From Terriglobales bacterium (GTDB lineage Bacteria; Acidobacteriota; Terriglobia; Terriglobales; Acidobacteriaceae), in contig JANWKU010000058.1 of assembly GCA_025451215.1 (NCBI GenBank), positions 1 through 56,235 on the forward strand: 56,235 nucleotides of DNA, given 5' to 3'. The translations under genes and the position numbers were made by a program. How positions within the stretch are numbered: position 1 is the stretch's first letter; each line of letters starts with the position of its first letter. The notes below the pieces were generated by a model. The model had not been told where the DNA came from. It searched no databases and saw only the letters and a program-made list of their open reading frames with translations. Shown piece by piece: positions 1 to 56,235 of this stretch.

Positions 1-2
1 AG

Positions 3-632
3 CAATTTCACGAGCTTCTGCCGGAGATCGGCGGAGGTAACCGTAATACCGAGTATGAGACGCATTTGCGTTCGTGTCAGGAGTGTTGGGGACTGGTTTC
101 TGACCTGAATGCGATTTCGCGGCAGGCACCTTTGCTGCAAGCGTCGGAAGAACCTGGCCCACAACTCTGGAACGCGATTGAGTCGGCATTGCGGGACGAG
201 GGGTTGATTCACTCCCTGCGGCAACAGCCGGTTTTGGTCCTTAAGCGCAAGCCGAGCTGGAACCTGGCCTGGATGCTTCCGGCGGTCGCTTCGGTGTTGA
301 TCGTGTTGGGAGTCTTAAATTACCAGGGGAAAATCCATCCAGTTTCTACTGAATCCGCGCCTGCCTTGACGGCTCAGTCCGCCAACGTTCAGGGTCCTGT
401 GGTAGCGGCGTTTTCAGTTGAAGATCAAAAATTTCTTACCGCCATCGCCTTTCGGAGTCCGACACTTCGCGCAAAATATGAACGCGGGCTTCGAGACGCA
501 AATGCCTACATCCGGGACGCTCAAGAATCCGCGCTGAGCGATCCGAACGATGAGGAAGCGCAACGATATTTGATGAGCGCATACGACCAGAAAGCCATGT
601 TGTACCAGATGGCTTTGGATCGTTTTCAGTAA
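3..632 (+). CDS. Zinc-binding anti-sigma factor, 5' truncated by window edge
   Basis: The reading frame is open back to the first complete codon, so the gene starts outside the window. An H-x3-C-x2-C motif is encoded at 63-86 (HLRSCQEC), the signature of zinc-binding anti-sigma (ZAS) domains. A single hydrophobic segment (AWMLPAVASVLIVLGVL) follows about 60 residues later, and the C-terminal part is a soluble region rich in Ala, Asp and Glu. This is the expected layout of an inner-membrane anti-sigma factor that holds an ECF sigma factor. The partner sigma gene would lie just upstream, outside the window. The following DUF4097 gene is a common companion. The family is clear; the regulon is unknown. 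Confidence 0.75.
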   Translation, partial: QFHELLPEIGGGNRNTEYETHLRSCQECWGLVSDLNAISRQAPLLQASEEPGPQLWNAIESALRDEGLIHSLRQQPVLVLKRKPSWNLAWMLPAVASVLIVLGVLNYQGKIHPVSTESAPALTAQSANVQGPVVAAFSVEDQKFLTAIAFRSPTLRAKYERGLRDANAYIRDAQESALSDPNDEEAQRYLMSAYDQKAMLYQMALDRFQ

Positions 633-695
633 GAAGCGCGAGAGTGGTCAGGGACCGCGCCGGTGCCGTGTACGAAAAGGGGAGAGGGCAGCATT

Positions 696-1544
696 ATGGA
701 CAGCAAAAGCCGTAACGCCACATTGATCATCGGGTTGACCATCGCCGGAATTATTTGCGCGCAAGCCGAAACACGCAAAGAAATGCGCTTTAAAGTGGGG
801 CGCCACGCTACGGTTTCCATCACCAATCAATATGGGCCCATTTCGGTGCGTCCGGCGGTTGGCCGGGAGGTGGTTGTCACCGCGATTCTCTCTTCGGATA
901 AAGTTGAAGTAGACCAAAGCCAGCGCGGAAGTCGGGTGGACATTTTCTCTCACCTGCTCGCCAACGCCGATGCAACTTCCGGACAAGTGAGCTACGAGGT
1001 TGCAGTGCCCGCGGATGCCAGTATCGTGCTCCACGCCACCGCAGGCCAGTTGCGCGCGGAAAAAATGCGTGGCGATGTGGATTTTGAAGAAGCCACGGGG
1101 GATGTAGATTTGCGTGATTTCAACGGCGCTCACGTTCACATCAAGACACTGGATGGACCTGTGACGTTAACTAACATCCAAGACGGGTATGTAGAAATCA
1201 CTTCCATGGGCGGCGACGTTGTGATGAACGCGGTGAGCGGTCCCATGGTCCAAGTAAATTCGGTCAGCGGAAAGATTTTGTATGATGGCGATTTCGGCGC
1301 TGGTGGCGAGTATGTGCTGACCAGCCACTCCGGGGACATTGAAGCGCAGGCGCCCGCCTACGCTTCCATTGACGTGTTTGCCCGCTCCGTTACCGGGCTG
1401 GTGGTGAATGATTTCACCCTGGAACCGGAGCACACGCCCTTTGCCATTAAGGCCGGGAGTGCCTTCGCAGGTACGGTGAACAAGGCCGCATCGAAGGTCA
1501 AGCTGCTTTCCTTCAGTGGTAAAATCCACCTCAAGAAGCGCTAA
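696..1544 (+). CDS. DUF4097-family (putative adhesin-like beta-helix) exported protein
   Basis: The protein is 282 residues long from the ATG at 696, which follows a purine-rich GGGGAGAGGG stretch; an in-frame GTG lies upstream at 663 but would put extra residues before the signal sequence. The N-terminus (RNATLIIGLTIAGIICAQA) looks like a signal peptide. The rest consists of short repeated beta strands with recurrent G-D-V/G-x-V turns, such as MRGDVDFEEATGDVDLRDF, typical of DUF4097 putative adhesins that form a right-handed beta helix. It lies 63 bp after an anti-sigma factor gene, a frequent pairing. The molecular function is unknown; a cell-envelope location is likely. Confidence 0.7.
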   Translation: MDSKSRNATLIIGLTIAGIICAQAETRKEMRFKVGRHATVSITNQYGPISVRPAVGREVVVTAILSSDKVEVDQSQRGSRVDIFSHLLANADATSGQVSYEVAVPADASIVLHATAGQLRAEKMRGDVDFEEATGDVDLRDFNGAHVHIKTLDGPVTLTNIQDGYVEITSMGGDVVMNAVSGPMVQVNSVSGKILYDGDFGAGGEYVLTSHSGDIEAQAPAYASIDVFARSVTGLVVNDFTLEPEHTPFAIKAGSAFAGTVNKAASKVKLLSFSGKIHLKKR

Positions 1545-1578
1545 TTTCAATCTTTCAGAATAGGGCGGAACAAGCCTT

Positions 1579-2172
1579 TTGCTGGCCTCCATGCATGACA
1601 GCGAACCGGGGCTACAGAATGCGGCGGCCTCACGCGACGGCGTGAAGACGATTCGTGCGGCGGTGCTCGTCGGCTTTATGGGCGCCGGTAAAAGCACAGT
1701 GGGCCGGGAGTTAGGACGCCAATTAAGCTGGCCCTTTGAAGATCTGGACGACCGCATTGAATCGCAAGAGGGCCGGAGCGTTGAGCAAATTTTTCGCGAG
1801 TCCGGAGAAGCAGCTTTCCGCGTCGCCGAGCACCGGGCATTGCAGCAATTGATTTCCGGATTGAAATCTGAACCGCGCATTGTTGCGCTTGGCGGAGGGG
1901 CCTTCGTGCAGGCGGACAATGCTGCGCTGCTTGAGTCTTCCGGAATACCCATTGTTTTTTTAAATGCTTCCCCGGAGGAGTTATTCCGCCGGTGTGAGGA
2001 ACAAGGAACAAATCGGCCTTTACAGCGCGATCGGGCGGAGTTTCTTAAGCTGTACGAAGCAAGACACCCGCATTACCGGAAAGCCAAATTTCAGGTTGAT
2101 ACGACCGGAAAAGATGTGTCGACGGTGGCTGCAGAGATTGGCCGTTTGCTGGGATTGACGGCTAAGTTTTGA
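1579..2172 (+). CDS. aroK: Shikimate kinase
   Basis: Shikimate kinase phosphorylates the 3-hydroxyl of shikimate with ATP in the chorismate (aromatic amino acid) pathway in the cytoplasm. The 197-residue product has a Walker A loop G-F-M-G-A-G-K-S (residues 32-39), the shikimate-contacting DLDDRIE segment, FRVAEHRAL matching the FRxxE signature, a GGGAF loop and an NRPL lid arginine. The length is slightly above the usual 170-180 because of an N-terminal extension of about 20 residues. The TTG at 1579 is preceded by AGGGCGG; an in-frame ATG at 1591 is an alternative start. No other aro gene is nearby. Confidence 0.9.
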   Translation: MLASMHDSEPGLQNAAASRDGVKTIRAAVLVGFMGAGKSTVGRELGRQLSWPFEDLDDRIESQEGRSVEQIFRESGEAAFRVAEHRALQQLISGLKSEPRIVALGGGAFVQADNAALLESSGIPIVFLNASPEELFRRCEEQGTNRPLQRDRAEFLKLYEARHPHYRKAKFQVDTTGKDVSTVAAEIGRLLGLTAKF

Positions 2173-2220
2173 CGAGATCATTTTGCACGACTTTTTTGGC
2201 ACGACCTTAAGGAGCAATCG

Positions 2221-2982
2221 GTGAAATTATCAGTGCTTCGGTTCGCGGTTTTGATTTGCCTGCTGACAATCGCGGCGAGCAGTTTTGCCAAAGACAAGCA
2301 GAACGCCAAAGCAAAAGAAGATTCTTCCAGCAAAACCGTGGACTCAGGATCATTCGGCATTTTTCAGAATGAAAAGCGTGTTGCAACGGAAACCTTCTCG
2401 ATCGTGCAAAACAGCCATGGGAGCGTTGCCAAATCAGAATTCAAGACGGAATCAACGGCTGGAGATGCGGTGCAATCTTCGGAATTGGATCTGACTCCGA
2501 ACGGGGAAATAGTGCGCTATGCATGGAAAGAAACCAGTCCGGGCAGCGCGGAAGCCTCGGTTGCTCCCAGTAATGACTTCCTGACGGAGCATTATCGCGA
2601 CACCGGTGACACGAAAGAACAAGAGAAACCGTTTTTGCTTCCCGCTTCCACGAGCATTCTGGACGACTATTTTTTCATACAGCGGGAAATTCTTGTGTGG
2701 AAATACCTGGCGACCTCCTGCAAGACGCAAAAGGGAATATTGCAATGCCCGCTGAAGCAAGAGACGAAATTCGGGGCATTGAATGCCCATTCCCGCATTT
2801 CTATACCGGTCAGCCTGACCTTCCTGGGGCCGGACGAGGTCACTATTCATGGCGCCCAGGAAAAGCTCAGCAAAATTGACTTGAAAAGTGACAGCGGAGA
2901 CTGGTCAATGTGGGTCAACGAACAATTTAAGCTAATTCGGATACTAGACGTCGAAACTGGCACTGAAATCGTGAGGGATTGA
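2221..2982 (+). CDS. Exported protein of unknown function
   Basis: The product has 253 residues from a GTG start preceded by a good ribosome binding site (AAGGAG, about 6 nt away). The N-terminus (LSVLRFAVLICLLTIAASSFAK) is a signal peptide, followed by a charged Lys/Asp/Ser linker. The mature part looks beta-rich and contains two cysteines (SCKTQKGILQC), which could form a disulfide. I do not recognise a named family with confidence; it resembles acidobacterial secreted proteins that share a substrate-processing fold. It sits in line between aroK and the AI-2E gene with short gaps. Confidence 0.6.
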   Translation: MKLSVLRFAVLICLLTIAASSFAKDKQNAKAKEDSSSKTVDSGSFGIFQNEKRVATETFSIVQNSHGSVAKSEFKTESTAGDAVQSSELDLTPNGEIVRYAWKETSPGSAEASVAPSNDFLTEHYRDTGDTKEQEKPFLLPASTSILDDYFFIQREILVWKYLATSCKTQKGILQCPLKQETKFGALNAHSRISIPVSLTFLGPDEVTIHGAQEKLSKIDLKSDSGDWSMWVNEQFKLIRILDVETGTEIVRD

Positions 2983-3030
2983 AAGCCGCACTGCGCCAGC
3001 GGCGTTCGCCGCCCCTGAGAATGGAGATCC

Positions 3031-4128
3031 ATGTCTCTTGTTGATGCACGGACAACGCGGGTGTTGTTTACGGTGCTGTTGTTCGCCCTGGTATTTGGCT
3101 TCTTCTATGTCGCGCACAACACCCTGATCGCTTTTCTCTTCGCAATCTTTTTTGCTTACCTGATTGACCCCGCGGTTTCTCATCTGGAAAAGTGGACCAA
3201 GGGGCGCGGCAGCGCGATTGCAATTATCTATTTGCTGTTAGTAGTTCTTCTTGCCGCATTCTTCTTTTTCGTGGGCCCGCGGATTGGACGCGAGACACAA
3301 CGTCTAGCCCAGTCCGTGCCCGGCTTGATTGAAAAGGGCGGATCGGCGGACCTTGGCGAGATCGCCGTCAAAATCGGACAGGGACACGGCTGGAGTGCGC
3401 AGACACAGCAACGATTGCACGATTTTCTCCAGCGCCACCAGAACACTTTCGCGAAAATCGCGCAACGAGTGGGTGTGCGCGTTGCGCAAGCGGCAAGCGA
3501 CGTATGGCTATTGGTCCTCATTCCGATTCTGGCGGCCTTTTTTTTGAAAGATGGGCGTGGATTTGGCGAGTCTCTACTCGCATTTTTTCACACCCGCGCG
3601 CAGCGTGAATTTGTCCAGGGCGTTCTCGATGACATGAATCAAATGCTGGCACAGTTCATTCGTGCTCAGTTGACGTTGGCGGCCCTTTCTTTGCTTGCCT
3701 ACACGGCATTCATGGGGAGCTTGAAGGTTCCGTATGCGCTGGTGCTAGGAACGGCTGGCGGCATTATGGAATTTATTCCCGTGATTGGGCCGCTGGTGGC
3801 CGCTTCCGTCATTTTGGTGGTAGCGCTGGTGCTTGGCTATCAGCACTGGCTGTTGCTGCTGCTGTTTCTAATCGCCTGGCGGCTTACGCAGGACTACGTA
3901 ATTTCTCCGCGCATTATGGGAAGAAGCGTGGAGTTGCATCCTCTCGCGGCGATTTTCGGGGTGCTCGCGGGAGGTGAAATTGCCGGCATTCTTGGCATTT
4001 ACCTTTCGATTCCGGTGATGGCCAGTTTGCGGATTGTATGGCGGCGCTGGCGGCTGTATGCGGAAAAGCGGCGCTTCGGGCCACTGAATGAATACTCATT
4101 CGGGGCCGACGCTACCCCGCGGCAATAA
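3031..4128 (+). CDS. AI-2E/PerM family transporter
   Basis: The 365-residue protein has about seven or eight hydrophobic segments in the usual layout of the AI-2E transporter (PerM/TqsA) family. Two N-terminal helices come first, then a soluble region around residues 70-160, then a C-terminal membrane bundle with the conserved ILGIYLSIPVMA-type motif and the GxxEFIPxIGPLV loop (GGIMEFIPVIGPLVAA). Some members export autoinducer-2 and others exchange Na+ or Li+ for H+, so the substrate cannot be called here. A GGAGATCC site precedes the ATG. Confidence 0.85.
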   Translation: MSLVDARTTRVLFTVLLFALVFGFFYVAHNTLIAFLFAIFFAYLIDPAVSHLEKWTKGRGSAIAIIYLLLVVLLAAFFFFVGPRIGRETQRLAQSVPGLIEKGGSADLGEIAVKIGQGHGWSAQTQQRLHDFLQRHQNTFAKIAQRVGVRVAQAASDVWLLVLIPILAAFFLKDGRGFGESLLAFFHTRAQREFVQGVLDDMNQMLAQFIRAQLTLAALSLLAYTAFMGSLKVPYALVLGTAGGIMEFIPVIGPLVAASVILVVALVLGYQHWLLLLLFLIAWRLTQDYVISPRIMGRSVELHPLAAIFGVLAGGEIAGILGIYLSIPVMASLRIVWRRWRLYAEKRRFGPLNEYSFGADATPRQ

Positions 4129-4290
4129 CTGGGGCTCCGCCCTTCTTCGGGACGTTCGTGCAAATATTGTAGAATCCAACCGGACGGACCAACCATAAGT
4201 GCTACAACTTCTTCGACTCCGCGCCGACTTTTCCTTTTCCTCTTTTACTTCGTTTCTTTTTTTCACTTTATTGCCGGAGAGTTTTTCCCG

Positions 4291-5664
4291 ATGATCGTGA
4301 TGAAGTTTGGAGGAACGTCGGTGGAGGACGCCACCGCGATTTCCCGGGCGGCGGCGATCGTAAAGGGCCGGGTTGGGCAAAAGCCGGTGGTCGTGGTCAG
4401 CGCCATGGCGAAGGTCACTGATCAATTGCTGGCCATGGCGAAAGCTGCGGGAGCGGGGGACAGAGACACCGCGCAGCGATTGTGCCGGTCGCTCCAGGAG
4501 CGGCACTACAACACAGCGGGCGAGTTGCTGGGCACGGTGCGATTTACCCGATTCCATGCTCAGCTTGAAGAGTCCTTCCAGGCGCTCGATGAATTGCTGC
4601 GAGGCATTGCAGCCGTTGGAGAGCTAACTCCGCGTACCACTGACAATGTAGCGGCTTATGGGGAGATGCTTTCGAGCGTACTGGTTACCGAGGCTTTCGT
4701 GGCGAATGGATTGGACGCGGTTTTGGTGGATTCACGCGAGGTGATCGTGACGGACAGCACTTTCATGCGTGCTGCACCGCAATTTGAAGAGACCAATGAG
4801 CGGCTGCTCGCGAATGTACGGCCGTTACTTGATGCTGGCCGTGTACCGGTGATGGGCGGATTTATCGGAGCGAACAAAGCTGCCGTAACTACTACGATTG
4901 GCCGGGGCGGATCGGATTTTTCCGCGTCGATTGTGGGAGCTGCGCTTGGCGCGGAGCGGATTGAAATTTGGACCGATGTGGATGGAATGATGACGACTGA
5001 TCCGAATTTGTGTCCGGATGCACGGCGCATTAAAGTCATCAGTTTCGATGAAGCTGCGGAGTTGGCATATTTCGGCGCGAAGGTGCTGCATCCGGCGACA
5101 GTTCTGCCTGCGATCCAGAAGAATATCCCGGTCTATATCTTGAATTCCCGCAATCCGTCGGGAGAAGGAACACGCATTACCACGCGCGCTCCGAAGTGCC
5201 GCAATTTCTTCAAGGCGATTGCGGCCAAAAAGCGCATCACGATTGTGGACGTGGCAGCCCCGCGCATACTGCTGGCGCACGGATTCCTAAAAGCGATTTT
5301 TGATGCTTTTGACCGCCACCGGATTCCCGTGGATGTGGTTTCAACGTCGGAAGTCAGCGTGTCATTGACGCTCGACTCTAATGAGTCCATTCCCGCGCTG
5401 GCGGCGGATTTGGCGAGCCTGGCCGACGTGAAGTATGAAGGGCGAAAAGCGATTGTTTGCCTGGTGGGAGAAAATTTGCGGGAAATCCCGGGCATCGCCG
5501 CACATGTGTTTGGCGAGCTGAAGGACATCAAGATTAGAATGATCTCTCAAGGCGCATCGGAAATTAATTTGACCTTTGTGGTCGAGGAAGAAGACGTTCC
5601 GGAAATCGTGCGCAGGCTGCACAAGAAGTTTTTTTCTGAGCTTGATCCGGAAATTTTTGCTTAG
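4291..5664 (+). CDS. lysC: Aspartate kinase
   Basis: Aspartate kinase makes 4-phospho-L-aspartate, the first step toward lysine/diaminopimelate, threonine and methionine. The 457-residue product starts MIVMKFGGTSV, the family signature, and carries the catalytic segment EIWTDVDGMMTTDP near residues 228-241. Two ACT regulatory domains follow (about 310-380 and 395-455), so feedback inhibition by an end-product amino acid is expected. The leader (4129-4290) is pyrimidine-rich; GGAGAG lies about 11 nt before the ATG. It begins a run with dapB, dapA and dapD, implying a main role in meso-diaminopimelate and lysine supply. Confidence 0.95.
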   Translation: MIVMKFGGTSVEDATAISRAAAIVKGRVGQKPVVVVSAMAKVTDQLLAMAKAAGAGDRDTAQRLCRSLQERHYNTAGELLGTVRFTRFHAQLEESFQALDELLRGIAAVGELTPRTTDNVAAYGEMLSSVLVTEAFVANGLDAVLVDSREVIVTDSTFMRAAPQFEETNERLLANVRPLLDAGRVPVMGGFIGANKAAVTTTIGRGGSDFSASIVGAALGAERIEIWTDVDGMMTTDPNLCPDARRIKVISFDEAAELAYFGAKVLHPATVLPAIQKNIPVYILNSRNPSGEGTRITTRAPKCRNFFKAIAAKKRITIVDVAAPRILLAHGFLKAIFDAFDRHRIPVDVVSTSEVSVSLTLDSNESIPALAADLASLADVKYEGRKAIVCLVGENLREIPGIAAHVFGELKDIKIRMISQGASEINLTFVVEEEDVPEIVRRLHKKFFSELDPEIFA

Positions 5665-5691
5665 CGGCTGTCTTGGTATGCTGGAATATCT

Positions 5692-6372
5692 ATGAGATTT
5701 CTACTGTTGGGTTACGGCAAAACCGGTTCGCTTGTGGAGGAAGTGGCGCACGAACGCGGCCACAAGGTGCGAGTGCTTCGCTCTGGCGAGAACCTAAACG
5801 GCAAAGCCTTGAGCGCGGAAACTTTGCGCGATGAAGACGTTGTGATTGATTTCACTAACCCTGAGGCAGCGGTCCATGACATAGAGGCCTGCGCTCGGGC
5901 GGGGAAAAGCATTGTGGTCGGCACAACGGGCTGGTATGGCGAGATTCCACGCATAAAGGCGCTGGCGGAAAAAAGCGATGTTGGTGTCCTGTATGGAGGA
6001 AATTTTTCGATTGGAGTCAATCTTTTTTTTGAAGTTGCGCGAACCGCAGCAGCGGCGCTGAAGCACAAATATTCCGGCCAGATCTTCGAGCGTCACCATG
6101 CCCACAAAAAAGATGCGCCTTCCGGCACAGCCATGGTGTTGCGGGATGCCGTCCGTGAAGTTTCGGGAACCGAACTGGAAATCACCTCATTCCGCGAGGG
6201 AGATGTTGTAGGGCTGCATGAACTGGTGCTGAACTCAAGCGTGGACAAAATTTACCTTTGCCATGATGCTAAGTCGCGCCGGGGATTCGCCGAAGGCGCC
6301 GTCCGTGGGGCCGAGTGGCTTACGGGCAAAAAAGGTTTCTTCAATTTCAAGGACATCTGGCGGGAGCTATAG
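5692..6372 (+). CDS. dapB: 4-hydroxy-tetrahydrodipicolinate reductase
   Basis: DapB reduces 4-hydroxy-tetrahydrodipicolinate with NAD(P)H in the diaminopimelate pathway. The 226-residue protein begins with a dinucleotide-binding loop (LLLGYGKTGS) and contains the family signature ERHHAHKKDAPSGTA, with the catalytic His and Lys. It also has a VGTTGW motif at the nucleotide site. It is shorter than the roughly 270-residue Escherichia coli enzyme, as in many other phyla. It starts 27 bp after lysC. There is no Shine-Dalgarno; a TATGCT hexamer ends 9 nt before the ATG. Confidence 0.95.
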   Translation: MRFLLLGYGKTGSLVEEVAHERGHKVRVLRSGENLNGKALSAETLRDEDVVIDFTNPEAAVHDIEACARAGKSIVVGTTGWYGEIPRIKALAEKSDVGVLYGGNFSIGVNLFFEVARTAAAALKHKYSGQIFERHHAHKKDAPSGTAMVLRDAVREVSGTELEITSFREGDVVGLHELVLNSSVDKIYLCHDAKSRRGFAEGAVRGAEWLTGKKGFFNFKDIWREL

Positions 6373-6420
6373 CGAACCGCCCTCTGTTCCACGACTGCCC
6401 ATTCGCGTTATCCTAGATGA

Positions 6421-7548
6421 ATGCAACTTCGCGGCTGTGGTACAGCTCTCGTCACTCCGTTTCATCAAGATGGTTCCATAGACGAAACGGCTTTGCAAAA
6501 TCTCGTCTCGTGGCAAATTGAATCCGGAATCAATTTTCTGGTCCCCTGTGGCACGACCGGGGAAACGCCCACCCTTAGCCATGATGAATGGCTGCGGGTG
6601 ATTGACATTACCATCGAAGTCGCCGCCGGACGCGTTCCCATTGTTGCCGGGGCCAGTTCCAATGCTACTTCCGACGCTGTGGCCAAGGCCAAAGAGCTTT
6701 CCGCGCGGCCACGCGTGGACGCGATTCTTACCGCGTCGCCTTACTACAACAAGCCGACGCAGGAAGGACAATATCGCCACTTCCGCGCCATCGCCGAGGC
6801 CGTGGACAAGCCGGTCATTCTCTACAACGTTCCGGGGCGGACGGCCACGAACATTGAACCGTCCACAATTGTGCGGCTGGCGGAAGTGCCAAACATTGCC
6901 GGAGTGAAAGAAGCCAGCGGGAATATGACGCAGATTGCGGAAATCTGCAATTCAACACCGGAGCATTTCGCAGTGCTTTCGGGTGACGACGCCGTGACGC
7001 TTCCCGTGATCGCGCTCGGCGGTGTGGGGCTGATTTCGGTGGCGTCCAATGAAATTCCGCATGAGATGACTGCGATTACCACTGCGGCGCTGAACAATGA
7101 CTGGCCGACCGCGCGGCGGTTGAATAAAAAATATCTCCCGCTGATGCAGGCAAACTTCATCGAATCCAGCCCACTTCCGGTGAAGGCGGCGCTGACAATG
7201 ATGGGCAAAATCGAGGAAGTGTATCGCCTGCCGCTGCTACCCATGCGGCGCGATACTCGGTCCAAGTTGCAAAGAGTCATTATTGATGCTGGGCTGATCA
7301 CGAAACCTGCCGCGGCAACGCCTGAAACGGTCGAATTCTATATTTATGAGAATTGGGCAGCGGGGCCGCATAAGATCGTTTTGCATCGCTCCAATTGCGG
7401 GCAGTGTAATCGCGGCAAGGGACGTCCTGCCGGACACGATGCAAACCATGCCAAGTGGCACGGTCCCTATGCGACGCTGCACGAAGCGCGAGACTCCGCG
7501 CAAGGGATGACTGGCGTGCTAATTCGCAGCGAATGCAAATGTATTTAA
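6421..7548 (+). CDS. dapA: 4-hydroxy-tetrahydrodipicolinate synthase with fused C-terminal Cys-rich domain
   Basis: DapA condenses pyruvate with aspartate semialdehyde. Residues 1 to about 292 are a normal class I aldolase-type DapA: GCGTALVTPF start, PCGTTGETPTL loop, YYNKPTQEG with the catalytic Tyr, YNVPGRT, and GVKEASGN with the Schiff-base Lys. The frame then continues for about 80 residues not found in ordinary DapA: VEFYIYENW, a CGQCNRGKG motif, KWHGPY, and a terminal CKC motif. Four cysteines and several histidines could bind a metal. No start codon lies at the junction (the Val is GTC), so this is a true in-frame fusion. The start is the ATG at 6421, without a Shine-Dalgarno. Confidence 0.93.
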   Translation: MQLRGCGTALVTPFHQDGSIDETALQNLVSWQIESGINFLVPCGTTGETPTLSHDEWLRVIDITIEVAAGRVPIVAGASSNATSDAVAKAKELSARPRVDAILTASPYYNKPTQEGQYRHFRAIAEAVDKPVILYNVPGRTATNIEPSTIVRLAEVPNIAGVKEASGNMTQIAEICNSTPEHFAVLSGDDAVTLPVIALGGVGLISVASNEIPHEMTAITTAALNNDWPTARRLNKKYLPLMQANFIESSPLPVKAALTMMGKIEEVYRLPLLPMRRDTRSKLQRVIIDAGLITKPAAATPETVEFYIYENWAAGPHKIVLHRSNCGQCNRGKGRPAGHDANHAKWHGPYATLHEARDSAQGMTGVLIRSECKCI

Positions 7549-7635
7549 GAATGCAGAAGGTAGAAGTCAGAATGCAAAATTAAAGACGAGTGTTGGAAGT
7601 TCATTCTGCATTCTTACTTCTTCATTCTGCATTTT
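7547..7635. repeat. Imperfect inverted repeat between dapA and dapD
   Basis: Two arms of about 36 nt (7547-7583 and 7600-7635) are near reverse complements and are separated by a 16 nt spacer. Each arm is itself built from copies of an AGAATGCAGAA-like unit, so direct and inverted symmetry are combined. The RNA would fold into a long hairpin just after the dapA stop codon. Its right arm ends 18 nt before the probable -10 element of dapD. It could act as a terminator-like or RNA-stability element, or be a dispersed intergenic repeat. Confidence 0.7.
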
Positions 7636-7652
7636 GGTTTCTTGCTTTCCTT

Positions 7653-7658
7653 TATACT
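7653..7658 (+). promoter_or_regulatory. Probable -10 element of dapD (leaderless)
   Basis: TATACT ends 9 nt before the ATG of dapD, and no Shine-Dalgarno sequence is present. A transcript starting about 7 nt downstream would begin within 1-3 nt of the start codon. No good -35 box is visible. Confidence 0.4.
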
Positions 7659-7667
7659 TTCTTTCTC

Positions 7668-8501
7668 ATGCAAACCCTTCAATCATCCATTGAGCGGCTG
7701 GTGTCGCTTGGCGAGATTGCGCAACATCCCGAGGCACGCACGACATTTCTCGAATTTCGCGACGCGCTGACCTCCGGCAAAATTCGAGCCGCGGAAAAAG
7801 TGAATGGCCAGTGGACGGTCAATCCCTGGGTGAAGCAAGGAATCCTGCTGGGATTCCGACTGGGCGAACTTACCGAGATGAATGACGGCGTGGGGCTTTC
7901 CTTTGTGGACAAAGACACCTTCCCTGCCCGGCACTTTACAGTTGCCGACCGCGTGCGCGTGGTGCCCGGAGGGTCCTCGGCCCGGATGGGAGCCTACGTT
8001 GCGCCATCGGTGATCTGCATGCCACCAATGTTCATCAACGTGGGCGCTTACATTGATGAAGGCACCATGGTGGATTCACACGCGCTGGTTGGCTCATGCG
8101 CGCAGATTGGGAAGCGGGTACACCTGAGTGCTGCGGCGCAGATTGGCGGGGTGCTGGAGCCCATCAATGCCGCGCCCGTGATTATTGAAGATGACGTTTT
8201 AGTCGGCGGGAACTGCGGAGTGTACGAAGGCACGCTGGTTCGGGCAAAAGCCGTGCTGGGTGCGGGAACTATTTTGACACGATCCACTCCACTTTATGAT
8301 TTGGTAAATGGCGAAGTTTACCGGGCCACGGCGGAAAAGCCGCTGGAGGTCCCGGAAAATGCCGTGGTAGTTCCCGGATCGCGGGCCGTGAAAAAGGGAA
8401 AAGGCGCGGAGTGGAACCTTTCGCTTTACACCCCAGTCATCGTGAAGTATCGCGACGAGAAAACGGACCGGGGAATTGAGCTTGAAGACTGGCTGCGCTA
8501 G
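7668..8501 (+). CDS. dapD: 2,3,4,5-tetrahydropyridine-2,6-dicarboxylate N-succinyltransferase
   Basis: DapD adds a succinyl group from succinyl-CoA to tetrahydrodipicolinate, placing this organism on the succinylase branch of diaminopimelate synthesis. From the ATG at 7668 the product is 277 residues, close to the usual 274. It has an N-terminal helical domain and a left-handed beta helix of hexapeptide repeats. The signature runs [11 protein letters not shown], then [13 protein letters not shown] and [14 protein letters not shown]. An in-frame TTG at 7590 would add 26 hydrophobic residues from the intergenic repeat and is unlikely to be used. The gene is convergent with the EcsC-like gene. 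Confidence 0.94.
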
Positions 8502-8511
8502 CGGCAACAAT

Positions 8512-9204
8512 CTAATAGGTCACAATACCCGCTTCAATCGTCTTAGGTTCCCGGCCAGCCAGAAATTTTTGCCGTCGCTCTACGTGCTTTTGGCGGAAGT
8601 GTGAACGGGCACGCGCGCCCCACGCCCGCACAAAGAAGTAGTTCAACCCTGCTCCGATCGCTGAACTGGCCAGCGGAATTAGTCTTCCTGACCATTTCTC
8701 TACAAATTCTCCGCTTGCCTGCACGGCGATTCGCCGAATTACGCGGGGCACGAAGCGCGTGATCACTTCTTTTTCCAGCAACTCACGGCTTACGTCTACG
8801 CCGGCAGCACTGGCGGCGGCAATCCAAAGTTCAGTGGTTTCTTCGTCGGTGTTGTACTCGAAACCGTAAAGCAGGCTTAACTTTTGCACGGTACGCAAGG
8901 TGATGCTGGCGAGGATGCTGAGGTCGGGAACGACGGTAAGAATTCCTCCAAAACCCAGGCCCGCGCCTTCGATGGCCGCCGCGCGCATTCCTCCACGAAT
9001 AACTCTTTCGGCCACGTCATCGAGCACATTGACATTCAGCGAGTAAACGCCCTGAAAGCTGTTAATGGGCAAATCATAGGCGGTGCGCAACTGCAACAGA
9101 AAATGCCCAGGATCAACTTTGACGGTTTGGTAAGCCCGGCTCATGCCATGCACGAGGGCTGTTTCGACCCTTCGGCGGACCCAGGAATGTGCTGGCTTGG
9201 CCAT
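8512..9204 (-). CDS. EcsC family protein
   Basis: The 230-residue product matches the EcsC family: an N-terminal helix, a glycine-rich hydrophobic stretch (GAGLGFGGILTVVPDLSILASITLRTVQKL), a conserved YGFEY segment, and a second hydrophobic region with IPLASSAIGAGLNYFFV. EcsC of Bacillus lies in an ABC transporter operon, but most stand-alone members have no known role; membrane association is likely. The basic C-terminal tail (RARSHFRQKHVERRQKF) is notable. GGAG lies 14 nt before the ATG. Confidence 0.75.
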   Translation of the reverse strand: MAKPAHSWVRRRVETALVHGMSRAYQTVKVDPGHFLLQLRTAYDLPINSFQGVYSLNVNVLDDVAERVIRGGMRAAAIEGAGLGFGGILTVVPDLSILASITLRTVQKLSLLYGFEYNTDEETTELWIAAASAAGVDVSRELLEKEVITRFVPRVIRRIAVQASGEFVEKWSGRLIPLASSAIGAGLNYFFVRAWGARARSHFRQKHVERRQKFLAGREPKTIEAGIVTY

Positions 9205-9344
9205 GAGGAATTTCCGCTCCGAACATTACGTTACTCCCCTATCAGATGCGCAAGCAATGGCATAAGTCCGTAAAGATTTGTACGCGGCTTGGACGGCGTA
9301 GCCCACGGAATCCGCAACGGGTACTGTGCTAGCATCAAGTGTTC

Positions 9345-11009
9345 ATGCCTACAGGAAAATTGCATCTGGTACCGCTCGGCGGCCTTGGCGAGTTCGGAAT
9401 GAACTGCATGGCGGTTCGCTGGGGCGACGACATTATTGTGATTGACGCTGGACTTATGTTCCCCGAGTCGGAACTTCTAGGCGTGGACATCGTCGTTCCA
9501 GACATTTCTTATCTCACCGAAAACCGTAATAAGGTCAGGGCCATTTTGCTCACCCATGGCCATGAGGATCACATCGGCGGATTGCCATGGATCCTTTCCG
9601 AATTGAATGTGCCCGTCTTCGGAACTGAATTTACTCTTGCTTATGTTGAAGACAAATTAGAAGAACACGGGCTGCTGGAAGATGCCGAACTGAACGAGCT
9701 GACCCCGGGTGAAAGCGTCAAAATCGGTCCTTTTACCATTACGCCCATCCGCGTGACGCACAGTCTGGTGGATTGTGTGGCGTTCGCCATCCACACGCCG
9801 CTGGGCGTAATCATTCATACAGGCGACTTCAAAGTTGACGCCACGCCGACCGACAACAAGCTCTTCGACCTGCACGCATTCGCGGAGTACGGCAAAGCCG
9901 GCGTACTGGCGCTGCTGCAAGATTCCACCAACGTGGAGCGCAAGGGCTACACGCCAAGCGAGCGCTCCGTGCGCCGCAAGCTGGATGAAGTGTTTGCCCG
10001 CACCGAGCAGCGATTGTTCATCTCCTGCTTTTCTTCGTCTATACACCGCATAAAGCTGGCGGTGGACCTGGCCTGGGAGCACGGCCGCAAAATCGCTTTT
10101 GTGGGTCGCTCCATGAACAACTCTGCGGAGATTGCGGAGGATCTGGGCTACATTGACATTCCCGAAGGGCTTCTCATTCATCCTGGGGAGATGAAAAATT
10201 TCGCGCCAAATAAAGTCTGCGTGCTTATCAGCGGGACGCAGGGCGAACCCATGTCCGCGCTCTCGCGCGCGGCGGTGGACAATCACAAGCATGCCAAGAT
10301 CGAAAAGGGCGATACGGTTGTGCTCTCATCGCGCATTATTCCGGGAAATGAGAAGCCAATCTATCGAGTGATTGATCATCTCTTTCGCCGCGAAGCGCAC
10401 GTGATTTATGACGACGGCTCTTATCCTCCTGTCCACGTGAGCGGCCATGCCAGCCAGGAGGAGTTGCGGCTCATCATCAATCTGGTCAAACCGCAATATT
10501 TTATTCCCGTCCATGGCGAATATCGACAATTGAAGCTGCATGCCGAGCTTGCGGCTACCATGCATGGCGCCGTCGGAAACATCATCCTGATCGAAAGCGG
10601 AGATGTCCTTGAGTTCGACGAACTGGGCGCACGCAAAGTTGGCAAAGTAACAGTCGGCCGCGTCTGCATTGACTCCGGCTCGCGCACGGATGTAGTTGAG
10701 GATTTAATCATTAAAGACCGGCGCCACCTGAGCGCGGACGGTATTGTTCTGCCGATCATCGCCATTAATAAGTTGTCAGGCCGGGTGGAGATTTCCCCCG
10801 AGATCGTGACGCGCGGATTTAATGCCGGCGACGATGGCTTGATGGAAGGAGCCCGGCAAGTCGTTGTGCAGACGCTGGAACACTCAAACGAAGAGGAGAA
10901 AGCCGACTACGGCGTGATTAAAGAGAAAATCCGCGCGGACTTGAAGCGGTATATCTCCAAGGAGACGCAGAAGCGTCCGCTGATTATGCCGGTGATTTTG
11001 GAAATATAG
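9345..11009 (+). CDS. rnj: Ribonuclease J
   Basis: RNase J is a metallo-beta-lactamase/beta-CASP nuclease with 5'-3' exonuclease and endonuclease activity in mRNA decay and rRNA maturation. The product is 554 residues from the ATG at 9345 (556 from an in-frame GTG at 9339). It shows LVPLGGLGEFGMN at the N-terminus, the metal motif HGHEDHIGG, the beta-CASP region, the VHVSGHAS motif and PVHGEYR, then the C-terminal domain. There is no Shine-Dalgarno; TAGCAT at 9330-9335 lies 9 nt before the ATG. It is divergent from the EcsC-like gene. Confidence 0.93.
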   Translation: MPTGKLHLVPLGGLGEFGMNCMAVRWGDDIIVIDAGLMFPESELLGVDIVVPDISYLTENRNKVRAILLTHGHEDHIGGLPWILSELNVPVFGTEFTLAYVEDKLEEHGLLEDAELNELTPGESVKIGPFTITPIRVTHSLVDCVAFAIHTPLGVIIHTGDFKVDATPTDNKLFDLHAFAEYGKAGVLALLQDSTNVERKGYTPSERSVRRKLDEVFARTEQRLFISCFSSSIHRIKLAVDLAWEHGRKIAFVGRSMNNSAEIAEDLGYIDIPEGLLIHPGEMKNFAPNKVCVLISGTQGEPMSALSRAAVDNHKHAKIEKGDTVVLSSRIIPGNEKPIYRVIDHLFRREAHVIYDDGSYPPVHVSGHASQEELRLIINLVKPQYFIPVHGEYRQLKLHAELAATMHGAVGNIILIESGDVLEFDELGARKVGKVTVGRVCIDSGSRTDVVEDLIIKDRRHLSADGIVLPIIAINKLSGRVEISPEIVTRGFNAGDDGLMEGARQVVVQTLEHSNEEEKADYGVIKEKIRADLKRYISKETQKRPLIMPVILEI

Positions 11010-11120
11010 TGGAAGAAGTGCACGGCTGGAGCAGCCCGCACAGTGCCCTTCCATTATGTGCTGACGATTCTGGCGCGAGTTCAGCCTACTTTTTCTGCAA
11101 GAAGCGAGGAATGGAAGCAG

Positions 11121-12092
11121 ATGGTCCCCCTTGCCGACATTCGCGAGGCCCAGAACCGTATACGCGGCGTTGCCGTTCGTACTCGTCTGCTTGAGTCTCG
11201 CATTCATCAGGGCGGATCCGGGAGCGACAGCCGCAAACTCTACCTCAAGCCCGAAAATCAGCAGCCCATCGGAGCCTTCAAACTTCGTGGCGCTTACAAC
11301 AAAATCGCGTCGCTTTCAAAAGAAGACAGGCAACGCGGCGTCATTACCTATTCCAGCGGAAACCATGCCCAGGGCGTCGCCTATGCGGCCCGGGCACTGG
11401 GCATGAAAGCTGTAATTACCATGCCCACTACCGCGCCCTCCGTTAAATTGCAGGCAACCGCGGCGCTGGGTGCAGAGATCGTACTAGCTGGGACCACAGG
11501 GGTAGAACGGCAGATCAAAGCGGAAGAATTGGCGGCGAAGCACGGCTACGTGATCATTCCGCCCTTCAACGATGAAAAAATTATTGCCGGCCAGGGAACG
11601 ATTGGGATTGAGATTCTGGAAGACCTGCCTGATGTGGAAACGGTGCTGGTGCCGGTTGGAGGTGGAGGATTGATCAGCGGCATTGCGACCGCGATCAAGC
11701 TCACGAACCCGGCGGTAAAGGTTATTGGTGTAGAACCTGAGTTGGGGGCCGACGCCCAAGCCAGTCTGCGGGCGGGAAAAATCGTCGAATTCCCCAGTGA
11801 ACAGGTAACCCGAACGATCGCGGATGGATTGCGCGCCCAGTACCTTGGAGAAATTAACTTTGAGCATATCCGCCGTTACGTGGACGACATTGTGTCCGTG
11901 AGTGAGCAGGAAATAGAAGAGGCTGCAAGAAAACTAGCCGCGGACCCGAAAACTACAGCGGAGCCCAGCGGCGCGGTAACGGTGGCGGCCTTCCTGTTCC
12001 ATAAAGATCAGCTACCGCAAACGAAGGTAAATGTCGCCGTCATTAGCGGCGGTAATATCGATCCGGCGTTGCTTGCGAGATTGAGGAGTTAG
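11121..12092 (+). CDS. Threonine ammonia-lyase (PLP fold type II)
   Basis: The enzyme family deaminates threonine (and serine) to 2-oxobutyrate (or pyruvate). The product is 323 residues from the ATG at 11121, giving the usual MVPLADIREAQ start; the longer frame from 11043 has no support. Residue K54 in GAFKLRGAYN is the PLP Schiff-base lysine, SSGNHAQG binds the substrate carboxylate, and PVGGGGLISG binds the PLP phosphate. There is no C-terminal ACT regulatory domain, so it resembles the short catabolic (TdcB-like) or serine-racemase-like enzymes rather than full-length biosynthetic IlvA. The next gene starts 5 bp later. Confidence 0.88.
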   Translation: MVPLADIREAQNRIRGVAVRTRLLESRIHQGGSGSDSRKLYLKPENQQPIGAFKLRGAYNKIASLSKEDRQRGVITYSSGNHAQGVAYAARALGMKAVITMPTTAPSVKLQATAALGAEIVLAGTTGVERQIKAEELAAKHGYVIIPPFNDEKIIAGQGTIGIEILEDLPDVETVLVPVGGGGLISGIATAIKLTNPAVKVIGVEPELGADAQASLRAGKIVEFPSEQVTRTIADGLRAQYLGEINFEHIRRYVDDIVSVSEQEIEEAARKLAADPKTTAEPSGAVTVAAFLFHKDQLPQTKVNVAVISGGNIDPALLARLRS

Positions 12093-12097
12093 ACAGA

Positions 12098-13069
12098 ATG
12101 AAATGGCTATGGGCTTTTCTGCTTGGTTCTTTGCTGTTCAGCACGCTGGCGTTTGCTTCCGAGCGCGGCCGAATGGTGCGCGAGGCTACCATCTACATTT
12201 CTCCAGACCTGCAATCGTCGAAGCTCGCGAAAATCGAGCGCGGCCGGGAACTAGTAGTTCTCGATACCACTCCGCAGTGGGTGCACATCGAAGGCTTTCT
12301 AACCGAACCGCGTCAACAGGACAGCGATGACGACACGGACTCGGACGCCCCAGAGCGGCAGCGAATTGTCAGCGGATGGATCGAAGACAAAGGGATTGTC
12401 AAGCAATCCACGCCCGACGGCGACAAAATTCTTTTTGGCGAGGCGCTCGACTCCGAAGACGAAGCCAGCCAACGCAACGGAAGAAAGGGCTCCGCGCAGG
12501 ATGCGTTGCATCTCTACTATGGCGTGTACGATCTTTTCCCGCAGTCCCCACTGGCGGGCGAGGGGCTGTTCCGCGCCGCTGACATACGTTGGCAACTGGA
12601 CCGCGCCGATGTGATGTCCCTGCCTTCAGCGAAGGAGCAGGATCCGCACCTGCGCAATCAAATGGACGAAGACATGATGCGTCAGGTCGTCAAAAAATTC
12701 CCAGGCACCAAATGGGCGGACCTGGCGGCCTTCCGCATGATTGACAACAAATTGTGCGGCGACTGGCAGGGACAAGCGAAATGTCCCACCAAAGAGGCGG
12801 AAATTTATGAGAAGTACGTCACCGAGCATCCGCAATCGCCGCGGGCCGCGGAAGCGCTCTATGACGCTGCCTGGCGGCAGGCCGCGCTGATCGGAATTTA
12901 TAAAGGGGATGAGGACGCAAAAAAATCGGACGAAGCGAAGGCCAAAGCCGCCGATCTTGCACAAAAGGTTGCCAGCCAGTATCCGCAGACCGATTGGGCG
13001 GCGCGGGCCAAGACGCTGCTTTTTTTAATCGAACATGACGTCGCAACCTGGGGCAGCGACCCGGGGTAA
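12098..13069 (+). CDS. Exported SH3-like / tetratricopeptide-like protein
   Basis: The 323-residue product has a signal peptide (KWLWAFLLGSLLFSTLAFAS). A bacterial SH3-like domain follows at about residues 25-110, with the typical VREATIYISPDLQSSKLAKI start and SGWIEDKGIV end, interrupted by an acidic linker. Residues 130-320 are helical and contain repeat-like segments (AAEALYDAAWRQA, KVASQYPQTDWAARAK) resembling BamD/YbgF-type TPR units. It probably scaffolds a periplasmic or outer-membrane complex. It starts 5 bp after the threonine ammonia-lyase and likely shares its transcript. Confidence 0.65.
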   Translation: MKWLWAFLLGSLLFSTLAFASERGRMVREATIYISPDLQSSKLAKIERGRELVVLDTTPQWVHIEGFLTEPRQQDSDDDTDSDAPERQRIVSGWIEDKGIVKQSTPDGDKILFGEALDSEDEASQRNGRKGSAQDALHLYYGVYDLFPQSPLAGEGLFRAADIRWQLDRADVMSLPSAKEQDPHLRNQMDEDMMRQVVKKFPGTKWADLAAFRMIDNKLCGDWQGQAKCPTKEAEIYEKYVTEHPQSPRAAEALYDAAWRQAALIGIYKGDEDAKKSDEAKAKAADLAQKVASQYPQTDWAARAKTLLFLIEHDVATWGSDPG

Positions 13070-13155
13070 ACTTCCGCCGATGGCCAGTACCAAACGAGGC
13101 AGTCGCGGGCCCTAAAATCTCTGCCATACTTTCTTCAGTCATTTTGGGAGGAAGC

Positions 13156-14052
13156 TTGCACGATTACCTGCTGTCGTTAATTCTGGGGATTATCGAAGGC
13201 CTAACGGAATTTTTACCTGTCAGCTCGACCGCGCATTTACGGATCGCCGAGTCGCTTTTTCATATTAGCCTGACAGACGGCTACTGGAAGATGTACACCA
13301 TTGTCATCCAGTTGGGCGCCATTCTGTGTCTGCCGGTGTACTTTCGCGCTCGGATCGCAAAATTTCTCTCCACCTTTCCCCAAGGCGAAAATGGCGATCG
13401 TACCGCGCTGACGCACCCCCTGGGCCTTACTGCAATCGCCTTTGTGGTCACCGCAGTTCCAGCATTTCTGCTCACCAAGGTCATTGGGAAACATCTTGAG
13501 AGCCTCTCCATCATGGGCTATTCGCTGCTAATTGGTGGCGTGGTGATGTGGGTCGTGGATGCTGTGAATGCCCGCTCGGAAGTGTCCGGCCCTGGAACTC
13601 CCAATAGCCGTATCCATACCTGGAAGATGGAAGCGATGAGCCTGACTCAGGCAGTTTGGATAGGCGCCTGCCAAATTCTCTCCGCTGTGTTTCCCGGAAC
13701 GTCGCGTTCGATGTCCACAATCGCCGCAGGACAGTTAGCGGGAATGTCGCGTGCTTCGGCGTTGGAATTTTCATTCTTCCTGTCTATTCCCACGATGGTT
13801 GCCGCAACTGGCTATGATCTGCTGAAGTCGCTTCGGGGTGGAAAACAGGTGAACCCCATTGGAGTCTCGCAAATTAGTCCCCATGGCTGGGCGGTCTTGG
13901 CGATAGGTTTCGTGGTTTCCTACATCGTGGCTTACGCCGCCGTGGCGTGGTTCATGGCTTGGGTACGCAAACGGGGATTCACGCCCTTCGCGATATATCG
14001 GATTGTGGTAGGCACCTTGGTTCTATTGTTTGCCGCCAAAATCGTGAGCTAG
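13156..14052 (+). CDS. uppP: Undecaprenyl-diphosphate phosphatase
   Basis: UppP (BacA) dephosphorylates undecaprenyl diphosphate so that the lipid carrier can be reused in peptidoglycan synthesis; it also gives some bacitracin tolerance. The multi-helix membrane protein carries both family motifs: EGLTEFLPVSSTAHL near the N-terminus and FPGTSRSMSTIAAGQ in the second half. I place the start at the TTG at 13156, just after GGGAGGA, giving 298 residues that begin LHDYLLSLILGI like other members; an upstream TTG at 13144 would put the binding site inside the gene. The spacing to the TTG is short, so the start is uncertain. Confidence 0.92.
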   Translation: MHDYLLSLILGIIEGLTEFLPVSSTAHLRIAESLFHISLTDGYWKMYTIVIQLGAILCLPVYFRARIAKFLSTFPQGENGDRTALTHPLGLTAIAFVVTAVPAFLLTKVIGKHLESLSIMGYSLLIGGVVMWVVDAVNARSEVSGPGTPNSRIHTWKMEAMSLTQAVWIGACQILSAVFPGTSRSMSTIAAGQLAGMSRASALEFSFFLSIPTMVAATGYDLLKSLRGGKQVNPIGVSQISPHGWAVLAIGFVVSYIVAYAAVAWFMAWVRKRGFTPFAIYRIVVGTLVLLFAAKIVS

Positions 14053-14191
14053 TACAGGCACTCTTTCACGGGAAGCCAACTCGATACTCTCCCCGATTGA
14101 TGAGACCTTCCGTTCTTGTCATAATTACTAGGCTCTGGCGTGGTTCGGACGCCGCAGGTGAGGTACGGTTTTGCGGCGGCAAAGACGCCCC

Positions 14192-16582
14192 ATGAAGTTT
14201 TTCTCGAAGATTTTTGTCCCGACCAACAACCGTCGGCTCAACGAGCTGATCGGGTTCTTGTTGTGCGTCTCCGCGCTCCTCCTTTTTCTCGCCATAGCTT
14301 CTTATTCACCGCTTGATCCGTCCTTTAATAGCGCTTCCGTGCTGACTGGAACACATGCAGCCCGGAACTGGATCGGCATAGTCGGCGCTTTGACGTCAGA
14401 CCTGGTTTTGCAGGCCTTTGGCATTGGCGCATTTCTGCTGCCGCTGTTTCTGGGAGCGCTAGGCACGCGCTGGTTCCGTTCGCGAAAAGTTACCTCTCCG
14501 GTCGCTAAGTCTTTGGGCGCATTGTGGCTGGTGATGTTCGTTCCCGCGCTGCTCTCGCTGTTGCCCGGCCATGCGCGCTGGATGAGGGCGGTCCCCATCG
14601 AAGGACTGCTGGGCCGCATTCTCGGCGACGTGCTCATTCACTACTTCAACCTTGCTGGCGCCTACATTGTCTGCGCATCCGTGCTGGCCGTGGCGCTCTA
14701 CTTTACGACTGCGTTTTCCTTTAATTCTCTGCGGCTATGGGCGCCGACGCGCTTTGCATTCGTAATTGCCCTTTGGGACCGCTATCAGGATTGGAAGCAC
14801 GAGCGAGCGCGCAAGAAAGCCCAAAAGGAATTGGAGAAGCGCCGCGCCGCCAAGCCTGTGGTCACCGCGCAAATGGTTCCTGCACGCGTCGTGCCAGAAG
14901 AACCGATGGCGCGCATTGCGACAGTGCCGCGCCGTACGGGCATTGAACAGATGACGGAGCCGCAAGGTGAGTCCCGGCGAAGCGATTCTTCAGCTTTAGA
15001 AGTTTCTCCACAAGAGCTACCCGACCCCGCCAACTCTTCTGAAATTGAAGTCACGGAACGCGCCGACACGGGACAAAAAGCCAAGACCACCATGCCTCGA
15101 ATCGCAGGCGGTTACAAATTGCCGCCCAGCAGCTTGCTGCACCGTTCAGACGAGCAGCAGGTGATTGATGCCGATGAACTCAAGTTGTTGGCCCAAGTAC
15201 TCGTGGACAAATACGCCGAGTTTGATGTGAACGGCCAGGTGACGCAGATCAATCCAGGACCGGTAGTCACAACTTTTGAATTCAAACCTGAAGCTGGAGT
15301 GAAATATAGCCGTATTACCGGCCTCACTGACGATCTATGCCTCGCCATGAAAGCGGAAAGCATTCTGGTAGAGCGAATGGCGGGAAAATCAACGGTTGGC
15401 ATTCAGGTGCCGAACCGCGAGCGTGAAATTATCTGGCTGCGGGAAAACATTGAGGCCCATGAGTTCATGGGATCGAAGTCGCGCCTAACGCTGGCTCTGG
15501 GCAAGGACATCAACGGCCGTATTTCCACTGCCGATCTCGCTGGAATGCCACACCTTCTGATTGCGGGATCCACCGGCGCTGGAAAGAGCGTGGCGATCAA
15601 CGCCATGATCATGTCCATCCTGTACAAGGCGACGCCCGATCAGGTGCGGCTCATTCTGGTTGATCCTAAACGCCTGGAGTTGGGAAATTATGAAGGTGTG
15701 CCGCATCTTTACACGCCCATCATTACCGAGCCAAAGCTCGCCGCCAACGCTTTGCGCAACGCCGTGCGAGAGATGGAACGGCGGTTGAAAGTCCTCGCCG
15801 AAAAAGGCGTTCGCAACATTGATCAGTACAACAAACTCTTCGATGAGGGCGGCACGCCAAGCCTATTCGGCGACAGCGCAGAAGAGAAGCCTCTTCCTTA
15901 CATCGTCATCATCATTGACGAACTGGCTGACCTGATGATGCTTGACTCCAGCAACGTGGAAGAATCCATCACGCGGCTTGCGCAGATGGCCCGCGCCGTG
16001 GGAATCCATTTAGTACTCGCGACGCAGCGTCCGTCGGTAGATGTAATCACCGGATTGATCAAGGCTAACTTCCCTGCCCGCGTCTCCTTCCGCGTCGCCA
16101 CAAAAGTTGACTCACGCACCATTCTCGACGCGAACGGCGCAGAAGCCTTGTTAGGCAAGGGCGATATGCTCTATCTGCCGTCGGGCTCGGCGCGCGTGCA
16201 TCGTCTGCACGCTCCTTTTGTCACGGAAAAAGAAATTGCCGCGGTGGTCGAATTCTGGCGCGCGCAGGGTCTTGCTGAATACGAACAGAAATTCCTGGAA
16301 GTTCCTCAGGAAGAACGCGCCGCGGGTGAAGAAGGCGCTGGGGGACTCAGTGCTGACGACAATGATCCGCTCTTCAATGATGCTGTCCGGCTTGTGATCG
16401 AGTTCGGCAAGGCTTCTACTTCCCTGCTGCAACGCCGGCTTCGCATCGGTTACGGCCGCGCCGCTCACCTGATTGATCTAATGGAACGTGACGGCATTGT
16501 TGGCGCAGCCGATGGCCCAAAACCACGCGAAGTGCTAAAGCGCCCTGAATGGGTCACTGAAGTAGAAGAATCCCTGAGATAA
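14192..16582 (+). CDS. ftsK: DNA translocase FtsK
   Basis: FtsK pumps DNA at the division septum so that chromosome ends can be resolved. The product is 796 residues from the ATG at 14192. It has about four N-terminal membrane helices (residues 20-180), a charged linker (about 200-305), and an alpha/beta motor domain with Walker A GSTGAGKS at 459-466 and Walker B IVIIIDELADL. The C-terminal gamma winged-helix domain (TSLLQRRLRIGYGRAAHLID) reads KOPS-type polarity sequences in known FtsK proteins. The length fits the shorter FtsK/SpoIIIE type. No Shine-Dalgarno is evident. Confidence 0.95.
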   Translation: MKFFSKIFVPTNNRRLNELIGFLLCVSALLLFLAIASYSPLDPSFNSASVLTGTHAARNWIGIVGALTSDLVLQAFGIGAFLLPLFLGALGTRWFRSRKVTSPVAKSLGALWLVMFVPALLSLLPGHARWMRAVPIEGLLGRILGDVLIHYFNLAGAYIVCASVLAVALYFTTAFSFNSLRLWAPTRFAFVIALWDRYQDWKHERARKKAQKELEKRRAAKPVVTAQMVPARVVPEEPMARIATVPRRTGIEQMTEPQGESRRSDSSALEVSPQELPDPANSSEIEVTERADTGQKAKTTMPRIAGGYKLPPSSLLHRSDEQQVIDADELKLLAQVLVDKYAEFDVNGQVTQINPGPVVTTFEFKPEAGVKYSRITGLTDDLCLAMKAESILVERMAGKSTVGIQVPNREREIIWLRENIEAHEFMGSKSRLTLALGKDINGRISTADLAGMPHLLIAGSTGAGKSVAINAMIMSILYKATPDQVRLILVDPKRLELGNYEGVPHLYTPIITEPKLAANALRNAVREMERRLKVLAEKGVRNIDQYNKLFDEGGTPSLFGDSAEEKPLPYIVIIIDELADLMMLDSSNVEESITRLAQMARAVGIHLVLATQRPSVDVITGLIKANFPARVSFRVATKVDSRTILDANGAEALLGKGDMLYLPSGSARVHRLHAPFVTEKEIAAVVEFWRAQGLAEYEQKFLEVPQEERAAGEEGAGGLSADDNDPLFNDAVRLVIEFGKASTSLLQRRLRIGYGRAAHLIDLMERDGIVGAADGPKPREVLKRPEWVTEVEESLR

Positions 16583-16717
16583 CCTTCTCGAAACTCTGCA
16601 TTTTTCTCCGGACACGACGGTAACTGGCGAAAACTCAAGAAATTCTGCAATATTTCCGACATATTCAAGAAGCCCGTGCGCCCTCACTGACATCAAAAAA
16701 CTGGAGGCGATTTGAAG

Positions 16718-16915
16718 ATGTCGCAACGAAAACTTGATGGACTGCTAAAAGGCTTGCTGCTCATTTGGGTATTTCTCACGCTGTTGCTGATTACCACGCT
16801 TACCGCGGCCCAGCCTGAAAATTCTCCGGGCAAATCAGGCAGTCAGCACCTTCGGCAGACCGTCATATTTAGATCTGTACAGCTTTCCCTCCCCAACGCT
16901 GCCGCAAAAGCCTGA
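16718..16915 (+). CDS. Small single-span membrane protein, unknown
   Basis: This 65-residue frame starts at the ATG at 16718, 10 nt after a good GGAGG site; a TTG at 16712, 4 nt from the site, is the other option. One strong membrane helix (LLLIWVFLTLLLITTL) is followed by a polar tail with no known motif. The well-placed ribosome binding site and hydrophobic segment argue that it is real, but no homologue is recognised. Confidence 0.5.
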   Translation: MSQRKLDGLLKGLLLIWVFLTLLLITTLTAAQPENSPGKSGSQHLRQTVIFRSVQLSLPNAAAKA

Positions 16916-17032
16916 TGCTCCTTCCTGTCCTGATCTGCAAACTGGTATTGCTCCCGTCTCCCGCTGCTCAGCTAAAATTATTTGCGTAGTGTTACTTTTT
17001 CAACCGTCAAATTTGTTATCGGAGTTCCAACG

Positions 17033-17446
17033 ATGAAAGTCGTTACTGAATACCTGAAATTTCATACCAAAAAACATCGTGAGTATATTCACATCACCCC
17101 GCAAGTGGACGCGATCGTCAAAAAGAGCGGCGTAAAGGAAGGCATGGTGCTGGTTTCGGCCATGCACATTACCGCAGGCGTATATGTGAACGACAATGAA
17201 TCAGGCCTGATTGAAGACATTGATGAATGGCTGGAAAAGCTCGCTCCTTTCCGCCAAAATTATCAGCACCACGAGACCGGTGAAGACAATGGCGACTCCC
17301 ACCTCAAGGCTTTGCTCATCCATCACGAAGTTATAGTTCCTATCACAAACGGAAAACTGGATTTTGGCACTTGGCAGCGCATTTTTTACGCAGAGTTCGA
17401 TGGCCAACGGGACAAGAGACTGATCGTGAAAGTTATGGGAGAATAG
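17033..17446 (+). CDS. YjbQ family (UPF0047) protein
   Basis: The 137-residue product matches the secondary thiamine-phosphate synthase enzyme family (YjbQ/UPF0047). It shows [10 protein letters not shown], the [10 protein letters not shown] segment, the histidine-rich [17 protein letters not shown] and the C-terminal [19 protein letters not shown]. The E. coli member has weak thiamine-phosphate synthase activity in vitro; the true role is unsettled. The ATG at 17033 has GGAG about 8 nt upstream. It is followed after 21 bp by the DUF4337 gene. Confidence 0.88.
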
Positions 17447-17467
17447 TGATCTTTATCCGGAGGCACG

Positions 17468-18010
17468 ATGAGCGACGAACTTCAGGAACTGCAAGAGCAT
17501 GCGGAACATGCGCGGCACAATCCGAACCTCGCCCCTATTTCGCTCACCATGGCCATTCTGGCGGTCGTAGTGGCGGCGGTCACGCTCATGGGGCATCGCA
17601 CCCACACTGAGGAAATTGTCCTTCAGAATAAAGTGGCCGACCAATGGGCGTTCTATCAGGCCAAGAACATTCGCCGCCATACTGATCAAGCGTTGGCCGA
17701 GATGACCACATTTCTTGCCACGCAAAATGCTGGAGCAAGCGCGAAGTTTGAGCAAAAATATCAGGCTGAAGCGGACCGCTATGCCGGCGATCAGAAAGAG
17801 GCCGAAGCGACAGCCCATGAACTTGAGCAGGAGACCGACCACCAACGTCGCCGCGCGGACCGCTTCGATCTGGCGGAGGTGTTCCTTGAAATTGGACTGG
17901 TCATCACTTCCATCACCCTGTTATCGGGCCGCCCGAGCTTTTGGTATGCGGGCATCGTTCTAGGCATTGTCGGCATTGTGGTTGCTTGCAGCGGCCTATT
18001 GATCCATTAA
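17468..18010 (+). CDS. DUF4337 domain-containing membrane protein
   Basis: The 180-residue protein has one N-terminal membrane helix (TMAILAVVVAAVTLMGH), a long helical soluble region with many Ala, Glu and Gln that may form a coiled coil (residues 50-130), and two C-terminal membrane helices. The order matches DUF4337 proteins, whose role is unknown. GGAGG precedes the ATG. It lies between yjbQ and the NUDIX gene with gaps of 21 and 13 bp, suggesting co-transcription. Confidence 0.75.
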   Translation: MSDELQELQEHAEHARHNPNLAPISLTMAILAVVVAAVTLMGHRTHTEEIVLQNKVADQWAFYQAKNIRRHTDQALAEMTTFLATQNAGASAKFEQKYQAEADRYAGDQKEAEATAHELEQETDHQRRRADRFDLAEVFLEIGLVITSITLLSGRPSFWYAGIVLGIVGIVVACSGLLIH

Positions 18011-18023
18011 CCTTGGGAGGCCA

Positions 18024-18494
18024 ATGGTACGGGAAATTTCCGCGGGCGGACTAGTCATTCGCCGCTCCGATAGCGAATGGATGCTGGCGGTAATCGAGCC
18101 GCAACGCGAGCATGGCGCGGGAACAAAAACCATTCTCGCCCTACCGAAAGGTATTGTGGACGCGGGCGAAGCGCCCGAACAAACTGCGCTGCGCGAAGTC
18201 CAGGAAGAGACCGGCCTGCTTGCAACTCCAATCACCAAACTCTCCGACATAAAATATGTTTACGTGCGCAGCTGGGGCGACAAGGAGCGCGTCTTCAAAA
18301 TTGTCTCGTTCTATTTATTGCACTACGAGTCCGGTGAAATTGGACAGATCGTGCCGGAGATGAAGATCGAAGTGAAACAGGCGCTTTGGATTCCACTGAA
18401 AGAAGCCGCGCGTAAACTCAGCTATCGTGGCGAAAAAGATATGGTCCGCCGCGCTCAGGAATATTTGCAGTCTCATCCGGAGGTCCAAGCTTGA
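18024..18494 (+). CDS. NUDIX hydrolase
   Basis: The 156-residue protein carries a complete NUDIX box, G-x5-E-x7-REVQEET-G-L, beginning GIVDAGEAPEQTALREV at about residue 47. The N-terminal strand (REISAGGLVIRR) fits the MutT/Ap4A-hydrolase-like branch. The Mg2+-binding glutamates are present, so hydrolysis of a nucleoside diphosphate linked to another group is likely, but the substrate cannot be told. GGGAGG precedes the ATG, and its stop codon overlaps the TTG start of the next gene. Confidence 0.88.
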   Translation: MVREISAGGLVIRRSDSEWMLAVIEPQREHGAGTKTILALPKGIVDAGEAPEQTALREVQEETGLLATPITKLSDIKYVYVRSWGDKERVFKIVSFYLLHYESGEIGQIVPEMKIEVKQALWIPLKEAARKLSYRGEKDMVRRAQEYLQSHPEVQA

Positions 18495-19186
18495 CGAGAA
18501 TTTTGCATTCGGAAACACATTTCACCGCCAGCAATACGGTGCGAGACATCGTGATCGGCATGGCCGACGGCCTCACTGTTCCCTTTGCCCTGGCTGCCGG
18601 ACTTTCGGGCGCTGTGCAGAACAGCCGCCTCATCGTGGTCGGAGGGCTGGCTGAAATTGCCGCCGGCTCCATCGCCATGGGGCTAGGCGGCTATTTGGCC
18701 GCGCGCGGCGATGCGGAGCACTATGAGCAGGAACGCGCCCGCGAAGAGCGCGAGATCAAGGAAATCCCTCAGGAAGAGATGGCGGAAGTCAGCCGCGTCT
18801 TCCAGAACTACGGGCTTACCGCGCATCAGAGCACCCCCATTGTGGAAGCTCTCAGCCATCATCCCAAAGCCTGGGTGGATTTCATGATGCGTTTCGAACT
18901 CGGTCTGGAAGAACCTGATCCGCGCCGTGCAATCACGAGCGCGGCAACCATTGCGTGTTCCTATATCGCCGGTGGTTTGATTCCGCTGATGCCTTATATC
19001 CTGCTGTCGAATGTTTCCAAGGGGCTGGTTTTCTCGGCAGTCGTCACGCTGATTGCGCTCACTGCTTTCGGATACGTGAAAGGCCGCTACACGGGCATCC
19101 ACGCGCTGAGGAGCGCATTGCAGACCTCAGTTATTGGAGGCCTGGCGGCGGGGGCCGCATTTTTGCTAGCGAAGGCGATCGCGTAA
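18491..19186 (+). CDS. VIT1/CCC1 family transporter
   Basis: The 231-residue protein belongs to the VIT1/CCC1 family of Fe2+/Mn2+ carriers. The N-terminal motif VRDIVIGMADGLTVPFALAAGL is diagnostic. A charged cytoplasmic region with many Glu residues (about 80-105, EQERAREEREIKE) corresponds to the metal-binding helix pair of VIT1. Two further hairpins of membrane helices complete the fold. The TTG start overlaps the TGA of the NUDIX gene (18491-18494), a sign of translational coupling. Confidence 0.88.
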   Translation: MTRILHSETHFTASNTVRDIVIGMADGLTVPFALAAGLSGAVQNSRLIVVGGLAEIAAGSIAMGLGGYLAARGDAEHYEQERAREEREIKEIPQEEMAEVSRVFQNYGLTAHQSTPIVEALSHHPKAWVDFMMRFELGLEEPDPRRAITSAATIACSYIAGGLIPLMPYILLSNVSKGLVFSAVVTLIALTAFGYVKGRYTGIHALRSALQTSVIGGLAAGAAFLLAKAIA

Positions 19187-19305
19187 TAATTTGTGGCCGA
19201 GGTTCTGCTATCTGCCAGCGCTTTTCCGGCGTCTAAGCATTTGCTCACTGTGAATTTTGAGATTAATGTGGTTGCAGCTGATTGAACTGAAATTAAGGAG
19301 ACTTT

Positions 19306-19842
19306 ATGCAGAAGCGGGTCGCCCTGTTAACGTCGTGTATTTTCCTTCTGGCCATCGCTGCGTGCGCTCAAACGGATAAAAGCAAACGCCCCAGCCCGCC
19401 GGCAAACACTCAATGCAAATTCACTGACGGCAAAACCATCACCGTGGACTATTCCAGCCCGCGCATGAAGGGCCGCAAAATTTATGGTGGACTGGTCCCT
19501 TACGGACAAGTCTGGCGCGCCGGCGCTAACGAAGCCACTACATTCGTGACCGATACCGACGTGATGGTCGGCGATAAGCAGGTTCCTTCCGGAAGCTATA
19601 CGCTGTTTGCGATCCCCAATCAGGACAAATGGACGTTAATTGTTAGCAAGAAAACCGGCGAATGGGGCATCCCCTATCCCGGTGAGGCGAGCGATTTCAC
19701 CCGCACCGATATGAAAGCTTCCGCGACGCCATCCGCCGTGGAAAATTTCACCATCAGCTTTGACCAGAATGGCAGCACCTGTGCACTACATATGGATTGG
19801 GAGAACACTCGCGCGTCCGTGGATATTTCAGAAAAGAAATAG
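19306..19842 (+). CDS. DUF2911 family exported lipoprotein-like protein
   Basis: The 178-residue product starts after a strong AAGGAG site. The N-terminus (VALLTSCIFLLAIAACAQ) ends in a lipobox-like IAAC, so it may be a lipoprotein. The mature part has the DUF2911 hallmarks: VDYSSPRMKGRKIYGGLVPYGQVWRAGANEAT and GSYTLFAIPNQDKWTLI. The family is widespread in Bacteroidota and Acidobacteriota and has no assigned function. It is followed by a hairpin terminator. Confidence 0.83.
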   Translation: MQKRVALLTSCIFLLAIAACAQTDKSKRPSPPANTQCKFTDGKTITVDYSSPRMKGRKIYGGLVPYGQVWRAGANEATTFVTDTDVMVGDKQVPSGSYTLFAIPNQDKWTLIVSKKTGEWGIPYPGEASDFTRTDMKASATPSAVENFTISFDQNGSTCALHMDWENTRASVDISEKK

Positions 19843-19869
19843 CGTGATCGCTAGTATTGAATTTTTATT

Positions 19870-19906
19870 TGGGACTGCTCTGGATTGGGCAGTCCCAGAT
19901 TTATTT
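19870..19906 (+). terminator. Intrinsic terminator after the DUF2911 gene
   Basis: A perfect 9 bp stem (TGGGACTGC at 19870-19878 with GCAGTCCCA at 19889-19897) with a 10 nt loop is followed by a T-rich run, GATTTATTTA. Confidence 0.65.
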
Positions 19907-19907
19907 A

Positions 19908-20130
19908 GGCGCCGCTCGTAGCAGAACATCAACGGCCTCCTCAAGCTTCTCAAATGGTTCGTCCGGGCCAACGCCAAGGTGCCCGTGCCCCTAGCGGTCA
20001 AGCAGAAAAATTGCCGGATAGCGCGCAATGTCGCGATAGATACTGGGAACTTTCCCTTTGACATGAGTAGCGAATAACTCACCGGAACCTGCCGCACAAA
20101 TTTCTGTTGTACTTCCTTGGCTTCGTCTGA
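19908..20130 (-). pseudogene. Decayed thioredoxin-like (TlpA-type) C-terminal fragment
   Basis: Read on the minus strand, about 20130 down to 20040 gives LYLSPSDEAKEVQQKF and VPVSYSLLMSKGKFP. After a one-base frame change, 20040 down to 19908 gives SIYRDIARYPAIFLLDR, a TAG stop, then GHGHLGVGPDEPFEKLEEAV and DVLLRAA. This matches the C-terminal half of TlpA/thioredoxin-like redoxins, which read YPxxFLIDRQGxI; the stop is where CAG (Gln) would be expected. The N-terminal CxxC half is missing. It is therefore a non-functional remnant. Confidence 0.65.
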
Positions 20131-20270
20131 TGGTGATAGGTATAAATTTTATTTCCTCAAGGAGGAAAACGGGACGCGTCCTCCCCCGAAGCCACGTCCC
20201 TTTGGTTGCCCTTGGATCGAATGGATATTGCGTGAACCTTCATTGCGGCACAACCGGTAAAAGTACCAGA

Positions 20271-20305
20271 CCAATCGTTTTCTCGATTGGCCCTTTTCAG
20301 TTTTT
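20271..20305 (+). terminator. Hairpin with T-run inside the scar region
   Basis: CCAATCG (20271-20277) pairs with CGATTGG (20284-20290) across a 6 nt loop and is followed by CCCTTTTCAGTTTTT. It has the form of an intrinsic terminator but no intact gene lies directly upstream, so it may be a leftover of the lost element. Confidence 0.4.
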
Positions 20306-20356
20306 AGCCGCCGTCTAAGCGATTGCGACCAATGCGCCCGCATGTGCTGCTGGACG

Positions 20357-20576
20357 GGCGAGGGCGATGCCCTTACAATCAAGATGCGGATTACGTGTTC
20401 GCTTCGTCGGACCAAAAAGGCTTGCACCCATTGTTGCCTAGTTCGGCGATGTCGAAACACATCCGGCCCGCCGCAATGCGAGCAGGAATCCGCAAGCACG
20501 TTCGCTGACACGTATTCCGTCACTCATTTCAACTCTATTGAAGGGCAACGGTGAAGACGTGAAAACGAAAACATAG
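20357..20576 (+). pseudogene. Decayed tyrosine recombinase (integrase) C-terminal fragment
   Basis: In one plus-strand frame this reads YNQDADYVFASSDQKG, then MSKHIRPAAMRAGIRKHVR, a TGA stop, then HVFRHSF. A one-base frame change continues STLLKGNGEDVKTKT and then stops. The pattern DWVFAS...IRPAAxRAGI...WHTFRHSFSTLL-NGEDVKT is the catalytic C-terminus of phage-type tyrosine recombinases, with the HxxR motif kept; the TGA stands where Trp (TGG) is expected. The N-terminal domain and the final Tyr region are absent. It ends 25 bp before tRNA-Lys, a typical place for an integrase. Confidence 0.7.
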
Positions 20577-20600
20577 CCGCTAGTGCTTGATTTTAAAGGC

Positions 20601-20676
20601 GGGCGCGTAGCTCAGTTGGCAGAGCAATGCCCTTTTAAGGCATGGGTCGATGGTTCGAGTCCATCCGCGCTCACCA
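20601..20676 (+). tRNA. tRNA-Lys(UUU)
   Basis: The 76 nt gene includes an encoded CCA. The acceptor stem GGGCGCG pairs with CGCGCTC (one G-U pair), the D arm is GCTC/GAGC, the anticodon stem is ATGCC/GGCAT with loop CTTTTAA (anticodon TTT), and the T arm is GATGG/CCATC with loop TTCGAGT. All stems close, so the gene looks functional. It borders the integrase remnant. Confidence 0.95.
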
Positions 20677-20713
20677 GATAACTCTCTGTTGATTCGTACT
20701 GCAGTACCCCATT

Positions 20714-20756
20714 CCCATTCACTCGGAACGGCGATCGTCGCATTTTTGTGAATGGG
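20714..20756. other. Inverted repeat upstream of the sugar-acid operon
   Basis: CCCATTCAC (20714-20722) and GTGAATGGG (20748-20756) form a perfect 9 bp inverted repeat with a 25 nt spacer, about 110 bp before the MFS gene. It may be an operator or a structured leader for the operon; no regulator gene is adjacent. Confidence 0.35.
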
Positions 20757-20863
20757 CTCGGTAAACGTTTGCCAGGGATGCCCAGCTGCGGCGCCTTTCG
20801 TAGCTTGTCCGCGCCACGGGGTGCGGGATTTTCAAGACCGATTTCATAACGAGGGAAAGCACA

Positions 20864-22126
20864 TTGCTCCGCTGGCGGATTGCTGTTCTTTTGAGTGTGG
20901 CCATCGCAATCAGCTATCTGGACCGTCAAACACTCCCCGTAGCCATCCAGGCGATTGGGAAGGACATACCGCTTTCCAACGAGAAATTTTCCTATCTTCA
21001 GTCGGGATTTTTGTTGTCCTACGCTTTTATGTATGCCGGCGGTGGCAAACTTACCGACATGCTCGGCACGCGCCGCGGCTTTACCGTAATTATGATTTTC
21101 TGGTCGTTCGCGTGTCTCAGCCATAGCTTCGCGCGAAGTTTTGCCATGCTCGCCGTGAGCCGGTTTCTGTTGGGCATGGGAGAAGGTGGAGGTTTCCCCG
21201 CCGCCACACGTGCGGTCGCGGAATGGTTTCCCGTGCAAGAACGGGCGACGGCAATGGGAATCATCAACGCAGGCACCGCCGTGGGAGCAGTGGTCGCTCC
21301 GCCGATGATCGCTGTAGTTCTCCTGCTCACCAGTTGGCGATGGATTTTTGTTCTTACCGCTGCATTCGGTCTGCTGTGGACCATCTGGTGGAGGTTTGCA
21401 TATTTCACACCGAGGGAACATCCCAAAATCAGCGCTGAGGAACTTACGGCAATCCAACAATCCGCTGCCCCAGTGGTGACAGAAAAAATCGCATGGCTGA
21501 GGCTGTTGCGAATTCGTGAATCATGGGGACTGATCATTGCGAAATTTCTGAGTGATGCTGCCTGGTACTTTTATCTTTTCTGGCTGCCAAAATATTTGTA
21601 TGACGCTCGAAGCTTCGATATCAAAGCCGTGGGAGCCGTCGCCTGGATTCCCTACGCGGCATCTGGCGTAGGCTGTCTGCTGGGAGGCGGCTTTTCCAGC
21701 TACCTGGTGCGGCGACGCTTTGGGTTAGGCACAGCGCGGAAGGTAGCCCTTGGACTGAGCGCGGCTGTAATGCCCTTCATCTTGCTCGTCCCCCACGTTG
21801 GCATTGTCTGGGCAATCGCTCTATTCAGCCTCGCGTATTTCGGCCAGCAGTCGTGGTCTACTCTGGTGATGGTGCTGCCGGCGGATTTATTTCCGCCAAG
21901 CGTGGTTGGAGCTGTCGCGGGGCTGGTTGGTTTCGGCGGCGCGATGGGCGGCATCGCATTCGGACAACTCGCGGGATATATGCTGGATCATGGCTTCGGT
22001 TATGGGGCGGTATTCACCATGGCGGGCACGTTGCACGTGATTGCTTTTCTAGTCATTCTGATCGCGATTCCGGTGGTGCGTCCGTTATCAATCAATTCCA
22101 AATTGCGTTATGAGGCTGCGCTTTGA
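20864..22126 (+). CDS. MFS transporter, anion:cation symporter (hexuronate/sugar-acid) type
   Basis: The 420-residue protein has about twelve membrane helices and the MFS loop motif GGKLTDMLGTRRGF. The N-terminus (RIAVLLSVAIAISYLDRQTLPVA) and the GEGGGFPAATRAVAEWFP segment match the ACS branch that includes ExuT and galactonate carriers. Uptake of a sugar acid with H+ is likely given the next three genes. The TTG start at 20864 follows GAGGGAAAG. The stop overlaps the TTG start of the enolase gene. Confidence 0.85.
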   Translation: MLRWRIAVLLSVAIAISYLDRQTLPVAIQAIGKDIPLSNEKFSYLQSGFLLSYAFMYAGGGKLTDMLGTRRGFTVIMIFWSFACLSHSFARSFAMLAVSRFLLGMGEGGGFPAATRAVAEWFPVQERATAMGIINAGTAVGAVVAPPMIAVVLLLTSWRWIFVLTAAFGLLWTIWWRFAYFTPREHPKISAEELTAIQQSAAPVVTEKIAWLRLLRIRESWGLIIAKFLSDAAWYFYLFWLPKYLYDARSFDIKAVGAVAWIPYAASGVGCLLGGGFSSYLVRRRFGLGTARKVALGLSAAVMPFILLVPHVGIVWAIALFSLAYFGQQSWSTLVMVLPADLFPPSVVGAVAGLVGFGGAMGGIAFGQLAGYMLDHGFGYGAVFTMAGTLHVIAFLVILIAIPVVRPLSINSKLRYEAAL

Positions 22127-23295
22127 AGATTAAAGAGATTCGAACTCGTGTTGTACGCTGGCGAGGCAAGACGACTCCCTTGCCGCCGCATTTCTGCACC
22201 AATCCCATGGATCTGCTGACGCTCGGCGAGGCTTCCATGCAGACATTCACTTTTCACGGCTGGGTGATCGTCGAGATTTTTACCGATGATGGTCACGTGG
22301 GCATCGGCAATGCCGCGCTCGCGCCGCAAATCACCAAACAAGTGATTGATCTGTATCTGAAGCCAATCTTGATTGGCGCGGATCCGTGGGACACCGAATT
22401 CCTCTGGCAGCACATGTATCGGCACACGATGGCCTTCGGGCGCAAGGGCATCGGCATGACCGCAATAAGCGCAGTGGACATCGCCCTGTGGGACATCCTG
22501 GGAAAGTCGGCGAAGCAGCCTGTCTATCGTTTGCTGGGTGGCAAAACAAAACCTCGAATCCCCGTTTATGCCAGCCGGCTTTACAGCATTCCATTGGACG
22601 AACTCGAAACCGAAGCCAAGCGTTACAAAAAAGAAGGATACAAAGCAATGAAGCTACGCTTTGGCTGGGGGCCAACTGACGGCGCGGAAGGAATGCAGCG
22701 CAATGTTGATTTAGTCCGCACGGTACGAGAAGCAGTCGGCGATGGAGTTGACGTGATGGCCGACGCTTACATGGGATGGACGCTCGATTATGCCAAGCGA
22801 ATGCTGCCGCTGCTGGAGCCCTTCCATTTGCGCTGGCTGGAAGAGCCCGTTATTCCTGACGACATTCACGGTTACGCTGAGTTGAAATCATATGGCCGCG
22901 TGCCCATTGCGGGAGGCGAGCATGAGTTCACCATTTATGGTTTTAGAGAACTGCTAGAGGCGCGCGCTGTGGATTACATTCAATTCGACACCAACCGCGT
23001 AGGCGGCATTTCACAAGCCCGCAAAATTGCCGCGCTGGCCGAGTCGCATTCAGTTCCCGTAATTCCTCATGCGGGACAAATGCACAATTATCACGTCGTG
23101 ATGGCGAGTTTGAATTCGCCGATGGCCGAATACTTCCCCATTGTGGATGTGGAAGTTGGCAACGAGCTTTTCTGGTACATCTTCAATGGCGAGCCCAAAG
23201 CCAAAGACGGATTTGTGGATTTGCGCGAAGACCTGCCAGGCCTGGGACTGACGATCAACGAAGAAGCTCTGACAAAATTTGAAGTGACTGAGTAA
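22123..23295 (+). CDS. Mandelate racemase/muconate lactonizing family sugar-acid dehydratase, L-rhamnonate dehydratase-like
   Basis: The 390-residue protein belongs to the enolase superfamily. Visible motifs are YKAMKLRFGWGPTDGAEGM, DVMADAYMGW (metal Asp), RWLEEPVIPDD (metal Glu), GGEHEFTIYGF (metal Glu) and IPHAGQMHNYH (catalytic His). The GWGPxDGxEGM, GGEHE and YNYH-like patterns resemble L-rhamnonate dehydratase, which turns an aldonate into a 2-keto-3-deoxy acid. Related acid-sugar dehydratases cannot be excluded. The TTG start at 22123 overlaps the preceding stop, and the AraD1 gene follows after 13 bp. Confidence 0.85.
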   Translation: MKIKEIRTRVVRWRGKTTPLPPHFCTNPMDLLTLGEASMQTFTFHGWVIVEIFTDDGHVGIGNAALAPQITKQVIDLYLKPILIGADPWDTEFLWQHMYRHTMAFGRKGIGMTAISAVDIALWDILGKSAKQPVYRLLGGKTKPRIPVYASRLYSIPLDELETEAKRYKKEGYKAMKLRFGWGPTDGAEGMQRNVDLVRTVREAVGDGVDVMADAYMGWTLDYAKRMLPLLEPFHLRWLEEPVIPDDIHGYAELKSYGRVPIAGGEHEFTIYGFRELLEARAVDYIQFDTNRVGGISQARKIAALAESHSVPVIPHAGQMHNYHVVMASLNSPMAEYFPIVDVEVGNELFWYIFNGEPKAKDGFVDLREDLPGLGLTINEEALTKFEVTE

Positions 23296-23308
23296 ACCGA
23301 ACCTCATC

Positions 23309-24310
23309 ATGACAAGACTGATTCAAATCAAAAAAGGCAACACGCGTCGCGTGGCGCTCGTTCAGGAGCCCCAGCTTCGGCTTCTTGGAGGATGCTCCTC
23401 AATTTACTCGCTCGCCAATTCGGCAATCACGGGCGGAATGAAATTGTCCGAAGCGGTGCGACAAAGATTGACGCAAGAGTCCTTGGACTATGACGAGGTT
23501 TACAACCTCAGATCCGAATGGCATGTACTACCCGCGATGGATCATCCCGAAGATCCCGCGCGTTGTCTGGTTTCGGGTACGGGGCTTACTCATCTAGGCA
23601 GCGCCCGTTCGCGGCAGAATATGCACTCCGCGGTCGAAGAAGTGCTTACCGACAGCATGAAAATGTTTCGCTGGGGTGTGGAAGGCGGACGGCCCTCGCA
23701 GGGTAAGATAGGCGCCGCGCCGGAATGGTTCTACAAAGGCAACGGCATGATGCTTCGCGCGCACGGTGAACCGCTGGATCGTCCACCCTATGCGGAAGAT
23801 GGCGGTGAGGAGGGCGAAGTTGCGGGCGTATATGTTATCGATCCCGAAGGTCATCCCAGGCGCGTGGGAATGACCACGGGCAATGAATTTTCAGACCACC
23901 GCTTTGAAAAGAAAAATTACCTGAACCTGGCAGGTTCGAAGTTGCGCAATTGCGCGATTGGACCCGAACTCATCATTGATCCTGAATTTCAATCTGTCGA
24001 TGGAAAAGTCGTGATTGAACGTGCTGGCCAGATACTTTGGTCGAAACAGATTAAAACCGGCGAAGCTGAGATGTGCCACAGCTTGCAAAATATGGAACAT
24101 CACCACTTTAAGTTCGAAGGCCACCGGCGGCCCGGAGATGTGCACGTCCATTTTTTTGGGGCTGACTCTCTCAGCTTCGGCGATGGCATTGAAATTTCCG
24201 ACGGCGATGTAATGCAGGTCAGCTTTGAGGGGCTTGGCCGCGCGCTACGAAACCGCATGCGTACCGCAAAAACCAATCCAGCGCTCGTCGAAATTAAATC
24301 GTTGGGATAA
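23309..24310 (+). CDS. AraD1/GguC family protein (fumarylacetoacetase-like fold)
   Basis: The 333-residue product matches the AraD1/GguC family: an RLIQIKKGNTRRVALVQE start, VSGTGLTHLGSARSRQNMH, EWFYKGNGMMLRAHG, VGMTTGNEFSDH and a C-terminal HVHFFGADSLSFGDG. AraD1 is reported as L-2-keto-3-deoxyarabonate dehydratase in the non-phosphorylating L-arabinose pathway; the fold is that of fumarylacetoacetate hydrolase. In this operon it probably processes the 2-keto-3-deoxy acid made by the upstream dehydratase. It ends 4 bp before the dehydrogenase gene. Confidence 0.82.
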   Translation: MTRLIQIKKGNTRRVALVQEPQLRLLGGCSSIYSLANSAITGGMKLSEAVRQRLTQESLDYDEVYNLRSEWHVLPAMDHPEDPARCLVSGTGLTHLGSARSRQNMHSAVEEVLTDSMKMFRWGVEGGRPSQGKIGAAPEWFYKGNGMMLRAHGEPLDRPPYAEDGGEEGEVAGVYVIDPEGHPRRVGMTTGNEFSDHRFEKKNYLNLAGSKLRNCAIGPELIIDPEFQSVDGKVVIERAGQILWSKQIKTGEAEMCHSLQNMEHHHFKFEGHRRPGDVHVHFFGADSLSFGDGIEISDGDVMQVSFEGLGRALRNRMRTAKTNPALVEIKSLG

Positions 24311-24314
24311 ATCT

Positions 24315-25193
24315 ATGTCGAAACCACGTGTAACAATTCTTGGGCTTGGAATTATGGGTGCCGGCATGGCGCGACGCCTGCTTTCCTTGGATTTTCCAGT
24401 GTCGGTTTACAACCGCAATGCGGAACGCGCCAAGCCTTTTGGCGATTTGGGCGCGTTTGTGGCAAGTTCCGCGGCAGAAGCGGCCTCTCAATCTGACGTC
24501 GTGATCAGCATGGTGGCCGACGATAACGCGTCGCGAAGTATTTGGCTTGGAGAAAAAGGCGTGTTAGCAGGAGCTACGCCTGATCAAGTTCTCATCGAGT
24601 GCAGCACTCTGACCGTAAACTGGGTCCGCGAACTGGCTACCGCCGCCGCGCAACGTGGATGCGAACTTCTCGACGCGCCAGTTACGGGAAGCAAGCCGCA
24701 GGCGGCCGGAGGGGAACTGTTATTTCTCGTTGGGGGCGCACAACAAGCGTTGGAAAAAGCCAGGCCGGTATTTTCCGCGCTGGGACGCGACACTTTGCAC
24801 TTCGGCCCCAGCGGCAGCGGTGCATTGATGAAATTAATCAACAACTTTATGTGCGGAGTGCAGGCAGCATCTTTCGCCGAAGCCATTTCGCTGATCGAAT
24901 CCGGCGGCCTAGACCGGAACAAAGCGATATCCGTGCTAACGGGCGGCGCGCCAGGCAGCCCGCTTATGAAAGTTATCTCCGCCCGGGCCGAGGCAGAGGA
25001 CGCCGCTCCTAACTTTGAGCTCCGGCTGATGGCAAAGGACCTCCGCTATGCGGATGAGGAATCGCAACGCTTGCGCCGGAGCAGCATGGAGATTGCCGTC
25101 TCCGCGCGGAAAGTATTCGAGCAAGCAATCGCCGCAGGATATGGCGAAAAAGACTTCTCCGCCGTCCTCAAGCTGGGATCGAAAGATAAATAG
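24315..25193 (+). CDS. NAD(P)-dependent beta-hydroxyacid dehydrogenase
   Basis: The 292-residue protein starts at the ATG at 24315, giving the Rossmann loop VTILGLGIMGAGMARRLL. It has the substrate motif DAPVTGSKPQAAGGELLFLVGG and the catalytic lysine helix LMKLINNFMCGVQAASFAEA of the 3-hydroxyisobutyrate/tartronate-semialdehyde/glyoxylate reductase family. The exact substrate is unknown; as the last gene of the operon it may reduce or oxidise a semialdehyde product. A longer frame from 24225 overlaps the previous gene and is not supported. Confidence 0.85.
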   Translation: MSKPRVTILGLGIMGAGMARRLLSLDFPVSVYNRNAERAKPFGDLGAFVASSAAEAASQSDVVISMVADDNASRSIWLGEKGVLAGATPDQVLIECSTLTVNWVRELATAAAQRGCELLDAPVTGSKPQAAGGELLFLVGGAQQALEKARPVFSALGRDTLHFGPSGSGALMKLINNFMCGVQAASFAEAISLIESGGLDRNKAISVLTGGAPGSPLMKVISARAEAEDAAPNFELRLMAKDLRYADEESQRLRRSSMEIAVSARKVFEQAIAAGYGEKDFSAVLKLGSKDK

Positions 25194-25222
25194 TCGAAAA
25201 CAAATCATGATGAATATCCGGT

Positions 25223-25239
25223 GAAGCGCACCGCGCTTC
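25223..25239. other. Short hairpin between convergent genes
   Basis: GAAGCGC, ACC loop, GCGCTTC form a perfect 7 bp stem between two converging genes, without a T-run on either side. It might slow or end transcription from both directions. Confidence 0.3.
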
Positions 25240-25250
25240 CGCCGAAGGCC

Positions 25251-26774
25251 TTATTTTCCCGCATCAACGGGAAAATACGCATAGTTGACGAATGCCAGCT
25301 TCTTGCTGTCAGGCGACCAGGAGGGCATATTGATCGAGCCTTCGCCTCCGAATAGTCTCGTGATGACTCGAATGCTCCCATCCTTCAACGACATCAGCCG
25401 GATGGCGACGTCTTTGTCCACTGGATGTCCGTTTACATTCGGATCATAAGTGAGAAACTCCAGCCATTGCCCATCGGGAGAAACGTGCGGAAAGCGGCTC
25501 TGGAAGCCGTCGTTGGTGATTTGTTGCTGGTTGCTCCCGTCAGTGTTCATTCTCCAAATCTGCATGGAACCATTCCGCCCGGAGCTGAAGTAAATGTATC
25601 TACCGTCAGGAGAATAATCAGGGCCATCGTCAATGCCTTTCGCGGTAGTCAGGCGCGTCTCGGCGCCCCCGGCAGCGGGAACCGTGTACACATCATAATC
25701 TCCGTTGCGCAGGCCAACGAAAGACAGCGCCTTCCCGTCGGGCGACCAACCATGCCAGTAAGAAGAAGGCTCTGTTACCGGGCGCGGAGTTCCGCCGCCC
25801 AGGGGCAGCACATAGATGCGGTAGTGATGATCTGCCGCGGACTGGTCGGTGATGGCAAGCTGCGTACCGTCGGGAGAAAGACCGTGATCATTGATATTTT
25901 GAATCGCGGTACCGGTATTCAGCACTTCAAGTTTGCCGCCCGCGACAGGCACGCGCCAAATGCGGCCTTCGCCGTTCACAATAAAAGCGGAGCCATCATG
26001 CGTCCAGTTGGGAGCTTCGATGCGTCCCGGTGCAACATAGACCTCGCTGATGTCCATAGACGCCACATCAATAACGTCAAGTGCGCTGTATAACTGCGTT
26101 TGCACATTCACATCAGGCACAGGCGCGAGTACGACATTCGAGAAAGTGGCCTTCTCGACCCGATTTGCGTCATGGGCCGATACTCCAATGCCCGCATAGA
26201 ACGGTCCATCGAATGAAACCCGCACGGCTGCCCCTGAGGGATGGAATTCTTCGCCATCGTTGGCAATATAGACGTACACATAATTCCCGCGTTTCTCCAG
26301 ACGCACTCGCTTCGGCGCGGAAACTGTTAATTGAATCTCACCAGTGACCGCGCCCTTTTCATGACGATATTGCAACGAAGTCAGGCCTTTGCCGTGTACG
26401 GCATAGTCGGCATATTTCGAATCCGGATCAAGGCTCTGGCGGAACATCAACACCGCTTTTTTGTGCTCCGAGCCACCCTTATCAGCGAAGCTAATATCGG
26501 CCGAAATGGCGAAATCGCCCGAGACCCGTTTCCAAACATAGTGAAAGTCATCGTGCAGGGCCCAAATATTTTGCCCGCTGGAGGCAATTTCGTAAGTCCT
26601 CGTGGCGGAATCGTATTCCGCAAATCCCGGAGGCACCACGCTGCCGATATCGCCCTGCGATTCGAAGGCCCCAATTTGGACTGCGGGAGTTTGGTTCTGC
26701 GAAAAAGATGGCGACGCTGCAAAAAGCAGGAATGCGCCCGTACAGAAAAGAAGCGTTAGGAATTTCTGGTTCAC
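25251..26774 (-). CDS. Exported lectin-like (DUF1349-type) plus TolB-like beta-propeller protein
   Basis: The 507-residue product starts at GTG and has a signal peptide (FLTLLFCTGAFLLFAASPSFSQ). Residues about 30-220 resemble the concanavalin-like DUF1349 domain (DDFHYVWKRVSGDFAISADI, KRVRLEKRGNYVYVYI). Residues about 240-500 hold WD40-like PD40 repeats of the TolB propeller type (SPDGTQLAITD, WSPDGKALSFVG, YSPDGRYIYFSS, VSPDGQWLEFL, WSPDSKKLAFV). It probably binds a glycan or peptide in the periplasm. The combination of the two parts in one chain is typical of secreted carbohydrate-related proteins. Confidence 0.78.
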   Translation of the reverse strand: MNQKFLTLLFCTGAFLLFAASPSFSQNQTPAVQIGAFESQGDIGSVVPPGFAEYDSATRTYEIASSGQNIWALHDDFHYVWKRVSGDFAISADISFADKGGSEHKKAVLMFRQSLDPDSKYADYAVHGKGLTSLQYRHEKGAVTGEIQLTVSAPKRVRLEKRGNYVYVYIANDGEEFHPSGAAVRVSFDGPFYAGIGVSAHDANRVEKATFSNVVLAPVPDVNVQTQLYSALDVIDVASMDISEVYVAPGRIEAPNWTHDGSAFIVNGEGRIWRVPVAGGKLEVLNTGTAIQNINDHGLSPDGTQLAITDQSAADHHYRIYVLPLGGGTPRPVTEPSSYWHGWSPDGKALSFVGLRNGDYDVYTVPAAGGAETRLTTAKGIDDGPDYSPDGRYIYFSSGRNGSMQIWRMNTDGSNQQQITNDGFQSRFPHVSPDGQWLEFLTYDPNVNGHPVDKDVAIRLMSLKDGSIRVITRLFGGEGSINMPSWSPDSKKLAFVNYAYFPVDAGK

Positions 26775-26811
26775 TGAACAGGACCTCGAGATTGGAAAGC
26801 GGAATACTAAA

Positions 26812-27873
26812 TCACTTCAGATCAGACGCGAACACCTTTTTCGCCTCGCGCATGGGATCATGCTCGGCTCTGGGAATCAATGTGTAGGAACTTTCCATCG
26901 AAATACTGTCGCCCAATTTAAGCAACGACAACGGAGTGAAAATCTCCAGTTCCATATATTTTAAGTCGTTGCCACTGGTAAATATTTTGGAATGCACGCC
27001 ATGATCCGGCCATTCGGCCTTGCCGAGGGGCAATACCGGCGCCTTGTTTTCAATCAGCAGATCGCTATTTTGCTCGACCGATAACAAAGTATCGCCATCG
27101 CTGCCGATCATCGTATTTTTTTGCGGATCGCGCACCAGCGAGAGCAGCCGTCCGTCGGTCTTAATATCTTTGGGCTGTGCAGGCAACATATTTACGTATC
27201 CATGAGGGAATCCAGATTGCTGGGGAAGAAGAATGAACGCTCTCTCTGGCGCTACAACCTGCGTGATGGACCAAACCGCAACTGAAACAGGAGCGCCCTG
27301 CACTTTTTCATAAGTGGTCTTGATCGTCATCACGGGGTTTTGCGGATCGAGTGCAATCGTTCGCCGCACGCGGATGCCGTAGATGGGGCTCACCGTCGAA
27401 AGTAATTGCACCTGATCGCCTTCCACCGACGCCATATAAGGCATGGCATCGAAAGCCTTGGGAGGAGGCCACGCATTGCCCGCGTTCTTGGGCCAGTCGG
27501 ATTGTGGAGCGGGCCAAACCTTATCTCCGCCGTAGTTCGTCCAGCCTTCGATGTCCGGCTTTTGCGCCGTGCCTACTGCGGGATTGTTCCAGAAAACATT
27601 TTGCGCGGTTTCATCGGCGCTGTTCTCGTTGGCGAACCCGAAGCTCATGACGCGACCGATGGAAGGCACAATCGTAATTTCCGCGGCTTGGTTCCGCAGC
27701 ATGATCGCATCCCAACCATGAAAATTAATGTGCGTGACTGTAATCCCCGACATTCTCTTTTGCGGTTGCGGATTGGCAATGGGCTGTTGCGCAACGCTGG
27801 GCGCAATCATGGCAGCGGAAAATATTGCCGCTGAGAGAATGGAGTAAATTATCCCGCGATATTTAGTTTTCAT
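26812..27873 (-). CDS. DUF4380 family exported protein
   Basis: The 353-residue protein has a signal peptide (YSILSAAIFSAAMIAPSVAQ). The ITVTHINFHGWDAIMLRNQAAEITIVP stretch with SIGRVMSFGF, and the WTNYGGDKVWPAPQSDWP segment, are typical of DUF4380, a galactose-mutarotase-like beta-sandwich. A role in glycan metabolism is plausible but not shown. It lies 37 bp upstream (in transcription order) of the lectin/propeller gene, so the two may form a small operon. Confidence 0.75.
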   Translation of the reverse strand: MKTKYRGIIYSILSAAIFSAAMIAPSVAQQPIANPQPQKRMSGITVTHINFHGWDAIMLRNQAAEITIVPSIGRVMSFGFANENSADETAQNVFWNNPAVGTAQKPDIEGWTNYGGDKVWPAPQSDWPKNAGNAWPPPKAFDAMPYMASVEGDQVQLLSTVSPIYGIRVRRTIALDPQNPVMTIKTTYEKVQGAPVSVAVWSITQVVAPERAFILLPQQSGFPHGYVNMLPAQPKDIKTDGRLLSLVRDPQKNTMIGSDGDTLLSVEQNSDLLIENKAPVLPLGKAEWPDHGVHSKIFTSGNDLKYMELEIFTPLSLLKLGDSISMESSYTLIPRAEHDPMREAKKVFASDLK

Positions 27874-28156
27874 ATTTTGAACAACCCTAGGAATAGAAGC
27901 TCACCAATCGAAATTGAGATCCTAACTTTTGACAAACGATTGACATTCTCAAATAAAGACACCCGCGCAAACCTGTTGCATTCCGATTCGAACATTAGTT
28001 CATTTCTACAGTCATGTAGGCAGCAATTGCGTTATACAGCGAAAATCTTAAGTTCCAAAAATGGTAACAGACTTGTTTTCAACACGGATTCGGATTGGCA
28101 TTTTGTTTGCATGGTACTCCACGTTGCATGTGTGTATGTCCCTGCAAGGAGAACGC

Positions 28157-28306
28157 ATGAAAGAAGCCAATTGGAAAGATTTGTGCGAAGCGATCGTGGA
28201 AGAACGCGATTCTCAAAAACTCATCTCTCTGGTGCACCAGTTGAACGATGTTCTTGATGGGGGCAATCTAACTCTTCAGCCGGAAAATGATGCAAAGGGA
28301 GAATAA
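28157..28306 (+). CDS. 49-residue acidic protein of unknown function
   Basis: The ATG at 28157 follows a strong AAGGAG site. The sequence MKEANWKDLCEAIVEERD followed by a Leu-rich amphipathic helix (KLISLVHQLNDVLDG) resembles short stand-alone proteins that I associate with acidobacterial genomes. Longer in-frame versions from 28061 lack a ribosome binding site. It could be a small regulator or adaptor; no function is known to me. Confidence 0.6.
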   Translation: MKEANWKDLCEAIVEERDSQKLISLVHQLNDVLDGGNLTLQPENDAKGE

Positions 28307-28369
28307 TTGCATCTCTAACTTTGGAATGCACGAAAGGCTGCATACAATTATCTCTTCAGCAGACAAATT

Positions 28370-29005
28370 CTACAACCATCCCTTGGTGCGTGCGATGCGC
28401 GCCGCTTCCACACGATTAGCCGCGCCGAGTTTACTAATCGCCTCCGACAAATAGTTGCGTACTGTGCCTTCGGAAAGGCCGAGGTTGGTCGCGATATCGC
28501 CGCTCGACATTCCTTCTCCGGCAAGACGCAACACTTGCCGCTCGCGGTCGGTAAGGGGATCAGGTTCGCTCCACGCCTCAGCAGCTAATTCGGGATCCAC
28601 CACCCGTAGTCCACGATGAACGCGGCGTACGGCTTCGGCCAGTTCCTCGGCGCGCATGTCTTTCAACAGATACCCCGAAGCGCCCGCGTCGAGCGCGCGG
28701 CGCAAGTACCCAGCGCGCGCGAAGGTGGTCAGAATAATCACGCGAGTGGCACAACGCTGGCGTTTGATTTCCGCCGCGGCTTCAAGCCCCGTCATCTCGG
28801 GCATTTCAATGTCAGTAATGAAGACGTCCGGCTTGTGGTGAAGGACCGCCTGCACTGCTTCTTTACCATTGCGGGCGCGTGCAATAACCGAAATGTCTCC
28901 TTCAATCTCCAGCAGCGCCGCCAGCGCGCCTAGAACCATGCCCTGGTCTTCCGCGATGACTACTCGCACGGTGCTTCGGCTGGTTTTGCTAACAGTGGGA
29001 TTCAC
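28370..29005 (-). CDS. NarL/LuxR-family response regulator
   Basis: The 211-residue protein has a receiver domain (residues 12-128) with acidic pocket E19-D20, phospho-acceptor D65 in DVFITDIEMPEMTG, and conserved Thr/Lys in ILTTFA and LLKDM. A LuxR-type helix-turn-helix follows (about 148-205: LTDRERQVLRLAGEGMSSGDIA). It resembles DesR. The GTG start overlaps the TGA of the kinase gene (GTGA), so the pair is coupled. The likely targets are its own ABC cassette and possibly the palindrome at 32192. Confidence 0.92.
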   Translation of the reverse strand: MNPTVSKTSRSTVRVVIAEDQGMVLGALAALLEIEGDISVIARARNGKEAVQAVLHHKPDVFITDIEMPEMTGLEAAAEIKRQRCATRVIILTTFARAGYLRRALDAGASGYLLKDMRAEELAEAVRRVHRGLRVVDPELAAEAWSEPDPLTDRERQVLRLAGEGMSSGDIATNLGLSEGTVRNYLSEAISKLGAANRVEAARIARTKGWL

Positions 29006-30129
29006 TGAGCGCCGCTCGTGTTCACGGCCAAAGGAAATTGGATCACCAATCTCGTTCCTTGTCCGGTTTTACGTTCAAAAGTTCCACCCAGTGACTCAAC
29101 TCTTTCCCGCATTCCACGAATGCCACTCCCTTCCAACTCAGTTCCGCCTTGCCCATCGTCCTGAATTTCCAACAGGCATGTTCCGTTCAACGGGGTGAGC
29201 CGTACATGGCAATTTCGCGCCTTGGCGTGGCGCACGATATTTGTGACCGCCTCGCGCAATACCAATGCCACGATGCTTTCCTGGGCCGCGTTCAGCCCAA
29301 TTTTTTCCGCTTCCGACCGCACGGACACTCCCGCTGTCTCCAGCGCCGCCTTTGCCTGCTTCAGTTCTGCTTCCAAAGTATCTGCCCGGTAGCCACGGAT
29401 GGTGCTCCGCACTTCCGCCAGCGCGGTGCGCGAGGTCTGTTCAACATCGGCGATCTCCGCCTTCGCGCGCGCGGGATCATGGCCAATCAATTTTCCGGCC
29501 AATTCAGATTTCAGAATGATGATGGATAGCGTATGTCCAAGCACGTCGTGAAGGTCACGCGCGATGCGCTCGCGCTCCGCGACCTTCGCCAGGTGCTCGA
29601 TTTCCTCCCTCGCCATGCGCAGTTTTGCATTGGCTCGGTTCCTCTGCGCGTAGAAAACGTTGCCGCCGCCAATGAAAATTGGGAAGGCGCAACCGTAAAT
29701 CAGGTAACTCGCACCCAGGTGGAAAATCCACGTTTGCAGCGCGCCAATCGCCACCACAAGGACTATTAACTTGATTCCCCCCATTTCGGTACGGGAAAGA
29801 AATGGGGCAAACGATGCTGCGTAAATCAGGAAGGCGGCGGAGCCGGGATTGAATGTGACGCAGACAACCCCCAGCAGCACAATGCCCGTGAAGTAATACC
29901 ATGCCCGCATCGGCTTGTCCCAGAACATTGCAAAAAAACAAAACAAAAAGACACCGCCGCTAACAGCAGTTGCTACCCATTCCAGTCGGGAAGCGTGGGC
30001 CATTGCCGGTTCGGCAAAATAGAAACTGATCCACGGCAGCCAGATGAGCGGAATCCATTTGTGACTTGCCCGATGGGACAGGACGTAGTCGCCGAGTCCA
30101 AGTCTTTCCGCGCCTGCAAAATTTGGCAT
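29002..30129 (-). CDS. DesK-type sensor histidine kinase
   Basis: The 375-residue protein has about five or six N-terminal membrane helices (residues 25-160), a short coiled coil, and a HisKA_3 domain with ERERIARDLHDVLGHTLS, where the His near residue 195 is the phosphorylation site. The ATPase domain shows AVTNIVRHAKA (N box), DDGQGG and GSGIRGMRERV (G boxes). This is the NarX/DesK branch that pairs with NarL-type regulators. GGAGG lies about 10 nt before the ATG. It is the fourth gene of the minus-strand cassette. Confidence 0.92.
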   Translation of the reverse strand: MPNFAGAERLGLGDYVLSHRASHKWIPLIWLPWISFYFAEPAMAHASRLEWVATAVSGGVFLFCFFAMFWDKPMRAWYYFTGIVLLGVVCVTFNPGSAAFLIYAASFAPFLSRTEMGGIKLIVLVVAIGALQTWIFHLGASYLIYGCAFPIFIGGGNVFYAQRNRANAKLRMAREEIEHLAKVAERERIARDLHDVLGHTLSIIILKSELAGKLIGHDPARAKAEIADVEQTSRTALAEVRSTIRGYRADTLEAELKQAKAALETAGVSVRSEAEKIGLNAAQESIVALVLREAVTNIVRHAKARNCHVRLTPLNGTCLLEIQDDGQGGTELEGSGIRGMRERVESLGGTFERKTGQGTRLVIQFPLAVNTSGAQ

Positions 30130-30147
30130 ATTGTTCGCGACCTCCAG

Positions 30148-30339
30148 CTATTTTAAGCCGTGTGTAACATGAGTATCTTTGTGATTTAGTACTACCATCA
30201 CACCAACGGCTAATAGGACCGCTGCTGGAACCAGGATTGCCATAAGCCCCAAATTCCCCAGGGCCAACAGCAACAGAAATCCAAGCAGGCTCAACGCCCA
30301 GCCGATCTTCGTGGAAATCAACATTCCGTGGCTATCCAT
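30148..30339 (-). CDS. Small two-helix membrane protein in the ABC/two-component cassette
   Basis: The 63-residue product starts at 30339, inside the end of the permease gene, with AGGAG about 7 nt upstream. Two hydrophobic segments (IGWALSLLGFLLLLALGNLG and LMAILVPAAVLLAVGVMVVL) form a helical hairpin, followed by a short polar tail. The overlap with the permease gene and an 18 bp gap to the kinase gene indicate that it belongs to the cassette. It may help the transporter or act in signal sensing; no family is recognised. Confidence 0.65.
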   Translation of the reverse strand: MDSHGMLISTKIGWALSLLGFLLLLALGNLGLMAILVPAAVLLAVGVMVVLNHKDTHVTHGLK

Positions 30340-31135
30340 ACATTTTCTCCTCATCTTTTTGGAAACCGAACCGCGCCACGCCCAGGCAAAGAAGGGTAAA
30401 CCCAATCAGCACCTTCCAGTGGGTCCAGTTCGCTTCATTTCCATCAAATCCAATGGCGCGCAGCGCGAGTTGCGCCAGGTGATAAGGCGGAAGGTACAGC
30501 GCAATCTGCTTTACGACTTTCGGCAAAAATTGGAACGGCACCCACAACCCTGAACCAAATGACATGGGAAGGTAAATCAGGTTAATCACAGCGGGCGCTG
30601 AGTTCGGCCCCATAAAATAGCCCACCGCTAATCCCATGGCACAGAAAGGGATTGAACCGGCAACCAGCGATCCCACCAGCTGAACCATGTTTTGGAATGG
30701 CATACGCACCCCGCCGAAGGCCAGACCAAGTACCAGCAATAGCGAAACCACGATAAAACTGAACATCATGCCCATAAAGAATTTCGCCGCAAAATACGCG
30801 AATGGCGGCATGGGGCTCGCTTTCTTCACCTGGATCCACCCCAACCCACGCTCCGATGCCAAACTGGCCGCAGTGCCAAAGAGAGAGGCACCCAACACGC
30901 CGAACGTTCCATAAGTCGCGATCAGGTACGCCGCCGTGCTCGTATTCCCGATGGTTTGACGGCCCATGAACAATCCAAAAAGCACGTAAAACATCAAAGG
31001 CAGGACAATCACCGAAGCCGAATATCTGGGAATTCGCAGGTTCTTCAGAAACTCATACTTCATCTCCTTGAGATAGAGAACAAGCGTCTGGTTGGGAGAG
31101 CGTCGAATACCAGGCGTAGTGGAAACGGTAGCCAT
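30332..31135 (-). CDS. ABC-2 type transporter permease
   Basis: The 267-residue membrane protein has six predicted helices in the ABC-2 layout, with MGRQTIGNTSTAAYLIATYGTFGVLGASLFG in the first half and IYLPMSFGSGLWVPFQFLPKVVKQIALYLPPYHLAQL in the second. It starts 2 bp after the ATPase stop with GGAG upstream and its last codons overlap the small membrane protein gene. With the ATPase it forms an exporter of the drug/lipid/antimicrobial-peptide type. Confidence 0.88.
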   Translation of the reverse strand: MATVSTTPGIRRSPNQTLVLYLKEMKYEFLKNLRIPRYSASVIVLPLMFYVLFGLFMGRQTIGNTSTAAYLIATYGTFGVLGASLFGTAASLASERGLGWIQVKKASPMPPFAYFAAKFFMGMMFSFIVVSLLLVLGLAFGGVRMPFQNMVQLVGSLVAGSIPFCAMGLAVGYFMGPNSAPAVINLIYLPMSFGSGLWVPFQFLPKVVKQIALYLPPYHLAQLALRAIGFDGNEANWTHWKVLIGFTLLCLGVARFGFQKDEEKMYG

Positions 31136-31137
31136 TG

Positions 31138-32097
31138 TTATCTCCTTGCTCCGGCGAGATTGTTGTCTTCCTGGGTCAGCGCGATGAAAGCGTCTTCTAG
31201 TCCAGCGCGGGTCACTTCGAGTCCCGATAAATGCGCATCGAGGGTAAACAACTCGCGCAGCACCGCTTCAGCGTCGGAAGCCTGTATCTCAATGGCCTCG
31301 CGGTCCTGGCGCACATCCACAACCCCCGGCAATGCGCGAACCGCTTCATTGGCCAGTCGCGTCATGCAGCGAATTTTTCGGCCAGCGGTCCTGGATTTGA
31401 TTTCTGCGGGCGTGCCTTCGGCAATCACGTTTCCCTTGTTGATTACGACAACGCGATCAGCCAATTCATCGGCCTCCTGCAAATAATGAGTGGTCAGCAG
31501 GATGGTCTTGCCACGCGCGACTAGTTTGCGGATCTCCTGCCACAGGATGCGCCGGGCTTCGACGTCCAAACCAACGGTGGGTTCATCTAGAAAAATGACG
31601 TCGGGATCACCACACAGAGCCAGTGCGAAAAGCACCCTCTGTTTTTGGCCGCCCGATAGATCGCCGAACTTGCGTTCCTGAATGTCAGCGATGTCGCCCT
31701 GCGCCAGTGTTTCCTTGCGGGGAAGCGGATTTGGGTAGTAGCTGGAAAAAAGATCAATGTGCTCGCGTACCCGAAGAGTCTCCGGGACCTTGGCCACCTG
31801 CAGCATTGCGCCAATCCGTAGACGCGTCACCGGATCCCGGGGATCGCCGCCGAAGATCCTCGAAGTGCCCGACGTGGGTTTGGCCAAACCGAGCAATAGC
31901 TTGATAGCTGTCGTTTTCCCCGCGCCATTTGGCCCCAGCAAAGCCAAAAGCTCGCCGGAGCGTACATTCAGGTTAACGTTATTCAATGCGCATACATCGT
32001 CATATCGCTTGGTGACTCCGCTCAGCGACGCAACCACCATGCCCTTTGCTCCGGGCTGCTCTTCAATCGGAATCGAAACTGTTTGTGCGACACTCAT
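31138..32097 (-). CDS. ABC transporter ATP-binding protein
   Basis: The ATP-hydrolysing subunit of an ABC-2 exporter. From the ATG at 32097, with GGAG about 8 nt upstream, the product is 319 residues. It has Walker A GPNGAGKTT, signature LSGGQKQRV, Walker B VIFLDEPTVGLD and the switch His in TTHYLQEADELAD. The C-terminal 80 residues are the accessory domain common to the CcmA/DrrA branch. An in-frame start at 32223 would add 42 residues of unlike character and run through the palindromic site. First gene of the five-gene cassette. Confidence 0.93.
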   Translation of the reverse strand: MSVAQTVSIPIEEQPGAKGMVVASLSGVTKRYDDVCALNNVNLNVRSGELLALLGPNGAGKTTAIKLLLGLAKPTSGTSRIFGGDPRDPVTRLRIGAMLQVAKVPETLRVREHIDLFSSYYPNPLPRKETLAQGDIADIQERKFGDLSGGQKQRVLFALALCGDPDVIFLDEPTVGLDVEARRILWQEIRKLVARGKTILLTTHYLQEADELADRVVVINKGNVIAEGTPAEIKSRTAGRKIRCMTRLANEAVRALPGVVDVRQDREAIEIQASDAEAVLRELFTLDAHLSGLEVTRAGLEDAFIALTQEDNNLAGARR

Positions 32098-32191
32098 CGA
32101 TCGAACTCCCACTCGCTGATCGTCAAGCCAGTAAAGACATTCTGATGGGTCAGCAAGCTGGCGTGTAGTGGCCTTCATCATCAGAATCCGG

Positions 32192-32203
32192 TGACAAATG
32201 TCA
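32192..32203. promoter_or_regulatory. Candidate operator, 12 bp palindrome upstream of the ABC cassette
   Basis: TGACAAATGTCA is a near-perfect palindrome (TGACA, 2 nt, TGTCA) 95 bp before the start of the ATPase gene and 98 bp before the divergent secreted-protein gene. NarL-family regulators often bind such inverted repeats and control their own operon, so it is a reasonable target for the regulator at 28370. Confidence 0.35.
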
Positions 32204-32301
32204 TCCGCTTGGAAGACAACCATTTAGAAAAGGCAGGGCATCTGTACAAGCAGGGGGAGCAATTTCGAAGTCTCCAGCGCGAAGGGTAAAAGGAGAACGC
32301 T

Positions 32302-32655
32302 ATGACCCCTAATAAATGCGTGATTGCATTCACTGCTATTTTCCTATTACTGCCCCTTACCGCTTTTGCGCGATCAAAAGATACCGGTAGTTTAAATCTG
32401 GTTAGTACCACGGAAATCGGCACGACCCAACGAAAACCCGGCAATTACAAAGTGCGGTGGGATGGTAGTTCCCCCAACGTCAATGTAGCTGTTCTGGAAA
32501 GAAATAAACCGGTTGCGACACTACAGGCGAAATTGATTGAACTACCCAACCCCGCGCCTTACAACTCAGTTCAAACTGATGTTCACACTAATCAGATTCA
32601 GCAGATTGACTTTGGAGGAAAACGCGAGGCGCTCGTCGTCCAACCGGCAAAATGA
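32302..32655 (+). CDS. Small exported protein, unknown
   Basis: The 117-residue product has a good AAAGGAG site and a signal peptide (CVIAFTAIFLLLPLTAFAR). The mature part is a small beta-rich domain with GNYKVRWDG and a C-terminal IDFGGKREALV. I believe similar short secreted proteins occur in several acidobacterial genomes, but no family name or function is known to me. A strong terminator follows 22 bp after the stop codon. Confidence 0.65.
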   Translation: MTPNKCVIAFTAIFLLLPLTAFARSKDTGSLNLVSTTEIGTTQRKPGNYKVRWDGSSPNVNVAVLERNKPVATLQAKLIELPNPAPYNSVQTDVHTNQIQQIDFGGKREALVVQPAK

Positions 32656-32677
32656 TTTCGGTAGTCAGAAGATAAGC

Positions 32678-32705
32678 AAGTGGGCGCAAAGCCCACTTTT
32701 TTATT
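32678..32705 (+). terminator. Intrinsic terminator
   Basis: AAGTGGGC (32678-32685) pairs perfectly with GCCCACTT (32691-32698) across a 5 nt loop, followed directly by a T-rich TTTTATTT run. It ends the transcript of the small secreted protein, before the convergent leuS. Confidence 0.85.
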
Positions 32706-32729
32706 TAGGAGTAAACGGAAGTCGAAAGG

Positions 32730-35288
32730 CTAGCGCACCACAATGTTGATTAACTTGGCTGGGACGACGATCACCTTGATGATCTGTTTCCCCTCAATCA
32801 ACGCTTTAATTTTTTCATCGGCCAGCGCTCTCTCCTGAATGGTATCTTGCGTGGCCTCAGCAGGTACAACTACCAAGCTGCGTAATTTCCCATTCACTTG
32901 CACTGGGATTTCAATTTCTTCTTCTTTCGCCAATGCGGGATCATAAGTTGGCCATGCCGCTTTCAGCAGGCTTTCCTGTTCGCCCAACCTCTCCCAAAGT
33001 TCATACGCAAGATATGGCACGAACGGTTGCAGCATGAGGACGAACTTTCGCTGAACGTCCGCACGAAAGGCCATTGCAGGACCTTCCTGGGAAGTAAAAA
33101 TAGGCGCACCAATACATTCGTTCAGCAATTCCATCAGCGCGGCCACGGAAGTGTTGAAGTGCCAGCGGCCTTTGAAGTCTTCGGTGATGCGCCAAATTGT
33201 CTGGTGCATCTTCCGCTGGATCTTTTTTCCTTCGGGGCCAAGATCGTTGGGAGAATATTCAGCGCTGTAAGTTCCCGCCTTCACTGGATTCTGTGCAATG
33301 AAACGATAGACTCGCGCCAAAAAACGCGCCACGCCTTCAACCCCGCTGTCCTGCCAATCCAGGTCGCGGTCCGGCGGCGCGGCAAACAGACTATACATAC
33401 GCGCTGAATCGGCGCCGTAGCGCGCCACCATGTCATCCGGCGACACGACATTTCCCAAACTCTTGGACATCTTCGCGCCGTCTTTGATGACCATGCCCTG
33501 CGTGAATAAGCGCTCCACAGGCTCATCGTTTTTAATCAGTCCCATATCGCGCATAAACTTCGTCCAGAAGCGCGAGTAGATCAAATGCAGAATGGCGTGC
33601 TCCACCCCGCCGATGTACTGATCAATTCCGCGATCGCCAAACCAATAGCTGGCTTTCGCGCTGTCGAATGGAGCTTTGTTATTGTTCGCGTCGGTGTAGC
33701 GATAGAAGTACCATGACGAATCCACGAAGGTGTCCATGGTGTCTGTCTCGCGGCGGGCAGGACCGCCGCATTTAGGACACGTCGCATTCACGAACTCAGG
33801 CACTCGGCCCAATGGAGATCCGCCTGTAAGGGTGATATCAACATTGTCGGGCAGAATCACCGGCAAATCTTTTTCGGCCACGGGAACGATTCCATCTTTT
33901 TCGCAATACAGCATGGGGATGGGGGTCCCCCAATAACGCTGGCGGGAAAATCCCCAGTCTTTCAGGCGAAATGTGACCGTTGCCTTGCCGAAGCCGTTCT
34001 TCTCGGCGTATGCCGCCATTTTCTTGATCGCATCGTCACACGCAAGTCCATCGAACAGCCCTGAGTTCGTCAGCTTTCCTCCGTGCGCGGTGAATGGCAA
34101 TTCCTGTGCGGCATCCCCTTGTAATGGAACAATTACTTGTCGAATTTCAATACCGTATTTCTTTGCAAACTCGAAATCGCGATCATCATGCGCCGGAACA
34201 GACATGATCGCGCCGGTGCCGTAATCCATAAGAATGTAGTTCGCCACCCAGACGGGAATCTTTTCGCCGTTGTAGGGATTGATCGCGTAACGTCCCGTAT
34301 TCACGCCATGCTTTTCAATCTCACCCAGGTCGCCCCGTTCTTTGGCTTTGCGCTGCTCGGCGATCATGCCGTCCACTTGGGCACGCAGCTCGGCATCCTT
34401 CGCAGTGAAATCTTTCACCAGCGGATGCTGGGGCGCGAGCTGAATTGAAGTCGCGCCATAAATCGTATCCACGCGCGTGGTGAAGACGGTGATAACGGAG
34501 TCAGCCGCGCCATCCAATTTGAAGTCCACCATGGCGCCTTCGCTGCGGCCAATCCAGTTGCGCTGCATGGTGCGGACTTTTTCCGGCCACCCATCGAGCT
34601 TCTCCAGATCACGCAACAACTCGTCGGCGTAATGCGTGGTCCGCAGGAACCACTGCTCCAATTCGCGCTGCTCGACGAGCGTGTCCTCATGCCGCCAGCA
34701 ACATCCGCCGACCACCTGCTCGTTGGCTAATACAGTGGCGCACTTCGGGCACCAGTTGACTTTGCTCTTCTTGCGATACGCCAAGCCTTTTTCGTACAGC
34801 TTTAGAAAGAACCATTGGTTCCATCTGTAGTAGTCAGGCAGGCAGGTGGTTACTTCACGCGACCAATCGTAAGCGAATCCCAGCCGCTTCATCTGCCGCT
34901 TCATATTGGCGATGTTGCGCAGCGTCCACTCGCGCGGCGGGGTGTTGTTGGAGATTGCGGCGTTTTCGGCGGGCAATCCAAAAGAATCCCAGCCCATGGG
35001 ATGCAGGACGTTATAGCCATTCATCCACATGTAACGGGCCAGCGCGTCGCCGATGGAATAGTTGCGTACATGCCCCATATGCAGTGCGCCGGATGGATAC
35101 GGCAGCATTTCGAGCACGTAGTACTTCGGCTTGCTGGAGTTGGCCTCGGCCGCATAAAGCGAGTTCTCCTGCTGCTGCCAGCGCTCGTGCCATTTAGCTT
35201 CAATGCGCTGCGCATCATAGCGATCTTCTTCACGCGGATCGCGGCTTTGAACTTCCTGCATGGAAACGGGTTTGTCTTCCGTCGGCAT
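32730..35288 (-). CDS. leuS: Leucyl-tRNA synthetase
   Basis: LeuS charges tRNA-Leu. The 852-residue product has the HIGH-type motif HMGHVRNY, the KMSKS motif in [10 protein letters not shown], a zinc-type [18 protein letters not shown] segment, an editing domain containing [11 protein letters not shown], and the class Ia C-terminal anticodon domain. The length is typical for bacterial LeuS. There is no Shine-Dalgarno; a TAATCT hexamer (minus strand, 35296-35301) ends 7 nt before the ATG. Confidence 0.97.
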
Positions 35289-35295
35289 AAGTTAA

Positions 35296-35301
35296 AGATT
35301 A
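35296..35301 (-). promoter_or_regulatory. Probable -10 element of leuS (leaderless)
   Basis: TAATCT on the minus strand ends 7 nt before the leuS ATG, which lacks a ribosome binding site. No clear -35 box. Confidence 0.35.
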
Positions 35302-35342
35302 GATGATGGCTGAGTGATCTTTGATTTTACAACGAGGAGCGG

Positions 35343-35375
35343 GAAAAGAAGCGGCGCGAGCATTACGCTCGCGCC
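35343..35375 (-). terminator. Intrinsic terminator of the SMP-30 gene
   Basis: GGCGCGAGC and GCTCGCGCC form a perfect 9 bp stem with a 5 nt loop (35353-35375). Read on the minus strand it is followed by GCTTCTTTTCCC, moderately T-rich. It lies 30 bp after the SMP-30 stop codon. Confidence 0.55.
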
Positions 35376-35404
35376 TTAATGGATTATTGCTGACTGCTGG
35401 GAAT

Positions 35405-36433
35405 TTAATTCCTCACGCCTTCAATATTCAGCTTAATGCGGTAAATACTCGTGCTGGCCGTGATGTAGAGGGTCTTGCCGTCTTTATCACCCCACGCGAC
35501 ATTGCTTACCTGCTCAGGGACCTTGATCGTTCCCACGTGCTTGCCCGCCGGAGAAATAATCCACACGCCGCCCGGCCCTGAACCGTACAAGTCTCCGCTT
35601 TTATCCACGCGTATGCCGTCGGGAGAGCCTGGAGCTTTATCTCCGGACGCATCGCAAAAAACAGAGCCGTCAGAAACGGAACCATCCGGATGCACCCGGT
35701 AGCGCATCCAGTGCTTGGTGACGGTATCAGATACGTATAAGTATTTCTCGTCCGGGGAAAAAACAATTCCGTTGGGCCGGGAGAGGTCTTTAATGATTAA
35801 CTGCAATTTGTCGCGGTTCGGCGGCGCTCCCGCTTTCTGTTGACGCGCATTCGGAATGCGGTACACGCCATTCACATTCAGTTCCTTTAACGGATCTTTG
35901 TCCCCCTGCGTAGGCAGACCATAGGGAGGATCGGTGAAGTACAACGAACCGTCAGATTTGTACACCAGGTCATTCGGACTGTTCAACTTCTTGCCCTGAT
36001 AGGAATCGGCAAGCACCGTAATTTGGCCTTTGGGGTCAAGCGTTTCTAATCGCCAAATATTTCGGCGCGCGTGTCCCGCGATGGTGACTCGCCCACTGCT
36101 GTCGAGGGTCATTCCGTTGGAACCCGGCTCGGGGCCTTTATACGGCTCGGCACCCGTAAATCCGCTGGGATGAATAAAGACGGACGAGCCTTTTGCCGGG
36201 ATCCATTGGTCAATGTTGTTAGCGGGAATCTCCGCAAACAGAAGGGTGCTCTCTCGCGTCCAGACCGGGCCTTCCACCCATTTGTTAAAACCAGTGGCCA
36301 CGCGCTCGAGCTTGGCCTTTGCGGGAACAATCTGATCGAGCGACGGATCGAGCCTCTGGATTTCCTGGGAAAAGACCGGGACGGCAAGCGTTACTAAGAC
36401 AAGAAGCAACAGAAAACGGCGCAGGAATTTCAT
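35405..36433 (-). CDS. SMP-30/gluconolactonase family exported protein
   Basis: The 342-residue protein starts at the ATG at 36433 and has a signal peptide (RRFLLLLVLVTLAVPVFSQ). The six-bladed propeller of the SMP-30/gluconolactonase/LRE family is indicated by EGPVWTRESTLLFAEI, NGMTLDSSGRV, LNSPNDLVYKSDGSLYFTDPPYG, PNGIVFSPDEKYLYVSD and PDGIRVDKSGDLYGSG. Metal ligands fit the usual Glu, Asn and Asp positions. Hydrolysis of a sugar lactone is likely. TACAAT ends 7 nt before the ATG. Confidence 0.87.
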   Translation of the reverse strand: MKFLRRFLLLLVLVTLAVPVFSQEIQRLDPSLDQIVPAKAKLERVATGFNKWVEGPVWTRESTLLFAEIPANNIDQWIPAKGSSVFIHPSGFTGAEPYKGPEPGSNGMTLDSSGRVTIAGHARRNIWRLETLDPKGQITVLADSYQGKKLNSPNDLVYKSDGSLYFTDPPYGLPTQGDKDPLKELNVNGVYRIPNARQQKAGAPPNRDKLQLIIKDLSRPNGIVFSPDEKYLYVSDTVTKHWMRYRVHPDGSVSDGSVFCDASGDKAPGSPDGIRVDKSGDLYGSGPGGVWIISPAGKHVGTIKVPEQVSNVAWGDKDGKTLYITASTSIYRIKLNIEGVRN

Positions 36434-36440
36434 GCGAGGA

Positions 36441-36446
36441 ATTGTA
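36441..36446 (-). promoter_or_regulatory. Probable -10 element of the SMP-30 gene (leaderless)
   Basis: TACAAT on the minus strand ends 7 nt before the ATG at 36433; no Shine-Dalgarno is present. Confidence 0.4.
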
Positions 36447-36554
36447 CTCCAAACATTGTCCGAATCTATGGGGAAGCCGCAATTCGGGATTGAAATTTTC
36501 ATTCGACTCTATCTAACATTCATCAACTGTCCCGCAGAGTACCTCTCAAAGAAA

Positions 36555-36707
36555 ATGTCATCCCGACGTTGAGCGAAGCGAAGACGGAGGGACCTTACGA
36601 CTGCGAAGGCCGGCAATGCCGCCGACAGAACTGTAATCCTGGCAGCAGCAGGATAGGTTTCAAGCCGTCGTAAGGTCCCTCACAGCTAAAGCCGTTCGGG
36701 ATGACAT
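36555..36707. repeat. 153 bp palindromic intergenic element
   Basis: The outer ends are perfect 12 bp inverted repeats (ATGTCATCCCGA at 36555-36566, TCGGGATGACAT at 36696-36707). A second perfect 14 bp pair lies inside (AGGGACCTTACGAC at 36588-36601, GTCGTAAGGTCCCT at 36667-36680). The whole can fold into one large cruciform. The TCATCCCGA...GCGAAGCGAAG core looks like a class of dispersed bacterial intergenic repeats. It has no coding capacity and fills most of the gap between the SMP-30 and nfo genes. Confidence 0.8.
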
Positions 36708-36796
36708 GAGTTTGGATTTGCATCAAAAATCGGCAGCCGCTTCATCCTCAAGCTTCATTAACAAGACAGATCATCTCGACGGTTTCGATCCGCAGG

Positions 36797-37765
36797 TCAC
36801 GCGGGGCGGCCGTTTCCGCTCGGTTCTACCAGGGATTTCAAAGTCTCTACATTTCGGCGGTCGTCGCCGGGTTGATCAATAGGAGTTTCCGCAATAAAGG
36901 CTGCATGAGCCAGGCGAGGATCGTTCAACAACCAGCGGAATGGTTCCAAGCCGATTGTCCCCTTGCCGATTTGTTGATGGCGATCAAGCCGGGAACCTCG
37001 CGCGGCCTTGGCATCATTGCAGTGCCAGACGCGAACTTCTTTGAGTCCAATTGTGGCGTCAAGCTGTGCCAACGTTTCCTTCATACCGGCCTCGCTCACT
37101 ATGTCGTATCCCGCTACGTGCGTATGGCAGGTATCAATACAAGATCCAATAGGAACCAGACCACGAAGATGCTCCAGCACTTCGGCAACCTGCTCGAAAG
37201 TGCCGCCCAGGGAGTATTCCGCTCCGGCGGTATTTTCAATCAGGATGGTCAGACCGCCCTTTTCAAGATCAAGCGCTTGCGTAGCGGCGCGAATTGCCGC
37301 AGCCGTGCGCAATAATCCCTGCTCCCGGTCCGCGCCGCGGAAAGACCCCGGATGTAAAACCAGATAGGCGGCGCACAGAGCAAGCGCCCGTTCTACTTCC
37401 CCACGAAACGCTTCAATGGATTTCTTAAGAAACGACTCCGTGGTACCGGCTAGATTGACCAGATAATTGGTATGTATCACCAGAGGGTTAAGGTCATATT
37501 TCTTCCGCAAGAGCAGCATTTCATCGCAATGCGACTTTTTCAATTCGTAGGGGGCCCACTGGCGAGGGCTTGAAGAAAAAATCTGCAGCGTATTGCATCC
37601 CAGCCGATAAGCGCGCTCGGCGGCATTCTGCGCACCTCCGGAACTCGACGTATGAATGCCGATGCGGCGTGAAGTAAGCTTGGGCGGCTCTGTTGGCGCG
37701 GGAAGACTCAGGATGTCCTGCTCCTGAGCAATGGAACGCTTTTTCGAGAAAAATTTTCGCGGCAT
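36797..37765 (-). CDS. nfo: Deoxyribonuclease IV (endonuclease IV)
   Basis: Nfo cuts DNA at abasic sites in base-excision repair. The 322-residue product has the TIM-barrel motifs RIGIHTSSSGG, LVIHTNYLVNLAG, YLVLHPGSF, ILIENTAG, IDTCHTHVAGYD, VWHCNDAK, DRHQQIGKG and FIAETP, covering the usual trinuclear zinc ligands. About 32 residues precede the barrel (lysine-rich MPRKFFSKKRS), more than the standard 280-residue enzyme. A TAAAAT hexamer on the minus strand ends 8 nt before the ATG. Confidence 0.93.
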   Translation of the reverse strand: MPRKFFSKKRSIAQEQDILSLPAPTEPPKLTSRRIGIHTSSSGGAQNAAERAYRLGCNTLQIFSSSPRQWAPYELKKSHCDEMLLLRKKYDLNPLVIHTNYLVNLAGTTESFLKKSIEAFRGEVERALALCAAYLVLHPGSFRGADREQGLLRTAAAIRAATQALDLEKGGLTILIENTAGAEYSLGGTFEQVAEVLEHLRGLVPIGSCIDTCHTHVAGYDIVSEAGMKETLAQLDATIGLKEVRVWHCNDAKAARGSRLDRHQQIGKGTIGLEPFRWLLNDPRLAHAAFIAETPIDQPGDDRRNVETLKSLVEPSGNGRPA

Positions 37766-37773
37766 GCTGAGTA

Positions 37774-37779
37774 ATTTTA
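37774..37779 (-). promoter_or_regulatory. Probable -10 element of nfo (leaderless)
   Basis: TAAAAT on the minus strand ends 8 nt before the nfo ATG and no ribosome binding site is present. Confidence 0.4.
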
Positions 37780-37824
37780 AAGGAACGTCGCATTGGACCT
37801 TCTGCGCCGCAAGAAAACAAAAAA

Positions 37825-39059
37825 CTATTTCTTTGAATAAATGATCTTGCCTGCGCGGATCGTATAGCGAACATCGGCGAGCGCCGTAATGTCGCGTTCC
37901 GGATCACGGTTCAATACGACAAGATCGGCATCCATTCTTTTCGCGATACGTCCGCTATGTTTGGAATATCCGAAGCGTTGTGCGGGATTCGTGGTGAGTG
38001 CCGCTAAAATCTTTGGGAAATTCATGCCTGCGCGGGACATCAAGGCGAATTCTTCAGTTGTGTCGTAATGCTGGATGTAGCCAATGTCGGGGCCAAACAG
38101 AACTTGGCCCCCGGCCTGCCAGAAAGTTCGCAGTTGGTCCACGGCTTTGCGTTTCCATTGTTCGGCATCATCGGGTGCAGCATGCCCCTTCAATTCTTCA
38201 TCCCAAAGAGTGAGCGTTGGCGTAAGAGCCGTGTGCGTTGACGTCATCTGCTGCACGAGAGATGAACTCCATGGGCTGCCGTTCGGGGTGGTATGCGCCA
38301 AAATATCGACGCCGCTCTTGAGCGCTACCTCAATTCCATCGTCGTTTGCTACATGAGCAAAAACTGGTTTGTGCGCGGCATGGGCCTCGCTGACTATGGC
38401 TTGCGCCAATTCCAGAGGCATGGTCAGGGTGCTATTCCGTTCGACAGAATTGGCGAAAATTTTGATGCCATCAGCGCCATCTGCAATCTGCTGACGTACC
38501 CGCTGCTTTGCTTCTGGAATGGATTCGACCTCCGGCATATGAATATGATTTTGTTCAAGGTAGGCTTTTATATAAAAAGGCGTCCCCCTTTCTCCCAAAA
38601 AGGTTCGCCGACGGTAAAAATTCTCGGCCCATGTATTTCGCCGCTTTCGATCCGGCGGCGAATCAGGGTTGTGTTTTGCAGCACGGATGCAAGGTCAAAA
38701 ACCGTGGTGAAACCCCACTTGGTAAACATTTCTTGAAGTTGCATATCAATTTGCTCTGCCGATGAGTTTTCGGCTTGAAGCAACGGCGGCGGGAGAATAT
38801 GCACGTGGCTGTTCCAGAAGCCAGCAGTTACAAACAGGCCTTTGCAATCGATTACGTCCGCATGGCGAGGGATTTTGACCGTCTTGGTGGGGCCTACAGC
38901 AGCGATTTTCCCATCATGAAGGACGATGGAGCCATTTTCGATGGGAGGCTCCAAGGGAGCCGTATAGATTTTTGCCCCGACCAGGGCGAGATCGGTAGCA
39001 CTGCCTAAACTGCTCATAACACACAACAGAATCAGTAGAAAAATGACTCGAATTCGCAT
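37825..39059 (-). pseudogene. Exported amidohydrolase interrupted by a -1 frameshift
   Basis: Two overlapping minus-strand frames together make one amidohydrolase of about 410 residues. The first (39059 to 38568) has a signal peptide (VIFLLILLCVMSSLGSA), the start of the metal-dependent hydrolase fold (LVGAKIYT, GSIVLHDGKIAAVG) and the metal motif GFWNSHVHI. The second (38598 to 37825) continues with GIKIFANSVE, PVFAHVAND, DILAHTT, QVLFGPDIGY and NPAQRFGY...DADLVVLNRDP. At 38584-38591 the minus strand reads AAAGGGGG; a one-base slip there gives EKGGTPFYIKA, joining the frames. This is either a recent one-base loss, an assembly error, or programmed slippage. Confidence 0.75.
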
Positions 39060-39226
39060 GATGTGGGGATACGCAACCCGGTAAAGAGTTGTTCGGGATT
39101 TTTTCCTTTAAGTTCTTTTTAAAGAGTTCCTTGCGGATACATCCTTGCCAATACCGCTAAATTCTGCAAAAATAATGGTTTGTCTCAGCCCTCCCGGACT
39201 TTTCCGGAATAAAGGATCATACTACT

Positions 39227-39484
39227 GTGTTAACTATTCGTCTGGCGCGCATGGGTGCGCGCAAAAAGCCGCATTATCGAGTCGTGGTGATTGAAAAAGC
39301 GCGGGCGCGCAATAGCCGTTCCGTGGAAGTCGTGGGCACTTATAACCCCCGTACTAATCCAGCCAGCGTGGAACTAAAGCGCGAACGGATTGATTATTGG
39401 GTGTCGAAAGGCGCGCAGCTTTCCGACCGGGTCAGCAAACTGGTGTCGAAACCAGCTGCCCCCAAGGCCGAGCCTGCTGCCTGA
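39227..39484 (+). CDS. rpsP: 30S ribosomal protein S16
   Basis: The 85-residue protein starts at GTG (LTIRLARMGARKKPHYRVVV), with AAGGA about 10 nt upstream. Hallmarks are SVEVVGTYNPRT and ERIDYWVSKGAQLSDRV. A short Ala/Pro/Lys tail ends it. It heads the operon with the KH protein, rimM, trmD and rplS. Confidence 0.96.
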   Translation: MLTIRLARMGARKKPHYRVVVIEKARARNSRSVEVVGTYNPRTNPASVELKRERIDYWVSKGAQLSDRVSKLVSKPAAPKAEPAA

Positions 39485-39543
39485 TTTTCCGCCGCGCGAA
39501 CTTCACAGTCACTTACCATCAACATTAGGAAGCCATCTTCATC

Positions 39544-39795
39544 ATGACCGAACAAAACAGTGACGTGCGTGGATTAATCGAACTGATTGCCAAGTCTCTG
39601 GTGGACAAGCCGGAGGAAGTTTACGTGGACGAAGTTCCCGAAGACGGCGAAATTGTCCTGGAACTCGAAGTCGCCGAAGAGGAAAATGGCAAGATTATCG
39701 GCCGCCACGGGCGCACCGTAAAAGCCATGCGAACGCTGGTGCATGCGGTCGGATTCCGCCAGCACAAGCGCTACGCGCTGGAGATTTTGGAATAA
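39544..39795 (+). CDS. khpA: KH domain RNA-binding protein (KhpA/YlqC)
   Basis: The 83-residue protein has a single KH domain with the GRHGRT loop (GKIIGRHGRTVKAMRTLVHAV), matching the KhpA/YlqC family encoded between rpsP and rimM in many bacteria. It binds RNA and helps control cell elongation and translation in Gram-positives; here it is probably a general RNA chaperone. An acidic N-terminal half (KPEEVYVDEVPEDGEIVLELEV) is normal. Confidence 0.92.
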   Translation: MTEQNSDVRGLIELIAKSLVDKPEEVYVDEVPEDGEIVLELEVAEEENGKIIGRHGRTVKAMRTLVHAVGFRQHKRYALEILE

Positions 39796-39821
39796 GTGAT
39801 TCGCTGAGCAGCGATGAGTTT

Positions 39822-40370
39822 GTGACCCTTGCGCGTGTCGTCAAAACGCAAGGCCGTCGCGGCGAAGTGGCAGTGGAAGTCCACACGGATGTTCCTGAGC
39901 GGTTTGCTCCCGGATTGAAGCTGTTGGCGCTGCCGGAACAAGGTCCGCGGCGGGAATTGCTGGTTGAAGAATTTTGGCCGCACAAAGATTGGTTGATCCT
40001 GAAATTTGCCGGGGTTGACTCAATTTCAGAGGCAGAGACGCTGCTTCGCTGTGAGTTGCAGGTCCCGAGCAGTGAGCGCGGTAAGCTGAGAGAAGGCTGG
40101 ACGTTCACAAGCGACCTGATAGGTTGCGTAGTGCACGACAGTGATCGCGAAATAGGACAGGTGAAAGACGTCCATTTTGGGGCCGGTGAAGCGCCTCTGT
40201 TGGTTGTCACGGCGCAGTCGAAGGAATATGAGATCCCTTACGCTGAAGCTTATTTACAAAGCGTCGATCTCGAGAAGAAGCGGATCGTGATGACCCTTCC
40301 GGAAGGCTTGCTGGAAGTGAACGCGCCGCTGAAGCACGAAGAGAAGAATCAAGAAAAGCGGAAGCGCTGA
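39822..40370 (+). CDS. rimM: Ribosome maturation factor RimM
   Basis: RimM binds S19 and helps assemble the 30S head. The 182-residue product starts at GTG, 26 bp after khpA, and shows LARVVKTQGRRGEVAVEVHTDVPERF, the DWLILKFAGVDSISEAETLLRCEL segment and a PRC-barrel (DLIGCVVHDSDREIGQVKDV, PYAEAYL). The start is uncertain because the frame is open further upstream as LSSDEF without a better codon. The next gene begins 13 bp after the stop codon. Confidence 0.93.
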   Translation: MTLARVVKTQGRRGEVAVEVHTDVPERFAPGLKLLALPEQGPRRELLVEEFWPHKDWLILKFAGVDSISEAETLLRCELQVPSSERGKLREGWTFTSDLIGCVVHDSDREIGQVKDVHFGAGEAPLLVVTAQSKEYEIPYAEAYLQSVDLEKKRIVMTLPEGLLEVNAPLKHEEKNQEKRKR

Positions 40371-40383
40371 GAGTGCTTCAAGA

Positions 40384-41184
40384 ATGAAGATCGAGATAGT
40401 CACGATCTTTCCCGGCTTTTTCAGCGGCCCACTGGACTTTGGCATTACGCGGCGGGCGCGGGAAGCTGGACTGGTGGAAATTAGCATCCACGATTTGCGG
40501 GAATTTACCCGTGACAAGCACCGTACCGTGGATGACCGCCCATTTGGCGGCGGCGAAGGCATGGTCCTTAAGCCGGAACCGATCTTTGAATGTATTGAAA
40601 AGCTGAATATCGCGCCTCGTGAAGAACGCGCGCCAGCTAAGCAAAGCGTGATTTTGCTATCCGCGCAAGGGCGGCGATTCAGTCAAAGCGTCGCCACAGA
40701 ACTGGCTGGCCTGGAGCAAATTGCCCTGATCTGTGGACGCTACGAAGGCGTGGACGAGCGAGTCAGCATGCACCTGGCAGACCGTGAGCTCTCCATCGGC
40801 GACTATGTTTTAAGCGGTGGTGAGATGGGGGCCGCAGTCATCGTGGAGGCCGTTACGCGGTTAATTCCGGGAGCGGTGGGCAACGAAGCTTCGACCCGCC
40901 AGGAATCATTCACAGCGCATCCGGAGCTTGTGGGCGACGGCCCCAGTTCAACGTGCGTCTCTGGTGGCTTACTGGATTATCCGCATTTCACCAGACCGGC
41001 GGACTTTCGCGGCATGGACGTACCTGAGGTTTTAATTCAGGGCAACCATGAAGAAATTCGCCGCTGGCGGCGGCGCACGGCGCTTGAAAAGACATTGCGC
41101 AATCGTCCGGACCTGCTGGATCGGACATTGCTCAGCAAGGAAGACGAGAAAGTGGTCGCAGAAATCATGGACCACCAGCACTAA
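40384..41184 (+). CDS. trmD: tRNA (guanine-N1)-methyltransferase
   Basis: TrmD methylates G37 of tRNAs to prevent frameshifting. The 266-residue product starts MKIEIVTIFPGFF and contains DDRPFGGGEGMVLKPEP, LICGRYEGVDERV, and the trefoil-knot SAM site IGDYVLSGGE. The C-terminal domain (WRRRTALEKTLRNRPDLL) is intact. It is in its usual place after rimM and before rplS. Confidence 0.96.
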   Translation: MKIEIVTIFPGFFSGPLDFGITRRAREAGLVEISIHDLREFTRDKHRTVDDRPFGGGEGMVLKPEPIFECIEKLNIAPREERAPAKQSVILLSAQGRRFSQSVATELAGLEQIALICGRYEGVDERVSMHLADRELSIGDYVLSGGEMGAAVIVEAVTRLIPGAVGNEASTRQESFTAHPELVGDGPSSTCVSGGLLDYPHFTRPADFRGMDVPEVLIQGNHEEIRRWRRRTALEKTLRNRPDLLDRTLLSKEDEKVVAEIMDHQH

Positions 41185-41215
41185 ACGCTAAAAGATTAGA
41201 AAAAAGGAACTACTT

Positions 41216-41602
41216 ATGACCAACCTGATTATTGAAAAGCTATTGGCTAAGACCAAGCGTACCGACCTCCCTGAGTTTGTCCCCGGCGACACAGTCCGCG
41301 TGCAGGTAAAAATCAAAGAAGGCGAAAAAGAGCGCCTCCAGGCATTTGAAGGCGTGGTCATCGCGCGCAATCGCGGGCCGCAGGCCAGCTTCACCGTTCG
41401 TAAAATCAGCTTCGGCCAGGGCGTCGAGCGCATTTTCCCCATGAACTCCAAGGTCATTGACAAGGTGGACGTGGTGCGCTCCTCCAAGGTCCGTCGCGCC
41501 AAGCTTTATTATTTGCGCGCACTCAAAGGCAAAGCTGCCCGTCTGAAGGATGTGGATCGCGAGCACGCCGCTCCCGTGGAAGCAGCCGTCGCATCGAAAT
41601 AG
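41216..41602 (+). CDS. rplS: 50S ribosomal protein L19
   Basis: The 128-residue protein has the family signature [20 protein letters not shown] and [14 protein letters not shown], then [26 protein letters not shown] precedes the ATG by about 9 nt. It ends the ribosomal operon and is followed by a strong terminator. Confidence 0.96.
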
Positions 41603-41622
41603 CGGCTTGAGCCGCTCGAAAC

Positions 41623-41653
41623 AGACCCTCGCCCAGCGAGGGTCTTTCTGTTT
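41623..41653 (+). terminator. Intrinsic terminator after rplS
   Basis: AGACCCTCGC (41623-41632), CCA loop and GCGAGGGTCT (41636-41645) form a perfect 10 bp stem followed by TTCTGTTT. It ends the rpsP-rplS operon. Confidence 0.85.
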
Positions 41654-41666
41654 AAGAGTCTTCCGT

Positions 41667-42410
41667 TTACATGTCGAGCTGGAAAGCTTGTTCGAATTGC
41701 TGCTCTGTCAGCTTCTTGAGCAGGAATTGCAAAACTTGCCGATCACCCTTGCGGATCTCTGAAAATTCCAACCCCATGCCATGACGAGGCACCTTGTGCC
41801 GGACAGCAGCCCCAACCGTGACGTCGTACTGCGCCACTTGAAGAGTTAGCCTCATTTTCGCTCCGGCTGGCAAAGGATCATTCGTGGTAAGCAGGCATCC
41901 TGTTTCCGAAAGGTTTTTGATGCTGGCCTGTGGCATATTCATGTGCTGAAAATCCACGCGGCCCTGGATCTCAAAACGTGGCGCTGAGCGCCGGGTTTGC
42001 TCGGTCGCGACCGACCATTGCGAAGGCCTGTGGGTCTGCAATGAATCGAAAACTTCGTCCATATCTTGAAGTTCTGACTCCCACATGGTCCTGTCCATTT
42101 CTACTCCCTGAATGCCAACCTGGCCATGCAGGGGTGAATTGGGTTCGCCCACCCAGATCACGCGGCAGAAAAATTTCCCCATGCGCCCGCGTTCAACGGC
42201 AATGATTTCTCCAGCCTTGGGATCGCGCAAACCGGTGACTCTGGCGCCTAGCGGCGAGATGTCGTAGGTGCAAGCCATCGCGAGGTGGGGCCGGTTATCG
42301 TTGTCCCACTGCGTTATGCGGACCGGCAAGGCGATGTGGATGCGCTTATTTTCGCGCTCGGGCTGGTTACTGACTTCTTCCAACGTGTTCTCCCCGAAAT
42401 TCCACGCCAT
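41667..42410 (-). CDS. Tandem PilZ domain protein
   Basis: The 247-residue protein has two PilZ-like beta-barrel domains. The first (about 20-110) begins KRIHIALPVRI and has DISPLGARV (DxSxxG) but no standard RxxxR. The second (about 140-245) has RSAPRF (RxxxR) and NLSETGCLL (NxSxxG), so it should bind cyclic di-GMP. It probably acts as a cyclic di-GMP receptor; its partner is unknown. It is convergent with rplS and divergent from rnhB. Confidence 0.8.
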   Translation of the reverse strand: MAWNFGENTLEEVSNQPERENKRIHIALPVRITQWDNDNRPHLAMACTYDISPLGARVTGLRDPKAGEIIAVERGRMGKFFCRVIWVGEPNSPLHGQVGIQGVEMDRTMWESELQDMDEVFDSLQTHRPSQWSVATEQTRRSAPRFEIQGRVDFQHMNMPQASIKNLSETGCLLTTNDPLPAGAKMRLTLQVAQYDVTVGAAVRHKVPRHGMGLEFSEIRKGDRQVLQFLLKKLTEQQFEQAFQLDM

Positions 42411-42560
42411 ACAGGAAATTCTTCATTCCGAAAGTAACAAGCGCTCTAAGGGAGGGTCAATTTACGTGGGTAATTCTTTCTAGGTTACTGATGGGTAGTT
42501 GCGTATTTGGCGGAAAAGTGCAGTTTTCCTACTTGCTTCACAGGGTTTCCGTCAGCGAAG

Positions 42561-43370
42561 ATGGCCATATCTCTCGTCGTGCCTGCAAAATCTAAATCCG
42601 CCACGGGAAAAACCCTTTCTGCATCCGCCGCGAAACTGCGTTTGCTCAAGCGCTTGCGCTGTACTTTGAAATATGAAAAGCAGGCGTGGGCGGCGGGCGC
42701 GCTATTAATCGCTGGAGTGGACGAAGTAGGCCGCGGGTCGCTATTCGGCCCGGTCGTCGCCGGGGCGGTGATTCTCGATCCCAGCTATCGCATTCGCGGC
42801 TTGCGCGATTCAAAATTGCTGCCCGCGGAAAGGCGCGAAATCCTTGCCGAGCGGATCAAAGAACATGCAATTTGCTGGGCGGTCGCGGCCATTGACGCGG
42901 CGCGCATTGACCAGATCAACATCTACCAGGCGTCTCGCGTAGCCATGCGCGACGCTGTCATGCAACTGCAACCCATGCCTGACCACTTGCTAATTGATGC
43001 CGTAAAACTCGACTGCGCGATAAAACAAAAAGCCATCATTCACGGCGATGCGCTTTCCGCCTCCATCGCCGCGGCGTCCATTCTGGCCAAAGTTGCGCGC
43101 GATAAAATGGTCAGCGAGTGGGACAGCGTCTTCCCTATGTACGGATTAGCTTCGCACAAAGGCTACAGCACGCCTCGCCATCTCGCGGCTCTGCGTGAGC
43201 ATGGGCCTTCGCCTTTGCATCGGCAATCTTTCGCTCCAGTATGGAACGCGCCGGTGCCGCAGGAAGTCCTCGAGTTCATGCTGGAAGAAACAATCGAAAC
43301 GGCTGCGGATGATATGGCTGATGCAGACCTTGCGGATGAAACAATCTCTTTGAGTCACTCCGCGGACTAA
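42561..43370 (+). CDS. rnhB: Ribonuclease HII
   Basis: RNase HII cuts the RNA strand of RNA-DNA hybrids and removes single ribonucleotides. The product is 269 residues from the ATG at 42561 (a TTG at 42507 is less likely). It has IAGVDEVGRGSLFGPVVAGAVIL with the catalytic Asp-Glu, LRDSKLLPAERREIL, DHLLIDAVKLD, and ASILAKVARDKMV with GYSTPRHLAAL. An N-terminal basic extension of about 45 residues (LRLLKRLRCTLKYE) and an acidic C-terminal tail are extra to the core. Confidence 0.93.
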   Translation: MAISLVVPAKSKSATGKTLSASAAKLRLLKRLRCTLKYEKQAWAAGALLIAGVDEVGRGSLFGPVVAGAVILDPSYRIRGLRDSKLLPAERREILAERIKEHAICWAVAAIDAARIDQINIYQASRVAMRDAVMQLQPMPDHLLIDAVKLDCAIKQKAIIHGDALSASIAAASILAKVARDKMVSEWDSVFPMYGLASHKGYSTPRHLAALREHGPSPLHRQSFAPVWNAPVPQEVLEFMLEETIETAADDMADADLADETISLSHSAD

Positions 43371-43378
43371 CCCAAAGA

Positions 43379-44116
43379 ATGATTGACGCGACAATCCTGT
43401 TCCTCCTTCTAATCGTATTCCTCGCCACTCTGGTGCGCTCTACATTCGGATTTGGTGAAGGGCTTGTCGCGCTTCCAATGCTGGCCCTGATAATGCCCAT
43501 CAAAATCGCCGCGCCGGTCGTAGTGCTTCTTTCCATCACAATCGCTGCAGTGGTTGTCGCGCAAGACTGGAACAAGATCCACCTGAGCAGCGCGAGTTGG
43601 CTATTGGCTCCAACTTTCGTCGGCATTCCTTTGGGAGTCGTTCTCCTGGCGAGCCGGCACCAGAATTTTGTGAAGGCTGCGCTGGCCGTGGTCATCATGT
43701 TGTTTTCGGGATATTTTCTCATCAGCAAAAATCTCCCTGAATTGCGCAGGGACAGCCGTATCTGGCTCTTAAGTTGCGGCTTTTTTGCCGGAGTGCTCGG
43801 AGGCGCATATGGATTGAATGGCCCGCCTCTGGTGGTTTACGGCAGCTTGCGCCGATGGACGCCCCAACACTTTCGCGCCACCCTGCAGGGATATTTTCTC
43901 CCCGCGAGCATTGTGGGCATGATGGGATATTATTTTGCGGGATTGTGGGTGCACGCGGTTACGCGCTACTACCTGATTTCACTGTGCGTCGCCCTTCCTA
44001 CGATCTTTCTCGGAAGATTTGTAAATCGCAGGTTAAGCGGAGATGCGTTTTTGAAAGCTGTTTACGGCGGGTTGGTTTGCGTGGGGATAATTCTGCTCGC
44101 AGAAGCACTCCGCTAG
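43379..44116 (+). CDS. TauE/SafE (sulfite exporter-like) membrane protein
   Basis: The 245-residue protein has about seven or eight membrane helices and the two repeated TauE/SafE halves: STFGFGEGLVALPMLAL near residue 22 and GFFAGVLGGAYGLNGPPLVVYG near residue 138. The family exports small anions such as sulfite, sulfoacetate or related compounds; the substrate is not clear. It starts 8 bp after rnhB and may be read from the same transcript. Confidence 0.82.
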   Translation: MIDATILFLLLIVFLATLVRSTFGFGEGLVALPMLALIMPIKIAAPVVVLLSITIAAVVVAQDWNKIHLSSASWLLAPTFVGIPLGVVLLASRHQNFVKAALAVVIMLFSGYFLISKNLPELRRDSRIWLLSCGFFAGVLGGAYGLNGPPLVVYGSLRRWTPQHFRATLQGYFLPASIVGMMGYYFAGLWVHAVTRYYLISLCVALPTIFLGRFVNRRLSGDAFLKAVYGGLVCVGIILLAEALR

Positions 44117-44163
44117 GCATCGCGTTGCAATCCGCGCGTAAGTCTCGTTTCCCTTAAGTTCGT

Positions 44164-44169
44164 TACAAT
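44164..44169 (+). promoter_or_regulatory. Probable -10 element of the PIG-L gene (leaderless)
   Basis: TACAAT ends 6 nt before the ATG at 44176, and there is no Shine-Dalgarno. No strong -35 box is seen. Confidence 0.4.
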
Positions 44170-44175
44170 AACTCC

Positions 44176-44919
44176 ATGTTTCGTCTCATGTGCATCACGG
44201 CCCATCCCGATGATGAAGCGGGAGGCTTCGGCGGCACGCTGCGCCTCTATGCCGACCGCGGCGTAAAAACTTGCGTTGTATGTTTGACCCCGGGACAGGC
44301 CGCGACCAACCGCGGAGGCGCTAAAAATGACCAGGAACTCTCCGCCATGCGGCGCGATGAATTTGCGGCTTCCTGCGAAATTCTGAAGGTTTCGCAGGGG
44401 ATCGTTCTCGACTATCCTGACGGAAAACTTCATCGCATGGACCTCTACCACGTCGTATGCGATCTCACTCTGCGCATACGACAATTCCGCCCGCAGGTTG
44501 TAATGACTTTCGGCCCGGAAGGCGGACTTACGGGCCATACCGATCACTCGATGGCAGGCATCTTCGCTTCGTTAGCATTCCAGTGGGCGGGCCGAAACAA
44601 CCGTTTCCCCGACCAGTTAAACGACAGCGTGACTACTTATCAGCCGCAGAAGCTCTACTTCGCAACCGCCGACTTCGGCATTCCCGGACGGCCTCCGGTG
44701 ACGCTGCCTCCGGCCACCGCGTCAGTGGAAATCGGCAATTTGTTGGAGACCAAGATTGCCGCGTTCAAGAAGCACACCAGCCAGTCCCCGCTATGGCCAC
44801 TCTTTGAGAAAAATATTAGCCAGCGCGCCAAGCGCGAGCTGTTTCACCTGGCTGCTTCGGTAAATTCAGGCTTGATTGTCCAGGAAAATGATTTGTTCAC
44901 AGGCGTGAAGGAGGATTAA
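44176..44919 (+). CDS. PIG-L family deacetylase
   Basis: The 247-residue product has the zinc motif AHPDDE at residues 9-14 and the downstream GLTGHTDH with the third zinc ligand, the hallmarks of PIG-L/LmbE N-deacetylases. These remove an acetyl group from N-acetylglucosamine-type substrates, for example in bacillithiol (BshB) or mycothiol synthesis. No bshA or bshC gene is nearby, so the substrate is open. A hairpin follows the stop codon. Confidence 0.87.
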   Translation: MFRLMCITAHPDDEAGGFGGTLRLYADRGVKTCVVCLTPGQAATNRGGAKNDQELSAMRRDEFAASCEILKVSQGIVLDYPDGKLHRMDLYHVVCDLTLRIRQFRPQVVMTFGPEGGLTGHTDHSMAGIFASLAFQWAGRNNRFPDQLNDSVTTYQPQKLYFATADFGIPGRPPVTLPPATASVEIGNLLETKIAAFKKHTSQSPLWPLFEKNISQRAKRELFHLAASVNSGLIVQENDLFTGVKED

Positions 44920-44920
44920 A

Positions 44921-44959
44921 GCACCACGAGAAAACGATATTCCCGTGGCGCTTCTTTCT
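44921..44959. terminator. Possible bidirectional terminator
   Basis: GCACCACG (44921-44928) pairs with CGTGGCGC (44944-44951) with one mismatch; the plus strand continues TTCTTTCT and the minus strand continues with TTTAATCC. It lies between the convergent PIG-L and M61 genes and may serve both. Confidence 0.45.
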
Positions 44960-44960
44960 A

Positions 44961-46874
44961 TCACCGCGCCTTAATAATGTCGCCCAGCATGTCCGGCTTC
45001 GATTCATCCCGCACCAGATGCGGATATTTCTGCCCGCCGTGGTAATCAATTTTGTAGATAATGAAATAATCCGTATTCTCCACCAACAATTCCAGAGGCG
45101 ATGAACTGGTTTTCCCTTCATCGAGCGCACTGCGAAACACTTGCTCGGAATAACGCCTTCCATTTACCGCCACGATCTTCATGCCCGGCCCAATGCCCGC
45201 CTTGGCCGCGGGCATGCCTTCCACGGTGTCAATGATGGTGCCATCGGCCTGGAGCAGTAAGCCCACGGAGTATTCTGCGTTGATCTCTTTACGCTCGTCT
45301 TCCCATGCTGCGGCCCGTTCGCTGCGGGACTCATCGTAAGTGACCTTCCAGCCGCTTTCTTCCACGCCCCCCAGCGGCGCGCCCGGTCCATGGTTGGTGA
45401 GCCGTTCGGTCCAAAAACCGCGCCAGTCATAAGGAGCAATCTGATTCAGCGCATTCACAATGTCATCAAAGGTGTAAGTCTTTACGACTTCCGGATCGCC
45501 ACTGGGCTCGCCGTAAAACAGGTGGCAGAAATCGTCAATGGATTTTGCCCCCTTCGTTTGCTGGCGGATGATCGTGTCAGCCCAAAGCCAATTCAACACG
45601 TCTTCTTCGTAATAATCCAAAGGACGACGCCACGAAACCCATTGGTCAGGGGCATTCTGCATGGAAGGGACGCCATCCGCTGTGTCCTGTAAATTGCGCC
45701 ACGTGCGGCCCGGACGATGGTCGAGCATGGCGGCGATCATCCCGAGATTGTCGCGATATTGTTCCGGAGAACGCAGTCCGCTGCGCGCGCTCAACACGTC
45801 TCCGAGATAAGAGGTCAATCCTTCATAGACCCAAAGCAAATCCGTCTGCATCGGTTTTTCATAGTCGGGAGTGGTCAGATCAGCCGGCCTGCGATATTTC
45901 CCATTCCACGAATGAACGTATTCGTGAGGGAGCAAGCCTATTTCCAGCATGCGGTATGTCGCGTCGGAAATTCCCCGCTCCGGCAAACGGCTATCGTCAG
46001 ACTCATGGTGCTCCAAACCAAAATGCGCGACGTGGTCGCTCAGAGTAAAAATAAAGTGATAATCGCGAAAGTGACGCGCGCCAAAAAGTTTGTACGCCTG
46101 CTCGGTTAAATCCTTGTAGTTGTCAAACAGGCTTTCCGGCGCGTTAAGCGCCGCAGCGCTGTCGGCGGTTATATCGAGTTCCTGATGAGGGTTCTCCGCC
46201 AGGGGAACCACTTTCATGTACTCGCCGGTGACAGTGGGTGAATCCACTAATTCGGTCAGCGACGTTGGTTTGAACTCAATTTGCGCACCATTTTGCGAAG
46301 CCACCGGCAACGGTGTGGCAAATTTCCATCCAGCGGGAAGTTGCAGGCTCAATTGATAACTTAGATCATCCGAATTCCACCCAGCCGGATACAACAGCAG
46401 CGTGTTCCAACTTAGAATCGCCAGCTTGTCGGTCGCCGAAGGGCCGGCGGTGTAAATCCCCTCTTCCACCGGAGCAATAAAATCCAACGACGCTTCCACG
46501 CTGGTTACGCCTGCAGGCACCTCCACGTGAAACTTCCATCCGTCTTGCAAGTCGCGGCGCCATTTCAAGTCGTGCCCGTTGGCAGCGAATTTGAGTCCGG
46601 TCAGGTCTTCAATGGGTCCAGTGGGGCCGTGTTCGCCGGGTATCCACTTGGGGTAATAAAGAGTTAGCGTGCCGGGTGTGGCGGGAATATTTAACCTGGC
46701 ATGAAATATTTTTCGCGGCGCGTCAGTGGCGTCTACCGACATCGTTATCAAGGTAGGAGCTTTCGCCGCGGCTGTCTGCCGGACGGCTGATTTCTCTTTC
46801 GCGAAAATTGGTGCGGTTACGATAAGGACGAAAAGAAGGAATGAAATCAAGTAAGACTTGCAAGACAAGCGCAT
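44961..46874 (-). CDS. M61 family metallopeptidase
   Basis: The product is 637 residues from the ATG at 46874, which has AGGAG 6 nt upstream; a longer frame from 46934 lacks this. A signal peptide (SYLISFLLFVLIVTAPIFA) is followed by the N-terminal beta domain, the gluzincin site LLPHEYVHSWNGKYRRP (HExxH with the M61 WN) near residue 330, and a C-terminal PDZ-like domain (AAKAGIGPGMKIVAVNG). M61 enzymes are glycyl aminopeptidases. It is likely periplasmic. Confidence 0.9.
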   Translation of the reverse strand: MRLSCKSYLISFLLFVLIVTAPIFAKEKSAVRQTAAAKAPTLITMSVDATDAPRKIFHARLNIPATPGTLTLYYPKWIPGEHGPTGPIEDLTGLKFAANGHDLKWRRDLQDGWKFHVEVPAGVTSVEASLDFIAPVEEGIYTAGPSATDKLAILSWNTLLLYPAGWNSDDLSYQLSLQLPAGWKFATPLPVASQNGAQIEFKPTSLTELVDSPTVTGEYMKVVPLAENPHQELDITADSAAALNAPESLFDNYKDLTEQAYKLFGARHFRDYHFIFTLSDHVAHFGLEHHESDDSRLPERGISDATYRMLEIGLLPHEYVHSWNGKYRRPADLTTPDYEKPMQTDLLWVYEGLTSYLGDVLSARSGLRSPEQYRDNLGMIAAMLDHRPGRTWRNLQDTADGVPSMQNAPDQWVSWRRPLDYYEEDVLNWLWADTIIRQQTKGAKSIDDFCHLFYGEPSGDPEVVKTYTFDDIVNALNQIAPYDWRGFWTERLTNHGPGAPLGGVEESGWKVTYDESRSERAAAWEDERKEINAEYSVGLLLQADGTIIDTVEGMPAAKAGIGPGMKIVAVNGRRYSEQVFRSALDEGKTSSSPLELLVENTDYFIIYKIDYHGGQKYPHLVRDESKPDMLGDIIKAR

Positions 46875-46995
46875 GAAAGCTCCTGGGAACCTGGGCGTGC
46901 CGCAGAAAACGAATATAGCAGCATGGAATCGCAAGTTCCATCCATGCGCAGGGCATTCGAGTGATATTTCCAGACAGACTGGTCGGTTGCCTTGT

Positions 46996-47001
46996 TATCA
47001 T
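46996..47001 (+). promoter_or_regulatory. Probable -10 element of tmk (leaderless)
   Basis: TATCAT ends 8 nt before the GTG at 47010, and no ribosome binding site precedes either possible start codon. Confidence 0.35.
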
Positions 47002-47009
47002 CTTGCTTC

Positions 47010-47690
47010 GTGACTTCACATTCACATCGCGGAAAATTTATCACCTTCGAGGGGCTGGACGGCTGCGGAAAGAGCACGCAACTGGGAAAGCTGGCCGCCG
47101 CTCTCAGGTCTCAGGGAATGATCGTGGTGGAAACTCGCGAGCCGGGAGGCACACAGGCAGCGGAAAAAATCCGTCAGCTCCTGTTGAACAGCAGAACGTC
47201 TCCGCTGGCTCCGAATACGGAATTGGCGCTCATGTTTGCGGCCCGAGTCCAACACATTGAGCAGATAATCGCACCCGCGCTTGAGGCTGGAAAAATTGTG
47301 CTTTGCGACCGCTTCACCGATTCGAGCGAAGCATATCAAGGCGGCGGACGAAAACTTGGCAGCAAGCCCGTGCTGGAACTGCATCGCATTCTATGCGGAG
47401 ATTTGCAGCCAAATCTTACAATCTTGATGGACTCTGACGTTGTGGCCAGCGTTCGCCGCGCGCGCCGGCGCAATAAAGCGCAGGCGGAATCGGCGTCAAA
47501 TCATGCCTCTGATGAAGGCCGCTTTGAGAAAGAGAACCGGGCATTCTTCGAGCGCGTTCGCGAGGCCTATTTGACGATTGCACGCCGCGAGCCGCGGCGC
47601 GTGAAATTAGTGGACGCTCGCGGAACAATTTCACAAACCCACAAAAAGATCCTGGAACTGGTACAAAAGACTCTGAAGCCCGCGAAATAA
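47010..47690 (+). CDS. tmk: Thymidylate kinase
   Basis: Tmk makes dTDP from dTMP. The product is about 226 residues from the GTG at 47010; a TTG at 46992 is an alternative. It has ITFEGLDGCGKSTQ (P-loop), ETREPGGTQAAEKIR, CDRFTDSSEAYQGGGR (the DRF/dTMP-binding motif), and a basic LID region (RRARRRNKA). It ends 3 bp before holB, the standard tmk-holB pair. Confidence 0.94.
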   Translation: MTSHSHRGKFITFEGLDGCGKSTQLGKLAAALRSQGMIVVETREPGGTQAAEKIRQLLLNSRTSPLAPNTELALMFAARVQHIEQIIAPALEAGKIVLCDRFTDSSEAYQGGGRKLGSKPVLELHRILCGDLQPNLTILMDSDVVASVRRARRRNKAQAESASNHASDEGRFEKENRAFFERVREAYLTIARREPRRVKLVDARGTISQTHKKILELVQKTLKPAK

Positions 47691-47693
47691 ATA

Positions 47694-48791
47694 ATGCCCT
47701 TTTCAGATTTCCACGGAAACCCGGCCGTCGTACATCGCCTGCGCGATATGCTGGCGCGCAACCGTTTTCCGCAAGCTGTAATTCTGGCAGGGCCGGAAGG
47801 GTCGGGAAAATACACTCTGGCCCTGATGCTGGCGCAGGCAATGAATTGTTTGGAGCCAATCCAGACAGAAGGATTGCCAGACTTCTGCGGAAAATGCGCC
47901 AACTGCACGCGCATTGCGCAGAGTCAGGATTTGGATACGCTTTCCGCGGAAGCGGTGGAAACTCGGGAATCTCTCCGCGAAACCGACAAAAAAGAGACCC
48001 GGCTGTTTATTCAGACCCATCCTGACGTCCTCGTGATTCCACCCGATCCACCGCAACTGGTAATCAAGATGGACCAGGTGCGGCGCGTCATCGAGACAAT
48101 TTATTTTCGTCCCGGAGAAGCAAGAGAGCGCGTTTACATTTTCACGACCTCAGCTTTCATGAAAGAGGCGGCCAACTCGCTCTTGAAGGTGCTGGAGGAG
48201 CCGCCGGAGTTCGCCACGATTTTCCTGCTCACGGAAAATGCCGGAGAGTTTCTGCCCACGATCCGCTCGCGTTCTACCATCATTACTTTGGCGCCGCTGA
48301 GCGTAAGTGAAGTGGAGCAATATCTGGCGCAACAGCGTCCTGAATGGAAGACGCCACAACGCGCGCTGGTGGCACGACTCAGCGACGGCGCGCTTGGCAA
48401 AGCGCGCACTTTTGATATTGCAGTGTATGTAGCGGCCCGGGCCCACGCCCTGACCATCTTGAATGTTGCGCTCCGCGGTGGTGATCACAGCGAGTTGTTC
48501 AAAGCCACTGAAACGTATCGCGCCGGAGCGGAGGGCCGCGAAAAAACAGACAATCTGCTAAAGACGATTTATTCCCTGCTCCAGGATTTGTTGTTCCTGA
48601 ATTCCGGCACTCCAGATCTGGTGCGAAATACTGACATCATCGGCGAATTAAAAAAGCTAGCAGAGGCCGCCGATTTCTCCTGGATCGCCACGGCCGCTGA
48701 TCGTTTGAATGATGTGGAACGCGGCATGCGCCGGAATCTATTACGATCTCTGTCGCTGGACGCTTTTGCCACGGCTCTGGAACGCGGCTAA
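47694..48791 (+). CDS. holB: DNA polymerase III subunit delta'
   Basis: The delta' subunit is part of the clamp loader. The 365-residue product has the P-loop GPEGSGKYT (residues 33-41), a zinc module with Cys 52, 65, 68 and 71 (DFCGKCANC), VIKMDQVRRVIETIYFRPGE, the SANSLLKVLEEPPEFATIFLLTEN-like segment and TIRSRS (sensor 1). In E. coli delta' the P-loop is lost, whereas here it looks intact. It follows tmk at 3 bp and converges with the MFS gene. Confidence 0.92.
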   Translation: MPFSDFHGNPAVVHRLRDMLARNRFPQAVILAGPEGSGKYTLALMLAQAMNCLEPIQTEGLPDFCGKCANCTRIAQSQDLDTLSAEAVETRESLRETDKKETRLFIQTHPDVLVIPPDPPQLVIKMDQVRRVIETIYFRPGEARERVYIFTTSAFMKEAANSLLKVLEEPPEFATIFLLTENAGEFLPTIRSRSTIITLAPLSVSEVEQYLAQQRPEWKTPQRALVARLSDGALGKARTFDIAVYVAARAHALTILNVALRGGDHSELFKATETYRAGAEGREKTDNLLKTIYSLLQDLLFLNSGTPDLVRNTDIIGELKKLAEAADFSWIATAADRLNDVERGMRRNLLRSLSLDAFATALERG

Positions 48792-48803
48792 AGCCACGCT
48801 GTA

Positions 48804-50150
48804 TTAATCCTGCACAACTCTGCTCGTCATCTCAACGGATGGCTCTCCGCCCGCAATGCCTTGCGCAATAATCAGCCGTCTGGCTTCGGTCCGGATCTTT
48901 GGTAAATTCCTTCCAAAGATTACTGCCCCACCGATCGCCGCAACCGCGCCCATGGCTACCGTAACAGGAGCTCCCAACCGGTCCGCCAAAGCGCCCGCCA
49001 AAAGCGTGCCGAAAGGGGCCATGCCCATGAACATCATGGAATAAACCGCCATCACTCGACCGCGTAGTTCATCAGGAGACATTGCCTGGATCAGCGTATT
49101 CGAGGACGACATTTGGAACATCATGCAAAAGCCGACCGGCACCAGCAATGCTGTAGACAGCCAAAAGGTATGTGAGAAGGAAAATAAAACCAGAAATACT
49201 CCAAAGCCCCCGCAGGAATACGCAACCCATCGGCCAAGTCCCCGCACGCCGCTGCGAGAGGCGAGCGTCAGCGCTCCGAGCAGAGCGCCCACTCCAGTTG
49301 CGCCCATCAATATTCCCAAACCGCGCGCCCCGCTATGCAGCACGCGATCGGCAAAAATCGGCATCAACACGACGTAAGGCATGGCCACGAAACTCACCAG
49401 TCCCAGCAGCAGCAGAATGACGCGGATGGGCGCGGTTCCGCGTACAAAGCGGAACCCTTCCATAATGTGCGCAAGCGGGGACACACCTGTGGCGCGAGGG
49501 GCGACTCGAGTAATTTGCATCATCAGCAAGCCTGCAATCACCGCGATATAGCTGACGGAGTTCGCAAAAAAACACCAGCCTTCGCCGATCCTGGCCACAA
49601 GAATTCCGGCAATCGCGGGCCCAATAATGCGAGCGCCATTGAACATGGACGAATTCAAGGCGATGGCGTTCATCAGGTCTTCCCTGCCCACCATGTCCAT
49701 TAAAAACGCCTGCCGTCCGGGGATATCGAAGGCATTCACCACCCCCAAAAGCGCGGCAAGAACAAAAATTTCCCATATCTTGATTCGTCCGCTCAGCGTA
49801 AGCGCGGCGTAGATTCCCGCAAGGATCATCGAGCACACTTGCGTGCCAATCACCACTCGCTGCCGGTTATACCGGTCAGCGACAATGCCGCCCAGCGGCG
49901 CGACCAGGAATACGGGAATCTGGCTGCTAAAACCAACCGCCCCCAGCAACAGCGATGAACCGGTTAGGCGGTAAACCAGCCAGGATTCCGCGATCGTCTG
50001 CATCCATGTGCCAACCAGCGAAATTAATTGTCCACTGAAAAACAGTTGGAAATTGCGATGCCGCAATGCGCGCAGCGTCACCGGCAACCATCCGCCGGGG
50101 GGCTGATCCTGATTTTGCTTGGACAAATCTGCTGCGCTCAGGTCGTTCAC
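48804..50150 (-). CDS. MFS transporter, EntS/MFS_3-like
   Basis: The 448-residue protein has about twelve membrane helices. The N-terminal region (ALRHRNFQLFFSGQLISLVGTWMQTIAESWLVYRLT) and the loop GGIVADRYNRQRVVIGTQ are typical of the MFS_3 branch, which includes the enterobactin exporter EntS. MSSSNTLIQAMSPDELRGRVMAVYSM is the other signature. It probably exports a small molecule. It starts at GTG and is convergent with holB, 12 bp apart. Confidence 0.85.
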   Translation of the reverse strand: MNDLSAADLSKQNQDQPPGGWLPVTLRALRHRNFQLFFSGQLISLVGTWMQTIAESWLVYRLTGSSLLLGAVGFSSQIPVFLVAPLGGIVADRYNRQRVVIGTQVCSMILAGIYAALTLSGRIKIWEIFVLAALLGVVNAFDIPGRQAFLMDMVGREDLMNAIALNSSMFNGARIIGPAIAGILVARIGEGWCFFANSVSYIAVIAGLLMMQITRVAPRATGVSPLAHIMEGFRFVRGTAPIRVILLLLGLVSFVAMPYVVLMPIFADRVLHSGARGLGILMGATGVGALLGALTLASRSGVRGLGRWVAYSCGGFGVFLVLFSFSHTFWLSTALLVPVGFCMMFQMSSSNTLIQAMSPDELRGRVMAVYSMMFMGMAPFGTLLAGALADRLGAPVTVAMGAVAAIGGAVIFGRNLPKIRTEARRLIIAQGIAGGEPSVEMTSRVVQD

Positions 50151-50314
50151 GTTATCTATGCTTTTGATGTGCGCTCACTGCTCACCGATTCGGGTCGCTG
50201 TTCGAGTGGCAATTCTTTTCCCTCAGCATACTGCCTCTTCGCCCCTGGCAGGCATCCTATGGTGACTTATTAGTGACTTTCAGGGACCGCATAACTGGGT
50301 TAGAGTTAAAAACA

Positions 50315-50746
50315 ATGGATTCGAGCATACAAATCGAGCGTCGAGCAGCCCAACGTTTTGATCTCCAACTTCCCGTATCGTTGCACGTAGCCAACGAAGG
50401 GAAGGAGAATCGGGCCTTGACTAACGATTTAAGCGCCGCAGGCACGCTGCTTTATACCGACCGTTGTCTGGAAGAAAACGCCAGCGTGGAACTCACTTTC
50501 GTCATGCCCTCGGAAATCACCTTTGATGGCAACCTCCGCGTCCGCTGTCTGGGAAAAGTTTTGCGCGTAGCTCCGCCGCAAGTGGGCTCGAATTACAGCG
50601 TCGCCATTCATTTTGATCATTACGAATTTCTTCCCGACAAGGAAGCTTCCGTCCGGTATGCCCCGGTCGTTTCAGATCCGGCGGAGCAGGAAGAACTATC
50701 GCTAAGCTCGCATGTTTTTCATCCTCGCAGCCCGCTTTCCATTTAA
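50315..50746 (+). CDS. Single PilZ domain protein
   Basis: The 143-residue protein starts at the ATG at 50315, giving IERRAAQRFDLQLPVSL with the RxxxR motif and NDLSAAGTLLYT with DxSxxG, so cyclic di-GMP binding is likely. An upstream in-frame GTG at 50273 has no ribosome binding site. A short acidic tail ends the protein. It lies about 280 bp upstream of the CpaE-like gene on the same strand. The partner protein is unknown. Confidence 0.83.
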   Translation: MDSSIQIERRAAQRFDLQLPVSLHVANEGKENRALTNDLSAAGTLLYTDRCLEENASVELTFVMPSEITFDGNLRVRCLGKVLRVAPPQVGSNYSVAIHFDHYEFLPDKEASVRYAPVVSDPAEQEELSLSSHVFHPRSPLSI

Positions 50747-51022
50747 CAGGTCCCATTTTTTCTAACTATCTTTGCTTCTGTAGGTTTCAGCGAAACTCCG
50801 CGCTAGTTGTGGAGATAAGTGTGCTCTTCTATTCCTTTTCAAGCGGTTTGTTTTGCCATAGAATGTTTTTACAAGGGACATCCATCGCGTGGTTGTCCTT
50901 AGATTTCTTACTGTTACAAACTTTGTATTGCTGCTCTGAAGGGCTATTACCAAAGTCACTTGGCTTGGTGTCTCCCCCTCCATAGCATGGTTCGATTAGA
51001 AACTCTTTAGAGATTGGATTTC

Positions 51023-52234
51023 ATGCCAGGCATCGCGGTCTCCTATTTAGCGGAAGAAAAAGACCGGTTGATAGTGATCCAAAACCGGTTGGATAGCGCG
51101 CAGTTGAGCCGCAACGTATTCAGCCATGGCGCGTTCCCTTCCTCTGCGACCGATTCCATTCTGCGGCAAATTCAGGATGTGCGCTCCGACGTGGTTCTCA
51201 TTGATATTGACCCGAACCACCCACAACGGGCCATCTCCGCGATTGAATTGATTCATGCCACAACTTCTGATGTCGTGATTTTCGCCTCTGGCGAAATGAC
51301 CAACCCAGCGACCATCGTTTCCGTCATGCGCGCCGGCGCTCGTGAATATCTTGACCGGAATGCCACCACGGAAGCCATCGCTGAAGCGTTTGCCCGCTAC
51401 ACAACCGCTCGCAATAAAGCTCGCGCCGGTTCAGGCCGCGCGCGGGTATTTACCTTCACCAACGCCAAGGGCGGCGCGGGCGCAACCACCGTGGCCGTGA
51501 ACACCGCCATCTCATTGCAGGAGTCGCAGGGCAATGTTTTGCTGGTGGACTTTGCTCCTTTGGGCCATGCCGCGCTCCATTTGAATGCGCGTCCCACTTT
51601 CGGACTTCCCGATGCCCTCCAGAACCTTCATCGCATGGATGCCTCGTTGCTCGATGGCTTAATGACCGAATGCAAAGGTGGACTGCGTTTGCTTGCGGGC
51701 TCGCAGCAGCCATTGGCCGCAGTTCCGGCCGCTGCGGAACTCGCCCGGCTCTTCGATCTGCTGGTTATTCACTTCCGCTATGTCGTGGTGGATTGCTCCA
51801 ATCGCGTGGACCAGACGGCACGCATGTTATGCGATCTTTCCAGTGCCATGTTGGTAGTGGCGCAAACGGATGTGGTTTCTTTGTGGAGCGCCGGACGCAT
51901 GCACACATTTCTTGAAGAAGGCGGACAAGAAAAGGTCCGTTTGGTCCTGAATCGTTACAAAAAAATCCCCGGCTTTAGCGATGAGGACGTCGAAAGAGCC
52001 ACCGACACAAAGCTTCTGTGGAAGATTCCCAACAATTTCCAGGCAATTGCCCCCGCCATTGATAAGGGAGTTCCAGTGGCATTGCATGATAATCAGGAAA
52101 TTGGCCGCTCTTATCGTGGCCTGGCTGCGGCTTTGGCTGGAGCAGCCTCGAATGCCGAAGGCGGATTGGCCCTCACCCCGCAGACTACCAAAGGCGCCGG
52201 ACGCCTGTTGTCACCGCTGCGCGCCGAGCGCTAG
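51023..52234 (+). CDS. CpaE/TadZ-like P-loop ATPase with N-terminal receiver-like domain
   Basis: The 403-residue product has a receiver-like N-terminal domain (about 1-120, SDVVLIDIDPNHPQRA, DVVIFASGEMTNPATI, RAGAREYLDRNA) and a MinD/ParA-type ATPase domain (about 135-370). The P-loop is KGGAGATT at 149-156, with Ala where the usual deviant Walker A has Lys, a feature common in CpaE/TadZ pilus-positioning proteins. LLVDFAPLGHAALHLN and VVVDCSNRVDQT follow. No other tad/cpa genes are in the window. Polar localisation or pilus assembly is a plausible role. Confidence 0.8.
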   Translation: MPGIAVSYLAEEKDRLIVIQNRLDSAQLSRNVFSHGAFPSSATDSILRQIQDVRSDVVLIDIDPNHPQRAISAIELIHATTSDVVIFASGEMTNPATIVSVMRAGAREYLDRNATTEAIAEAFARYTTARNKARAGSGRARVFTFTNAKGGAGATTVAVNTAISLQESQGNVLLVDFAPLGHAALHLNARPTFGLPDALQNLHRMDASLLDGLMTECKGGLRLLAGSQQPLAAVPAAAELARLFDLLVIHFRYVVVDCSNRVDQTARMLCDLSSAMLVVAQTDVVSLWSAGRMHTFLEEGGQEKVRLVLNRYKKIPGFSDEDVERATDTKLLWKIPNNFQAIAPAIDKGVPVALHDNQEIGRSYRGLAAALAGAASNAEGGLALTPQTTKGAGRLLSPLRAER

Positions 52235-52237
52235 TTC

Positions 52238-54457
52238 CTACTTCCCTGTATTCGCTTTGCTTTCCAGCGCGGCATAAATTGCGGGATTCGAACATACTTC
52301 GTAGTAGGACCGCTCCGTCCAATGATCTAAAGAAAAGTCGCGCGGATCAATTTGCGGCATGCGGCTATCGCGCACGATGATCTGATGAAAAATCCCGTTT
52401 CCCAGCGGCACCAACCCGTACAGCAAAGTAAATTCCTCGCTGCCCCACAAACGGGGAAGCTTCAGCTTGCAGGGCTCCAAAGAGATTTCCTGCTGCAACC
52501 GCCGGAATGCGGCTTCGCTCATGCGAATGCCGTTCAGGTTGTACTTCATGATGAAATCGTCCGGGCTTTCCGCAGCGTCGCCATCGCTGATGGTTTGAAA
52601 AGAGTAAACATTGAATGGACTGGACAAGGCCTCAACAGGTTTGCGCATGCGCTTATTGCAGGACGACAAGCGGTCGCTTTCATTCAACGCATCCGAAATC
52701 ATGATCCGCTGCTCACCATCCAATAGATACATGGGAGCAGAATTTTGATACGAAATGCCGATTCCCAATTCCAATGAAGGTAGCCCCGCTCGTTGCAGTA
52801 ACTCGTTATAGCCGCGCACAATCGCGATAATTTCTCTTGCCAGCACGCAGGTACGGCCCACCGACAAACTTGATTCGCCTTCGTTCTCGAGCAAAGTGAG
52901 AATGATGGCGTCACCTTCCAGGAAAACTTTGCTCGCGCCGTACTTCGCCAACAGCTTGTTGACCGGCTCATAAAAATTCAGGCTGAAGTAAGAGGCTGGA
53001 TTGAGCCCACGTTCCAACAAAGAGCGCGTCAGCTTCGTGGAATCACGCACGTCAGCCTTTAGAATCACATGCCCTGAGACCGCTGCTTCGGCGGGCTTCT
53101 GTTCCTCTTCGAGCAGAAACTCATAGAGAGTCCCGTTCATGGCAGAAAGCTCGCGCATCTTTTCGGTGGTGATGAGATTAACGCTGTCCAGCGCCTCGTT
53201 CACCACTTCCAGGCGCTGCAAATCGCGGTGATACCGAAGGAAATCATAGAAAAATCGCGCTGCGACCTTGGCCCGCGCCGCACCGGAACAATTTGCGGCC
53301 CGCGTCACCGCATTGCGCAAACTGTCCATCGAAAGCCGGCCGTGCTCCTGAATAAGCTTCTCAACGCGCTCGCGCTCTTCCCGCGAAATAAGAGCATTCT
53401 TTAATTGTTGAATATGAATGCGCGGCGAATACTCAGCCAGCAGCGGCACCACTTCGTAGGAGGCAATCACATGCTCAAGCACGTCTTCGCGGTCCAGCAA
53501 TTCTACCCACGCCTCGAGTCGTGCCCACTGGCTGCGCCCTTCACGCGTCAACTCGTCGGGAGTTCCCTGCCCTACCAACTGATAGGCATTCTCCGGCACA
53601 CTGAGCCATCCGTTAACGGTATTTTCGTCGTCTTCGCGCAAATTCAAAGAACGCAGAAACTCCGCCGCCAGCCGCTGCACATTTCCATAACGATTGGGAT
53701 CGTGGTCAAAGTTGCCCAGCATTAGGTAATGCTCGGCGTTAAAGTACGGATCGCGGCCATCCTCGGTGAATACCAGAGGGTTTAAGAACAACTTGTATTC
53801 CACATCCGACCGCGTGCCAAACAGCGATTGCCGCATTCGCGTCAGGCTTTCTTTTTCTATTTCGCGCAATGTGTGGAAGAGTTCCAGCCCAGCTTTGCGA
53901 AGAATGATCCGCTTCGCCACTTGAAAGGCCGCTACCGCCTCGCGATACTCATGCCCTTTGCTCTGCCGGACGCCTTCATAATTCTTAAGCGTCATGCGGC
54001 AACGTTCCAATATCTGCCCAAACTGCGCGTTCAATTCCACGCGCAGAAACTTCAACACTGCCAGCCGTCCAAGTACGTCAATCGTAAGGTTTTTCGAGCC
54101 TTTCGCGCGGTTTAGAATGGCAATCAGCAGCGAAGCTAAAAGTGGCTTCAGATCGGAAGGTTCCGTCTTCGGCTTTGGACGGCCTTTGACTGTCCCGCCG
54201 GCAAACTGTTGTCCTGAAGGAAGCTCCGATGTCTCCGCCGCGAGCAGGCCACCCACATTCCCGTGCAGTATCACGAGGCGCGCCAACTGCTGCCTCATCT
54301 GCTCCACGAATCGCGGGCTTAAATGAACATCATGGCGCAAGTTGTCCACGCCCAACTGCAACCCTTCCAGAATGAGATAAGGATTGTAGGTGCTCAACTT
54401 AGGAGGTAGCGGCTCCTCCGTCGAACCTCCGAGCTTGAAAATGGGGATACGCGGCAT
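52238..54457 (-). CDS. Large protein with divergent class III nucleotidyl cyclase-like domain
   Basis: The product is 739 residues from the ATG at 54457. Residues 1 to about 450 are helical, soluble and unlike any family I know. Residues about 463-610 resemble a class III adenylate/guanylate cyclase: D469 in LKADVRDSTKLT and D516 in FLEGDAIILTL stand at the two metal positions, IGISYQNSAPMYLL corresponds to the IGIHTG strand, and N592 and R596 in NESDR match the transition-state NxxxR. The lysine and aspartate that choose the base in active cyclases are not obvious, so it may be inactive or use another substrate. Convergent with the CpaE-like gene. Confidence 0.7.
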   Translation of the reverse strand: MPRIPIFKLGGSTEEPLPPKLSTYNPYLILEGLQLGVDNLRHDVHLSPRFVEQMRQQLARLVILHGNVGGLLAAETSELPSGQQFAGGTVKGRPKPKTEPSDLKPLLASLLIAILNRAKGSKNLTIDVLGRLAVLKFLRVELNAQFGQILERCRMTLKNYEGVRQSKGHEYREAVAAFQVAKRIILRKAGLELFHTLREIEKESLTRMRQSLFGTRSDVEYKLFLNPLVFTEDGRDPYFNAEHYLMLGNFDHDPNRYGNVQRLAAEFLRSLNLREDDENTVNGWLSVPENAYQLVGQGTPDELTREGRSQWARLEAWVELLDREDVLEHVIASYEVVPLLAEYSPRIHIQQLKNALISREERERVEKLIQEHGRLSMDSLRNAVTRAANCSGAARAKVAARFFYDFLRYHRDLQRLEVVNEALDSVNLITTEKMRELSAMNGTLYEFLLEEEQKPAEAAVSGHVILKADVRDSTKLTRSLLERGLNPASYFSLNFYEPVNKLLAKYGASKVFLEGDAIILTLLENEGESSLSVGRTCVLAREIIAIVRGYNELLQRAGLPSLELGIGISYQNSAPMYLLDGEQRIMISDALNESDRLSSCNKRMRKPVEALSSPFNVYSFQTISDGDAAESPDDFIMKYNLNGIRMSEAAFRRLQQEISLEPCKLKLPRLWGSEEFTLLYGLVPLGNGIFHQIIVRDSRMPQIDPRDFSLDHWTERSYYEVCSNPAIYAALESKANTGK

Positions 54458-54769
54458 GGCAAATGGGAGCGCCCGCAAACAGTTCACTATGCTCCATTTC
54501 GAGCCTAGCATCCGTCGCTTGCGCCCCAAAGTTACCCAAGTTACGCCGGGAGGACGTAGGGGAATTCTTGCGTTTATTAAAGACGGGCAGCTGTGAATGG
54601 CGAGCCCGGCCCTAAAGTCTTAAAAACTCAGGGTTCGCTCTGGCTGGGACCATTCGCCGCGCGAGGCACTCCATCCAAACGCCCTGGCCAATTTCCGAAT
54701 ATGGGTTCTTGAAACTGGTAGAAAGCGCGGGGCAATCTGAGAAAAGTACGTGCATCTATTGCCGTACGA
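54458..54769. other. 312 bp non-coding gap
   Basis: This stretch between the cyclase-like gene and the site-2-protease-like gene holds no convincing frame, repeat or terminator. It must carry the promoter of the minus-strand cyclase-like gene, but no clear promoter boxes can be named. Confidence 0.5.
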
Positions 54770-55780
54770 TTACCTTGGAGTCCCGCGAATTTGCGAAATA
54801 GCCTGGAGCAAAGAGCTGTTCGTTGTCGGCGCGGGCGCGAAGGTGAGCACTAGCATGAGCAGCCCAAAAATAGCGAGCGCTCGGCGTCTTTTCAGCGGCG
54901 GAAACTCCGGCACTGAAGGGTGCCGCATTCCGGTCAGGCCTAATAAGATGGCCCACAAAAGCCACCCCGCCCAGCAGTAAATCGACAGCACCACGAGGAT
55001 GGCAATCGCCGCCCAGGAAAGGGTCCTATGAGCGCGTGGCGCCAGCGAATAGATAATATGTCCGCCGTCCAGTTGCCCGCCGGGCAGCAAATTGAGCGCT
55101 GTCGCGAACATCCCGATCCAGGCGGCAATCGCAACAGGGTGAAAATAGATGCTCTGTAACGCCGCAGCCGTTCCCTGCGGAGGAAGGAAGCGGGCGGCAA
55201 GGTGAAAAATCAGCGGATATCCTAGCTGCGAGTCGGCAGCGGGCAACGGAACTCCAACTCGCGACATAGGCAATGAAATCACAAGAGCCGCGACCGAAAT
55301 CACGAACCCAGCAATGGGTCCAGCAATGCCAATATCAAACAGCGCTGCGCGTGAGCGGATTTGGGAACGAATGCGAATGAACGCGCCCAGCGTGCCAAAT
55401 AGAGTCGGCGCTGGAATGAACAATGGCAACGTCGCTTCCACTCCGTAATACAGGCACCCGAGATAGTGCCCCATCTCGTGCGCGAACAAAATCAGCATCA
55501 GCGTGGCTGCAAACGGAATTCCCAGCAACAGACGCGAGGGCTGCGCCAATACCCAACTTACCGGAAAGAAACTAAACGCCTGGTCGTTGAACAAAAAGGC
55601 CGGGGAGTTGTGGAGAAAATTGAATTCAATGCGCGCTCCGACCACCAAAGTTGTAAAGATGGTCAGCAACAGCATTAATCCATAAAGCCAGTAATGCTTT
55701 CTTCGCGGCCGCACCACCGTCACTTTTATGGGAGAAAGATATTCCGTTGCAGGTGGGGCGGAGGGTATGAGATCAGACAT
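54770..55780 (-). CDS. Site-2 protease (M50) family membrane protein
   Basis: The product is 336 residues from the ATG at 55780, with AGGA upstream; a longer frame from 55903 is not needed. It has about seven membrane helices, the intramembrane zinc motif LFAHEMGHYLG (HExxH) and the second metal motif NLLPGGQLDGGH (DG near the third ligand). A GTLGAFIRIRSQIRSRAALFDIGIAGPIAGF segment is typical. M50 proteases cut membrane-bound anti-sigma or similar regulators; the substrate here is unknown. Confidence 0.88.
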   Translation of the reverse strand: MSDLIPSAPPATEYLSPIKVTVVRPRRKHYWLYGLMLLLTIFTTLVVGARIEFNFLHNSPAFLFNDQAFSFFPVSWVLAQPSRLLLGIPFAATLMLILFAHEMGHYLGCLYYGVEATLPLFIPAPTLFGTLGAFIRIRSQIRSRAALFDIGIAGPIAGFVISVAALVISLPMSRVGVPLPAADSQLGYPLIFHLAARFLPPQGTAAALQSIYFHPVAIAAWIGMFATALNLLPGGQLDGGHIIYSLAPRAHRTLSWAAIAILVVLSIYCWAGWLLWAILLGLTGMRHPSVPEFPPLKRRRALAIFGLLMLVLTFAPAPTTNSSLLQAISQIRGTPR

Positions 55781-55924
55781 CAGAAAATCCTGGGGCTTAT
55801 TATCAACTATCAACGGAAGCAATCGCCTGCCAGCGGAAAATCGGAAGAAGTTTTCGTTCCTGATGGTCTCAACAAGCGGGTCACAATCGGCGATCGCGAT
55901 CAACTTCGCGGCCAGCCGCCAAAC

Positions 55925-56200
55925 CTAATCAATCGACTGCAATTCCTTGCCTGGCTTAAAGCGCACGGCCTTACCGGGAGGAATGGAAACTTCCGCGCCA
56001 GTCCGCGGATTTCGGCCAATCCCTGTTTTGCGCGGGCGCACGTTAAACACGCCAAACCCTCGCAATTCAATGCGATCGCCCTTGGCCAGGGCCTTTTTCA
56101 TGCTGTCGAAGACAGTCTCCACGGCGATTTCCGCCTTGCTTTTGGTAAAGCCGGAGCCCATCTTTTCGCAAACTTCGTTGATAATGTCGAGCTTGATCAC
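55925..56200 (-). CDS. HU/IHF family DNA-binding protein
   Basis: The 91-residue protein starts at GTG at 56200 (VIKLDIINEVCEKM) and has the HU beta-arm RGFGVFNVRPRKTGIGRNPRTGAEVSIPPG with the conserved RNP and Pro at the arm tip. An upstream in-frame ATG at 56233 would add 11 residues, outside the usual 90-residue length. It bends DNA as a dimer; HU versus IHF cannot be told from one subunit. Confidence 0.92.
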   Translation of the reverse strand: MIKLDIINEVCEKMGSGFTKSKAEIAVETVFDSMKKALAKGDRIELRGFGVFNVRPRKTGIGRNPRTGAEVSIPPGKAVRFKPGKELQSID

Positions 56201-56235
56201 GGTGGCAAACCCCCAAGCGGAATCAAATCCCACCA

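Follow-up and report, generated by a model that had tools for sequence, protein, structure and literature searches.

The window, by which we mean the whole stretch of 56,235 nucleotides that was analysed, carries on its minus strand a gene for a 739-residue protein that joins a helical N-terminal domain to a cyclase-like domain (Table 1). The reading frame runs from an ATG at 54457 to a stop codon at 52238-52240, just as the earlier note on this DNA had drawn it. An alternative TTG start is present upstream at 54529, and differs from the start of the homologues, at MPRxPIF. Two PilZ domains are encoded nearby, at 41718-41993 (-) and 50336-50617 (+), and between 44961 and 50150 the window holds genes for an M61 peptidase, a thymidylate kinase, a DNA polymerase III delta-type subunit and an MFS transporter. 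No Rfam family was found within 46000-56235. When the 739-residue protein was searched directly against Pfam, NCBIfam and the PDB by sequence, only chance matches came up, to Plasmid_RAQPRD, PmtA and a methyltransferase. The TraI_2 matches, also rejected, are weak (5 of 35 members, best 5e-4), and cover part of the model, at about residues 399-507, straddling the domain border.

Table 1. Features of the cyclase-like gene and its convergent neighbour, in window coordinates
Feature	Position	Strand	Basis
Gene for the 739-aa cyclase-like protein	52238..54457	-	ORF and translation; full-length homologues begin at MPRxPIF
Predicted helical N-terminal domain, residues 1-455	53093..54457	-	AlphaFold2; PDB, Foldseek and VIA searches
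Predicted class III nucleotidyl cyclase fold, residues 458-722	52292..53086	-	Foldseek, VIA, hhalign
HVILKADVR, residues 463-471, with putative metal ligand D469 and Lys467	53045..53071	-	Alignment
KVFLEGDAII, residues 510-519, with putative metal ligand D516, Phe512 and Glu514	52901..52930	-	Alignment
IMISDALNESDRL, residues 585-597, with putative transition-state pair N592/R596 and Ile585	52667..52705	-	Alignment
Convergent neighbour: CpaE/MinD-like ATPase whose N-terminus is weakly receiver-like	51014..52234	+	Domain searches

Is the C-terminal half a cyclase? The earlier note had suggested as much from residue spacing, and proposed structure prediction followed by a fold search. The full-length AlphaFold2 model (pLDDT 86.4, pTM 0.77) indeed has the class III cyclase fold: by Foldseek, residues 458-722 match Cya2 with an E of 2e-6, and VIA aligns the model with both the mammalian AC C1 domain (1cjk_A; Z 15.9, 171 residues, 3.2 Å) and Cya2 (2w01_D; 178 residues, rmsd 3.0 Å) at the Z 15.9 level, and with the cyclic UMP synthase 7r65 at Z 15.1. 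Relative to the class III fold there are extra segments within 458-722, probably at about 622-675. In the model D469 lies where strand 460-470 ends, D516 lies in the turn that links strand 509-514 to strand 517-525, and helix 589-598 carries both N592 and R596, as the class III fold expects. Profile comparison points the same way. In hhalign, the profile built from 68 homologues matches ordinary acidobacterial class III domains with an E of 2.5e-9 (domain) or 9.8e-8 (full length), superposing D469, D516, N592 and R596 on their canonical catalytic counterparts; the N-terminal half, used as the control, gives nothing against the ordinary acidobacterial class III domains. The family profile also retrieves ordinary class III cyclases from other acidobacterial genomes (E 1.6e-7 to 5e-4).

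The features that mark class III membership, two metal-binding aspartates (D469, D516) and an NxxxR pair (N592, R596), are present. All four residues sit where they had been placed before, spaced as in class III cyclases, and are invariant in 68-69 homologues (68/68 at 42-74% identity). Because these positions and Phe512 are invariant across the homologues, the motif is not a chance one, and the invariance of all four catalytic residues argues for catalysis. No Pfam or NCBIfam model matches the cyclase half; PF00211 (Guanylate_cyc) finds nothing in the protein at E up to 10, nor in 67 homologous domains at E up to 1. By predicted fold, homology and catalytic residues the protein is thus a class III cyclase, outside every named family searched, a result that favours the suggestion of the earlier note that it may represent a new cyclase subfamily.

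What distinguishes the family is its base pocket. In class III cyclases a purine-selecting pair, Lys-Asp/Thr for ATP and Glu-Cys for GTP, defines the subtypes and not the class. We placed the family (68 members) and a set of ordinary acidobacterial cyclase domains (57) in one merged alignment; no gaps fall in the segments flanking either aspartate, so that residue offsets are safe. Position 467, two before the first metal aspartate, is Lys in 68/68 family members and Phe in 52/57 ordinary domains. At position 512, four before D516, the residues are exchanged: Phe in 68/68, versus Lys in 51/57. Position 514 is Glu throughout the family (68/68), versus mostly Ile, Val, Leu or Met in the ordinary domains, and position 585, the second purine contact, seven before N592, is Ile or Val versus the ordinary Thr or Asp. 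The pair of the adenylyl and guanylyl subtypes is therefore absent, with Phe512 and Ile/Val585 in its place. The earlier note had seen that the purine-selecting residues differ, with Phe at the expected Lys, and the invariance of F512 agrees with this; Lys467, the invariant E514 and Ile/Val585 had escaped it. Further departures from the canonical set are D472 (canonically Gly), S473 (Phe) and S588 (Gly), and the active site may therefore be altered more deeply. In this family the base-selecting positions have been rebuilt and have since stayed fixed, which strongly hints at a changed base choice, without indicating which base. An ordinary cyclase domain at locus L118 (DKYEGDAIMAF) has the Glu two before the second metal aspartate alone, without the Lys/Phe exchange.

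The PycC pyrimidine cyclases pick their base via residues other than the purine pair (PMC11224242). In EaPycC, crystallography shows that the choice of CTP depends on F100, R142 and Q144, with D102 and D146 as metal residues; in AnPycC the choice of UTP depends on F60, K104 and F109, with D62 and D106 (PMC11224242). Numbered from the metal aspartates, D1 and D2, the EaPycC selectors lie at D1-2, D2-4 and D2-2, and those of AnPycC at D1-2, D2-2 and D2+3. Lys467, Phe512 and Glu514 occupy D1-2, D2-4 and D2-2, so that the family is altered at exactly the positions where EaPycC sets its choice of CTP. EaPycC and AnPycC both keep Phe at D1-2, whereas the family has Lys.

How does the protein compare with known systems? 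With the class III cyclases (PF00211; Cya2, CyaC, mammalian AC C1) it shares the fold of 458-722, the metal aspartates and NxxxR, as well as the GD turn and the GIGI strand; it differs in having no Pfam match, in the Lys/Phe exchange, Glu514 and Ile/Val at the Thr/Asp position, and in its extra segments and an N-terminal domain that matches no known sensor. It also shares the fold with the PycC enzymes (BcPycC, EaPycC, AnPycC; cUMP synthase 7r65, cytidylate cyclase 8jsf), but differs from them in having no linked effector and a large N-terminal domain. DUF2652 (PF10851) is a further divergent family of cyclase-like proteins, likewise identified by profile methods (PMC4886424). Unlike the 739-residue protein, DUF2652 proteins are single-domain, of about 250 residues, with conserved Lys-Glu or Glu-Lys/Arg pairs, and PF10851 matches neither the protein nor the homologous domains; a DUF2652 search of 61 genomes of the class was blank, as was its control, so that the blank carries no weight.

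The N-terminal domain is the second unusual element. Modelled alone, residues 1-455 are predicted to form a helical domain (pLDDT 88.5, pTM 0.85) with low-confidence stretches at residues 1-12 and about 79-99, and the invariant residues include G36, D38, N39, D43, W317, Q351-L352-K353 and D405. The earlier note called this part unlike known sensor modules, a view that holds within the sequence and PDB fold searches of residues 1-455: the PDB sequence search gave no match, no Pfam regulatory domain matched, Foldseek reached a best E of 0.14 and VIA a best Z of 6.8, and BFVD gave nothing. The helical bundles listed by the fold searches (exocyst, MUN, myosin tail, 14-3-3) score Z under 7, within VIA's stated noise for helical models. 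Rv1264-type cyclases also place a helical regulatory domain ahead of a class III cyclase domain. The order of domains is alike in the two, but the match to 1y11 is confined to the cyclase part of the 739-residue protein. On the predicted model, the N-terminal domain would be an orphan with no match in the libraries searched (PDB, BFVD), which does not by itself prove a new fold.

The family is common in its own group. Of the 398 genomes sampled from its taxonomic family (Terriglobales, Acidobacteriota), 149 carry relatives, spread over 49 of 79 genera and usually as one full-length copy (two in G575); named Terriglobia/Acidobacteria assemblies hold eight loci. In a sample of the phylum (396 genomes) full-length relatives are confined to the same taxonomic family, the remaining matches being local and weak, and those found by profile hitting the cyclase part only; the matches listed for the order (200 genomes) likewise come from that family only. 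No relatives of the protein were found in the phage, plasmid and viral-contig collections. Weak matches of two loci in the phylum (L007, L009) to residues 36-190 were set aside as chance, as the family profile failed to recover them, and second matches in three genomes (G414, G418, G472) are not paralogues; they are class III cyclases of the ordinary kind, whose N-termini are different. Our literature search found no paper on such a cyclase in Acidobacteria.

What do the neighbours say? The earlier note had pointed to two PilZ-domain genes and a CpaE-like gene nearby and proposed a survey of homologous neighbourhoods. The genes are there; the survey, of 41 loci, gave no functional link to either. 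The source genome holds 25 PilZ matches, so that two nearby convey little information, and the CpaE-like gene faces the cyclase gene in the window and at only two other sampled loci (L062 and L081), and probably does not belong to the cyclase system. The recurrent neighbours across the 41 loci are of the housekeeping type: genes for MutY, a redoxin and an M28 peptidase often precede the cyclase gene and share its direction, and a gene for a TonB-C protein is often found facing it; other neighbours vary. The recurrent neighbours of the cyclase gene include no linked effector or receptor gene, and no PycTM- or PycTIR-like effector was seen adjoining it among the annotated neighbours. Elsewhere in the source genome there is no PF00211 match, and ten cNMP-binding-domain matches exceed the cut-off; with the 25 PilZ matches, the possible receivers of cyclic nucleotides or c-di-GMP far outnumber the recognised class III cyclases. 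A cyclic nucleotide made by the 739-residue protein would therefore have possible receivers.

We think it probable, on alignments and a predicted model, that the protein is an active cyclase with an unusual base choice, and this is the best reading of the data. In its fuller form, the protein is most likely a soluble homodimeric cyclase, with activity, substrate, gating and dimerisation all inferred, whose unusual base choice is gated by an orphan sensor. Two protomers would pair head to tail, with a pair of metal ions bound by D469 and D516 of one protomer and the transition state stabilised by N592 and R596 of its partner, to convert an NTP to a 3',5'-cyclic nucleotide. In the base pocket Lys467, Phe512, Glu514 and Ile/Val585 would replace Phe, Lys, an aliphatic residue and Thr/Asp, and with the pocket so rebuilt the base is probably selected differently than in ordinary adenylyl and guanylyl cyclases. 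The substrate would perhaps be a pyrimidine NTP, or a purine bound in a new way. The helical domain of 455 residues probably serves to sense a signal or partner in the cytoplasm and to control the geometry of the dimer.

The chief rival is that the protein is an ordinary adenylyl or guanylyl cyclase after all, in which Lys467, on strand 1, stands in for the missing Lys at 512, to make cAMP or cGMP. The exchange is reciprocal (Phe to Lys at 467, Lys to Phe at 512) and both positions are invariant, which resembles a compensated swap. One would think, too, that a genome with ten cNMP-binding-domain matches yet none to PF00211 might need a source of ligand, though a simple motif scan of those domains for cyclic-nucleotide binding gave no clear match. 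A re-sited Lys, however, leaves unexplained the loss of the second purine contact (Ile/Val585) and the new invariant Glu514, and we hold this explanation to be possible but doubtful. Less probable still, and in our judgement unlikely, is an inert cyclase fold that serves as a nucleotide sensor, acting through the helical domain or regulated by it. Changes to the purine-selecting residues and several of their neighbours, and a cyclase domain that no Pfam model recognises, would suit such a sensor; inert relatives of enzymes usually lose some catalytic residues, however, and here the metal aspartates and the transition-state pair alike stay invariant among homologues of 42-74% identity.

Might the gene instead belong to an anti-phage system, as a pyrimidine cyclase of the Pycsar type? 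The PADLOC PycC model PDLC02368 weakly matches 43 of 67 members (best 4.8e-5), and the fold match to the cUMP synthase is in keeping with this. The same model, however, also hits 108 of the 247 genomes searched across the phylum, for the most part on long ORFs sized like ordinary multi-domain cyclases, and is therefore unspecific. Moreover, the gene is a stable chromosomal one, absent from the phages, plasmids and viral contigs searched, and the 41 loci show no PycTM- or PycTIR-like effector beside it among the annotated neighbours. We regard a defence role as very improbable. PADLOC PycC calls made with PDLC02368 in acidobacteria need an effector check.

To return to an active cyclase with an unusual base choice, its boldest version, which we put forward tentatively, is a new subfamily whose product would be neither cAMP nor cGMP but another cyclic nucleotide, for example cCMP or cUMP, serving as a housekeeping and not a defence signal, with a new helical sensor and a Lys/Phe/Glu triad unseen in the cyclases compared. 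In the class III cyclases base choice is read from a few positions, and the fixed combination in this family is atypical of all 57 ordinary acidobacterial domains compared and unreported for the pyrimidine cyclases compared, while the residues of the chemistry are untouched. An unexpected cyclic-nucleotide signal may thus be made, which would bear on whether products such as cyclic pyrimidines have a part to play beyond phage defence. With its N-terminal domain the protein contributes a confidently predicted fold of roughly 430 residues without a match. The family also gives a testable function to a gene that more than one in three of the genomes sampled from a major group of soil bacteria carry.
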